From assembly GCA_026874595.1 (NCBI GenBank), contig CM049321.1, positions 26,957,479-27,021,478 on the forward strand: a stretch of 64,000 bases of DNA, read 5' to 3'. The notes beneath the pieces were generated by a model. That model had not been told where the DNA came from. It searched no databases and saw only the letters and a list, made by a program, of their open reading frames with translations. Numbering within the stretch: the first letter of the stretch is position 1; each line of letters opens with the position of its first letter. The DNA is from Sipunculus nudus. Taxonomy: Eukaryota > Annelida > Sipuncula > Golfingiida > Sipunculidae. Below are positions 1 to 64,000 of the stretch, piece after piece. The position numbers and the translations under genes were made by a program.

Positions 1-2862
1 TACATAGCCTCGATCAAGACTGAAGTGCTAGGCTAGTTAATGTAATTCAACGTCAAATCCCATGGCAAGGCCACAAATCTTCTACCGAACCGTCGCTTCC
101 GTTTTTCATGGAGAATCCTAGTATGGGGACCAGATCAATATCCTTAAATTGTGTCCTTGTCTCGATTCCTCAAAGGATTCCCTAATGTAAAATAAACTAT
201 AAATGTTGTGTTAATTTATCTGCACTTTTTCCAGAATTGAAGCGAATTTTTTTTATGTTTTCCTGAAAAACTGTATTATTTCCACACATTGTGTCTCAAC
301 TCGAAAATTCGCTCGGGTCGCACCATTGTATTTACAAGAGCCCGTATACAGAGCACTTAATTTTTCTGGCGTGGCCGAACTGCAAACACACGAGGTTAAC
401 CCGCTACAAACCAACCTCTCGCGGCACTAACCGTAAGGTGGCGTTCTGGACGGATAATATCGGTCAAACAAATTGATCTGTGCTTAATGTCCAGTACGCC
501 AATAGCGCCGTAAAGGGAACAATTCCTGAGTTATACTGATCATTGTCCGGCCAAGGTCAGCACACGGGGAGAGAATCGAAGAGCTTTTGTAAACACTCAG
601 CTGAGGTGGTCGGCGCCCTGGTCCTGTTACCTGCGTCCTTGACCTTGTTATGAGTGTCATCCATGTTTATATGTCTATATGTATAAGAGGTGGTATTTTG
701 AATACCTCTGCCCTTTTAGTTAATGTATTATGGGGGTATCGGTGAACTGTGCCAATGTATAGAAAGGCGATCTTTAGTGTAGCTGGCCTATAATAAAACC
801 CGGTTTCCAAAATGACTTCAAACTACACCAGCAATAATCTTAACTTGGTACGAAAGACCAATACGTATTAGTACCTAAAAATTATTGCAAATGTCTAAAG
901 TTATACAGGATGTTTCCCGATCCAAAGCGGTTTCATTTATATAAAACAAGAAATATTATTTCTCAGACAACTCCATATTTATACCGACAATCTGCCTCGC
1001 TTCCATTTCAGCTCACACAAACCTGCGCCGGAAAATAATCACCTATGGCCACTGACCGTTTTTTCTGTTAGTGATCTATTTTCACTGATGGACGTGAAGA
1101 CGAACAATACTTTCTTCCATGCAGTTAAGTGAAACCTTGAATAGCATTCGCAATCTGACCCATTTGCATGAACGTTGAGTGAAAGGACGTGACGTCACAG
1201 GAAATATAACTGGGGATACACAAAGACAGTGTATTTACGAAGCCCGTGCCGAATTGAAGAATATCCGCACGTGCTCTATGGACAAACTGGGTTGAATGGA
1301 TTTGTTTTCATTCAAACCTTTATATATATGGCGGAAACTACTCTGGTCATCAAAATAAAAGACAGTTTAGAAAAAGTAAAAAAGAGGCATGAGTCGATGA
1401 GAAAGAACAAGCTGTGGGCCATCTAAAATATCACCAGAAATTGAACAGGGTCTGTAAAACCCTTAAGTACCACTGGATTATATTTTTGATTTTTTTTCTA
1501 CCTAAGGTGCCGGCTATATACTTGTAATACTTGTAAGCTCAAAACCATTTATTTGGATTAATCTGTCTCAATACGCGATCTACGCACGATAAGCGTATGA
1601 CTTATCGCTGAATGTCGGATATGTACAAGCAGTCTTGTGGACTACTACGGCAGCCACCGATTACTTACTCCCCGGACAGAGTGCTGACGTGTTAAAGTCT
1701 CCCCTCTGTGGGGACTTCTTGTCAACTTGGCCAATCTTCACGAGAGCCTGTTCATATCGAGGGGACTAATACAATAAAATCGGTCACGTTAGACCACTCT
1801 ATCTCGCGGTATAAACACTTGAACGTCAAATTATATAGAGAGACTCCTCCACCTGTAGCCCCAGCTGTTCATTGATTGATTTATAGACAGTATATATACA
1901 GTTTATACACCTTCAGCAGGTAAACTACTATAAAGTACGCCGTCTCTCACGAATATATCACCCATCACAGTTCCTGATAAGTAGAAGAAATTACTAGACA
2001 GCACATCACTAGATTCGAAATATTACTTGGATCCTGATCATACTTTCACCCCCATCGGACATTTACTCTTAAAGTCGGATATTCGCCTACCTGTCGTGTA
2101 GAATTGATGCGATTCCTTGCTTACTCTCTGTACATATTAATAAACATGCAGTTGGGAATGCCTGTTAAGAAAAGTTCCTTTTTGTACCTCTGTGACAGGT
2201 GTATACTATGCGCTTGTTTATCTGTAAGCTGTTAGTAAATTAAACACAGTGCATGTGACAATGTTTACAACCAGAAAAACAATGTAACCAGAAAGGCCGG
2301 TTACAGAAGTACGGAAGTTGAAAGGGCACTAGTTGCAAAACATCATTTGCTAAACTCTGATTCGTCTGAATGCAGCCAGATGTCCTTATTGAATGTGTTT
2401 GGCCTATTTGACGGGCTCCAACGTTTAACACGTTATAAACGTGAATATAAACAAAATGGGCAGCCTGTCTGAGGTGTAATTGGCATTTTTCTACCCTATT
2501 CTGCCTTATATTATCTCTAGTTAACATATGTCAGATATCGAAACAGGTCCCTTTAATATTCTAAAATCCTTATACCGTGAATGACCACGATGACGCCCTC
2601 GAACCCGAGACAATCCAGTTGTCCCTTTCACGCAGTGGTAGAGAGTCCTTTTAACAAAAACATACCACAGTGACTCAGATTACCTTCAACATAAAGTAAA
2701 CATATTGTTCTTGGGGATTGCCAAAGTCTGCCACAAAGTTTCATCAAATTCCATCCACAACATTTTGAGTGAATTTGCTACCTCACAAAAAATCGGCAAA
2801 AGTGTAATATTGATGACACCCCTATTTTTAGACCGACTTACTAAATAGTGGTCAGTCAATAT
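1..2862. other. gene-free stretch, nothing recognised
   Basis: No open frame longer than about 95 codons, no convincing exon with splice sites and no recognised repeat. Short open frames here look random. A very small or rapidly evolving exon could be missed by eye. Confidence 0.5.

Positions 2863-2863
<1 letters not shown>

Positions 2864-2907
<44 letters not shown>
2864..2907. repeat. (AT)n microsatellite
   Basis: About 22 uninterrupted AT units. Confidence 0.95.
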
Positions 2908-2909
<2 letters not shown>

Positions 2910-4574
2910 TAAGATAGGGATAAGAGTCTACCAACAGCGTCATGGGAAAATTGAGGGACGTGTCTTTCTCAGGAGTGTTGCTTCCACTGCACTTTAACTC
3001 AAATTTAGCAAAATGGGTCAGACAGCTTAAATCATACATGAACTACCATATAATGTGACCTATAACAGACATAACACCCCAATTGTTCTTTGGTGGTAAT
3101 TGCACACAATTATCAAGACAGTTGGCCCATTCAGTACAAATTAACCAGAATAATGGCCTGCCCCCCCCCCCCCCATCCCCTCCCACCCCACGCTGTCATT
3201 GAGTACCATATGAAGCACACGGCAAACTTCGTGCTTCGTGTTTTAATCTATATTTATGAATACTTATAACAACAGTTCGGGCCAATAACTGTTCGGTATG
3301 TACACGCGTCACTGACGCAGGAATGTTCAGTCTGCCCTCCTGAAAGATCCGGAAACACATCATTCTTTGTCCTTGGATACTTTTCTACTGCGTCTTCCGT
3401 GGCGCTTACAAATGTTACAGGTAATGGACCCACTAGTTAACTGTTCTGTCTATCATGAATGGGGATTTTTTTTCATCTACAAATGAGAAAAATGCTATAT
3501 TCTGCTATACACAGTCCAGCATTGTTGCATGTTCAAATGCCACGGATACTTCATCCTTTAAATTACGAATGTAGGACGCGAGGATTGATAAGAAGTCATG
3601 CATGTTACGTTCACATGACCGAATCTGAACTCTGAATGTGCTTTTTTTTAACTGTATTTATACAGCAGCTTGTCTGAACCTACCCCTATTACAAAACTAA
3701 TTTAACGAACATTTGATAATGGCTTGTAACACGTCTTGAATTTATCACAGTTATGTAAGGCTACATTATATGGTGAGAGAATCCTTATAAAAATTCTTTC
3801 AGTATGTACTCTGACCTCCAAGAATATATTCAATGTATGGATTTTCGTCAGGACTTACATAAACATAAGTTACTATATATATACTGTATATACATGAGCC
3901 CTAAATTAATAATCTGGACTGTAAATGCAGTAAAGATATAGGACAGGGTTCGTGTGAATAAGGGCATGGAACATAACAAATTGTCTACATTAATAACGAA
4001 GTACATCAGATTGTTACATATCAATCAAATTAGTAATTTCGTCCTATATGTGGAAGGTGAAAGCTTTAAAAATACACCCAACTTTCTATAACAGAACTTG
4101 TCATTAAAAATATTTGATATCATTCTTTGTTTTGCTTTTTTTCTCAAAATGGATTAAAATAAGTGCCTATCGATGTTATTAATAAACTGTTGCTTAAGAT
4201 CTTGCCAAAGACGTCTAGAGAAGCAACCAACAAGCAACGATAAATAACAGAGCATATGAACATATATACGTTAACACATGTATATACAAACAAGCAGGTA
4301 CCTTAATGAAGTGAGCAATCAGCCACTTCACTTTCTTAATGGACACACACATTTCACTTAAAGAAATAAGAAGCCACTTTGGGCACCGGGGCGACTAATT
4401 ATAGCTTTTATATACCCATACAAGAGCTGGTAATGTTAAATAAATGGATCTAACGAAGGAGGGCATAAACAGAGGCATCATAGTCCAATAACTGCATCTG
4501 GGCACGTTCTTGAGCATACGGACAAGTATTTCTATATATTTCTATATTTTTTATTTATATTTGAATCCCGTATA
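2908..4574. other. intergenic, no gene seen
   Basis: AT-rich sequence with a run of about 14 C near 3161. No coding or mobile-element signal was recognised. Confidence 0.5.
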
Positions 4575-4576
4575 TA

Positions 4577-4878
4577 AAAGAGGCCTACTCCGATACCTGA
4601 CGTCTATTAACTAAAGATAATCTTGTGGGGCCCGCCAAAATTATCAAAACAAATTCAACAAGTGCATCCGGCGGCAAGTTAGATAAGACAGAGCTTTGGA
4701 AACGCCGTTTTGCATAAAGTGACCTTTCCCGTATGTCAACAAAGCTGTGTTTAAAAAACACATTGTTGATAAACAAGTTCATACATCATTCACATGCAGA
4801 GGCGTTATAAAAACTTATCATATCCATAATTATCCTTAGATCATTAATATTTACACAGAGGAAGCCAGAAATCACATA
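4577..4878 (+). repeat. interspersed repeat family X, copy 1
   Basis: Shares several ordered blocks with 17888-18325 and 23058-23545: a block like GGCCTAYTCCGATA, then AACTAAAGATAATC, then a block like GGGGCCCGCCAAAAT, then CATCCGGCGGCAAGT, and at the end a block like AGCCAGAAATCACAT. The blocks occur in the same order and on the same strand in all three places, so this is one dispersed family. No coding capacity is visible. I do not recognise the family; it could be a degraded non-autonomous transposon. The limits are approximate. Confidence 0.7.
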
Positions 4879-7800
4879 AATTCTTTTTCAAAAGGTAGGT
4901 GAATGGGCACCTTTAAGTTCATGGCTTCGCTCATAAAGAGTATAGATAGTTGTGAATACAAATATGGGATCAGAGTTAATCGATGATGGCTGTACGACGA
5001 TGACATGTATTCACCAAGAAACCATAAACGCTGACTCACAAGAATTGTGGTCAACATTCCATTGAGGAATCGTCATTTTCCCTGCAGCACTGACCGGCCA
5101 CTGACCCTTGTGTGCAAAAAGGTCAAACCGAAGGATTAGTGGACATGACGGTTTCGTGTTATGTTGGTTTCTCTTTCTTGTTCAATCTTACTTATATAGA
5201 CTCTCACGCCCGGACTGCGCGGAGTGGACATTCCTCTCACGAAGAACATCGAGTGTACAACGATGTCCACTCGGCATTCCATGATCCACCATTAAACATG
5301 TCAGTGTGTAACTTGGTAGAGACAAACACTTGTGGGCCGACAGGCAACCTGATCTTAAATAATGTCAGTGAATGATGTTGCATGCTTTCACCAATGACCG
5401 AATGTTAAGACTGCGAGTAAATGTTGGTATAAATCATATCTCCCTCTCGGTGGTGTATTAGATTTCATGTGACAAATCGGTCACGTATTTACTAACTGCA
5501 TATTAAAATTTCTTGTCACCCTTTATCTTTTTTTTAGTATTTAATTTAATAAAAGCCTAGGCATATTAATAGCAATATAAAAAGCAACATGGTTAACAGT
5601 AAGTCCATCCAGCAAATGCTGACGACTTGTGTGGTCCGAAATATACATGTAACTATTATTCAGTAAAAGATCCATTATATTAACAACGACGGCCACAGAC
5701 AGGTGAAGTTCAGGAGTACATGCAGTTCAGGTTAAAACATGACATTCTTTATGTATAATGTTTATCAAATCTGCATCATATCCATGTACGTGTTTGCGTA
5801 AAGCTGGTGTAACAAAGAGTAACGAAAACAGTTACCTGTCGTTTGTTGGTTCTCACAAACCTTGTACATATACATTAGTTTGACCGACAGAGACTATATA
5901 CAACAAAGGTGATACCATGGGCAATAAACGGTTGTTTTGGAAATTAAGGCTTTACGATACAATATCTCACGATATGATTTTTATCTCGATACTTCACTCA
6001 CGATACGATACACGACAGTCGGACACAATACGTACAAGTGGTATTATAGAGTCACTGTTTCATTACAGTATCTGGAGTTATAAATCAAGTTTCAAAGTAA
6101 CCATGCTTTCGTCCGAACGCTTCGGGGTTAATGAATAATGAGATGGCCACTTCGATACGGGATACTGCTAACGCAGCTTCTCGTGTAGATGGAGGAGAAA
6201 ACGACTGGCTGGCGCAGCAGGATGCCCGTTTGTGCGGGCAAGTGTGATTCAGCAGGACATTCATTAGCACGGACGAAACTAACAATCCCCACTTTGTTAG
6301 CTAATACACGCATTGTACTTATAATTAATTAATATGATCATTTAAAAAAATACGTAGTTACAATTGTTTGATACCAGAATGTACGACAAATTCAAGGAAA
6401 CTAGCAAAATTTGACGTTTATCAATGACTGAAAGACCCGATGTACGTTTCCCTTATATAATCCTGCCAGGCAGTTGATTCAAGATCAAATTCTAATGCAA
6501 ACCGTGCCGAATGCAGCAATTTCTGATGTCTTTTCTTGTTTCTGTAATATGTTTTAATACAGCATAATAAATATGATAAATAATAAGTATCAGGATGGTC
6601 GGCAATTAAAAACACAGTTCAGTGTCGACACTGCAGCGCTGAATTGGCTGGTCCGGCTGGACGCTAGGGGGCACTAGTTGTTTGCCTGCAGTTTTAAGCA
6701 TGCAGTCATTTACTGCCTCCACACACGAGAGTATCGGTATTACCGATATCCCGTACTGGATTGATCGCGCGGCCTTTAACCAATCAGATGCCGATAAACT
6801 GATTTCAGGCCAATGGTGTTTCGTTTTAAGCGTGCTGGGCACCTGACAATTGTTAAAGGCTGGAGGTTGCGGTTAAATGTTGGGCTTTTGCTGAATGGTC
6901 ATATATGTCGTTTAACGTTTCTATACAGCAACATTTGGTGGTACACATACGACATTAAACTTTGTACTGCGATGTATGGGTGCACTTGCGATTCGTGAAA
7001 ACGCATGTCAACGCGATATGACATTCTTGATATTTTGTAAAAACGTTAATGAGCATTTTTTTTGCGTTGACTGACATAGTCACAGGCGCCGCCGGACATA
7101 TATAGTACCAGGTGCAATCGTAAATAACGTAACTACAAGCAAGCATATATACATACCTGTTTACGATCACGATTCGAAGATGAAAGGTAGGTCTACCAGT
7201 TCGACTTGGCATCGACTTATATAAATATTGTTGGATTTGATGTTCAAAGGTAAAACACTCCGGTTGTCGTTGTCTGATAAACTGTAGCATGCTCACTAAG
7301 CTTAAAGGGACATTATCAGGAGCAATATTATTCCTATTCTTTTAAACTTTCAGTTAGTTTTGCTTTATACAAAAGTATCCCAGCAAAACCATCTAAGCAC
7401 ACAGTCTCATTTCCTCGCATACGACTGTTAAACACCTTGTTATAGCCCTGCGTGTTGGAAAACACAGCCTGTTACCATAACAAGGCCGCTTCACCGGAGG
7501 TCAGATAAAGAGGGGCAACACGCGGTGTTTCAGCCAGTATTATAATTTTATTACATTTTTATTAACCAAGTCAGTAAGGGCATCTCCTGATTGGCATGTG
7601 TTGTGGCTCCGCGCAGCACACGGCCCGACGCACTGTGTGTATGTTGGCACCTGCGATCGCGCCCGCGTCACTGCTTTAAACACTCGTTTACAGGAGTAAG
7701 CAAAGTTTCAAGGCAATATTTTGGCAGGTGCAGATTTCTTTTAAAGGGAAGAAGCTATTTTTCATGTTAACTCAACATGCTTAATAGGAGATTGGGCCCC

Positions 7801-8385
7801 TTTGAGATCTATTCCGATAATGATACGTCTTACATCTAAGAAGGCACGCAAAAATATATACTAATAGACCTGCATTGGTACAGGCTACATAGCCGAGAAC
7901 AGGTAGCTACATTCACATGACGACTAGATATAATCATTCATTCTCACGGTACTACGGCCTGTATGTGCTGCTTGTTATACGTTCACGGATTCCTCTGAAC
8001 CTGTGCTATATACTGTTCCTCGATTTGCGGGTATAAACGATAGTACAGCGGGTCATAACAGTCGCTCATCTTGATACCATGACGACAGGATGAGGAGATA
8101 ATCCTTGCTGATGACAGCAGGTTATAATAAGAAAGGATGTATGTTACGTTAACAATAAAGACCGGGGTGTATACCTCTGATATAATGACGGGGTGGGGCG
8201 CTTCGAAAGGGGTCGTAATCACCTATCACACCACATACATATACGCCAGTACGATCTGATATACAATAAATGGGCGATTATACCAAGAGGTGATATTTTA
8301 TATACCAAGAGGTGTATAAACATATTTACATCTGGTGAAAACATTGAAATAACTTGAAATAACTAGATGTGGTCGGACAATGATC
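4879..8385. other. intergenic, no gene seen
   Basis: Only short random-looking frames. 5950-6020 has a local run of GATACGATAC-like words. No exon or transposon was recognised. Confidence 0.5.
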
Positions 8386-8549
8386 CTCAGAGGGCCCCGC
8401 GTTTCCGCTAGTGCTGGACTAGTTAACATATGGGTGAAAAAATAAGTTAAATTTAAAAAATATGACAAACAGAAACAGGTATTTATCAATATGCATGAGG
8501 GAAAAAAATTCTACTGGATCAAATGAAATTTATGAAGATATGTCTGTAA

Positions 8550-9715
8550 AAAGTGTGCAATAGGAAATCACCGAATGTAGTCTGTTAGCCGTATTTGATT
8601 TTGAGCAAGTCTGTAATTCAATAGGTCTTGAGCCCTCATAGGTACCAACGATCCCTGTAAAATTGGGAAAGCTGCAGTAGGTTGTTGTTGAGTTATCCAT
8701 GCGAAAGGAAATCAGTGATCGGGCTGTGGCGGCCATATTGGAATTCCAAAAGGTCTGAAATTCAATAGGTCTGGAGCCGTTATATGTACCAACCATCCCT
8801 GTAAATTTGGGATAGCTCAAATGTGTTGTTGTTGAGTTATCACGCGTGACAGAAAATCAGCGATCAAGCTGTGGCGGCCATATTGGAATTCAGACAGGTC
8901 TGTTATTCAATAGGTCTGGAGCCCTTATAGGTACCAATCATCCCTGTGAATTTGGGAAAGCTGCAGTAGGTTGTTATTCAGTTATTGCGCGCCAAAGGAA
9001 ATCAGCGATCGGGACACGGCGGCCATATTAGAACTCCAACAGGTCGGTAATTCAATAGGTCTGGAGCCCTCATATGTACCAACCATCCCTGTAAATTTGA
9101 GAAAGCTGCAGTAGGATTGTTGTTATGTTATCACGCGTGAAAGAAAATCAGTTATTGGGCTGTTGCGGCCATATTGGAATTCAAACAGGTCTGTGTTTCA
9201 ATAGGTCTGGGGCCCTCATAATTACAAATCATCCCTCTGAATTTGGGAAAGCTGCAGTAGGTTGTTGTTGAGTTATCGCGCGCGACAGAAAATCAGCGAT
9301 CAAGCTGTGGCGGCCATATTGGAATTCAGACAGGTCTGTTATTCAATAGGTCTGGAGCCCTTATAGGTACAAATCATCCCTGTGAATTTGGGAAAGCTGC
9401 AGCAGGTTGTTGTTTAGTTATTGTGCGCCAAAGGAAATAAGCGATCGGGCTATGGCGGCCATATTGGAATTCCGACAAGTCTGTAATTCGATAGGTCTGG
9501 AGCCACCATAGGAGCCAATCATTCCTGTGAATTTTGGAAAGCTGCAGTAGGTTGTTGTTGAGTTATTTCGTGCATAAGAAAATGAGGATTGGGCTGTGAC
9601 GGCCTTATTGGAATTCCGACATGTCTGTAATTCGATAGGTCTGGAGCCTTATAGGTACCAATCATCCCTGTTAATTTTGGAAAGCTGCAGTATGTTGTTG
9701 TTGAGTTATCGCGCA
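8550..9715 (+). repeat. tandem core repeat, about 146 bp x 8
   Basis: The word AATAGGTCTGGAGCC or a close variant recurs about every 146 bp (near 8619, 8764, 8911, 9052, 9197, 9345, 9491 and 9636). Each copy also carries GGCGGCCATATTGGAATTC, GAAAGCTGCAGTAGG and TTGTTGTTGAGTTAT. The units are diverged by substitutions and a few indels. Open frames across the array are by-products. Confidence 0.9.
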
Positions 9716-9726
9716 CGAAAGAAAGT

Positions 9727-9800
9727 GTCACTGACGGAAGGACGGAAGTACGGAAGTACGGATGGACGGAAGGACGGACGGACGGAAGGACGGACTGACA
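9727..9800. repeat. ACGG-type tetranucleotide tract
   Basis: Imperfect GGAC/GGAAG repeats directly after the last 146-bp unit. This is the microsatellite part of the pearl-like element. Confidence 0.85.
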
Positions 9801-9842
9801 TGGTGATCACTATAGGGCACCGCTTGTCAAGCGGGGCCCTAA

Positions 9843-12800
9843 TAACATATTGGAAATTTGCACTTAACAGCAGGTACAGCGAATGCGACGACGTGGAACA
9901 ATGAAAACTCGAAGGCACCCAGAGACCAAGCCAAGAATATATTCATGCCATGGACCATTTAGTCGATGGTGGCATCACAGGCCAGCTCTTCCACCGGAAC
10001 AAAGGCAGTTCCCATTTGGTGACACCTGTGAACATTGTAGGTGATGGACACATTCACCCCGTTCGGCACATTACAGCACATTTTTCTCGACCGGGACAAA
10101 AAATACACTTAAGAAAATCTCGCAAAGTTATAGAATTTCTGAAAACAATTTGGATCGGGTAGAGATAAAGATTACCTCCCGAATTATTGACTTGTTCCGT
10201 ATAAAGTTGATTTTGTATTGTCCTGACTCACCAGGAAATTTCATTTAAATTCGTTCGTAACGTTTTGAGTAAAGTTGCAATCGGTACCAGACAAGTAACC
10301 AAAGGCAAAAACATAACTCCTCCGTTTCTTGGAGAGGAAAACGACATTCACTATTGCCGTAACATTTAGAAACAACCTCAATGTGTGTGACGGCACGGAA
10401 CGATGAGAATACATTTTGCAAGTAATTGTGGAGGCACGAAACATAGCGTGACACAGAGTATTAGACTTGCACCTAAATGGACTCTTGGTACGTGTAGCCT
10501 ATATAGGTGTGGTGTTTTTATTTGGGAGGGAAGGGCTTGTGCCGGATATGTGTGGTTGAAGTTGTCCTGTGTAAACAGAAAAAAAAGGGAAGTAAACGTG
10601 TAGAAGAATTCACATTTATATGAATGGACCCTTGGGCTGAGATGGTCCGGTGACACAGATAATGAGCAAGTTTTGTGGTGTTCAGTCTTAGCCTGTAAAA
10701 ATGGGTAAAAAATTGTCATTTGTCGCTAACGAGGGTGTCTTGAGGGCACCAGACCGTATAAATTACTCATGCATGCAGGAGAGTGAGGAGACCCCCTGGG
10801 CTGATAAAACAAACGTAACTGTGCACTGTATATACTTCTCTTTGTCGACCACGTTTAATTTACGGGGGATGAGAAAATATGATATATACGTCACATTTAT
10901 ACGCTACTCACCTATAAACGAAGCAGGATTAGAGACAATTACTGATTGAAGCTCTGATAAACCTCATCACATTGTTAATTGTTGCATCTTATAATATCAG
11001 TTGGCTTAAACAGCGAGAAGTTGGGTATAAGTATCGCTCCTAGTATACAAGTTGTCTGCAACGGAAATTATCAGAACGGTTGGATCACTTGAATCAATAA
11101 AATTAGAAACACTCAGAGAACGCATGCCTTCGCCAACATTCTGGATCACCAGACCCGGAATATTACCAGTATCTTGACTTTGATGTGCTTTATACTGAAG
11201 CGCAGGAAATCTTAATTCAAGCTAAAGAAAAATGTGTCTCGCGGCTGATAAACTCGACGTTTGCCTCATCAGTCAGCTCTACCCGCCAAAATAATGGAGG
11301 ATGCAATCAGATCATTCCCTGATTGGAGTCTATATAAAATAATGTTATAGTGATCCAGAGCTGCAACCGTTAATGAGTTGTTTCTTGGCTGTTCCTATTC
11401 TAAATATCTGAAGAATCCTTTTTTTTATCAAAAACATTATTGTGATCCAAATTATCTCAAAGTTGGTTTGCTCCATTCATGTTTCCCTTACCCACAACAA
11501 ACGTTCATGATAACATTTTTAATGAAGTTGTTAACACACAAACAAAACAACCGACCTACAGCGGCCTAAACACGTTTTCTCCAGTGGAGGTAAAGTAATC
11601 AACTCCTTCAATACCTCATTACTAACCGGTACCTTCTTTCACCGCGGCTTCTTTATTGGTACACAAAAAGGGCAGCGTACAAGATATACCTAAGGAAATC
11701 ACGAGTTTATATTCAGCGTGAGTTTATTTACGTTAGCGTAATAAAAATAAATGAATGGTGCTAAATATAACCCATGGTATTACATAACTCACTTATATAA
11801 ACTCGATGTCCAACAAGTAGCATTATAAGACAATCACAGGCTGATTGATGACGTGATCCGGTTATTGAAACATTATCAGTCAAGACTGAGTCATATGTAG
11901 ATCAAAGATATAAGCACTTGGTTGGTTCTTAAGTGTAGCATAATATCTTCTTAAAAGAAAATATCTTATATGCAATAACATCGGAAACACCATCAATTAT
12001 GCGGAGTTTAGACAAGGGTTGTCTCAGGGGCTGACTCCGGGGGGGGGGGGGGGTTCAAAAATTGGGGGCGTCCAAAGGGAGGGACCATCAAAGACCAGTT
12101 TCACTTCCAACAAAACAATGCCATTCATTTAAAGTACATACGCAACTAATTTAAAGTATCAGCCTTCTCATTAATTTGCTCAAGCTTTGCTACGAGAAGC
12201 ATTGAATTGATTTTTTTTTTCTAAATCAATGTTGGATTTTCACCAGAGAAAATGAAGATAAATGATAAAATGTTGTGTTTGCATATTGTTTGCATAAGGG
12301 TTAAGCATATTCAAAATGATATTTTTATTGAAGAAGATGCAATCTGAAAGCAAGATTCTTCGTGTATTGATTTCTCATTTTTCACATTATCTCCCACTGG
12401 TCTGTGACATTCAAGAAATAGCAGTGTGCTCTGTACAGATATGGTACTAATATACACACATATATATGCATTAAACGCTGGTACGAGGAAGAAGCATGTA
12501 TGTGTGTGTGCGTGCATGTGTGCGTGTATGTCATGCCAGACGGACCATGTCCTCACTAAATTTTCCACCGGTGAACGTGCTCATTAGTGTCAGCATCCTG
12601 CAGTGTCCGTCAACTGAACCCAGGAGACCCGTCACGGCTCACTGCACCCTTTTGTCAACAACCACCTTGGCTATATACGGTGGGCGGTCATCGCCTGAGG
12701 AACAAACAGGGGCCAGGTTTTACTCGAGGAGTCCTGGAACCTTAAGTGTAAGGTGAGGACAAGCACTGTTGTAAATAGTTGAGAAGTGTCCGCGTGTCGC

Positions 12801-13474
12801 CCCCTCCCTCAGAAGCTGTGCGCGTAGGTGAGCAGGAACTGGACCGGGTCAGGGCGCCCGCAGATTCGCTGTCCAATGAGTGTGGTTCCCTGGGACAGTG
12901 TCTCGAATAGACATACAATATGTAACATTGGATGGATCAAATTCAATATCTACACGTTCTTCTGGAAAATGTCACACGTTGTGCCCTTGTATTTCCTCCC
13001 CGCATGTGTCACTCTCAATACAACTTACAAAGTCAGGAGTTTAAAATGAAAGCCCGCCCTTTCAATGTAAATGCAACCTGTCAAAATATCGAATACATAA
13101 TATTTGAGTGAAATATCACATTCCTGACCGGAATATGCCGTGTTAGGCATGTGTGAAGGTAAACGTCACTGGCGTGTACGTTAAGACCACTTGTGAAGTC
13201 TCGGGCGAGCACCTGTTTCATTATATTCCAGTTTGGTAGAGGAGTGTGGGGTCACGCCTTGGCGTGGTGAGTGATCTGGAATACTGGATATATGTGTATT
13301 TAATTCGTATAAATCTGAACCAGAGTGTCCAGTTTACTGAGAGGTTTGCTTTGTGTATTTCTATTTTGTGATCTTTGATAATTTATATATAAATTTTCAC
13401 AAGAAAATACCTGTTATACGGTATATATGCATGCATATGTGCCCTCATTAGCAAGATGTGCATGTTTCTGATTT

Positions 13475-13475
<1 letters not shown>
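9843..13475. other. intergenic, no gene seen
   Basis: Contains a G homopolymer of about 15 near 12040. Frames at 10241-10719 and 12311-12756 overlap on both strands and have no splice context, so they are not called. No mobile element was recognised. Confidence 0.5.

Positions 13476-13476
<1 letters not shown>

Positions 13477-13526
<50 letters not shown>
13477..13526. repeat. (AT)n microsatellite
   Basis: About 25 uninterrupted AT units. Confidence 0.95.
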
Positions 13527-13529
<3 letters not shown>

Positions 13530-14349
13530 ACATAGGTGTTATATGTTACACTGGCACTACATTATCATGGACATTCAAACACTGCGACTACTCGCCCATG
13601 AAACCCATGCGTTACAGTTAATTGTCTTTCTCCGCGCATGGTTAACTGTCCATGGATATAAATAAAGCTTTCGAAGGTGTTAATACATTATAAAGGTAAT
13701 ACTCACCAACTGATATTAACAGATAAATAATAAAAGACAGATTGCTTAATAAATCGAGTCTAAGACGCGGCTATACATACACTATATAGAGCTTGAAAAC
13801 GGAAGCTGCAGTGACAGATTGTGGACACTCCTTTGAAAACAAACACATCAATGTACAAGCAAGTCTGTAAACTCCTTGGTACAAGGTATGATACTATATA
13901 GTATGTTAGTGACCTGAATGAACCTGAAAGCAAACGGTTCATTAACAACCTAGGTCAGGTTCTACGAATGTTAACGTTACGTGTGCGAAAATGTTGCGTG
14001 AGAGAGAGACAGACAGACAGACAGTCTTTGCACAGCCACTAACCTATTGTCTATCTTGGAACGTTCACACACACACACACACACATATATACACAGCTTG
14101 AATACATGATTTCAGTTAACTGCAGTCGAACCTTGTATCATCAGGTAACGTCCCAACCGTTATGTTCCTTAACTGGGTTAATGGCATGTAATTTATCACT
14201 CAAGCAGAGCTTATAATAAGGACCTAACAGACTCTTTTATATTTTACTGGAATAACAACACTCTGTGAGACATAAAAGTATATAACCCTGCAGAGACAGG
14301 CACATAAAGAAAACTCCGTTATTTGCATCTTTCTGTATACAGCGCAAAA

Positions 14350-14388
<39 letters not shown>

Positions 14389-16665
14389 CAGAGAAGCAAT
14401 TGTGGGCCCTGCGTCTTGAGTTTCTGCTATATATGCAGAAGAAGTGTCTGTGTACAGCAATGTTGATGCTGATAGCATGAATTATGCTAGTCAAAACGGA
14501 AGCTTAATATTTATACTGATGAATTAATTATCCTGTATATATTTCATGAGCCATTTATTTTAATTTTCTATGAAGGTTAATTTCGGGTAAACGTTACGTT
14601 TACACGAATAAGGAAATATTCGGCATTAACGCTCCTGGTTCACATTTGAAACGGCAACGCTTGGTCGGGGCACATGTTAGGTGGTGTTTGCCATGACTGC
14701 CAAATAACTTACAAGGCCTTGTGCTGGGGAATTTGCACATGCGGCAACGCAAAGGCGTTGGAAAGCACATCGTCAATGATCCGACGGTATTATTAGAGAC
14801 AGTATCCGTACAAGTAAAAGTATATACCGGTATTGTAAAAATACTGGTAATATATTGTGTAATCCATTTCCAGATTTAGCTTCCATTGCCAACATGTGTT
14901 AATTTATATATATAGGGTTTGAGAGGAGATATATTGGACATCTAACATATATGACAGCAAACTACAGTTCAAATATATTAAAATCATGGAAAATGCTCAT
15001 CTTTACGTTATATCAAAACATCAAACCGCACATGAATACACCCTCATACCTGTATCTGATTCTACATCAAGTACTAACATAAAAATATATACGGTTTTAT
15101 TCAACTACCTAGAAAACGGCTGAACCTAAATAAAAAATATAAGGAAATATTAGTAATGCCTACCTTATATATGTATACTGGAGGGTTGTTATCCATTATG
15201 CATCCGCATGCAGCCATGCTCACATGACAAGCAACATAAGCCGGACGGTTTCCTGACTTATGCATGTGGCACACCACGGACAATTAATATAATTGTTGAT
15301 TTACATACAGTGGGTACACATATTACATAAACAGGGGGTCTGACCGGGCAACGGGTATCAGGTTACTCCATCGGCACTGTCAGCCTCATCAGGTGGCGTT
15401 TGTGCACTGATTTTTTCCTGTATGACTAGTATGATGTTGTAACATTGTACACAAGTAGAGCTTTATCTCCTTCACACCGGGGGGCAAAGCTGATGTTTTA
15501 TTACCCAACTAATACAGCTCTGCCCCGTCAAAATGGACAGACTCACCCGAAGTGAAGACAAAACTAGCATAACAGCATCTATCACAGGCGCTGCATTGTT
15601 GTCAGGGTAACCAGATGTAACCCAACCTCAGTCCGATTTAATGCCGTATCTAGTCTTTCCTCTTGAATTATACACGCATCATTAGCCAATACACCATACT
15701 GGGCCATGTGTCTTATTCTCATTACGTTGTCACGTTAACTAATGTATTATTGGAAAAAGACGCATAAAATTAAAAATAATGCGATGAAACCCACAGTGAC
15801 CAAATAAATGTGAAGATAAAATGATGAAAATTATTTCAGATAACTGAGTTGACAACACTTATATAAGTAACTTCCTTGGTAACGGACGTACATTAGTGAT
15901 GCACTTGTAGATTACTTAAATAGGAAACTTATCCAAATTTAAGCGGTTTCTAAATGTGTTTATTGAAAAGAACATTTTATATTTGTCTTGCCTGGGGTCC
16001 AAACTGCATGCATGGCCATCTCAGTTGAAAATGACAATAGAAAGAGAGTTGTATTTTTTCTTTATCCATAAAAAATGAAGTGTCATCACTTTGGGACTAC
16101 TGGTGGTCATTAACATTGCCATTTCTCATCATGAACAACTGAATTTCTTTTTCATTAAGACTGAGTTTGCGTTAACCGATTTATATAAAAAAACTCTTTA
16201 TCTGTGTTTAGACCTTGGGAGTTAGAAACCTAAATAAATGCTGGGGGTAGAAAGTAGCCAGAGACCACATAAATACCTCTCCTTGGATCCTGATAAAATT
16301 TGGTATTAACTTCGCATAAAAATGTGTTATGGTTTACCAGTTCCATTGTCTGGATCACAGATAAGATCTGCTCACTATAGAACACAGGCGGTCTTAATAC
16401 CTGGGCCTTGATTAATTGATTTTCCCATCTAACAAAGGTAAGAATCCTTAAAATGTCATACTATGGCGATCCAGATTATCTGAAAAATTGAACAGATTTT
16501 TCTTTGGGTGTTATCCTAAACCAAACCACAACATTAATTGAAATATGTTCATAACTTACCTTCGTTAACAGACAAACCAACCAACAAACCAATATGACCT
16601 CACTGAACCAACTAACCACGGTAAAAGCATTTAGGTAAATGATAATACCTCCTCGAGGTCAGTAG
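13527..16665. other. intergenic with microsatellites
   Basis: Contains a GA/GACA tract near 14000-14022, (AC)n at about 14067-14086 and (AT)n at about 14352-14386. No gene was recognised. Confidence 0.55.
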
Positions 16666-16666
16666 A

Positions 16667-17592
16667 GAAGGTATGTTACAAGGTGAGAGGTTAATGATAA
16701 TTTTAAGGTGAGAAGAGGTATATAATAATTATCAGGTGAGAGGTGTAGAATAATTATCAGGTGAGAGGAGGTGTAGAATAATTATCAGGTGAGAGGAGGT
16801 GTAGAATAATTATCAGGTGAGAGGAGGTGTAGAATAATTATCAGGTGAGAGGAGGTGTAGAATAATTATCAGGTGAGTGGAGGTAAATAATAATCATCAG
16901 GTGAGAGGAGGTAATCTTAATTATCAGGTGAGAGGAGGTATATAATAATTATAAGGTGACAGGAGGTATATAATAATTATAAGGTGAGAGGAGGTTTATA
17001 ATAATTATCAGGTGAGAGGAGGTATATAATAATTATTAGGTGAGAGGAGGTATATAATAATTATAAGGTGAGAGGAGGTATATAATAATTATTAGGTGAG
17101 AGGAGGTATATAATAATCATCAGGTGAGAGGTGTAGAATAATTATCAGGTGAGAGGAGGTATATAATAATCATCAGGTGAGAGGAGGTAATGTTAATTAT
17201 CAGGTGAGAGGAGGTATATAATAATTATAAGGTGACAGGAGGTATATAATAATTATAAGGTGAGAGGAGGTTTATAATAATTATCAGGTGAGAGGAGGTA
17301 TATAATAATTATAAGGTGAGAAGAGGTATATAATAATTATTAGGTGAGAGGAGGTATATAATAATTATTAGGTGAGAGGAGGTATATAATAATCATCAGG
17401 TGAGAGGTGTAGAATAATTATCAGGTGAGAGGAGGTATATAATAATCATCATGTGAGAGGAGGTAATGTTAATTATCAGGTGAGAGGAGGTATATAATAA
17501 TTATAAGGTGACAGGAGGTGTATAATAATTATAAGGTGAGAGGAGGTATATAATAATTATCAGGTGAGAGGAGGTATATAATAATTATAAGG
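16667..17592 (+). repeat. minisatellite, 25-bp unit with 276-bp higher-order period
   Basis: The unit is close to AGGTGAGAGGAGGTATATAA followed by TAATTATC. About 36 copies are present. Marker variants recur at a fixed distance: GTAATSTTAA at 16911, 17187 and 17463, and GGTGACAGG at 16955, 17231 and 17507. Both sets are exactly 276 bp apart, so blocks of about eleven units were duplicated as wholes. The array is non-coding. Confidence 0.95.
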
Positions 17593-17887
17593 TGCCTGTT
17601 CGTCGCATCTCCGGTGTATTTATATATTATGCCAATATGTGGACTCGCTTGATCTTTGAGCCGCGGACACCGCTCTCTGTTCGCCGATACCTCGGTATAC
17701 TTGTATATCACTGATGCTTTATAACCTTTTGTGTTGAGGAATGTTGTGTACAAAGTGAGAGCTCTCACGCTGACACTGCTGGGCGTATCAGTATCAGTAA
17801 AAGCCAAAAAGGATTGATCTGAACAGGGGTAGAAAATTTACGTCCAGGATCAAAGCGATTTGTTTGTAAACGTGGCTTTGATTAAAG
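17593..17887. other. unassigned sequence next to the minisatellite
   Basis: Contains two partly similar words (around 17600-17625 and 17680-17710) that translate on the minus strand to a repeated IYKYT. There is no splice context. I see no supported gene. Confidence 0.4.
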
Positions 17888-18325
17888 GGGCCTATTCCGA
17901 TATCTGAGATCTTTATACTAAATATAATTCCTTACACCTTCAATTTTAAATAAGCCAGAACATTCCGACCCCACCGCACACAGGCTGTACGATTGTTTAC
18001 ATAGATCTACGTATTTTAACAAGTGGGTGGCCCGACAAAATAATCCAAACACATTCAACAAGAACATCCGCCGGTCAGTCAGACGAACGACAGTTTTGCA
18101 ACAAGTGAACGTTCAACTTCCACGTATACATGTATATGCAACCAACCACCTCAGGTTACGTGTTTTTTTTTTCCCGTTTCTGAACATAACTGTGTATACT
18201 AACAGCTTGTACATAAACAAGCTCATGCGTTCGTCAGAGAGGCGTTATAAGTTTTTTTTCCAATCATAAATTACCTTTAGTTCATTAATGCATACGCAGA
18301 GTAAACCAGGAATCACAAAATCCTT
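17888..18325 (+). repeat. interspersed repeat family X, copy 2
   Basis: Carries the family blocks in order: GGGGCCTATTCCGATAT, ACTAAATATAATTCCTTA, a middle block with AATAAGCCAGAACA, GGCCCGACAAAATAATCC with ACACATTCAACAAG, CATCCGCCGGTCAGTCAGAC, and near the end CCAGGAATCACA. It is longer than copy 1 because it has the middle block that copy 3 also has. Confidence 0.7.
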
Positions 18326-18728
18326 TAGAAAAATTAAGTGAATGTAATCCTCTATACTTTTTGTAAGTGAATAGCTGTCTGTAGTCCCCTATTAATCCTT
18401 TTTGGTCATGCGTCTGGGGTCTTAGTTCTGTGGTTGGTATATCAATTGGAGATCTTATTGGCATGCGGTATAAAATATGTAGTTTCCTCGAGATTTCTTG
18501 TGATGAGGATTTAATCATATATATCCTTGCCTTAATTCTTAAAATTCTTTTACATTGGGGCAGTCTTCTCCACCAATGACAGCTAGTCATATAACCCATA
18601 TGATTATACATAAACCATACTTGATAAAATATGTATAAGCCATACATACGTTTACATATAGGCTACTAATATAAGCAATATTTGTTGTCTATTCTTCTTG
18701 GAAACTGTCAGGATTGGTCTTGATGGCC

Positions 18729-18761
<33 letters not shown>

Positions 18762-19716
18762 CGAGGTTGTTGCCCTAGCTGACACAGCCTTGCAACCGGA
18801 AGTTTCATAAGATAAGTGAAGATTATATACATGTATAAATAAATGAGGAAAATAACACCATTCATTCACAAAATGCTGATCTGGTTACATTCCTGATTTC
18901 ATCAAACATTTAATAAAAAAAAGGTGACACCTTACATGTAATAAGGAGGAAAGTCTCCTGCGCTTAGTAAGTCTTTTTTTACGAATATACAAACTACCAT
19001 CAAATCAGCGTCAATATAATATTTGATCTTAAAATGGCAGGTCATTGCACATACAACTTTGTGAAATAAAAATCATTACTTACTGACATACAGAGAGCTG
19101 GAATTTTTTTACACAAATACAGACAGCCATAATTTATTTACTGAAATAAAGACCGTTCTAATTTATATGCTGATAAACATATGGTTATAATTTATTTATT
19201 GATATACAGACCGTTGTCTCATAGCTTTAATAAACCAAACCCGTGATTATTTAGGCCTATAGATATTGTGGTTTCCCCCTAAAGGTTATTTGTTGCTGTC
19301 TATATATCAACCCGTTGCAACTTACCTTTTCATTATAAACATCCTAACTGACCTATTTCCATTGAAAAGTTGGCATGGATAAATGCATACAACAGCAATT
19401 CAAAATATAAGGACTCTTATGATAAAAAAAAAAAAAAAACTGTCGCCGTTTTGATGAATGATATGTATACCGATCACCTATGAAAACGAGAGATTAAGTA
19501 TTTGAGCAGCAAATAATAAGGTAAATCTGACAGTCACCTTGACTGACATCCCAATAGTTTGCCAGTACTGAACATAAATATTGTTCACTCTCTGTTTACT
19601 TAGTAAACACCAGCTCTCTCAGGGAAATAACATATACTGTCCAGGTATGACACCGCAATATAAACAATTATTTCAAATGAAATATCAATATTAACGATGG
19701 CTCACACACATTATAT

Positions 19717-19788
<72 letters not shown>

Positions 19789-21716
19789 TGGAATTTTGCT
19801 TTCATATTTTGTTTCGTGGACTTTTGCTTTCTCATTTTGTTAAAAGATGTCTAATGGCTCTCCATACCATAACGAGCAGCAAAATGGTTCGACCACCTTT
19901 TTTGTGGTTTTGAGTATACTGTAGCCTAAATAGCCTACTCAAATATGTTGACAACAGATAAAATACTGTATCCGTCGCAATTATACATCCTGCATATGCG
20001 AGGTTTGTATATGGATCCAGTGTACCTATATATTCACGCTCATCAGCGAGTTCTACATGTCACAGTTCAGTTCACAGGCCGCATATAAAAATGTCACAGG
20101 CCACATACATGTGTACATGTAGTATGAAGCGGGAGTCCATCTCGCCCTGTTAATTACTACTCCCTGTCAGAACTTCGGTCTGACATTGGTCTACTTTAGT
20201 CGTAACATTTATGTCAAATCGATGCGTACACAATCGTTATGATGTGGACCTTGATAATACAGTATATATACGCCTTGTAGGCAAACGAACTTACCTTGAT
20301 TTGCGGTATATATTCCCCTTTCAATCCTTTTACTGACAGATTCTAGTTGAAACTGAAATGTACATGAAAGTGACATCAAGGCACCGCTGCCACATATTTC
20401 CCTGTTGTATATTTCACTGCTGTGGCCTGGCTTATCGCTGTAAATACAGGTGTGTCGCTCTAATCTATATCCGTTCAGATTAGCCACTTGTAGGTGTAGT
20501 GTATATACATTGGTAGCAGAAAGCTGCCCCTTTCACGGTAAAACTATTTCACGAGACAAGATCCGCTGCGCCCACTAAACGAGTCATATGACTCACGATT
20601 CAACGTCTATATACGGTACTATGTGCAGTCAAACGTGAAAAGGTTGGTTCTGTCTCGCGTGGGAGCTTCATAAACACACTAGGTTGCTTGTTAAATCCTC
20701 CACATACAACAGTAAAATGTACACCAGCTGATACTCCAGTTAAGAACGTATAGGCAATATTGTCACACAGCTCCAAGTCGCACACCTGTATCACACCTGA
20801 GTCTGAGTGACACATTTCAAAGGGAAGCTACCTTGTTTAATTTCCGGGGTCAGAGGTCGGAGGTCACGCAGCCCACACGTAAACATTAGCACCACGTGCT
20901 CGTAAGAACAGCTGTCATCGATTGGTTCACGTAATTTGCTCGGGTTGATGAATACACAGGTCCACAGTGAGCGACAGGTGAGCGTTACGTTCCCGGCCCA
21001 TAACGACCACAACACGAAGTCATGATGACACGCTAATCCATCATCAGGTATGACAATAAACTGATGAACTGGGCTTGGTCAACTGTTAATAAATCATCAA
21101 TTTGAATGCAGAAAATTCTCTAGATGACTGACTATGTTAAAGGTGCACATTTTTAAGTTACTCAATGCACATGTCAATGTATTTAATTATTTTAAATGTT
21201 ATAGACCTTCCTCATAAATACACGGGAAGCTCGATCAGTATGCCTAAGAATACTTGGCACGGATTTCCAATGAAACAAGGGACCCATGGGTCTCGACGCT
21301 CATCTGAATTTATCTATAAGGATATTGCATGAGTTTTATCAAAATGTGGGTCCCATGATCTTGACAATGTGACCGAAAAACTGAGAACGTGCTATCCTTG
21401 AACTTGCACCTTTCTGATTTTCATAACAATCCGCCCACCGATTCCTGACACAACTAAAACACTGACAGATAAGGAAGGGCCCCCAAAAAATGCATAAATA
21501 GACTTGCAGTGCGGGCTGAGTGATGCTTGGAAAAAGTATAATAAAGGACCTGATAACATGCAAAGACAGAACTGCCTCAAAACAGTATTTAAAGAATTGA
21601 ATAAAGATTTTAAAGTTTAATCAATGCTAGTTGTGTATACAGATACAGGACTGGCGCATCCCAAGCAACATAGGCATAATTACATCTGATGTATTAAACT
21701 GTAATCCTGACTGAGT
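18326..21716. other. intergenic with microsatellites
   Basis: Contains (GA)n at about 18732-18760 and an A run near 19423. Minus-strand frames at 20209-20487, 20600-20815 and 20791-21015 look slightly coding-like but lack a coherent splice pattern and match nothing I know, so they are left out. Confidence 0.45.
19712..19787. repeat. (AT)n microsatellite
   Basis: About 37 AT units with one interruption near 19730. Confidence 0.95.
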
Positions 21717-21859
21717 GACTGAAGTGAAGTCGGCGCTCGAGCAAGTCACAGGTCTCCAGAAATTCGGCTCCCTCCACAACGACAAAGTTTGAGTCGGTTT
21801 GATATTTAAGGCGAAAATAGAAGATACTGATAGAGTGGAAGATCGTTATGGGAGAGGTA

Positions 21860-21997
21860 GAGGAAGTCGGAGAACTCGGAGAGAACCACCGACCTCTGAC
21901 GGGTCACTACAACCCACTCTCATGGCAGCACCTGGGATCGAACCCAGGTAGCCAGCGGAGAAGGCCGAGCGTTTTACCGTTCAGCTGTCCAGGCCCC
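21860..21997 (-). mobile_element. tRNA-derived SINE, copy 1
   Basis: On the minus strand the sequence starts GGGGCCTGGACAGCTGAACG and carries a B box (GGGTTCGATCCC, complement of 21934-21945) about 31 bases after an A-box-like TGGACAGCTGAACGG (complement of 21977-21991). This is the internal RNA polymerase III promoter of a tRNA head. A conserved tail, including CAACCCACTCTCAT on the plus strand, is shared with the copy at 25540-25675. No intact tRNA fold was confirmed, so this is a SINE and not a tRNA gene. The tail may extend to about 21717. Confidence 0.7.
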
Positions 21998-22079
21998 ATA
22001 CTGTAAGCCTGGTCAGCATGTATATCAAAAGGATTGTCCTGTGATGAAAACTTTGGCTTAGAATGCATCCGCAGTCTTT

Positions 22080-22300
22080 TTAAAGAAGTGGGTCCTGTGA
22101 CCTTGACCTTTTACCTTATGACCCCAAATCAAAAGGGTTCTTGCTTTAGCGGTGGGCCATACACAATGCATGTTTGAAATCCACATGTCAATCCAAACTA
22201 GAGTTATCATTCGGAAACGAATTTATGGATCGATGGACGGACGGACTGACGGTAAGATGAACAGACGGACGGACAGAGTGACTATAGGACACGTGCTTAC
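22080..22300 (+). repeat. dispersed repeat ending in an ACGG microsatellite
   Basis: Contains GACCTTGACC, TATGACCCCAAATCAAAAGG, and then a GGACGGACGG tract at about 22232-22275 followed by GTGACTATAGG. Together these resemble the right half of pearl-like dispersed repeats common in molluscs. It shares the CTATAGGRCAC word with the element ending at 9842. The boundaries are uncertain. Confidence 0.5.
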
Positions 22301-23057
22301 GATGATAAACACAACAGGTTCAGGGACACCATAGATGAAACTGCAGCTGAGAAATTGACATGATTGCTTTAATCTGAAAGTCTCAAAAATAGAAAACCAA
22401 ATATCATTAACATTTGAAAAAATAACAGATGGCGCCACCAGTTTTCGGGGGGGGGGGGGGGGGAAAGGGGGGGACTGGTTTCCAAGGATATCTTTTATTG
22501 ACCTCTGTGAATGTTAACTTAGAAGTTACTATAGGGTTCAGCGATTACGATTTGTGCCTTGCAAACGGCAGACGGCCGGATGAACGACGGACAAAGCGCC
22601 ATTCCTATACCCCAGTTGGCTTAAGGTAATAAGGTGCCTGGTTATTACTCGATAAAACGTATATGTATATATATATGTGTGTGTGTGTGAGTATGCGTAT
22701 ATGCCTGTGTTTCATCTGTATGTTTAAAGTTACAAGCGAAGGATAGATAAAAGCTAATAGAGAAAACATATAAATAATATACTAGAAAGAGGTACACTAC
22801 CTCAGAAAGGTCCACTACAATGTTGGTGTTTTCTTAACAGAAATATCTCCATGGTTGGCCATTGCCATTCAATGGTTGGATCAGAGGCGAGTTGTGCTCG
22901 TTGGAACATAAGCAGCTTGTAATATTTATTAGATTACCAATTCATGGCTCTGGCCCTAAGCTGTGTTAAACAAAATTCTCTCCCGACAATGGCATAGAAA
23001 CATTACCTTTCAACAAATTTAACTAAATTCTGTAAATGACTTCATGACAAAATTTGT
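22301..23057. other. intergenic; G run and a further repeat tail
   Basis: A G-rich tract starts near 22448. 22530-22620 has GACGGCCGGATGAACGACGG followed by GCCATTCCTATACCCC, which looks like another mollusc-type dispersed repeat tail. A short TG/TA tract lies near 22663-22690. No gene was recognised. Confidence 0.45.
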
Positions 23058-23164
23058 TGACGGGGCCCATTCCGATAATTGTCGCCTTTCAACTAAAGAT
23101 AATCCCTTAAACCGTTTTTAGAAATAGGCCAGAAAATGCTGTTTCCAGCGGACTCAGGCTGCTC

Positions 23165-23219
<55 letters not shown>

Positions 23220-23545
23220 ATATACGTTTATAACGTGGGGCCCCGCAAAAATAATCCAGATACATTCCAGAAGGACACCTGGCGGCAAGTCAGACGTACC
23301 AAAGTTTTGACCTTTCAACTTTAACAAATATATGTTACCTACCATCTTAGATTGCATGATGTTTGCCTTTTTCTCCAATTAACAATGGCGCATATGCCCA
23401 TTTTAGTACTGTGAACCAACAGCTCGTAGATGACAAGCTCTTGACATACATTTTTCACAGAAGCATTATAAGAACTTTTCTGAACAGGAATTACCTACAG
23501 ACCATTAATATGTATGCAGAGTTAGCCAGAAATCGCATGGCTTCT
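23058..23545 (+). repeat. interspersed repeat family X, copy 3
   Basis: Family blocks in order: GGGGCCCATTCCGATAAT, AACTAAAGATAATCCCTTAA, AAATAGGCCAGAAAATGCTG, an (AT)n tract at 23169-23208, GGGGCCCCGCAAAAATAATC, ACCTGGCGGCAAGTCAGACG and AGCCAGAAATCGCATGG. The (AT)n lies between conserved blocks and so expanded or inserted inside this copy. Confidence 0.7.
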
Positions 23546-24335
23546 ACCGAAATGGTAGATGAACAGCTAGCTTTAAGAGTAAAGGCAACCAATACCAAAG
23601 GACTAACCCGCTTTCCGGAGGTGAGTATGTCAAACAAACGTACTTGGAGCATTTTTCACCACACTGCGGCACTTTACTGTTGGTTTGGTAAACGTGGGGT
23701 AAAGGGATGAACGTTGTAACAGATTTCAAGTAACATCGTTCTTGCACACATTAGGACTTTGACATAAATGTTTCACCACATATGACTGGCTTTTATCAGC
23801 GAAGGGTCTGATGGTTGAATGTAACCACCCTTGCGTGTCATACGTACATCGTTAATTTTAATCAGGGCACAGCATATAAGTGCTCACTTGGAGACATACA
23901 CCTGCATTTCAACTCTGTCACGTGGTGCTCTCTCATCCGGACTGTCATATCTTTCTCTTTGCGTAATGGCTCTTGGGCTTGTCAAAATTCTATTTAACTC
24001 TTCAATTTGGAGGTGGCTGATTTCAGAAGCATTTCCAGAATCAGGAAGTGGTATCTTTTTCTTATACAAATTTGTCAAAACATACCAAGCCTTCAATGCT
24101 GTAAATATAATCAAATATGAAAACTGGCAATACATGTTTTTTGCTCATTCAAACGACCAGTGTGCTACAGGAATGTATATATGTGTATATGTATTTATAT
24201 ACTACTACTGTTACTATACTTCACTAGAACTACTAGAAGTAGTATTAGTAGCATAAGTAGTAGTATTAGATAAAAGATAATATATGATAAGTCTTTGGCG
24301 CTATTTCCTTTTTGGCATTTATTAAACAGATGTAG
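23546..24335. other. intergenic, no supported gene
   Basis: Overlapping frames on both strands. A GAG/GTGAGTATG word near 23619 looks like a splice donor, but no matching exon start or protein similarity is visible. Confidence 0.4.
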
Positions 24336-24344
24336 CGTAACTGA

Positions 24345-25195
24345 CATTTTTATACTGATGTGGCCTACCTGACATTCCTGATACTGATATAACGTACCTG
24401 ACATTTCTGATACTGATGTGGCCTACCTGACATTCCTGATCAATACTGATATAACGTACCTGACATTTCTGATACTCATGTGGCCTACCTGACATTCCTG
24501 ATACTGATATAACGTACCTGACATTTCTGATACTGATGTGGCCTACCTGACATTCCTGGTGCTGATATAACGTACCTGACATTTCTGATACTGATGTGGC
24601 CTACCTGACATTCCTGATACTGATATAACGCACCTGACATTTCTGATACTGATGTGGCCTACCTGACATTCCTGATACTGATATAACGTACCTGACATTC
24701 CTGATACTGATATAACTTACCTGACATTTCTGATACTGATGTGGCTTACCTGACTTTTCTGATACTGAAGTAACGTACGTGACATGTCTTATACTGATGT
24801 TGCGTACCTGACATATCTTATACTGATGTGGCGTACCTGAAATTTCTGATACTGATGTGGCGTACCTAACATTTCTTAAACTGATGTGACCTACATGACA
24901 TTTCGTATACTGATGTTGCCTACCTAACATTTCTTCTACAGATGTGGCGTACCTGACATTTCTTATACTGATGTGCCCTACCTGACTCTTCTTATACTGA
25001 TGTGGCCTACCTGACATGTTTTATACTGATGTTGTGTACCTGACATTTCTTATACTGGTGTGGCATACCTGACATTTCTGATACTGATGTGGCGTACCTG
25101 ACATTTCTTATACTGGTGTGGCGTACCTGACAGTTCTTATACTGATGTGGCCAACCTGATATTTCTTATACTGATGTGGCCTACCTGACATATTT
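24345..25195 (+). repeat. minisatellite, 29-bp unit, partly 58-bp dimers
   Basis: About 29 copies of a unit near GATACTGATGTGGCCTACCT followed by GACATTTCT. From 24358 to about 24700 two variants alternate strictly (GATGTGGCCTACCTGACATTC and GATATAACGTACCTGACATTT types), giving a 58-bp dimeric period. The rest is monomeric. Frames of up to 138 codons on the minus strand come from the repeat and are not called. Confidence 0.95.
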
Positions 25196-25539
25196 TATTC
25201 CTGAAGGACAAACAAGTAACCAATAAACGTGTGTTTAAATCCACTATCAGTCCATATAAGTATAATTATACACACTTGTTGGTCTTATTACGGGTTTCTG
25301 TGTGTGGACATAATGTGTGGACACACCTGCTTGAACATGATGCTCGGATGAGCATGTACCAAGAAAGTCCGTGAGAAAACGATGCTAGATTTTAACACTC
25401 ATTTCGTGATGCTAGACTATTTCATCAAGGGAGGGTGGACCCAGCAATCTATACATCATTATCAATAACTTTATTTATTGTACAACTAGTAATAATAACT
25501 AATACGAGGCACTTTCCATGGCTCGGATGTTGGCCCTAG

Positions 25540-25675
25540 GTAGTCGGTAAGGGTGGAGAAAACCACCGACCTTTGACGGGCCACTGCAACCCACTCTCAT
25601 AGCCACGCCGGGAATCGAACCACGGGTCGCAGGCGGAGAGAGCCGGGCGTTTTACCACTCAGCTGTCCAGGCCCG
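25540..25675 (-). mobile_element. tRNA-derived SINE, copy 2
   Basis: Same tail (ACCACCGACCTTTGACGGGC, then ACTGCAACCCACTCTCAT on the plus strand) and same tRNA-like head as 21860-21997. An A-box-like element lies near 25656-25670 and a degenerate B box near 25610-25621. The B box has lost the exact consensus, so this is probably an old copy. A T-rich tail on the plus strand near 25460-25480 may be its 3' end. Confidence 0.65.
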
Positions 25676-27133
25676 ATCTATACACCATAAGGCACCTGCT
25701 TATAATGTGGTCCTTCAACATAATAGGAAGCATCCTTAATCAATGCGGCTCGTATGTCCGAGCATACCTCATGTTGTGTGGGAAGTTATGTATTTATTCA
25801 TGAGTATTGACCATTGGTGCATATACCTGTTGAAACAGATTTACTGAAACAGTGCGGCATTATAATGGACCATAGTCCATTTCATTCCCTCTGGCCCAAA
25901 TATTTTTGCTAGGAAAATTGTAATCAGGTACTTCCAATACAATTCAATTAATTTATTGTCACAAGAATATATACATTATACATGAAACAGTTCATTTATA
26001 TATAATTGTACCTGTTTCAAAGAGGATTGAGTCATAAGAGTATATGTCCTCTCATAATTAACATAAAATTTGATAGTTTATATAGTGCAGAAACTGTTCA
26101 ATTAAAAAACTAAAATTAACCTTTTCGCATCATAAACATTTAATTATGAAAATGAATTTAAATATAATTAATATGATTCTAAAGTGGAAGAAAAATGTTT
26201 TTCACATGATTTTTTAATGTTGATATCGCACAACAAGGATCAGTATATTTAAATTTTTAATAATATTGTTCTAAATTACAACCCCTTTAAATTGTAAAGT
26301 TTTACTGTAGGCTGCAGTTTTACATACTGGCACATGGAAAAAATGCATTCTTCTTGGGCTGTAATGATGTACATCAACGTTTTTGCAAAATAATTCAGAT
26401 ACAATTAAAGGAGGAGAAAATGATTAATAAAGTATAGAATACCTTATTTTCAACAAGGGAAATAAACACAAATAATAAAAAGAATGAAAAGGATGAAAAG
26501 TTGACACTCTAAAATACTCTAAAACACTTTAAAAGTAAGACCACCCAAACGATGACTAGTTATGAAAGGACAGCTGTAAAACATAAACTGGCGGTTAATT
26601 TTAATATACTTGATTCCCATATCAGTGCAGTTTTAAAGCAAAATTAAACAAAAAAAAAATGTATTTATAATTTTAAGATAATTATCTCTGAAAAACAGGT
26701 GAACACAATTAAGTTGGTGGAACATAGTGTATTTTTTTATTTGTATTTTCACTTTCTAACACAGCCCATTCTTTGTACTCTTTCTCTCCCACTCTCTCTC
26801 TCTCACACACACACACACACATATATATACACAAAAGAGAGTCAAGATGATATATACCCAAGAGTTGTTGTTTGTCAAATAAGTAGAATTATACTGCTCT
26901 ATATAGCATCGTAGGGAAACCTTTCGTTACCAATATATACATGTAACACGTTGTCTTCTGTTATTTTCCTTTGCATAACTGAATTATGTGAATTATGCAT
27001 ACACACATCAAACTTGCTGCCGGTGACGACAAAACAACGCATACGGTGGCGTCAATTATTCATCTTCCAGGAGGGCTCGGAGTGGGAGGGTAATCATTGA
27101 TGGGACAATTATTTTTATAAACATATATATATG

Positions 27134-27193
<60 letters not shown>

Positions 27194-29388
27194 ATTTATT
27201 GTCTGTGTGACACATTTCAAATAAATTAAATTAAGTATAACGGTATGGTATTATAGATATATATACATATATATATATGTTTCAGCTACAGATTACTTCT
27301 TAACTAGGTTTAGATGTTAAATAATTCAGAGTAAACTCAGAAACGAATCCAAAGTCTAATTATCAATATATTTAATTTCCAATATATGTCTGTGTACGTG
27401 TGTGTGTGTTTGTATGTGTGTGTGTGTGTGTGTGTGTGGGGGGGGGGTTATATATATACCGCAACCCCTTGTATTGACGCCCTGGACATTTATATCTCAC
27501 GTTTGGTTAGATTATGGTCGATAATAAAATTATACAACTACAGCAACCTGTGTTAGGTAAACTATGAAGGGAACTCTAAATTCCAGAAATCACCTGTAAA
27601 TCGTGTAAAATGTAGTCATGACAACATGACATTAAGGCCTTTTAAAATAAATAAACCGAAAGGGGCCTGCAAGTCATGATACAAGTCATAATAGAACACA
27701 ATATTTGTTGTGCGGTAGTATTTGATACAGGAGGCTTATATGGCCGTGTTTTATTTGCTAAATAATGAAGAAAAAATGTTGTTACACAAATAATGTGGTG
27801 GTGACACTGGCGACGAGAACTGAAGTCGCGGAAGCAGTTTCGGCTACGACAATTTCCGCTGTCAATTAAGCCGACTGCATGAGAGACAAACTTTCCGTTT
27901 AATAAACCAGCCTCCTAACAACTGCTGCATGAATACAACTAAGAATACACGTGAGTGTAATATCTAATATTTTTCCCAACAGAATAACGTCACTGTAACC
28001 TTACATCGGAAAAATGACAGTTTGGCAAGCAGATGAAAATGAAAAATAATTGATCTGAAACTTACAGCTTGTTCTGCCACCTCCACGTTTTCAGATAATT
28101 GAAAATCGACGTTTGGGTGGCAGGCTGCCGCTAGTGTAAATGTTAAATACATGTACTTTATAATGAATAAATAAATGTCCCTCTAGGTGATAGATGCATG
28201 GGAATCAATATCGATGGTATAGAGACGTTAAGATCGGTAATAATGACAGCTGCTAGTAATCGGAAAAAAAGATGAACGATCACAGTGGAAGAAACTATAA
28301 TTAAAACAACAATCATACGATCCGGACAATATTCCCGTAGAAATACCCTTAGTCATTTTTGGCCTTTAACGAAAGACCTGTGACTGAATCAGCATGTTAA
28401 GCATTACGATGGCGCAATATACACCTTAACTTTTCCAGTTAAATTTTAAATAAACATTTTCAATTCTATTCAAGCTTATTCCTTAAATCATGTCATCGAA
28501 AGTGACCACTGCAAGAAGCCAATAAATAGAACGAAGTTATATTTTGGGCTTACCTGACATTGTTACCGATGTATGATGTTATGTACTATACCAAGACAAT
28601 GGCCTTTGAGCCAGCCCCCTAACTAATTTCCTAACGGCTCATTAATTTATGTTCCTGAAATAGACCACTGATGGTGTATACATTTATAAACGACGATAAT
28701 AACAAAGATGAGAATAGTTGTGGTGAGAAGAGTGACTAACTGAAGGAAATGAAAAACAGATTTATAACCGCAAGACTGAGAACTGATGAGACGTGAAACT
28801 CACAAACAGATTAAAAAAATCATCAGAACATGACCTAGCGCTCGAACAAAGTACGGACATCACTTACAGAATAAAAATACGAATCGGCGGCTGTGAGGAA
28901 TAAACGTAGAAGTATAGAGTGTTGTATGATTCAACGCTGAGACATTTATAGACGCTGAGACAACTGGACGAACAGCTGGACAAACCCACATCAAGACCGT
29001 CCGTATGGAGCTGTTTGTTACAGCATGTCACAGTGCTGGCCTACCGACCACAAGTCTGCCGGCTAGTAATTTGTTACAGCACAGAAAAGGGGCTACATTT
29101 ATCATTAAGTGTGGATATTTTTTTGTGCTTTTAATAACTTCCCGATTTTCTCTAGGGTTACCCTTTTTTTTATCAGACATTTCTAAAAAAATCGTGTTTA
29201 TCGGGGCATTGCGTCATATCATAAGTATAACCGCATGTCATTGCTAAAACATTGAACCTAATAAAATGAGAAAATCTGTAACAAAGTTTTATCAGTGATT
29301 CAAAGGCAGACGGATCCCGGATTTACAATGTTATGCGAGATGTAATTTTTTTTACAAGACAGAGTTTCATATGGAATGTTAAAAATGA

Positions 29389-29431
<43 letters not shown>

Positions 29432-29590
29432 TTGTTTCATATAAGCTTATAACAACCCTGCAAACCGCGTACAGGAAATTTATCCAAGGGAGCTAGAGAA
29501 GATAAGAATAATAAATAAGATAAACTTGAAAATGTGCAGTCGACAAGCGACTTCATGTATCCGCCAAATCACAGAGGCATGGGGGAAGTA
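25676..29590. other. intergenic, AT-rich, microsatellites
   Basis: Very AT-rich around 25950-26700. (AC)n lies at about 26803-26820, (GT)n near 27397-27438 followed by G9, and (GT)n at about 29398-29424. No gene or transposon was recognised. Confidence 0.5.
27117..27189. repeat. (AT)n microsatellite
   Basis: Long AT tract with a few interruptions near its start. Confidence 0.9.
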
Positions 29591-29599
29591 AGGCATCGA

Positions 29600-30770
29600 A
29601 TATGAGTGTTCCTGACATGATGACTCCAAATTTTGTGCCTCAGAGATGCCAATTAAACTCCTCGTATATGCGCAATTTCCTATAAAAACATATCTACAGA
29701 TGGGCACGAGATGAAATTTAAAGATGGCCCAAGCAGCCATGTATACAAGATAAACCATGCATTCAAAGATCTATGGACATGCAAATTTTCAGGTGAATAC
29801 ATCAAACCATTCCTGAGAAAAAAGCATATTTTATGAAAACGAAAAGGAAGCGGCACCACCTGTCTGGTTTAAGATGAATCTACGCTAAATGAAAACGATT
29901 GAAGGTGGTGCCACCAAGCCTGTGTACCAGATGGAGGTACCCAAAATATGTGGACACATGAAATATCAGACTGATACATTATACCAGTCCTGGGATAAAG
30001 CATGAATGTATTCTTCAAATATGTGATTGCAGGTAGTGCCACTGGCCTCGTGAATGAGAATTATACCGAGACGTATGAAAATGCAAAATTTCAGGCCGAG
30101 ACACCAGAACACTACTGAGAAAAAGTGCATCAATATATTCTTACAGTCTAAAAAAGGAACGGCAGGTGGCGCCACCTGCCTGGTCTACAATTTAGCTATC
30201 CAAGTCGGATAAACATGCAAAATTTCAGGTTGATACATTCATCCATAAGTGAGAAATGAGCGATTTCCACCCAAAGCAAACGGACGGATAGACGCCACGC
30301 AAAAACAACTGCTGCATGCAGATGGCGAAACCAGTCTTGAGTACGAGATGGAGTTATCCAAGGACATGCACAATTTCAGGCCAATACGGGAAACCACTCT
30401 TTAGAAAAAGGCATTAATGTGTTCTACAAAAATGGGATTGTAGGTGGCGCCACCTGTCTTGTATACAAGAAAACTCTCCAAGATGGGTGGACATGCAAAG
30501 TTTCAGACCGATGCATGAATCACTCCTGAGAAAAGAGTGATTTTCACTCAAAGCAAACGCATTGATGGAGGCCACGCAAATACGATTACAGATGGCGCCA
30601 CCATGTACCAGTCTTGAGAAGGAGATGGAGGTATCCAAGATCTATGGACATGCACAATTTCAGCCCAATACATTGAGCCACTCCTGAGATATGATCTGTT
30701 ATCACCGGGACACCCAGATTCATACTACACGAAAAGGATTGCAGGTGGGGCCACCAGTCTTTGTACAGCA
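29600..30770 (+). repeat. degenerate tandem array, roughly 140-bp units
   Basis: A block like GGTGGCGCCACCTGTCTGG recurs near 29850, 29905, 30030, 30163, 30315, 30440, 30592 and 30742. Between these blocks lie GACATGCAAAATTTCAGG, GATACATT and CACTCCTGAGAAA in constant order. The units are strongly diverged and vary in spacing. A short ACGGACGG word near 30280 and the general plan recall the pearl-like array at 8.4-9.8 kb, but the core sequence differs. Confidence 0.75.
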
Positions 30771-31394
30771 CCAGTTCACACTGACCCAATAATTATGCTG
30801 GGTTTCGGAAAGATCGGTCCAAATGTCTCAGAGGAGTTCTCCGGAAACGAGCGCGGCGGCGGTGAAACCGCTTGAAAACATTGAAGACTCTGTTTTGGGG
30901 GATACAATTAAGGCGAAACAATTAAAGCCCCTGCATGTACAGTATTATGCCGGGAACGAACAGATCTATAAAGTGATATACCCCTGCCAATGGGTGTGTC
31001 TGTTAAACAATGACTGAGCTATATCATTCAGGTATATATCCCCACAAACGAACATCATAGGTCAGCTGATGTGACAGTTAATGCCATGTTGGAAAAGTTA
31101 AACCGAGAGAATTATAGTCCTTTCAGATGTTTACGGGACAAATCCACGTATGTGTATAGGAATGTACATGGTTTATATATCTGTGAAAGTAACAAAAAAA
31201 GCGGTTTTTCCTGTATCAACAAATGCAAACACGTTTTCTCCTATCTATCTAACCAAACTGAGAGCGTATTATTTCTCCGTTCAAAATCAAAATGGCTGTC
31301 ATAAAAGCATTAACTGGTGCCGCGGAAGAGAAATTAGGTATTTTAAAACGTCCAGCGAACTTTTGTCATACCTTTGAACAGGTAGAAAAGTCAA

Positions 31395-31435
<41 letters not shown>

Positions 31436-33035
31436 TAAATAATGCAGCTGCCACCATACGTCCATGGTGCTACAGCCAGTTCAGGTAACTGCTAGTCTCC
31501 GTCACTGCGAACGGTCGTGTAGCATCTATTGCCACCCTGTTTGAACTGACTTTTATGTAGGAAAAATTATATGTTTTTTTATTACTTGCACTTTCCTTTT
31601 ATAACCTCTCCGTCGTCTCCGACTGCTGTAGGTCAATGCCAGTGAGTCTTTGAAAGTTGTTCAGTGTGTCAGACTTTCACTGAACTTAACAATAACAGTC
31701 AGTAGTCCGTACATAGACCTTGTCTGATGTCCTATGATATATCGCTACTTGACATAGCCTGGCTAATGTCCGTCCAGCAGAGAAATATAAGACGACATGG
31801 AGTTCATTTATTGACTAACTGAAAGTTGACAGTCTGAGTAGCCATTTTGTAAAATGCTACGGACCGTACGGACTACGGTCATGTATGACGCATGTCTGAA
31901 ACAATAACTGTGTATTAATATTATAACATGCATCTGCATGGTACATATGACTTAAATTGTAAAGGGCATTTACTTACATTTAATCTTCTCCTCTGTTCAG
32001 AACACTGGTATTTATTTCAAATCAAGTTTCAGAGACGTCCCTGCAACAAATAAGCTGAACACATGCAGTCCTGCAGATCTTGGAAAGGACCGGCTCATCT
32101 TTTTTGGGCCAGGTTTTATACAATGTATCAATATACAGATACTCCGTCACGTGAAACATACACGTGTCACAACGTGCGCAGGTTGTCAACAAACTATCAC
32201 GGCCATGAAATAATGTCCCCAGGAAAATCTTCAGCACATGTAAAATATATGTTCTCACTATAAAACAAAATGCATGCATAATCTAAAACAAACGTCCAAG
32301 CGGGATGACTTACAACTAAAACTACAAGTTGACTGAGCATAATTTAGTTCCATTTATCTAATAGTTAATACTTACAAGTGCGGTGTAGCAGACGCCATTT
32401 AAATAATGGAATTGTTATTGACAACATATTGTTTCCACGATAACAATAAACTATTTTCAGCCCATTTTGTTTAAATCTAACATTAAGTAATAGAGTGAGC
32501 TCCATTCTCACAGCACAATTTTTGAACCAACAAATAATATAGTGGTGACACCTTGTGGCAAATACGTCTATTAATAACGTAACTGCGACGCCGTAATCAT
32601 TTAGTAACGAAACATAGGGGACCGGTAATTTAAGATTTTCCTTTGGAAAATGGATGTATTTTTATGTATATTTTGTTCCAGGCCCAAAACTGGTATGTAT
32701 ATTCGCCCTGGTGTGTAAATTAAACAATAAACATGTTAAGGAAATACATTTGTTTCACATGAATAACTTGAGATTCCGCTCTTGCATGATAGCGTGAGTT
32801 ATGTTGTGAACACACACACACAGTCACACACACACACACACACACGAACGGGGATGACCGCATACCCTCCTGAAGGAAGCAAACATCCGCACGTTCATTT
32901 TAGAATTACGTGTGGAAAATCGGATAACACAATATTCCGATGAAACCATACAGTTGCAAGTCTTGCACGCTTTCAAACCGGATATTAAAACACATTAAGC
33001 CCCGGGCCGTAGGAAACGCTCAATAATTATCATAT
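30771..33035. other. intergenic, no supported gene
   Basis: Contains (GA)n at about 31397-31432 and (AC)n near 32812-32845. A 64-codon frame at 30823-31017 has a CpG-rich start but directly abuts the tandem array and shows no donor site, so it is not called. Confidence 0.45.
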
Positions 33036-33136
33036 GCTGTGTTTCCATGTGCGCTTTTTGCGTATACATGTGCGTATATATGCGTGAAAAAACAGGTGTG
33101 TTTCCATGTGCGCGTATATATGCGTGAACTGGCACA

Positions 33137-33198
<62 letters not shown>

Positions 33199-33443
33199 CC
33201 TATATGTACAGTGGAACGAGCAGGCCTTCCACAAAAAGATGGTGAAGTGACGTCATTTTACCCCGAACCGGAGTTCACACAGACCCTATGCGTGAAAATC
33301 GCTCCTGTGGCTATTTTTACGCGTATACGCACATACGCATACATGCATATATAAGCTGACGAACACATGGAACCACCCAAGTTACAAAATCATATGAACG
33401 ATTTTTCACGTATATATAGGCCTACGCGCACATGGAAACACCC
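33036..33443 (+). mobile_element. foldback (TIR-rich) element, copy 1
   Basis: The left end begins GCTGTGTTTCCATGTGCGC and the right end reads CGCGCACATGGAAACACCCC, its inverse. Further words of the ATGCGTGAAA / TTTCACG type lie inside on both strands. The middle (about 33240-33325) matches the reverse complement of about 61400-61475, including a block like GAGTTCACACAGAYCCTATG. It is non-coding and MITE-like. An (AT)n tract interrupts it. No target duplication was identified. Confidence 0.6.
33140..33196. repeat. (AT)n microsatellite
   Basis: About 28 AT units inside the foldback element. Confidence 0.95.
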
Positions 33444-34429
33444 CTTTTTGCATATATATATTCTCATGTCATCTTTTTATGTGTGCAAACGTATACTGTC
33501 ACTTATAGGGGCCTACTGTGTAACTTTTAGGCTGGCTGAATCCATTTGTAATAAACAATCTTTGAACAAATATATATTTAATTTTAAATTTTTTAATGTT
33601 AATATTCATATTCAAAGTGGGATTCCTATTAAACCTGCATCGTGTAAATTTTATCATTTCTATCTTGTACCAACTCCAACAAAACTCGATGCTTACAAGC
33701 ATGTGGTTATTCTCAGTTTTATGTGTAAAAATGTCTGTATACACGTGTGTTTGTGGGTGTCTATACATAGGCCTATGTATAAATGCAGTAACATATTATC
33801 AAAAGCAAATTTAAAAAAAAAATGTTTGTACATGTCTTATTGACACAGCATCCCACTGAAAATCTATACTTTTTTATCTTTTAGAATGAAAAAATGAGCC
33901 AACATTCCCCATCTCAGTTAATACATCTCCCTAACCCCGGTAAAAGCCCGGTATACCGGGTTTATCAGCTAGTGTCAACATAAGTAAGAAACGAGGAGGA
34001 TAACTAACCAAAGTTAAACGGAACATGCTCACCAGTCTAAAAGTAATCACAATTGCCCGTAAAATAGTAGGTTATGCGCGGACTGATTCCAAAACTAAAT
34101 CACTTAGGCCCATGTGGAAATCCGTATAAATTTATAACTGGTTTAATCCCACTTTCATTTAAATCCGTCCAAACATTTTTTTCACATACGCCTACAGGCA
34201 AACTGCGAACATGCGCACATAACAACACTTAACTAATTGAAACAATATCAGCCTCCCCGCGCTTCGTGCAGTGACCAATACATCAGTTCACCATTAGGAA
34301 AGTAGGCCTACTTGTGATGCCCACATGCAAGTGAGACTGAAACCTAGTTGTTATACAAGTGCTTATTTGAACGTTAAAAGTGAGGGGCAAACTTGTGCCT
34401 GATTTACATGAGGGCTGCAGCCGCCTCAT
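33444..34429. other. intergenic, no supported gene
   Basis: A 158-codon frame at 33367-33843 runs into AT-rich sequence and overlaps frames on the other strand; codon use is unconvincing. TAGGCCTA words are frequent here. Confidence 0.4.
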
Positions 34430-34458
34430 GGGGGGGGGGGGGGGGGGGGGGGGGGGGG
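34430..34458 (+). repeat. G homopolymer, 29 bases
   Basis: Uninterrupted run of 29 G as assembled, 370 bp upstream of the candidate start codon at 34799. The length may be inaccurate, because homopolymers are error-prone in assemblies. Confidence 0.85.
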
Positions 34459-34639
34459 ATGGTATTTCATTTGGAACGATAAAATCAACGATTGTGACTG
34501 TAGCCGACAGTAATCTGTCTATATACAAGTACAAATCATGAAAACACTGATGGGATTGCAGAAAACAACCACCCTTGATTTTACCGCCTGGCTTCATTTG
34601 TTTAGCAAAACAAGCAGGCCTGGAGAATATATAGTATGT

Positions 34640-34700
34640 CTTCAGTGACGTCACGAACCCTCTGTTACCCGGGCGACCGTTACGTCACAAAAAGTGACCC
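34640..34700 (+). promoter_or_regulatory. probable promoter region with CRE-like sites
   Basis: TGACGTCA, a full palindromic cAMP response element, is at 34646-34653. A second half site (TTACGTCAC) lies near 34679-34688. The sequence from here to the start codon is richer in CpG than its surroundings, as at many promoters. It lies 145 bp upstream of the ATG at 34799. No TATA box was recognised. Confidence 0.45.
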
Positions 34701-34798
34701 GGTAACGGCAGTCTCGCTACGAATGTCAAACCAGTTAGACGTGCTCTTTCGCGGCTGTACATTTTGTGAGATTTTTACTGAAATTACTGAAAATTACA

Positions 34799-34908
34799 AT
34801 GGCTTCTGTGCGACTTGGAACTAGGACGTTACAGTGGATCAAGGACCAGCAGAAACAGGTGGATGAGAGGATGGCGACGAGGAAAACACTCCAGCGGCGA
34901 CGGCAAAG
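34799..34908 (+). CDS. exon 1 of the unrecognised gene
   Basis: 36 codons plus two bases, starting MASVRLGTRTLQWIK and ending in an Arg/Gln-rich segment. Good start context and a consensus-like GT donor. It would form a charged, probably helical N-terminus. Confidence 0.5.
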
Positions 34909-35823
34909 GTATTTAATACACTTATGTATACAGAGTGGGATAGATTATATATCAGTCCATAAACTTTATATTTTCCCCCATAACATGCAATGCATTCCAT
35001 GCCCTTAAGAAATACCCTGTATGAAGTATGCTATGCCGGAAATATCCAAAAACCCTACAGTGTGCAGTAGATATTGGCTACCGGCTGACCCGGATAAACA
35101 GCAAGTATGAAGGGGGGGGGGGGGGGTTAAAGACTTTAGCCTAACAAATGTTAAGAAAATAACATCTTCAGCATAGACTTAGATCTTTTAGCTCAAGTAT
35201 TTACTAACTTTACTAATAAACTTTTATTCCTTTTTATATGTATATAATCTCGCCTACAATACCAATGTGAAAGGCCTATCTGTATCAAAGTTTTTGACGG
35301 GGGGATTCATTGAGTTGGATCAAAAGGAGTGCGCCATGGCAACCACTTCCGATCTTGGCGCATGCGCCGCCATTGTAGTTTGCGCGGGTTGCCATGGCTT
35401 CGGAGTGACCTCTCGTCAAGTGCATATATTCACTTTTACGCTGTCTGGTTATTTCATTTGATCATTATAAGTGGAAGCTAGAACTTTTTTTTTTAATCTG
35501 GGAACATATTACAAATAATGTACATTCTAGACTTTAAGCCTTTCTTAAGAGTACTTCCATTGCAAGTTTCCCTTCAGTTCTTTCTTAATAGTCCGTTGCA
35601 ATCTGGGTTCATCATCAAAATTGCTGTGAACCCTTTATAACAAGGTGAGCTAATATAGGCCTAAAGAGTTTGAAGGGGGAGGGGGGGACTGCGACCTAAA
35701 GCAGAGGTATGGAAGTGTAAATCTAATTATGAAAATCTAGATATATGTAATCAGAATAAGTTCAATTTATGCATGGTTTGCACATAAAAGCAGTCAGATG
35801 GGGGATTCCGCGGATTCGTCCAT

Positions 35824-35864
<41 letters not shown>

Positions 35865-38605
35865 CACACACCTTAACAGTCACCTTCATTATCTTTTTTG
35901 TTCTTTATTTCTACAAAAATAATCTTTATTTTTACATGTTATCTTTATTTCTACACAAATAATATTTAATTATACATATAATCTCTATTTCTTCACAAAT
36001 AAGCTTTATTTCTATACAAATAATTTTTATTTCAACACAAATAATATTTATCTATACATAAATAATTTTTATTTCTTTACATAATCTTAATTTCTTCACA
36101 AATAATCTTTATTTCTACAAATATAATCTTTATTTCTACACAAATAATCTTTATTTCTACACAAATGATCTTTATTTCAACATATAATCTTTATTTCTAC
36201 ACAAATAATCTTTATTTCTTCACAAATAATCTTTATTTCTACTTATGTAATCTTTATTTCTACACAAATAATCTTTATTTCTACTTATGTAATCTTTATT
36301 TCTACATATGTAATCTTTATTTCTACTTATGTAATCTTTATTTCTACATATAGGCCTAATCTTTATATCTACACAAATAATCTTTATTTCTACACAAATA
36401 ATCTTTATTTCTACATATAGGCCTAATCTTTATATCTACACAAATAATCTTTATTTCTACACAAATAATCTTTATTTCTACATATAGGCCTAATCTTTAT
36501 ATCTACACAAATAACCTTTATTTCTATATACATAATCTTATTTCTTCATGTATATTCTTTATTTCTTCATGTATAATCTTTGTTTTTGCATATGTTATCT
36601 TTATTATAAAATGTTTAAGCTTAATATTCACGAATGTAATATTTCTTTAAATGTTTTCTTTATTATTATATGAAAAATCTTTATATCTACCAATGTAAAT
36701 TTTATTTCTACATACATAATCTTTATTCTACATGTATAATATTTACTTCTTCATGTATACAATATAAAAATCTTTCTGTTATGGGTCAGTTATAAAGAAA
36801 GTTAAATTTAGATTATTTTAATTAGCATAGATGGTGCCACTATCGCTTTTACAACCCGCGATTTGCATGTCCATGGTCAGCTTGTAAAACGGCCCCCCCC
36901 CCTTCCCCCTCCTGCCATTCATGTATTTCCATTACCGCCACGTTAACCTTTACCGCCCAACAAACAAATAATAAATATGTAAATTAAAAAAAGGCGTCAG
37001 ATATGATGGGGACGCTAACCCTGCGCGGAAGATAGTGTTCAGAGTTGGTGTTATGGATTGTCAATTAAGCCTGTGTTATTCCTGAGACATTTCAAATAAA
37101 TATTTTGAAAAACACCCTGGAAATCCTCGTGTTGATGTACTTTACTATAAACACTACGAACAACAACCATGTCAAGTGTAAGTCAATTTTCAATCGTCTC
37201 TTTAAAGTAAAATTTAATATAATCTCAGTGATTTAACGGATTTGAAATTAAAAATCGTTTAAAACTTTCTTCACAAATCTCAACATAAATATTTAACTCA
37301 GTAATAATAATTGACAATATTAAGCTCTTTTACATAAATGCTTTAATTAAGTAATAATAATCGACAATAATAAGCTCTTGAAAGATTATATATTATTTAG
37401 TCTTTAAATTCTAAATGCATTATTACACACACAGAGAAAGATAATTTCTGCATAAAACACTATAGTTATTAGAAATTATTAGTAATTTGTAATAAGTTAT
37501 ATTGTAATTTAGATAAATTTTGAAAACTTGAATTTTATGTTTATCTGTCACTTGCCATTACCTTTAAAAGTCAGAGTCAATATCTTTACATGAAAACCCT
37601 AACCGTGAACCTAGTGATTCATTATAATTGTAAACAAGACTTTTAACACAGATGATATATTACAAATTATCTGTTTTCAGGAGGAACAGACGCGGTAAGA
37701 ATAGAGCTGACCACGGGAGTCACGTAAACACTCATACCGCGACCCCTGGCGGCAAACAGGTGAGTATGGGCAGACAACTTCTCAAGGCGGTCAGGAGGAT
37801 CAGAAGGCTGCCGGCTCTCATACGTAAGGAGATAAGAAAGTTGTCTGCCTGTTTCGGGAGACCGAAAACAGATGATCAGCCTCAGGAATATCAAGATTTT
37901 ATGTATCTGTGGAGGGTATATGGTGAGCCGAACGAAATGAATGTCACTCATCATAATTTGACTGGTTTTCAGGGCACGACATCTTCAGATTTTACACCAT
38001 TTGAATGCAGCAGCGATACATCTGATATTAACACTTTTGACTTTCAGGAAACAACAGTAGGAAACCACGGGATTGCACTGGACACCTCTTTTGTTCCAAG
38101 TGAGAGCCCCTCCATCTGGTCAGCTGAGGAGGATTCGATGTATTTATGGACACCATATGAGGAGCCAAAAGAAGATTTTGCTACTTATCATGATTTGATT
38201 GATTTTCAGGACACAGCACACCCGGAGAATATTTCATTTGAATGCAGCAGTGTTACAAATAAAACTAAATCAGCTGACTTTAAGGAAGGTTTTGATTTGC
38301 AGACCCTTTTTATGGAATATGACAATACTTCCATCAGTCCTCCAAAAGTGATGTCTGTTAATATTTCTATTCCTGATAATGACGGGAGGCCACTGAGAGA
38401 AATCCTTGATGATTTGGTACAGGAGAATCTGGACGCCCTGAGCGTGACGTCATCACTCAGCGAATCAACTGTCACCTCAGTCACGGAACTCATTGATCTG
38501 TGTACTGCTGAACTTGATGACCTCAGTGTTCTAGATTATATAGAGGCTGAGAATATCCAGGATCTAAATGAGGAAAACATTGAGAATCTTAATGTCAGTA
38601 AATAA
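34799..38605 (+). CDS. unrecognised acidic protein, about 344 aa, two exons
   Basis: Proposed coding sequence: exon 1 34799-34908 (ATG in context ACAATGG; donor CAAAG/GTATTT, phase 2) and exon 2 37681-38605 (acceptor CTGTTTTCAG; stop TAA). The phases match, giving Arg37 at the join. The first ~100 residues are basic: a Lys/Arg-rich helix (residues 14-37), then a stretch with MGRQLLKAVRRIRRLPALIR. The rest is acidic. It holds an internal duplication with MYLW-x-x-Y-x-EP at residues 111-119 and 190-198, followed in both copies by H-[ND]-L-x-x-FQ and FECSS. The C-terminus is rich in Asp, Glu and Leu. No membrane span, signal peptide or known domain was recognised and I assign no function. The 925-base open frame in AT-rich DNA and the duplication argue that it is real. 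Joining the two exons is inference; exon 2 might be a separate gene starting at an internal Met. Confidence 0.5.
35823..35862. repeat. (AC)n microsatellite
   Basis: About 19 uninterrupted AC units, in the proposed intron. Confidence 0.95.
35885..36780 (+). repeat. minisatellite, 21-bp unit, with a 67-bp trimer
   Basis: About 42 copies of a unit near AATCTTTATTTCTACACAAA plus T. From about 36343 to 36530 a trimer containing ATAGGCCTAATCTTTATATC repeats with a 67-bp period (GCCTAAT at 36354, 36421 and 36488). It lies in the proposed 2.77-kb intron. The repeated frame (NLYFYTN-like) is a by-product. Confidence 0.95.
37681..38605 (+). CDS. exon 2 of the unrecognised gene
   Basis: Follows a pyrimidine-containing acceptor ending TTTTCAG and stays open for 308 codons to TAA at 38603-38605. 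The TAA overlaps an AATAAA word. The duplicated units are about 37901-38047 and 38138-38287. A perfect donor-like word CAG/GTGAGTATG lies in frame at 37757-37765, so a shorter spliced form ending at 37759 is possible. Confidence 0.6.
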
Positions 38606-39924
38606 AAAGTGGTATTCCATCATATACATTCAGCGAGTAAGCCACATTTATCTTTTCCATTTTTTCTCAGATTAATCTGAAGATACGTCTATACTCACAA
38701 ACTTCATAATTCTTCATCAGCTATCGTTATCAAATTTTGCAGGTATATTGATCATTTCACTGGTATGCGAATTCAGGGTTTAAGTGGCGCCACATGTTTT
38801 ATAAAACAATGTAAAATTACTTTAATATTACCGGACATCATGCCCAATATTGCACAGGAGGAACGTTAGAAACTTGTGTCTGTTTTTATATTCATAATAT
38901 GATGTTTTATATTCACAAAAAAAGGTTTGCATTTTCCTGATTTGACGGGTCGCTGAATGTTACCAGTCGCCAGGTTACATTATTTACCCGGGGATTTATG
39001 TGTTCTGCTTTTACCCCATGTTATAGCAGATCTTGATATTTTGATATCAGAAAGACCGCACATGTCATGTGGGTACGTGGATGATAGGGACATTGGAAGG
39101 GCAGTTGAGTCAAAATTCATATTCAGTCTTACGATATGTGCGTGAAGCTGGTGTTCTTTCTCCACAGCTGGCTGATCTAAGTTAGAAAAATAGTAAGGTA
39201 AAGTATACGTCTGGAAGCTCCTGTACATATATCGATGACCCATTGTGTCAGTTGTTATAGCAAATTAGCAATACTAAAAAAAAATGGAAGAAAATGAAAA
39301 AATATAAAAGAAACAAAAATTGTTTATATTATTTTCTTGATGAGTGTTGTTGCAATATAATGTAAATTGTATGTATCCTCTTCTCTTTCATACTTTATTG
39401 CATTTTCAGTCTTTTGTCACTTCCTGTGATCTCCGTCTTGGATGAAGTGTTCATATAGGTATAAAAATGTATTGATAAATTAATCTATTTATAAAATTCT
39501 GTTTTCAGCTTGTATTTTGTCAGTAAATGGAAAATCATGTGATAAATTACAAATACATTATTTATAGTTTCTCCTTGGACAGTAATTTGAAGTATCATGT
39601 CGTTTTTACATTATTTCTCAGGATGCATTTGACGGTTGATTAAACACCTGATAAGCTATCATTGAAATATCATTTTCATCCAACAATTTTTTGATGAATG
39701 AAGTATGAGAATCCCGAGCAGCTGTTCATGAACAAGAATTTGTCATGTAACGTAAAACTTGAACATAATATTCCTTACACATAAAATGTATCCTTATGAT
39801 CGATTTAGTAGGAAATAGAGTTAACCATAAGAAAAATCTCGCTTTAGAAACTTCCACAAAATATATACAATGATGGAAAACCGCTGTAAAATTATAATAG
39901 TATGTATCATGGTATGTATTCTAG

Positions 39925-39988
<64 letters not shown>

Positions 39989-40270
39989 AAGTCAATAACT
40001 AATAAATATCCCAAATCCAGAAACGACTTCGACAGCGTAAGTAATTCGGATTACACGTTGACTTTAGTTATATATGTTCTTAAATCTTCATCAGAGATCG
40101 CTAACAACGTGAACAACACTGCCACAAGCTCTCCGTATTGGAAAAAAATGTCCAAAGCAAAAGGTAGATTACCTTTTGATCAACATAGATGAAGTGTTAT
40201 TTAAATGCTAATTTTAATTATATGAAAGATTTACGAGCAATAAATGGTTTATCATGTGCGCGCAGAAAAA
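38606..40270. other. intergenic, AT-rich
   Basis: No gene seen. A GTGGCGCCAC word near 38786 recalls the 29.6-kb array unit but stands alone. Confidence 0.5.
39926..39985. repeat. (AT)n microsatellite
   Basis: About 30 uninterrupted AT units. Confidence 0.95.
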
Positions 40271-40277
40271 GTCAGTT

Positions 40278-41815
40278 GAATTATCATGAAGATAACCATA
40301 TGATGTGGGGACCATGGTCTAATGTAGATGGAATTAGTAGAATGACCATGAAGATAATCATATGATGTGGGGACCATGGTCTAATGTAGACAGTATCAGT
40401 TGAATGACAATGAAGATAACCATATGATGTAGGAACCATGGTCTAATGTAGATAGAATTAGTTGAATGACCATGAAGATAACCATATGATGTGGGAACCA
40501 TGGTCTAATGTAGGTAGAATTAGTTGAATGACCATGAAAATAACCATATGATGTGGGACCATGGTCTTATGTAGACAGTATCAGTTGAATGACAATGAAG
40601 ATAACCATATGATGTGGGAACCATGGTCTAATGTAGATAGAATTAGTTGAATGACCATGAAGTTAACCATATGATATGGGGACCATGGTCTTATATAGAT
40701 AGTATTAGTCTAATGACCATGAAGATAACCATATGATGTGGGGACCATGGTCTTATGTAGACAGTATCAGTTGAATGACCATGAAGATAACCATATGATG
40801 TGGGACCATGGTCTTATGTAGACAGTATTAGTTGAATGACCATGAAGTTAACCATATGATGTGGGAATCATGGTCTAATGTAGATAGAATTAGTTGAATG
40901 ACCATGAAGATAACCATATGATGTGGGACCATGGTCTTATGTAGACAGTATCAGTTGAATGACAATGAAGATAACCAAATGATGTGGGAACCATGGTCTA
41001 ATGTAGATAGAATTAGTAGAATGACCATGAAGATAACCATATGATGTGGGGACCATGGTCTTATAAAGATAGTATTAGTCTAATGACCATGAAGATAACC
41101 ATATGATGTGGGGGACCATGGTCTTATGTAGACAGTATCAGTTGTATGACCATGAAGATAACCATATGATGTGGGACCATGGTCTTATGTAGACAATATC
41201 AGTTGAATGACCATGAAGATAACCATATGATGTGGTGACCATGGTCTTATATAGATAGTATTAGTCTAATGACCATGAAGATAACTATATGATGTGGGGA
41301 CCATGGTCTTATGTAGATAGTATCAGTTGAATGACCATGAAGATAACCATATGATGTGGGACAATGGTCTTATGTAGACAGTATTAGTTGAATGACAATG
41401 AAGATAACCATATGATGTGGGGACCATGGTCTTATATAGAGAGTATCAGTTGAATGACCATGAAGATAACCTAATGATGTGGTGACCATGGTCTTATATA
41501 GATAGATTAGTCTAAGGACCATGAAGATAACCATATGATGTGGGGACCATGGTCTTATGTAGACAGTATTAGTTGAATGACCATGAAGTTAACCATATGA
41601 TGTGGGAACCATGGTCTAATGTAGATAGAATTAGTTGAATGACCATGAAGATAACCATATGATATGGGTACCATGGTCTTATGTAGACAGTATTAGTTGA
41701 ATGACCATGAAGTTAACCATATGATGTAGGAACCATGGTCTAATGTAGATAGAATTAGTTGAATGACCATGAAGATAACCATATGATGTGGGGACCATGG
41801 TTTTATGTGGATAGT
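40278..41815 (+). repeat. minisatellite, 62-bp unit, about 25 copies
   Basis: The unit contains ATGACCATGAAGATAACC, ATATGATGTGGGGACC, ATGGTCTTATGTAG and a variable segment before the next ATGAC. The palindrome GACCATGGTC occurs in most copies. The variable segment has at least three classes (ACAGTATCAGTTGA, ATAGAATTAGTTGA and ATAGTATTAGTCTA) that recur in mixed order, which points to multi-unit duplication. Non-coding. Confidence 0.95.
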
Positions 41816-42610
41816 ATAAATGAATGGGTTTTCAGATAGACAGTACAAACAGGATAAACCTTTATTAAACACGCCAAATACTGAGATATTTGAAGGTCAC
41901 AAGCCCTTTGGTTGCTTTTCCACTACTGGACAGTTTCTGCCTTGCGGCAAACGCTTGACAAAACGTGTATATGGAAAAGCGACCTTATTCCTAGTGTGAG
42001 TGGTAAACGTATATCCTGTTTTATTCATTTATATTTTTTGCTTCGCCAGAAGGGTATGCATTCATCCCTGTTTGTGTATGTGTTTGTTCATAACATAACT
42101 CACGCAGTCATGAACCGGATCTCACGAAATTTTTAGGACATTAAGGGAATGGGTCAATGAAAAAGCCATTAGATGTTGGTGTGGATCTGGCACATTTTCT
42201 TATTCAGGAATATCAGGGAATTTTCGCAAATGTACAGTCACTTATACACGAATAAACCTGGGAATAATGGCCGAATAAGTGAATACAAAAACGGGTTCTG
42301 GAGCCTCCCCACATGGGAGAAGGCTTGCATTCCTTAGAATACAGATTTCAAATATGATTGGGTCTCCCTTCCCAGGGGTTGACATGCAGTGGTTTGGTCT
42401 GTCGTCGACTATTATCGCCTTCTGTGCTATTTCCGGTGCAAATAAACGTGCACAGGTGTGTGTGTGTGTGGAGGAGGGGGGGGGGCGCTCCAGTGACGCC
42501 TGTGCTTGGTGGTTGCAGCTTTTAAGGACTGCCCAATCCAACACTGTGGATACCTTAGCGTTCACGGTCTGTTAGACATTGACTCGTTTCTGTATGGCGT
42601 TTACAACAAA
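41816..42610. other. intergenic, no supported gene
   Basis: Overlapping frames of 74 to 107 codons on both strands without splice context. A (GT)n tract followed by G runs lies at about 42455-42485. Confidence 0.45.
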
Positions 42611-42782
42611 ATGCGCACAAATATGCAGATTAGAATAAGTTAACATAAAGGCCAGAATGCCACATTCGGTCAAATGCCTTGCTACTATCTAAAAAGCAAG
42701 CAAACTCTTTAGGATGTCGTTAAAGGCAATGGGAGACACATTCATATTAATTAAAAGAAGCGTTTATGGCACCAATGCCGGA

Positions 42783-43465
42783 CTAAAATGCACATTGTAT
42801 ATTATCCGGAAATGGGATATGTTTTTGTAACATGTATTTCCTAATTCTCTTCATAATTAGGATTTTAGGTAATTTATAAATGCACGGACGTAGTGTTATC
42901 CCACGATAGTTATCGGGGTCAGATTTGCTTTTCATAGGATTTTTAATGAATGTGATAGTAAGACCTTTTCTTATATAAAGAGGAATTAACTCAACAGAAA
43001 GAGATAAATTGAAGAGAACAACAAGGTGATTATAGAGTTCTTGACCCCTACACAACACATTTCATTGGTAATGGTATCAAAACTACAGGTTTTACTTTTC
43101 TTTAAATCACGAGTGGCCTCTTTAAGTTCATGTGAGGTAATTGGAACATCCAAGATAATTTGCCTGTGTATACGTAAAGCGATTTGACATTGATCAAACT
43201 CAGATTCAACAGTTACTTTAAATGTAACATCATAATGAGGATACTTCTGTTCAGCATACAGATTACCGAAGTAGTTAGCCCATCCCTCACAAATCAAGGA
43301 TGGATCACGTTCTGTGTAAGAATTAAATGTTATCGCAGTAACCGCATTAGCTACCTGTCTCTTTCTTTTATGAAATAAGTGCAAGAATCTATCTATGTCA
43401 AAATCTGATGCTTCGTCTACAAATTCCAATAACTGACGTTCTTGTTCGATATAATAATTTCTCAT
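42783..43465 (-). pseudogene. LINE reverse transcriptase fragment
   Basis: Two overlapping frames in different phases (43465-42986 and 43058-42783) together give the linker and first reverse transcriptase motifs: the KSKTCSFDTITNEM box, and the DPDNYRGITL box preceded by a lysine-containing strand. At least one frameshift separates them. The YADD-type active site lies beyond the truncation and is absent. Confidence 0.75.
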
Positions 43466-44039
43466 TGCCTTTCTGAACTCGTGTTAAGCTGTTTTTTAAT
43501 AAACATATGAAAGACAATTTGCATCTTTAGCCTTTCCTTATTTGGTCCAGATCAAACGGTGCCTTTTCATATTTTCATAAAAAATATTTCATCTGTATCA
43601 GCCACATGGTTTAAGATATAGTTTAATTTTTTTACAAGGGACATGTTTGTGGGGGCTAAGCTTTAACGCATTTATCAGCTTTTCATAACATTCATGAATT
43701 TAATCACGAGTCGCTATATTTCAGCGCTTGGAGGGATTATTTCTTTTAACATTAACTTCAGACATGATCTCTATGCAATCGATTGATCTTCGTTCATTTT
43801 AATTCCAATTTAGTACAGATTTCTGAACTGGAGCTTGAACACTAACCTTTACTATCGGAAAATATGTAATAACAGGCAGAGGATAAGACGTATTCACGTT
43901 ATCTTCTTCAAATATTTTACAATTTACATTCTCAGCAAGTAACGTCAGGTTTATAACATAGTAAATTAGAAGTATTTCGGACGAACCCCTAAAGGTGTAA
44001 GCAGAGCCTTGATCAGAGGATTGAACACACATTGATGTC

Positions 44040-44520
44040 AAATAATTATAATCGAGGAATTTCTGTAAGATATTCCCCCGAATGGTTTGATGACAGCGGA
44101 ATCTGGGTCCATAAATTTTACAGTTGAAGTCTCCAATTAGTAGAACGTTACCACTATCGCTATACTACTGGGAAATGGCATCTCATTTATCAACATATTC
44201 CTGAAAAACTGACGAAGAATGATAAGTAGATGCCATGTGTAGTCTGAAAATAAAAGTTACTGGAACGTTTGGAATTTTTAAGCAAATGCTCGTGATACGA
44301 TCATCATCAAGATTACTGATAACTGTAATAATGGGACTAAGGGACCGCCGCCACATAATGCCAACGCCACCCTTCCCACGTCGTTATGACTCTTTAGGAT
44401 TAAGGGTTTTATCAGCCACCCCATAAGCACAGTAGTCGTTATCAATAGACTCTAGAAAAGACAGGCTGTCGGGGAAACCCAATGTTCGCGAATGCAACAA
44501 ATATCAATTTTATACAAATT
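44040..44520 (-). pseudogene. LINE endonuclease fragment
   Basis: Translation with several stops still shows a DICC-like strand followed by a heavily charged segment, GGVGIMWRR, LDDDRITSICLKI and GDFNCKIYG. These are the order and spacing of the LINE endonuclease domain that nicks target DNA. It is non-functional. Confidence 0.65.
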
Positions 44521-44683
44521 TAAATCTGAGAAATATTTGGAGCATTAGGCGTGGCACCTCTAACGTTATATCCAGCTAAACATAACGACCAAGAAAGACC
44601 AAACAAGGAGTGTAAGGTATGGATATTATTTCAATGCAGGTCTCCCCTTAAAACAGTAGATAAAATCAATGACAGACTGTTAA

Positions 44684-45050
44684 TTAACACAATTTTCCCC
44701 GTCGGGGTTCGTTGCCACCACCGCCTTGCGTATACCCCTGGCGGCCAAAACCATCCATCATGATATGTTCTGATTGGTCAGTGGGAACACGCAAATAGCC
44801 CCCGTTATATTCATTTTTTATTCTCAAAATTCCAAATTCCAGAACTTTTAGACCTTCTGCTCTTTTATAGGATTCAACCTTTTCGTGACCGACATATTTC
44901 TCAATTCTATCAATATAAAATTCACTTTCAGCAAAATCCAATCCTGACCGGGATCTGTTCGTTACCATCACCGTTAACATCTTGTCGTGTCGAGCGATCA
45001 CGCATAGGTATGTTTTGGGATCATCAGCGGCGTCCTCAGATCCTAGCTGT
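44684..45050 (-). pseudogene. possible LINE ORF1 remnant
   Basis: An open frame of about 120 codons ends in a Gly/Arg-rich tail and lies directly upstream of the endonuclease part on the same strand. Charged segments (FYIDRIEKYVGHEKVESYKR) would fit an ORF1 RNA-binding protein. I do not recognise a named domain; the assignment rests on position. Confidence 0.4.
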
Positions 45051-45225
45051 GTTCATCGCGTGCAGCCTCACTGTTTGCCGAGATTTCTCATTCAGTTGGA
45101 GTCGTCGAAGATGGAGAAACCCTTATCTGGGACGGGTCATTGTTTGTATGACTAGCTTTAATTGATATGACACCTTGATTCCAACGATGATGGTATTTTT
45201 ATGTGGGATCAAACAAGGCAGCAGG

Positions 45226-45230
45226 ACCGC
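45226..45230. repeat. target site duplication, left (ACCGC)
   Basis: ACCGC directly precedes the 5' LTR and is repeated at 51883-51887 directly after the 3' LTR. Five bases is the usual duplication for Gypsy-type integrases. Confidence 0.9.
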
Positions 45231-46312
45231 TGTCACCAGAAATCGGTGACAATATGTACGGTGTTTTGTATCATAGTTTAACGAAGTCTGTTCTCTATTG
45301 ATATTGACGTGAAGCGTCTTCCTAAAGCGTTGACAGGTCTTGATTGTACATATATGAAATCCCATCGGCTATCAGCTGATTTTATCTGTGTCACGCATTG
45401 AGTGTATTAATTCTGGTATGTGGGTCGCCAAGGTGACGCTAGCAGTCAAACCAGGTCACATATAACCTTATATGGGACACTTGAGCCATAAGCCAATCAG
45501 AGAACCGGATCGCCGTATTGTGACGACGATTGTGACGTCAGAGTTCAGGGAGAGACGCTGGAAGCTGCCTTTAGTTGGGTCTTGAAGCTTGAGGTGGCAG
45601 CACGCACGAACGGGAGTAGGAACATTGAAACGCCAGGAACGGCATAGAAGCAAGCTTCTACATGAAGCAAGGACCCAGCTCATAAGAACTCAGCCGTGCT
45701 GCCGAAAGATCTTCGTATTGGCGATATAGAGAGAGCGCGCTCGTCACCTGCCGGCCTAGTTCAGCTTGACCTAGATACATAACCGCCGTAAGCCGAGAAA
45801 CCATTGCTACACGAGCAAGATCAAGGACTCTAAGCTATACGTAAACAAAGACAAGCAAGATCAGTTGAAGATCGCTAAACTCAGAAAGACTAGATCTATA
45901 TGGTACTAACCATACGCTAGATTCTACACTAAACAGTAACCAGAGATCTCTGAAGGAACTGGACTTTATGGTTTTTTTATACAAACCACGGACTCGGTAA
46001 ATATACTGTATTTTTAATGTGAAGGACTGTCGCATTGACACATCAACGCACACACACCTACATCTACGTCTTTGTAAGTATTGTCTTGAATTATATTTGT
46101 GAATTTAACCTGATGTCTCATAGTTTCTATTGATCTGGGTGTATGATTGTCTGGTATTTTTATACACGTCCTTAAAAGAACCTGGAAATGTCACCTGTAA
46201 TGACCGGGATCTAATTTCTTGATTAATGAAATCAAGTGGCGAGCGTTAACCCATCCTATTGTTTTATAGGATATATCCGTTGTAAAGTTTTCATGTTAAG
46301 TTAGGGGTGACA
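45231..46312 (+). repeat. 5' LTR, 1082 bp
   Basis: Matches 50801-51882 in full with 5 substitutions (near 45572, 45710, 45820, 45880 and 46005). Ends TG...CA. The inner edge is followed after 5 bases by the primer-binding sequence. Confidence 0.95.
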
Positions 46313-46317
46313 TTGTA

Positions 46318-46335
46318 TGGCGAGCGTGCCAGGAT
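46318..46335 (+). other. putative tRNA primer-binding site
   Basis: TGGCGAGCGTGCCAGGA begins five bases after the LTR. It starts with TGG, the complement of a tRNA CCA end. I cannot name the primer tRNA without comparison to a tRNA set. Confidence 0.55.
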
Positions 46336-47033
46336 ATAATTAGCCTTAAAAAAACTGGCTAATTACAGTAAGTTTCAGAAGTTTTGAACTGAGAAAACAG
46401 TACTGAAACCAGACATTCATATACTCAAACTAGAGTTGATCTGAATTAATAATTGGAAATGACACCAAACTGATGTTGTAGTGTATACTTGCACAATGAA
46501 ATTACCCCACTGTTAGGAGTTAATATTTATTCAGTGAGAATATTACCTGAGGCACAACATTGTTTCAAGATCGGCATATACCTTGTAGATTTGGCTAGAA
46601 CACATGCATGTTTTGTGAGTAATGCTAGTTCAGTGATACCTGGACATCATTATTGGGTTGATATAAACCCAGATTAGAGTGAAAATTTTTGATGTTGTTA
46701 GATACGCCCTGGTATAATTTTTTCTACACTAGTTTGTGATTGGTCACGTGGTAGGGTCTCTTGACAGGTAAGTTTACCCCTCCCGATTGGCATGGTAATC
46801 ATGGGTGCATGGTGTTTATTGATATCTTGATATCCATCCGTCCATCCGTCTGACCCTTCGTCCGACCTTCCGTCCGTCCGTCCGTATAAGTAGATTTTTT
46901 ATGCGTAGAGCTACCGTAGTGTTATTGTACGGATACCGCCGGTTCGTTAGGTTGGCTTTAACAGTACGTATTTACGGATTTTTAAGAGCGGATATTACTA
47001 GATACTGGAATCTTACTAGGTTAGAGCGTTACC
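46336..47033 (+). other. untranslated leader of the LTR element
   Basis: About 700 bases between the primer site and the Gag start. Contains a tract of repeated CCGTCCGTCCG type at 46844-46886, similar to ACGG microsatellites elsewhere in the window. No open frame of note. Confidence 0.5.
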
Positions 47034-49982
47034 ATGGAAACGTTAGAGTCACTTGTTAGATGCGGACAGGCCTTGGGGCTTAAGGACCAGGCTTTACAAG
47101 ATTATGTTGAGGCTAGACGGCGTGCGGATGAAGAACGTGAGGAAAGAGCCAGGCAACGTGAAATAGAGAAGGAACAGCGGGAATTAGAGCGTGAGCAGCG
47201 GGAATTAGAGCGCGAGCGAGAAGCTAGAGCCCACGAATTAGAGGTTCTAAGGTTAAAGTCTGACTCTGGGGTTAAAGAAGAGAGAAGTAGGGATGTATTC
47301 CCGAAAATCCAGCTTCCACCTTTTGATGAGGCTCACGATCAGCTAGATGCGTTTCTTGAGCGATTTGAACGATTAGCTGTATGTCAAGGCTATGATAGGG
47401 AGAATTGCGCGTTACACCTGAGTCCGTTACTGCGGGGTAAGGCGCTAGGGACTTACACACAGTTATCGGTTAGTGAGGCCATGGATTACGATAAGTTAAA
47501 GATAGCCTTGTTAAAGCGATACCAAATGACCGAAGAGGGTTATCGACACAAGTTTCGGACTTTTAGGCCTGAGCGAGGCGAAACGCCGAGTCAGTTTGCG
47601 GTGAGACTGAGTGGATACCTAGACCATTGGATAGGGATGGCAGGGGTCGGAGGTGACTACGACGGGGTAGTTAACCTGTTGATGTGTGAGCAGTTCGTAA
47701 ACTGCTGTAGTAGGGATCTCTCTATGTTTTTGAAAGAGAGACGGTGTCGTGACTTTGATAGTATGGTAGACTTAGCCGAGAGTTATACGGAGGCTCACGG
47801 TGTACACAGCCTTACAGCAGGTCCTCGTTATGGCAATAATGTGCCGCGTCCAGCGCAACCGGTATCTCAGCCTAGAGAGAAGCGAGAGGTTGAGCGCAGT
47901 CCGGGCGGTCAGACATTTAAGCCATCAGGAGGCATCAGATGTTATTTATGTAATGAACTGGGACATAAGGCGCGGGAATGTAAGACTAGTGCCCGGTCGA
48001 GGCCTAGGTCTTCCCCTCAAGTAGGGCGTGCTGCTGGCGATCAGCAGAGGTATAGGACTAATTTTAGCCCCCCGTATAACCCAAAACAGAAACCGGAGAC
48101 TATGTCAATGGCAGTAGTCGAGGCGGAAACGGAGACAGTCGGTGCGGTGAAACCGGAAGTAGAGAGTCCGAGTCAGTCGTTAGGATTTGCTGCCCAGACA
48201 GAAGGCAGAATCTCGTTACCTGTGTGTGAAGGGCTGGTGAATGGTAAGTCAGCGAGGGTGCTGCGGGATTCGGGATGTTCCTCGGCAGGAATACGTGAGT
48301 CGTACGTGGAGCCGAATCAGTTCACCGGACACCAGGTCGAGTGTAGGTTGTTCGACGGGTCTGTAAGACAATTTCCTACGGCTAGGATTAATGTGGACTG
48401 TGCGTACTTTGTCGGTACTATCGAGGCAATGGTGGTCGGGGATGCTGTATGTGATTTAGCGCTAGGTAACGTAGCGGGAGCGCGTGATCCGTATGATCCG
48501 GACCCGACGTGGAAGTCTGAGCGGTCCTCAGGCATAGTGTGTGACGGTGTAGAGTCACAAAAGGAGGTGTCGTCCGCGGTGGAGACACGGAGCGCTGCAC
48601 GAGAGAAACAGATACCGACGCGTAGCTTGAATGTTGCAAGCCCAGTTGCCGATGTGAGTCCGGCCGAATTTTTGAAGGCGCAGGAGGAGGATGGGTCTTT
48701 AGCGCCGTATTGGAGGCTAGCTAGAGAGGCTAGAAATGATAGTCCATTTAGAATTGAGGACGGATATTTAGTTCGGGTTGTGAGTGATAAACGGGGAGAT
48801 CAAGATGGATCTCGAGTGGTGGTACCTCAGACGTTACGGTACGACGTAATGAGGATGGGCCACGAAGCGGTTATGGCGGGCCATCAGGGCATAGACAAAA
48901 CGCACGACCGCGTGAGAACTCAGTTTTTCTGGAAAGGGATGTATAATGACATTGCTGAGTTTTGCAAGTCCTGTCCCATTTGCCAGAAAACCATACCGAA
49001 AGGCAAGGTGCCTGGAGCTACGTTAGGCCAGATGCCATTAATTGATGAGCCCTGGCGTAGAATTTCGATGGATCTGGTTGGGCCGATCCATCCAGCGTCT
49101 GAGAGAGGTCACAGGTATATTCTGACCGTTATGGATTATGCCACTAGATATCCGGAGGCTGTTGCTTTAAAGAACATAGATACAGTCTCTGTGGCTGATG
49201 CGCTAGTTGATATTTATGCGCGGTTAGGAGTGCCGTCAGAGGTGCTTACTGACATGGGAACACAATTTACGTCAGACCTCATGCGAGAAGTTAGCCGTGT
49301 TTTGTCTGTAAGACAGCTCACCACTACTCCTTACCATCCTATGTGCAACGGAATGGTGGAGAGATTCAATGGAACGTTAAAGTTAATGTTGAAACGGATG
49401 TGCGAGGAAAGACCGCGAGATTGGGATCGGTACCTCAGCGCCGTGCTTTTTGCGTACCGAGAAGCGCCACATGAGAGCACAGGGTTCTCACCCTTTGAGT
49501 TGCTCTATGGTAGGATCGTTAGAGGACCGATGCGGATTCTAAGGGATCTGTGGACCAAGCGAGATACTAGCGTCGAGACTAAAACCACGTACCAATACGT
49601 CCTGGACCTACAAGACAAACTAAGCGACACATGCGCGTTAGCTAGAGAGGCGTTGAACAAATCAGCGAACAGACACAAACTGGTATATGATAGAGGTAAA
49701 TGCACGCGCAGGTTTGAGGCCGGAGACGAAGTTTTGTTGTTACTCCCGACGGAGCGGAACAAATTAATGGTACAGTGGAAAGGCCCCTATACTATTGTAA
49801 ACAGGGTTGGGGACTTAGACTATCGGATTAAGATTGGCGATAAGGTTAAAACCTTCCACGTGAATATGCTGAAACGGTACCATGCTAGAAACGAGCCCCA
49901 GCATATTCTGGCAGCGGTAGCCAAGGGCGCACCTGATTCTATACATGATCCTTACGGTGTAGACGGGGAAACAGAGCACTGA
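47034..49982 (+). CDS. Gag-protease-integrase polyprotein, 982 aa
   Basis: Single open frame starting in context ACCATGG. Residues 27-80 form a highly charged Arg/Glu coiled coil. A Gag capsid-like region (about 90-260) and a CCHC zinc knuckle with C303, C306, H311 and C316 follow. The protease region has the active-site DSG at D412 and ends near a DLALGN strand. The integrase has an HHCC zinc domain (H610, H617, C647, C650), catalytic D680, D740 and E776 (DD35E spacing), and a C-terminal GPY domain (W915-Y919). The frame stops at TGA 49980-49982 soon after FHVNMLKRYH. The product would package RNA, cut the polyprotein and integrate the DNA copy. All key integrase residues are present. Gag to integrase without an RT between them is what identifies the unusual domain order. 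This frame is intact despite the defect downstream. Confidence 0.9.
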   Translation: METLESLVRCGQALGLKDQALQDYVEARRRADEEREERARQREIEKEQRELEREQRELEREREARAHELEVLRLKSDSGVKEERSRDVFPKIQLPPFDEAHDQLDAFLERFERLAVCQGYDRENCALHLSPLLRGKALGTYTQLSVSEAMDYDKLKIALLKRYQMTEEGYRHKFRTFRPERGETPSQFAVRLSGYLDHWIGMAGVGGDYDGVVNLLMCEQFVNCCSRDLSMFLKERRCRDFDSMVDLAESYTEAHGVHSLTAGPRYGNNVPRPAQPVSQPREKREVERSPGGQTFKPSGGIRCYLCNELGHKARECKTSARSRPRSSPQVGRAAGDQQRYRTNFSPPYNPKQKPETMSMAVVEAETETVGAVKPEVESPSQSLGFAAQTEGRISLPVCEGLVNGKSARVLRDSGCSSAGIRESYVEPNQFTGHQVECRLFDGSVRQFPTARINVDCAYFVGTIEAMVVGDAVCDLALGNVAGARDPYDPDPTWKSERSSGIVCDGVESQKEVSSAVETRSAAREKQIPTRSLNVASPVADVSPAEFLKAQEEDGSLAPYWRLAREARNDSPFRIEDGYLVRVVSDKRGDQDGSRVVVPQTLRYDVMRMGHEAVMAGHQGIDKTHDRVRTQFFWKGMYNDIAEFCKSCPICQKTIPKGKVPGATLGQMPLIDEPWRRISMDLVGPIHPASERGHRYILTVMDYATRYPEAVALKNIDTVSVADALVDIYARLGVPSEVLTDMGTQFTSDLMREVSRVLSVRQLTTTPYHPMCNGMVERFNGTLKLMLKRMCEERPRDWDRYLSAVLFAYREAPHESTGFSPFELLYGRIVRGPMRILRDLWTKRDTSVETKTTYQYVLDLQDKLSDTCALAREALNKSANRHKLVYDRGKCTRRFEAGDEVLLLLPTERNKLMVQWKGPYTIVNRVGDLDYRIKIGDKVKTFHVNMLKRYHARNEPQHILAAVAKGAPDSIHDPYGVDGETEH

Positions 49983-49983
49983 T

Positions 49984-50580
49984 AGACCTAAGACAAAGAA
50001 GGCTTTGCGAGCATTCCTAGGTCTTACAGGGTACTATCGGAAATTCGTGCCAAACTATGCGGAAATAGCGGTGCCCTTGACTGATCTAACGCGTAAAGGT
50101 CAACCTAACAAACTAGACTGGAAACCCGTACACGAGAACGCGTACTGTTCTCTAAAGGCTAAACTGTCAGACCCTCCCATACTGAAGCTACCTGATTTCA
50201 GTAAACGATTTTATTTGAAATGTGATGCATCTGATGTGGGTATTGGCTGTATCCTGATGCAAAGACACGAGGGGATCATGCACCCAGTAGCTTATGCCAG
50301 TCGTAAACTATTGCCCAGGGAGAGAAATTACTCCACCATCGAGAAAGAGTCATTAGCAATTGTATGGTCTGTACAGAAATTTGAGATGTACCTGGCTTGT
50401 AGACCGTTCACCATTCAGACCGACCACAAACCATTAAAGTGTACTAGCAAATCAAAATGTGCAAATAAGAGAGTAATGAGATGGGCACTGGTTCTACAAG
50501 AGTTTAGATTTGATATTGAAGCAGTGTCAGGTAAACTAAACCATGGACCTGATTTTCTTAGCAGACTGCCTGAGTGTTAG
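49984..50580 (+). pseudogene. truncated reverse transcriptase (thumb) plus RNase H
   Basis: The reading frame is one phase off from the upstream polyprotein. It opens with PKTKKALRAFLGLTGYYRKF, the thumb/connection motif found after the palm in Gypsy reverse transcriptases. It continues through the RNase H domain: CDASDVGIG (first catalytic Asp near 50224), ERNYSTIEKESLAIVW, TDHKPL (Asp at 50422) and HGPDFLSRL, to a TAG at 50578-50580. No normal ATG start exists for it. The fingers and palm, roughly 250 residues or more in relatives, are missing, so no polymerase activity is expected. The break lies at about 49975-49990. Confidence 0.85.
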
Positions 50581-50785
50581 GATGTAATGAGCTATAACGT
50601 TTAGCCAGTTAAGTCTAAACATGTACAAGATTTTGCCCTGTGTCATAGACCGTGGGCATGTACTAATGACAACTTGTTACATGACCCTTATGTATTGCTA
50701 TGTATTGCTACATGTAAATATGTTTAGCTGGACCCTGTAAGATAGAACGATACGATGTATCGAGAAAATACTGTGTATTTTCCTT

Positions 50786-50797
50786 AAAAGGAGGGGG
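50786..50797 (+). other. polypurine tract
   Basis: AAAAGGAGGGGG, three bases before the 3' LTR. It primes plus-strand DNA synthesis in this class of element. Confidence 0.8.
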
Positions 50798-50800
50798 TGA

Positions 50801-51882
50801 TGTCACCAGAAATCGGTGACAATATGTACGGTGTTTTGTATCATAGTTTAACGAAGTCTGTTCTCTATTGATATTGACGTGAAGCGTCTTCCTAAAGCGT
50901 TGACAGGTCTTGATTGTACATATATGAAATCCCATCGGCTATCAGCTGATTTTATCTGTGTCACGCATTGAGTGTATTAATTCTGGTATGTGGGTCGCCA
51001 AGGTGACGCTAGCAGTCAAACCAGGTCACATATAACCTTATATGGGACACTTGAGCCATAAGCCAATCAGAGAACCGGATCGCCGTATTGTGACGACGAT
51101 TGTGACGTCAGAGTTCAGGGAGAGACGCTGGAAGCTGCCTTCAGTTGGGTCTTGAAGCTTGAGGTGGCAGCACGCACGAACGGGAGTAGGAACATTGAAA
51201 CGCCAGGAACGGCATAGAAGCAAGCTTCTACATGAAGCAAGGACCCAGCTCATAAGAACTCAGCCGTGCTGCCGAAAGAGCTTCGTATTGGCGATATAGA
51301 GAGAGCGCGCTCGTCACCTGCCGGCCTAGTTCAGCTTGACCTAGATACATAACCGCCGTAAGCCGAGAAACCATTGCTACACGAGCAAGGTCAAGGACTC
51401 TAAGCTATACGTAAACAAAGACAAGCAAGATCAGTTGAAGATCGCTAAATTCAGAAAGACTAGATCTATATGGTACTAACCATACGCTAGATTCTACACT
51501 AAACAGTAACCAGAGATCTCTGAAGGAACTGGACTTTATGGTTTTTTTATACAAACCACGGACTCGGTAAATATCCTGTATTTTTAATGTGAAGGACTGT
51601 CGCATTGACACATCAACGCACACACACCTACATCTACGTCTTTGTAAGTATTGTCTTGAATTATATTTGTGAATTTAACCTGATGTCTCATAGTTTCTAT
51701 TGATCTGGGTGTATGATTGTCTGGTATTTTTATACACGTCCTTAAAAGAACCTGGAAATGTCACCTGTAATGACCGGGATCTAATTTCTTGATTAATGAA
51801 ATCAAGTGGCGAGCGTTAACCCATCCTATTGTTTTATAGGATATATCCGTTGTAAAGTTTTCATGTTAAGTTAGGGGTGACA
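50801..51882 (+). repeat. 3' LTR, 1082 bp
   Basis: Same length as the 5' LTR and almost identical; no indel was seen in a base-by-base reading. Confidence 0.95.
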
Positions 51883-51887
51883 ACCGC
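51883..51887. repeat. target site duplication, right (ACCGC)
   Basis: Direct repeat of 45226-45230. Confidence 0.9.
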
Positions 51888-52372
51888 TGATACTCCGTTC
51901 TCTGGGTTGACACCAGTATCATCATTACAATACACTAAATCAATACAAAAACACAGTATAACAACAGTAAATCAATATAAGTATATAAATAAAGTGTACA
52001 GTACTTGGATACCACCACTGAAACAGCGACAAATAGTCCTTTAAAGCATATAATCAAGATGAACAGTTCACATTAATCTTCTCAAAGAATAACAGTCCAG
52101 TTCAATCACAAAATCACTTTGTTGTGATCCAAAAGTGAAGTTGTCATAATCCCTAAGCAAACTGAAGACCATATAAACTCCGTCACAAATTTAGGAGAAA
52201 ATCTATAACTGCCGCACCTATTGGAAAAGGTCTACGGACTGATTGACACTCTTGTGTGTCCGCTGGAATATATCTCTCCTCTCTCTCTCTAACTTTTCAC
52301 CTCAAGCAGAGAACTTTCCATTTCTCGAAAATCCAAAGAACCCAATAGTTCATACATTACTGGAAACATCTG
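51888..52372. other. probable LTR or flank of the second retrotransposon
   Basis: Directly continues the 3' LTR-like sequence of the minus-strand element at 52373-52527, so part of it is probably that LTR. Its outer end could not be found: no TG edge with a matching flank is visible. A CTCTCTCT tract lies at about 52280-52290. Confidence 0.4.
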
Positions 52373-52527
52373 GAACAACGAACGCTGTGTTTCTACATAT
52401 CATGGTTCACACGTGGGCCTGCCCGGCTCGGCCAGGCGATGCTATCATGCTACCATCAACGGACAATGCTAGCGCTGCACATACACATGTGAACCTGCTG
52501 CATACAATAAAAGAGACATCTGTAACA
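52373..52527 (-). repeat. LTR start of the minus-strand element (3' copy)
   Basis: The reverse complement starts TGTTACAGATGTC right after GGAGGGGGAATGGAG, a good polypurine tract. It aligns over its whole length with the LTR read downward from 56762. The LTR continues to lower coordinates for an unknown distance. Confidence 0.75.
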
Positions 52528-52667
52528 CTCCATTCCCCCTCCAGTAAGAAAAAAGAAAGTTTTCTCAAAACTTTCTTTTTTTGCGATCGCAATCACTAAA
52601 TCTTTAGAATATTTAAAAAACATCTTATTTACAACATTACATAAACATCTCGTTTACAACATTTCAT

Positions 52668-53329
52668 AAACATCTCGATAGGCAATCAGCGAGTACATTG
52701 TCTTTCCCTTTAATGTGTTTGATTTTAAGGTTGTAATCCTGTAAAAAGAAACTCCATCTAAACAATCTTTGACTTTTACACTTCAACTTGTCCATGAACG
52801 TTAGTGGATTGTGATCACTGAAGACAATGATAGGCCTGACTGATCAAGTAACATAAACTTCAAAATGTTGCAATGCCAAAATCAAAGCCAAACATTCTTT
52901 TTTCAGAGTGGAGTAGTTTTCCTGGTTTGTATTAAACTTTCTTGATAAATAACGACTTGGATGATCTATGCCATCATCGCCTTCTTGTAACAACACAGCG
53001 CTAGCAGCAGTATCACTAGCATCTACAGCTAACTTAAAAGATACAGAAAAGTCTTGAGCTACTAAAACTGGTGAACTTTGCAGAATTGCTTTCAAATTCT
53101 GAAATGCAATTTCGGACTGAACATTCCATACAAACTTATGTTTCTTCTTCAACAAATTAGTCAAAGGTTCAGCTACAGCAGAAAAATTTGGACAAAACTT
53201 CCTGTAGTTTCCAACCTTACCAAGAAAACGCATTATTTGCTTTTTGTTTTTTGGTCTAGGAAATGCCGAAATAGCACTTATTTTACCTTCAACAGGTTTT
53301 ACTTGACCCTGCCCTACAATATTACTCAA
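52668..53329 (-). pseudogene. RT thumb and RNase H of the minus-strand element
   Basis: The frame contains FPRPKNKKQIMRFLGKVGNY, then VDASDTAASAVLLQEG, NYSTLKKECLALILALQHFE, a stop, and then FSDHNPLTF and NVLADCLSR near 52680. These are the RNase H catalytic boxes in order. One in-frame stop (near 52844) interrupts it. Confidence 0.8.
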
Positions 53330-54105
53330 AATGTTACTTGTGCATGACTAAACTCAGATTTTACTAAGTTTATGAGTCTTTCAAAGAGGTCCCGAAGAAT
53401 TTGCAGATGTTTCTCCCAGGTGTCGCTGTACACGATAAGGTCATCAGTATATGCGTCGCAGCCCTGAATGTCCTTGACAACCGGATGGATTAGGCGCTGG
53501 AACGTGGCTGGCAAGTTCTTCATGCCAAACAGCATAATTTTATACTGGTACAGTGCTTACGGCGTCACAAATGCGGATTCTTCTTTTTCTCGTTCTGTCA
53601 GCGGAACTTGCCAGAATCCTTTTGGCATGTCGAACTTGGAAACATAACTTGAGCTACCGACTCTATCAACACAATCATCGATCCTCGGAATCGGGAACGT
53701 GTTAGTCTTGGAGACAGAGTTCAGTTTTCGATAAGCTGTGCACATACGGTAACTTCCATCAGGTTTTGGCACCAGAATGCATGGTGAACTTCAGTTACTG
53801 TTACTAGGTTCAATAAAATCATTGTCCAGCAAATATTGAATCTCATCCTGTAGATACTTTTGCTTTTCTGGAATCAGCCTATAGGGAGGCTACTTGACTG
53901 CTCTTGCCTCGCAAACATCCACGTCATGGCACAATATGTTAGTTCGCGTTGGAATGTCAATAAACAAATGTTCATAATTCCGCAGCAGGTTCTTGAGGTC
54001 TTTTTGTTGTTGTGCGGTAAGGTGTGACAGTTTGGCATCCAGGTTGTTAAGCACGTCTGAGTTTTTTAGTGGTACTGTTCCACACTGAATGTCTACATCA
54101 CACAA
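53330..54105 (-). pseudogene. reverse transcriptase fingers and palm of the minus-strand element
   Basis: Three frame pieces give, in order, an RT leader (53890-54105), the fingers/palm (53557-53772: PKPDGSYRMCTAYRKLNSV, FPIPRIDDCVDRVG) and the active-site box AYTDDLIVYSD (53326-53535), here YTDD. Relatives usually have a hydrophobic second residue; Thr is probably decay. Frameshifts and stops separate the pieces. This is the module that the intact neighbour lacks. Confidence 0.8.
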
Positions 54106-54199
54106 TCAGTATCAACTTTAACTGGCTCAGGGTCAGTTTTTACACAATTAACAGCAGTAACATTATGTACAACATCTGATGTGCTATTTCTGTCATAAT

Positions 54200-55300
54200 A
54201 TGGTTTCAACATGTTAACATGGCACAGTTGTTTTTTCTTACGCCTATCTGGTGTTATTTTATGTAATTTAAATCACTGACTTTCTTGTCAACAATGTAAG
54301 GACCAAAATACCTAGCTTGCAGAGGTCTGCCAGGGATAGGTAGTAAAGCAAGGACCTTTTCACCATGCTCAAACGTCCTACTTACAGCGTGCTTGTCATA
54401 ATTTGTTTTCATTTTACTTTTTGCAGATTTTAGATTTGACTTTGTAATCTCACAAGCATTGTGTAGTTTAGTGCGAAAGTCTGAGACAGACTCAAACTAA
54501 GAGAATCAGGATTTTCACACAAGAGTTTTTCTTTAAGCAGTTTTAATGGACCGCGAACTGAGTGTCCGAAAATTAGTTCAAAGGGACTGAAACCCAATGA
54601 CTTTTGAAAGGATTAGGTGGATTCCTTCATCCGAGTCTTTCTGTGTGTCATAACAATAAGTCCTAATCATGTTTTTTAATATCTGTTGAAAACGCTCGAG
54701 GGCGCCCTGACTTTCAGGATGGTATGGCGAAGAGTCCAAAAGAATCCCAAAGTTGTAAAAAAAACTTGGTCAGAGCCTTGACAACACTTTAGCATTAATT
54801 TTGCGCTGTGGTATTGCCTCAGGGAACCTGGTAGATGCGCACATAATTGTCAACAAGTATTCATGTCCAGATTTTGTTTTGGGCGTTGGTCCAACACAGT
54901 CAACAATAATCCTACTAAATGGTTCCTCGAAAGCAGGAATAGGCCTAAGTGGGGTTTAAGGAGAATTCTGATTGGGCTTGCCTACCATCTGGCATGTGTG
55001 GCATGATTTACAATATTGTACAATATCTTTCCTGAGGTTAGGCCAATAGAAGTGTGTACTTACTTTCTGATAAGTTTTTATTTATACCTAAGCCAGACAA
55101 AGGAGCCTCATGTGCCGTGCTTAGAATTTCATTGCGATAACTTTTGGGCATTACTATTTGATGTTTGATGGCCCACTCATCATCGGCGCATACATCAAGT
55201 GGTCGCCAATTACTCATAAGCACTCCATTTTTAACATAAAAACAAACTGGGTTTTGTGACAGTTCATCTTTAGAAACTGCCCTTGGAAACAAAAATGAAA
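54200..55300 (-). pseudogene. integrase of the minus-strand element
   Basis: The zinc-binding part is in 55292-55000 (CFYVKNGVLMSNWRP, then CKSCHTCQ). The core follows with several stops: IIVDCVGP (first Asp), PYHPESQGALERFQQ (catalytic Glu), then FGPYIVDKKV and HVNMLKPYY of the GPY domain near 54350-54200. The segment with the second catalytic Asp appears deleted or scrambled. It lies between protease and reverse transcriptase. Confidence 0.75.
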
Positions 55301-55950
55301 TATCAGGGTCCTATCATGTTCCGCGATAAGTTCTGACCTTGAAAATGCTGCTTCCAGTACGGGCGAGTCGTTAGACGAGTCACTAGTGACTCCCAGAGTT
55401 TTATAATCTGGACCATTCTCCTCATGTGTGATTTTCTTGGCCATAGATCTAGTTACAGCACATGAAGGATACAAACCAGGAATTTCCTGACTATCAGGAT
55501 CAGTGTCCTGATCAAGTGACGGCTTTTCTGACACTATTGGTACAGGCTGTACTTTGTCACCTGCGACATCATTGCCTAGTAGCAACTGAATTCCCTTAAA
55601 GGGTAAAGTAGTTCTTATGCCCACAGTAATATTCCCAGAAATCAAATCTGACTTGAAATGGATACTGTGAAGCGGAACTGAGGTGTGCTTGTCTGGAAAC
55701 ACACCATTAACAACTGCATGTGCACCAGTAAAAGACCTATGAGAAAATGGCAAAGTGTTTGCTTACGTGAGAGTTTAGCCTGAACTAGTGTCCCTAAAAT
55801 TCTTTTAGGGATAGAATCTGAAAAATCACTTGAAAGTGATACAAAACCATCATGTATGATTGGCTCAAATAACTCCTTTTCAGAGTCAGGAGAGGAATCT
55901 ACTACCTTAGTTTCGTCAAACAAAGAACTTACACTGATAGTGTCAGTCAT
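55214..55950 (-). pseudogene. protease region of the minus-strand element
   Basis: Two frames (55950-55642 and 55753-55214) joined by a frameshift. Includes IQLLLGNDVAGDK, the C-terminal strand of the aspartic protease, followed by a linker with CAVTRSMAKK. The N-terminal DSG/DTG active-site part and Gag are absent, being replaced by the inverted end segment beginning near 55963. Confidence 0.7.
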
Positions 55951-55962
55951 AAACTCGTGTGA

Positions 55963-56348
55963 AAATGTATTTCAGAATTTGAAAGCAATTCTGCAAAGTT
56001 CACCAGTTTTAATAGCTCCAGACTTTTCTGTACCTTTAAAGTTAGCTGTAGATGCTAGGGACACTGCTGCTTATGCTGTGTTGTTACAAGAAGGCTTGAT
56101 GGCATAGATCATCCAATTTGGTATTTATCAAGAAAGTTTAATGCAAACCAGAAAGACTACTCCACTATGGAAAAAGAATGTTTGGCTTTGATTTTGGCAT
56201 TGCAACATCTTGAAGTTTATATTACTTCATCAGTCAAGCCTATCATTGTCTTCAGTGATCACAATCCCCTCACGTTCATGAACAAGTTGAAGTGTAAAAA
56301 TCAAAGATTGTTGAGATGGAGTTTGTTTTTACAGGCTTACAACCTTTA
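55963..56348 (+). pseudogene. inverted second copy of the RNase H end
   Basis: On the plus strand, FQNLKAILQSSPVL, KLAVDARDTAAYAVLLQEG, EKECLALILALQHLEVYIT and FSDHNPLTF repeat the sequence of the minus-strand RNase H (52668-53110), with a frame break near 56094. The copy starts abruptly inside the RT thumb/RNase H linker, which marks the rearrangement breakpoint. Confidence 0.8.
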
Positions 56349-56524
56349 AATCAAACACATTAAAGGGAAAGACAATATACTCCCTGATTGCTTATCGAGA
56401 TGTTTATGAAATGCTGTAAACGAGATGTTTATGTAATGTTGTAAATATGATGTTTTTTAAATATTGTAAAGATTTAGTGATTGCGATCGCAAAAAGAAAG
56501 TTTTTTACAGGAGAGGGAGTGGAG

Positions 56525-56762
56525 TGTTACAGATGTCTCTTTTATTGTATGCAGCAGTCTTTCATATGTATGTGCAGCGTTAGCATTGTCCGTTCCCATA
56601 GCAGTATCGCCTGGCCGAGAACAACGAACGCTGTCACATATCAGGGTTCACACGTGGGCCGGCCCGGCTAAGCCAGGCAATGCTGCCATGGCAACGGACA
56701 ATGCTAGCCTTGCACATACACATGTAAGACTGTTGCATACAATAAAACAGACATCTGTAACA
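56525..56762. repeat. palindromic LTR junction, 238 bp
   Basis: 56525-56619 reads as the LTR start in plus orientation. 56620-56762 reads as the same LTR start in minus orientation, ending ACATCTGTAACA. The two arms pair over about 95 bases with modest mismatch. This joins LTR position 95 of one orientation to about position 143 of the other. It can be mistaken for a short LTR or a MITE because both ends are TGTTACAGATGTC-type. Confidence 0.75.
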
Positions 56763-57596
56763 ATATTGTGCAGTGTAGTTCATAGAAGGGCCATTTTGAA
56801 GCCATGTGATCTGACGGTTAGGATACAGAAGTGGGTTCACGGGAGTTAAAATCGATAGCTTGCACATACGAATCAGAAAGTGTAACCTTACAGTTGATAA
56901 CGGGAATACATTAAACTACAAACTACATCAGTAAAGGTGCACTGATACTTTAAACTTGTTGTGACATATAAGCGGTGCATGTGAAAGACTCTGTAAACAT
57001 TATTAAATCCGCGAATATCAATAAACCATTAATGTTATAACACATGTGGGATGATGAGATTTACATTATCCGTTGAATTTAAAGTGCTTTTAATTTAGTT
57101 CTTTGAAGCTTTTATATCAATATATTGCAGTATATTCAGTATCTAGCAGGTACAAGGGATATTGAAAATTGGCGGTGCGAAGTGTGTGCTGTTAGTGTAC
57201 ATTGCCTTGAAGGAAAATACGGTAATGGTAAAGCTAAAAATATTTGTGTGTAATATAAAGCATTTGTGTGTACACCGGCAGGCACGTGCACTTTCAAACT
57301 GCGTTCTCTTGTCCTTGGCTACATGCAAGGACTTCCATCTGTTAATTACGTTCATATTCATCGTTTTCGATTTGATCAAGCGGTTGAGTGTTTGGTTATG
57401 TGGCTATCAGCTTGTCCTCGTGTGCCATCTGCATACGTTCATTTGTTAAACGAGATGACGTGGTACGAATTTCGAGAATTCTCTAGTCAACTTGTTCACA
57501 TGGGGGCGAGTCATATATATATATATATTATTTATATATACATATATATATACATTAAATATATTTATATGTTGCAGAATATAAATAGCTTCAACG
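56763..57596. other. upstream region of the dehydrogenase gene
   Basis: No separate gene was recognised. AT-rich tracts at 57512-57575 lie directly before the start codon. Any promoter or 5' untranslated exon is not defined here. Confidence 0.4.
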
Positions 57597-57689
57597 ATGA
57601 AGGTAGAAGGTACCGTTGCCCATGTAACCGGAAGCGCGCAGGGGATTGGACGGGCAATATGTGAAGCCCTGGCCAAGGCTGGCGGAAAG
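57597..57689 (+). CDS. dehydrogenase exon 1
   Basis: Encodes residues 1-31 with the first beta strand and the glycine-rich nucleotide motif. Ends GGAAAG/GTTGGA, phase 0. Reading through the donor gives an unrelated 89-codon frame that should be ignored. Confidence 0.85.
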
Positions 57690-59293
57690 GTTGGATCTTA
57701 CTATATGATGCCCCATTTCGGCCCCAACATAAGAGCACAACAATTCTTATGCCAGCTTGAGATGATAGTTATCTTATATTTTTTAACTGTTGGTCTCTGC
57801 TTGTCTGTCTATGCAGTAATGCCAAATTCAACAGGATTTCGGCGAAAGGAAGGTTTGAGTGATTGAAATGTTGATGGTGGATTGATTTAATTTACAGAAT
57901 TGAAGATTCACTTTAGAGATTATGTCGATGGCAGTCAAAATAAAGTTTTTCTTTTAGCCTGTATTTTCGCACAGTATCTTTTGACTTTCTTAGTTCAAGT
58001 CTATGCATTTTTGTTGCGGGGCAAGCCATAAACTAAGGAACTATTGACCAACGCAGTCGAGAGAGGTATCTTTATATAGGTGTATTTGGCTGGTGAATAC
58101 TGTGGATATTCTTCTGCGCGACCTCAGGCTAACTTGTGGTGACGGTTTCCCCAGGAGCGGCCCCGCAGTTTGAACAAGTCTGTTGACGTCGCATGATTTG
58201 ACGAAACTGAATGCAAGTTCAGGGGCGGATCCAGGATATAGGAAAAGGAGAGGTCCAACCTAGGTACTCTAATGACAAAACCTGAAAAATGTACGCCAGG
58301 TCCGAAAAAGAGGGGTCCATGGTAAAAATGGTCTGCAACCCTTAAAAAAGGTTGCTTCGGTTGATCCGCTTCTGAAGTTAGAGACTGTGCATAAGAATAT
58401 CCATGGTATGTTGTGAGAGGTGTGTGTTCAATAGTCTGCTCCGTCAGTGGTGGCCATTGAAAGTTGGAAATTATTCTCATAACCTTATATATTATCACTC
58501 AATTTGACATTAAAGCTGATTCGGGAGCAAAGAATTAATATGAGATGTTAAACTACAAAACAAAAACCAACATTAATATTTTGCAACCTTCTGTTTCTTC
58601 TGAATCTTTTGGCCAAGTGACATGGCATCTGTACTTTGTTAGCAGCCTCACTTTGACAATAATTGTTTTTAGAATATTTTTGACACTCAACATTAACAAT
58701 CAGCCTCTTTCTAAAAATTGTAGTTGTTTGAGAATGTGACCATTGACCTTAGCCTTAATCAGTTTGGTTGAAATGTAGTAAAAACTAAAATAATTGACAA
58801 GGTATGATATTAGTTTCATTCTTGTTATGTAGGCCTATACTTCCTCTATTGCAGCTTAGTTTTGGAACTAAAATCAGGTTAAGAAAAGATTTAAAAAAAT
58901 TCAATGGGCACCTCGCTGTGGAACAGACTATATAGTTGTTGGTGTATTATATCGCAACGCTTGATGTTTGAAAGAGATTATTGTATTGGACCATTTTACG
59001 TTGTTTGTATATTTATAACAACTTGCGTCTAGGTCTGTGTCGCTGATATTGATGAGACCAAAGGTAAACAAACAGCGGATGACCTGCGAAAACAATATGA
59101 AAGCTGTGACGCCATGTTCGTGAACTGTGACGTCACGTCATCTGAATCATTTTCAGGTATACATCTATTTCCATATAAGGAGAAAAAATTACTTATCTTT
59201 TGACGGCTTAAATACATGAGATAAGAACTACTTTTTTTACTTGTGCTTGGAAACCTGTTTTACTTTTTAAGACATACGTATATATACGAATGT

Positions 59294-59362
<69 letters not shown>

Positions 59363-62227
59363 CTGTTCTTTATAGGGGCGTATGCCTTAGCAAAGGAAAA
59401 ATGTGGATACGTTGATATTTTGGTGAACAATGCTGGAATTTTAAATGAACACAACTGGCGGACCATGCTGAACACAAATCTGGTAAGGAAAAAAGTTTCT
59501 TTGTTTCATGACCAGATAATTCCAGATTTTGTAATGCGATAAGTGTTTTTTTTTTCAAATCGGTTCTCTCAGGATGACTTCTCTAGGGGATTTTGAGTTG
59601 TAAGCATATCTTTGTATTTAAGTAAAGCATCATGACGTAAGCGGAAATTCCTACATGGATTAAAAAATGAAATACGCGGAAGTACGTGGAACTTCCTACC
59701 TCTTAGTGACCGAGAGTTAACACAATGGCAGGAACGCAAAACAAATAACCAAAGAAAAAAGAAAAACAAATAGCGTTACAACCCTGTAGCTAGCCTTGAT
59801 GCATGTTAATTTCTACTTAGGCAGGAGTGATAGAAGGGACACTTCTTGCTCTGACTCACATGGGGAAGGATAAAGGCGGCCGGGGAGGCGCAGTCGTACA
59901 GCTGGCATCTGGTGCAGGTATTTAATTGTTTATTATACCTACGCCAGGTGGCGGTCTAGTGTCAACTTTTTGGCCATTTTAATACATTTTTACTTGAATT
60001 TTAATTACATTTTAATTATGGATTGTCCTGAAATTTGGTATTCCTATTTATCATTGATAGCTTAAACATTTGGAGGACACTGAGCATTATATTTTATTTA
60101 TATATACTCTTGTTTTACAAATTAGAGTCATATCTAGGGATCCTTTTATTAATTAGTAGGTTATATTATACGTTTCCACTTTGTTCCCGCTTCATCGATG
60201 GAATCGTCATGGAAACGATATATTCAGTAAGAATAATAAGCGTTATAAGCGTTATATTTAATAAGAGTAATCTAGAGATGGTCCGCTTCCCGTCAGCTGT
60301 TGTCAGTCTGACTGCCCGTCTGTTTGGCACCGTCATAACCATAACAGCCAGAGACCTCAAATTTTGCAGTTAGGGTTTATTACACCTGCCTTTCAGTTAA
60401 AGGGCTACAAACTGTTTCAGGCAAACGTACTGGCCATACAAGATATTAAACGTTCATTCATGTCTTGATTTAAATATTGACCTCTTTCTAGTTTCAAATT
60501 CAGCTTATAGCGTTATGACCAATAAGCCAGTGGATAAGATTGATTTTTTTCCCGATATTGTCGTCATTGGTATTAGCTCATGATGAGGCGGAAGTTGCGT
60601 AAATTGCCTTCCTATTACCCATTTTTGTATATGTTCGTATTTTGAATAAGCTGTGTTCACATGTCTTCTCGAAGCCATTATTTCTATATTCGATGTGTTA
60701 ATTTCGCTAGGTTGGAAAGTAATCATTGCCGATTGATACATTTTGATAATGATACATATATACATATATTAATTTTATCATGTTTATTAACACTTAAACC
60801 AAGGCCTTGAAGCAAGTCCGGACTACCCCGTGTACGCAAGCACTAAGGCAGCAGTACTACATCTAACGGCTAATTATGCCGTAAGTATGATAAACATATA
60901 ATACGTAGCAAATAGAAATAATACCACTATGTTCACAGTGATTACATTAATAGTGCAAGTAAATACAAGGATTTAGCCACTGAAAAAAACTCTTTTAAAA
61001 CAAGAATAAAGATCAGCGTTAATAAACAGTTTTAATCCCAGCAATATATAGAATCCGTAAATGAAGTAAAACGTGGCCCAGATCGTCACATTTGATCAGT
61101 CCTATATTAAACTGTAACCGGCAGGAGGAAGTTCATTATTCGAGGCACGGCGTCAGGTTGAACTCCATTTGTCCCTCCTATGTGACTACGTCCTTACTAG
61201 AAAACATCGAGGAGAAATCCTTTATCACTGACATGGAGGATAAACGGAAAAAGTATCCCCAGATTACGTGAGTCGTGTCACACTTAACAACACCACGAAC
61301 CCACATATTTTCTATTAAGCTTTGTTTTCATGTGCGCGTATATGCGTGAAAAATTGCTCATATGATTTTGTAACTGTGGTGTTTCTATGTCTCCGTCAGG
61401 GTCTATGCGTGAAAAAGGCCACCGGAGCAATTTTCACGCATAGGATCTGTGTGAACTCACGGATTCGGCGTAAAATGGCATCACTCTTCCACCTTTTGAG
61501 GAAGACCTGATAGACCCACTGCACAACTTTACATGTCAGCCAGTCCACTTAAATGCGCAAATATGCGCACATAAGAAACAGCTATTTATTTCATGCTTAT
61601 ACGCATACGCTTATTGAAACACAGCTATTTTTCAAGCATATACGCACATAAGCGCTCATTAGAAACAGTAAATATTTATTTCACGCATATACGCGCACAG
61701 ACACACCTGTATTTTACGAATATACACACATACGCCTACATGGAAACACAGCCTTACAGTACATTTCATTTATATAGTGATATTATCGACCATATAGTGA
61801 AAATGATGCGTGAGCTTAGCTATCTCTTTCTGTCATATATGGCAGTGAGAGCGCCATATATTTTGTGTTATTTTTATAAAGATTAGGTATATATGTTATA
61901 TAGATGGCTATATTATGTCCACAAAATGGTTAATTCAAATATAATGGACACACAAAAATGAGACTAGCTGCGTTTTTAACAAAATGGTAAAAGAGATAAT
62001 GGACCTAACTCAAGAGGATCACGTTTTGCTTTTCTCGGAAATGCCCTTTTTTCAAGTGAATTTGATTTTGACCTCTCATTTTACCACCTGTTTTATCTTA
62101 TAGAGCGGAACATGTTGCCACGGCAGCGTTAGAGCTGATAACAGACGAGAGTAAAAACGGCCAAGCGCTGTTTGTAGGCCCATCCGGGCGAAAATATGTG
62201 AACCCACTGCCGCAAGTGGATCTGTAG
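57597..62227 (+). CDS. 15-hydroxyprostaglandin dehydrogenase-like SDR, 7 exons, 254 aa
   Basis: Exons 57597-57689, 59033-59156, 59376-59482, 59821-59917, 60804-60880, 61125-61267 and 62104-62227. All introns are GT-AG and phases match (0,1,0,1,0,2). The product is a classical short-chain dehydrogenase. It has the NAD-binding TGSAQGIG at residues 11-18, Asp36 at the end of the second strand (favours NAD over NADP), NNAG at 90-93, and catalytic Asn107, Ser138, Tyr151 (YASTK) and Lys155, the same numbering as human 15-PGDH. ICPSYVTT at 181-188 matches the nicotinamide-side loop. The family oxidises the 15-hydroxyl of prostaglandins and related lipids in the cytosol; the true substrate here is unknown, since molluscs have several such paralogues. 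At 254 aa it is slightly shorter than the human enzyme (266 aa). The catalytic fold is complete. The start Met is the one that puts the glycine motif at the normal distance. Confidence 0.88.
59033..59156 (+). CDS. dehydrogenase exon 2
   Basis: Acceptor GCGTCTAG; encodes residues 32-72, VCVADIDETKG to VTSSESFS, including Asp36 and the NCDV strand near the adenine pocket. Donor TCAG/GTATAC, phase 1. Confidence 0.88.
59299..59357. repeat. (AT)n microsatellite filling intron 2
   Basis: About 29 AT units in a 219-bp intron; it ends 18 bp before the exon 3 acceptor. Confidence 0.95.
59376..59482 (+). CDS. dehydrogenase exon 3
   Basis: Acceptor TTTATAG; encodes residues 73-108 with VDILVNNAG and Asn107. 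Donor CTG/GTAAGG, phase 0. Confidence 0.9.
59821..59917 (+). CDS. dehydrogenase exon 4
   Basis: Acceptor TTCTACTTAG; encodes residues 109-140 plus one base, including AVVQLASGA with catalytic Ser138. Donor GCAG/GTATTT, phase 1. Confidence 0.9.
60804..60880 (+). CDS. dehydrogenase exon 5
   Basis: Acceptor AAACCAAG; encodes residues 141-166 with the active-site YASTK (Tyr151, Lys155). Donor GCC/GTAAGT, a strong consensus, phase 0. Confidence 0.9.
61125..61267 (+). CDS. dehydrogenase exon 6
   Basis: Encodes residues 167-213 plus two bases, including GVRLNSICPSYVTT. The acceptor is a tandem CAGGAG (NAGNAG type): use of the second AG would drop one Glu without changing frame. Donor AC/GTGAGT, phase 2. 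Confidence 0.88.
61268..62103 (+). other. intron 6, holds a foldback element
   Basis: 836-bp intron. More than half of it is the inverted copy of the foldback element at 61319-61752. Confidence 0.8.
61319..61752 (-). mobile_element. foldback (TIR-rich) element, copy 2
   Basis: The ends are inverse versions of one another (left GTTTTCATGTGCGCGTATATG, right CATGGAAACACAGC) and match the ends of the copy at 33036-33443. The interior block near 61425-61470 matches that copy as reverse complement. Many ATATGCGCACATA and TTTCACGCATAT words lie inside. Non-coding. Confidence 0.6.
62104..62227 (+). CDS. dehydrogenase exon 7 with stop
   Basis: Acceptor ATCTTATAG; completes Thr214, then AEHVATAALELITDES and NGQALFVGPSGRKYV to TAG at 62225-62227. 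This is the C-terminal helix and strand that close the dehydrogenase fold. No AATAAA was seen close downstream. Confidence 0.88.
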
Positions 62228-63089
62228 GGTTATGTGATACCAATCTCTGGACTGATATTGATTTCAGCTGGATAGATTAGTAGATAATGCAAAATCAATT
62301 GTAAGTGATAAGATATGTTAATAGATTTGAATAATTCGAAATTATTGTCTATTATATGGTACATACGGCGGCCGTATACAGTGACGTATCAATGTCTCGA
62401 TAAATCGGAACAGCTAGATAAGTAATGTCATGTCGAGAATAATGATCTCTATCTATCAACTATAACCATCTGTATCAGTTTCAGAATTACCTAAAAATTT
62501 TAAGTAAATGTTGAGCCGACATTAGTTCTGAAGTACAGTTTGAGCTGGATAATTTGTGGTCCAGCGTGCATGGTTCTATGTATACTATAGTGTTACGTAG
62601 ATGACAAAAAGAGTTATGCAAATACATGTTTACACTACTGTTATCTGTTAGTATAGGCCCGGTAGGTATTCCTTCGTTTTTACATATACATGTGTAAAAG
62701 TAATGAAGACAATGTCAGGAGCTTATCACCTGCCTGTTTTATATATTTATAAGGGACTGAAAAAATATGTTGCAAATGACCGAAAGGTAAAAAATATCGA
62801 TATAACAGTACTATGTAAAATTTTACTCCTCTTCCCTTGTTCAGGAATGACGATATAAATCTGCACATTCTTATCCTTAGACGTGTTTTCAGTGTGTAAG
62901 ATTGGTTTAGAAAAAAAACTAAGTTTACTTCAATTTAATACAGTAACTCTGACAGATCAAGCAGTCAATCAAGTGAGTGGAACGTATAACAGAGACAAAA
63001 ACTGACTTCTCGTTTGTTCTTCCACACAAAATTATCCAACAAGAGCAATTCCAGTGAATTGGACTAAGTATAAGAATATAGATGTCAAA
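62228..63089. other. downstream of the dehydrogenase, no gene seen
   Basis: Presumably includes the 3' untranslated region. Short frames only. Confidence 0.45.
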
Positions 63090-63365
63090 TAAGAGCCTAG
63101 TTGGGTGAAGAGAAATAAACCTCAGAGCCAAGCTGGGTGAAGAGAATAAAACTCAGAGCCAAGTTTGGTGAACAAAAGTAAACCTCAGAGCCAAGTTGGG
63201 TGAAGAGAAGTTAACGTCAGAGCAAAGGTGTGTGAAGAGAAATAAACCTCACAGCAAATTTGGGTGAAGAGAAGTAAACCTCGAAGCCATGTTGAGTGAA
63301 CAGAAGTAAACCTCAGAGCCAAAATGGATGAAGAGAAGCAAACCTCAGAGCCAAGTGGGTAAAGA
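63090..63365 (+). repeat. tandem repeat, about 32-33 bp, 8 copies
   Basis: A unit like CCTCAGAGCCAAGTTGGGTG followed by AAGAGAAGTAAA recurs with small indels. The minus-strand 88-codon frame over it (TSLHPTWL-like) is a by-product. Confidence 0.85.
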
Positions 63366-64000
63366 AGACCTAGCGAGAACCATAGCGCAAAGTGGTCTAT
63401 AGGTGACACATCACAGATCTTTTGTGTAAAGAGGACTGGGCCACGGAGCAAAATTTCTTAATAGGATTTAACCTCAGAAATATAAAATGACACTTAAGCG
63501 AATTTCAAAGAATGATGCCCCCTGTACACTGACGTGAATGTAAAAATTGTCTTGTCTCTGGCGTACTCGGGATGATTACACCTTTGGTCTCATTCAAACT
63601 AGGCGCTTGGACTCTCGGTTACATTTCCGGCGGATGAGCCACGAACCACTGACGTCACATGCAACCACAGCGAACATTTTCTTTGAATTTGTTGGGCACT
63701 TATAGAACGCAATGGACAAGCTTCCTTGACCTGTGGTTATGTAGAGGGCCACGCCTCTCTGTACTGGCGGCTGTCCGCATCGCCTATCTGAAAGAACACA
63801 AAAAAGGGTTTACTCGATGGAAATAAAAGACCTATTACTTACACTTAACAAGAATTCCAAGATGGCTACCTTTCCCACATTTCGATTTATATCGAGTCTG
63901 AGAGCAAGATATCGCGTCCTCTCACAGCCCCCTGTAGTCAGTAAGAATTTTACATTCCCTAAACAGTCCCTGAGAAAGTGTGTCAAAGGAATTACAAGAT
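63366..64000. other. window end, no gene recognised
   Basis: A less AT-rich stretch with TGACGTCAC near 63651. It could be close to a promoter, but no exon is supported before the window ends. Confidence 0.35.

What the first reader, a model, noticed from the sequence alone, without database searches (positions are those of the whole stretch)
49960..50010. Reverse transcriptase catalytic core missing from a very young LTR element
The frame goes from the integrase C-terminus to the RT thumb motif within about 30 bases, so the fingers and palm are gone. Yet the LTRs differ at only 5 of 1082 sites and the target duplication is perfect. Either a deleted form was copied in trans by a full-length relative, or the deletion happened just after insertion. 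The first case would mean a non-autonomous family that still carries Gag and integrase.
Basis: partly seen in the sequence, partly recalled or inferred. Interest (0 to 1): 0.7.

Follow-up and report, generated by a model that had tools for sequence, protein, structure and literature searches.

The report
Jumping-gene family lacking its own copier
A mobile DNA element that has lost the core of its copying enzyme is nevertheless present at about 190 places in this genome, more than its complete relative, which very probably copies it.

Summary
The element (LTRs 45231-46312 and 50801-51882, 5/1082 differences, duplication ACCGC) encodes Gag-protease-integrase in one frame, then goes straight to the reverse transcriptase (RT) thumb and RNase H. 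One 887-nt segment (fingers and palm) is missing, with 7 nt of microhomology. The junction occurs at 194 places in the 1.43-Gb genome. All 20 fetched copies carry it exactly; 12 of 17 with both LTRs have exact target duplications (11 different), and LTR divergence is 0-0.52%. A near-identical sibling keeps RT in one frame; its undeleted edge occurs at 145 places. A base 17-24 nt from the breakpoint is T in 9 of 19 RT-less and 0 of 26 RT-bearing copies (p = 0.0001), so RT-less templates were recopied. Four sites vary in both forms, which suggests recombination and shared particles. Variants shared among RT-less copies are poorer in amino-acid changes than rare ones (p = 0.009); suggestive only. 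Domain order and SCAN-like Gag indicate a Gmr1-like Ty3/gypsy element. It works like mouse IAP IΔ1: a new variant of a known kind.

The parts
45226..45230 (.). target-site duplication ACCGC, left copy
   Evidence: repeated at 51883-51887
45231..46312 (+). 5' LTR (1082 bp, TGTCACC...GGGTGACA)
46313..47033 (+). leader; likely primer-binding site at about 46318 (label by inference, no tRNA matched)
47034..49982 (+). ORF1: Gag (coiled-coil-like start, SCAN-like region 47535-47798, CCHC knuckle 47937-47984), protease region with a D-S-G motif (recalled motif, within 48192-48701; no Pfam protease match), integrase H2C2 48822-48992, core 49050-49340, SH3 49746-49883; ends a few codons past the junction
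49971..49977 (+). deletion junction: 887 nt absent relative to RT-bearing siblings, 7-nt microhomology at these positions
49963..50580 (+). second frame: RT thumb from 49984, then RNase H; +1 relative to ORF1
50581..50800 (+). 3' untranslated stretch with purine-rich tract just before the 3' LTR (label by inference)
50801..51882 (+). 3' LTR
51883..51887 (.). target-site duplication ACCGC, right copy

Best explanation
This is one copy of a young, trans-mobilised, RT-deleted family of a Gmr1-like Ty3/gypsy retrotransposon. Shown: an RT-bearing sibling with RT between integrase and RNase H in one frame, and a derivative lacking 887 nt between two 7-nt repeats, both numerous and near-identical in the pieces compared. 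Shown statistically: RT-less templates were copied onward as RT-less. Inferred: the deletion arose once, probably by template switching between the short repeats during reverse transcription. Inferred: RT-less RNA keeps the LTRs, leader and packaging signals, enters particles that hold the sibling's RT, and is reverse-transcribed there and integrated. Inferred: exchange between the two RNAs mixes their alleles.
For: Junction 37-mer: 194 places at up to 3 mismatches, control 0; RT-bearing left-edge 37-mer: 145, control 0. 20 of 20 fetched copies carry the exact junction; 17 of 20 have both LTRs, with divergence 0-0.52%, 44/19240 in all, three with 0 differences; 12 of the 17 have exact 5-bp duplications, 11 different. 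RT-bearing: frame open in 8 of 8 fetched 1.3-kb pieces, RVT_1 7.7e-32 in the one scanned, 28 of 150 thumb/RNase H hits in frames of at least 1460 codons. The same 887-nt gap in 8 of 8; 7-nt homology in 7 of 8, 3 nt in L060. Of 33000 end pairs nearby only 8 have 7 nt or more of homology, which is the number of equivalent placements of this junction. 49953: T in 9/19 RT-less, 0/26 RT-bearing, p = 0.0001. 47132, 47150, 48308 (3 RT-bearing copies) and 49678 (8) carry both alleles in both forms.
Against: No RNA, particle or transposition data exist here. The junction matches were ranked by likeness to the window copy, so the T frequency at 49953 is not genome-wide. Some copies lie in arrays (e.g. 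C7 13.62-13.67 Mb, 10.4-kb spacing), so 194 and 145 places are fewer insertions. Five of 17 copies lack an exact duplication. 47132 and 47150 lie in a repetitive coil-coding stretch where recurrent change is easy, and allele sharing could also come from recurrent deletion for the copies with G at 49953.
Confidence: 0.93

Rival explanations
1. Recurrent deletion: RT-bearing RNA repeatedly loses the same 887 nt at the 7-nt repeat during copying, and each RT-less insertion is a dead end.
For: Short-repeat junction; no fixed difference between forms over about 2.4 kb, 3 RT-bearing against 19 RT-less; four sites vary in both forms.
Against: T at 49953, 17-24 nt from the breakpoint, is in 9 of 19 RT-less and 0 of 26 RT-bearing copies, and 49678 differs in frequency (4/19 vs 6/8, p = 0.025): RT-less copies share history of their own. 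RT-less places outnumber RT-bearing ones (194 vs 145).
Confidence: 0.05
2. Private deletion in the window copy after insertion, or an assembly closure error.
For: Would give the same local picture at one locus.
Against: 194 places with the junction; 20 of 20 fetched copies on 7 contigs.
Confidence: 0.005
3. The missing stretch is a spliced intron, so RT-less copies are retrocopied spliced RNA.
For: One precise excision in the copies fetched.
Against: None of the 8 equivalent placements has GT..AG, GC..AG or AT..AC ends (on one RT-bearing copy); the segment encodes RT.
Confidence: 0.02
4. RT-less copies spread only as segmental or tandem duplicates.
For: Regularly spaced groups on C7, C4, C16, C3 and C11.
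Against: 12 of 17 copies with both LTRs have an exact 5-bp duplication, 11 different.
Confidence: 0.01

Closest known systems
Mouse IAP IΔ1 proviruses (PMC6466679, passages seen)
   Same: One internal deletion in a young LTR element; mobilised in trans by complete relatives; very successful despite the loss; encodes a protein of its own, reported to act in cis.
   Different: IΔ1 lost 1.9 kb of gag and pol and makes a Gag-Pol fusion; here Gag, protease region and integrase are kept and 887 nt of RT are gone. Different clade; host unnamed.
BARE2 of barley (PMC3735527, abstract seen)
   Same: Deficient subfamily packaged by a related autonomous one.
   Different: BARE2 cannot make Gag; here Gag is kept and RT is lost.
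Gmr1-like Ty3/gypsy elements (passages of PMC6238403 and PMC4131045; passages and Discussion of PMC8220671; Goodwin and Poulter 2002 seen only as a reference)
   Same: Integrase upstream of RT in a Ty3-type element; SCAN-like Gag.
   Different: An RT-less high-copy derivative was not mentioned in what I saw of those papers.
TR-GAG, LARD, TRIM and ETn-type non-autonomous elements (recalled)
   Same: Non-autonomous LTR elements copied in trans.
   Different: As recalled, those lack all or nearly all of pol; here protease, integrase and RNase H sequence remain.

Membership tests
Ty3/gypsy (Metaviridae-type) LTR retrotransposon | LTR pair with TG..CA ends and short target duplication | tested here: met
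Ty3/gypsy (Metaviridae-type) LTR retrotransposon | Integrase and RNase H closest to Ty3 among solved structures | tested here: met
   Best hits Ty3 7q5b (1.4e-25) and Ty3 4ol8 (4.4e-21)
Gmr1-like clade | Integrase encoded upstream of RT | tested here: met
   Integrase before thumb/RNase H in the window; integrase SH3 then RVT_1 in RT-bearing L059
Gmr1-like clade | SCAN-like Gag capsid region | tested here: met
   PF02023, 8.8e-08, above its cut-off; link to Gmr1 Gag from PMC4592553 (passage)
Gmr1-like clade | RT/RNase H/integrase tree placement with named Gmr1 elements | not tested
   no named Gmr1 reference sequences were obtained
Non-autonomous LTR family copied in trans | Many insertions share one disabling deletion | tested here: met
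Non-autonomous LTR family copied in trans | Autonomous partner with matching LTRs or cis signals in the same genome | tested here: inconclusive
   RT-bearing sibling 98-100% identical in thumb/RNase H and without fixed difference in the gag-to-integrase pieces compared; its LTRs and leader were not fetched
Non-autonomous LTR family copied in trans | Mobilisation in trans shown by experiment | not testable with these tools
   -
IAP IΔ1-like | Own protein acts in cis on mobilisation | not testable with these tools
   the shared-versus-rare contrast is only suggestive

The most novel reading that the evidence does not exclude
The RT-less form is not a mere passenger but half of a two-part element: it supplies Gag, protease and integrase without RT, while the single-frame RT-bearing form supplies RT. 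The deletion would then correct the 1:1 Gag-to-RT output of a one-frame element, the job that a spliced Gag-only RNA does in BARE1. Its coding frame would be kept by selection and the two forms would exchange alleles like a segmented replicon.
Probability: 0.22. Interest if true: 0.8.

Novelty: new variant of a known kind. Interest (0 to 1): 0.55.

Why it matters
It looks like a natural two-form retrotransposon population caught early: parent and deleted derivative are still nearly identical where compared, both numerous, and apparently exchanging alleles. That makes an old question testable by sequence alone: why deleted LTR elements (IAP IΔ1, ETn, BARE2) can do as well as or better than complete ones, and whether the proteins they keep matter.

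Tried and rejected
Private deletion and assembly error: rejected by 194 shared junctions. Recurrent deletion: disfavoured by 49953. Splicing: no intron-like ends. RT elsewhere in the element: no convincing hit from neighbour RT pieces. Relatives in viral contigs: 2 answered scans, none found. RNA families and tRNAs in the window: none. A guessed Trp-Pro codon pair beside the thumb found 0, which proved uninformative because RT-bearing siblings exist. Searching with the neighbour's RT returned 150 scored hits close to the neighbour and was not used to find the partner. Open frames alone prove little: in a simple model they are not unlikely under neutrality at the window copy's age. The total number of thumb-bearing places was never obtained. 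Literature: six answered searches; no RT-less Gmr1-like family seen in their listings. PMC3701649 (abstract) was looked at and not used.

Results against a strong selection claim: singletons (0.30-0.38% per copy in coding pieces) exceed what LTR pairs predict for change after insertion (about 0.11% per copy, half of the mean), so singletons are partly inherited, and the shared-versus-rare contrast compares older with younger variants, not strictly before with after insertion. 13 of 19 copies have an interrupted ORF1 (that set includes L015 and L016, lacks L012 and L026). For some searches, L016 (taken as segmental twin of L015) and L026 (tandem) were dropped from the 20 fetched and the window was added, giving 19 (18 in some pieces). 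One search used all 21.

Full report
What is there. The window holds a 6652-bp LTR element at 45231-51882. Its LTRs differ at 5 of 1082 sites and ACCGC is duplicated around it. ORF1 (982 aa) carries a SCAN-like Gag region, a CCHC knuckle, the H2C2 finger, the integrase core and an SH3-type integrase end. The integrase aligns with Ty3 and PFV integrase, with the three acidic residues of the PFV active site matched (alignment; their catalytic role is recalled). A protease D-S-G motif is visible, but no Pfam protease match was found. The next frame, shifted by +1, starts at the RT thumb and continues through RNase H; it aligns with Ty3 RT only from residue 284 on. No RVT_1 match appears, while RT pieces of a degenerate neighbour on the other strand are recognised.

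The junction is a family trait. In the 1.43-Gb genome of the window, the 201-bp junction region matched full length at 99-100% in all 40 scored of 512 candidates, the window included. A 37-mer across the junction occurs 194 times at up to 3 mismatches, against 0 for the reversed control. I fetched 20 of the 39 other scored places, on 7 contigs; all 20 carry the junction exactly. Seventeen have both LTRs: divergence is 0-0.52% (44 of 19240 sites), three copies have none, and the window copy is among the more diverged. Twelve of the 17 have exact 5-bp duplications, 11 of them different; five do not match exactly, one of which (L023) runs into another internal region. Some copies lie in regularly spaced groups and are probably segmental or tandem duplicates.

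The complete sibling. A search with the thumb/RNase H protein returned 150 scored hits (of 7760 candidates), 98-100% identical. Open frames split into two classes: 84 of 150 at 205 codons or fewer, 64 of 150 above 220 (28 of them 1460 or more), and 2 between. Eight RT-bearing copies, read from integrase tail to thumb, are open throughout, and the one scanned encodes RT (7.7e-32). All eight show the same 887-nt difference, out of frame; seven show 7 nt of junction homology and L060 shows 3 nt. In this neighbourhood only 8 of 33000 end pairs have 7 nt or more of homology, which is the number of equivalent placements of the junction itself, and no placement looks like an intron. A 37-mer over the RT-bearing left edge occurs 145 times, control 0. 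The RT-less form is therefore the commoner by this count, arrays included.

Copied onward, or made again and again? At 49953, 17-24 nt before the breakpoint, T is present in 9 of 19 RT-less copies, five of which (the window included) have different exact non-repetitive duplications. All 8 first RT-bearing copies have G, as do the 18 of 20 further ones that could be read; two did not align at the expected place and were dropped. These 20 were taken as RT-bearing from their long open frames. Fisher p is 0.0001. The RT-less sample was ranked by likeness to the window copy, so the frequency is biased, but presence against absence is not. RT-less templates have thus been copied onward. Conversely, 47132, 47150 and 48308 (3 RT-bearing copies) and 49678 (8) carry both alleles in both forms; the first two lie in the repetitive coil-coding stretch. 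There is no fixed difference over about 2.4 kb (3 RT-bearing against 19 RT-less; at 19 sites an RT-bearing copy has an allele not seen in the RT-less sample), none in the integrase tail and none in the 57 nt after the junction (8 against 19), and a length allele of the Gag coil is shared. The long-frame lengths 1480, 1473, 1484 and 1466 are what the four coil alleles seen in RT-less copies would give, by arithmetic. Among RT-less copies 805 of 1711 pairs of shared sites fail the four-gamete test, and LTR and integrase distances do not correlate (r = -0.11; means 4.3% and 0.87%, 21 copies). Recombination within the family is the simplest reading, as reported for Onsen in Arabidopsis (PMC5668417, abstract seen), and exchange between the forms implies shared particles (inference).

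Are the kept genes used? Variants seen in at least two RT-less copies: 11 amino-acid-changing, 16 silent; singletons: 160 and 76; p = 0.009, and for ORF1 alone p = 0.027. No stop or frameshift is shared between copies other than the presumed segmental twins L015 and L016. This suggests that the coding frames were under selection while the family spread. It does not prove it: variants may have come from the RT-bearing form by recombination, only three RT-bearing copies cover most of ORF1, and singletons are partly inherited. ORF1 is uninterrupted in only 6 of 19 copies, and L017 has a frameshift despite identical LTRs, so broken copies may also move.

Comparison. Integrase before RT, with a SCAN-like Gag, is the signature of Gmr1-like elements (passages in PMC6238403, PMC8220671, PMC4131045, PMC4592553). 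A tree with named Gmr1 elements was not made. The nearest functional parallel is IAP IΔ1: internally deleted, mobilised in trans, and responsible for most new IAP insertion mutations (PMC6466679, passage). BARE2 is the mirror case, lacking Gag (PMC3735527, abstract). I judge this a new variant of a known kind.

Noticed in passing
window 52458-56594, minus strand: Degenerate second Ty3-type element, also with integrase upstream of RT, flanked by inverted copies of its RNase H end (arms 52567-52976 and 56097-56506, 92%). Its RT family is very large here: 5241 first-look candidates, all 150 scored at 81% identity or more over 77 aa.
   Followed up: partly
window 40264-41904: Tandem array of a unit of about 62 bp, at least 24 copies.
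   Followed up: no
G000 C16:33369210-33386607; C11:69790664-69796790; C7:13623663-13665397; C14:21393724-21433442: Regularly spaced groups: RT-less copies at about 5.6 kb (one LTR plus internal region, so probably LTR-sharing tandems) and at 10.4 kb; RT-bearing copies at about 9.9 kb.
   Followed up: no
L026 (C4:11117069-11124969): Two RT-less internal regions joined without an LTR between them, the second starting inside the leader.
   Followed up: no
window 49963-49982: ORF1 stop overlaps the +1 thumb/RNase H frame by 20 nt; whether the second frame is translated is unknown.
   Followed up: no
window 47120-47260 and equivalents: Gag coiled-coil repeat has length alleles (0, -21, -42, +12 nt) segregating in RT-less copies, all in frame; 0 and -21 also in the 3 RT-bearing copies read.
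   Followed up: partly
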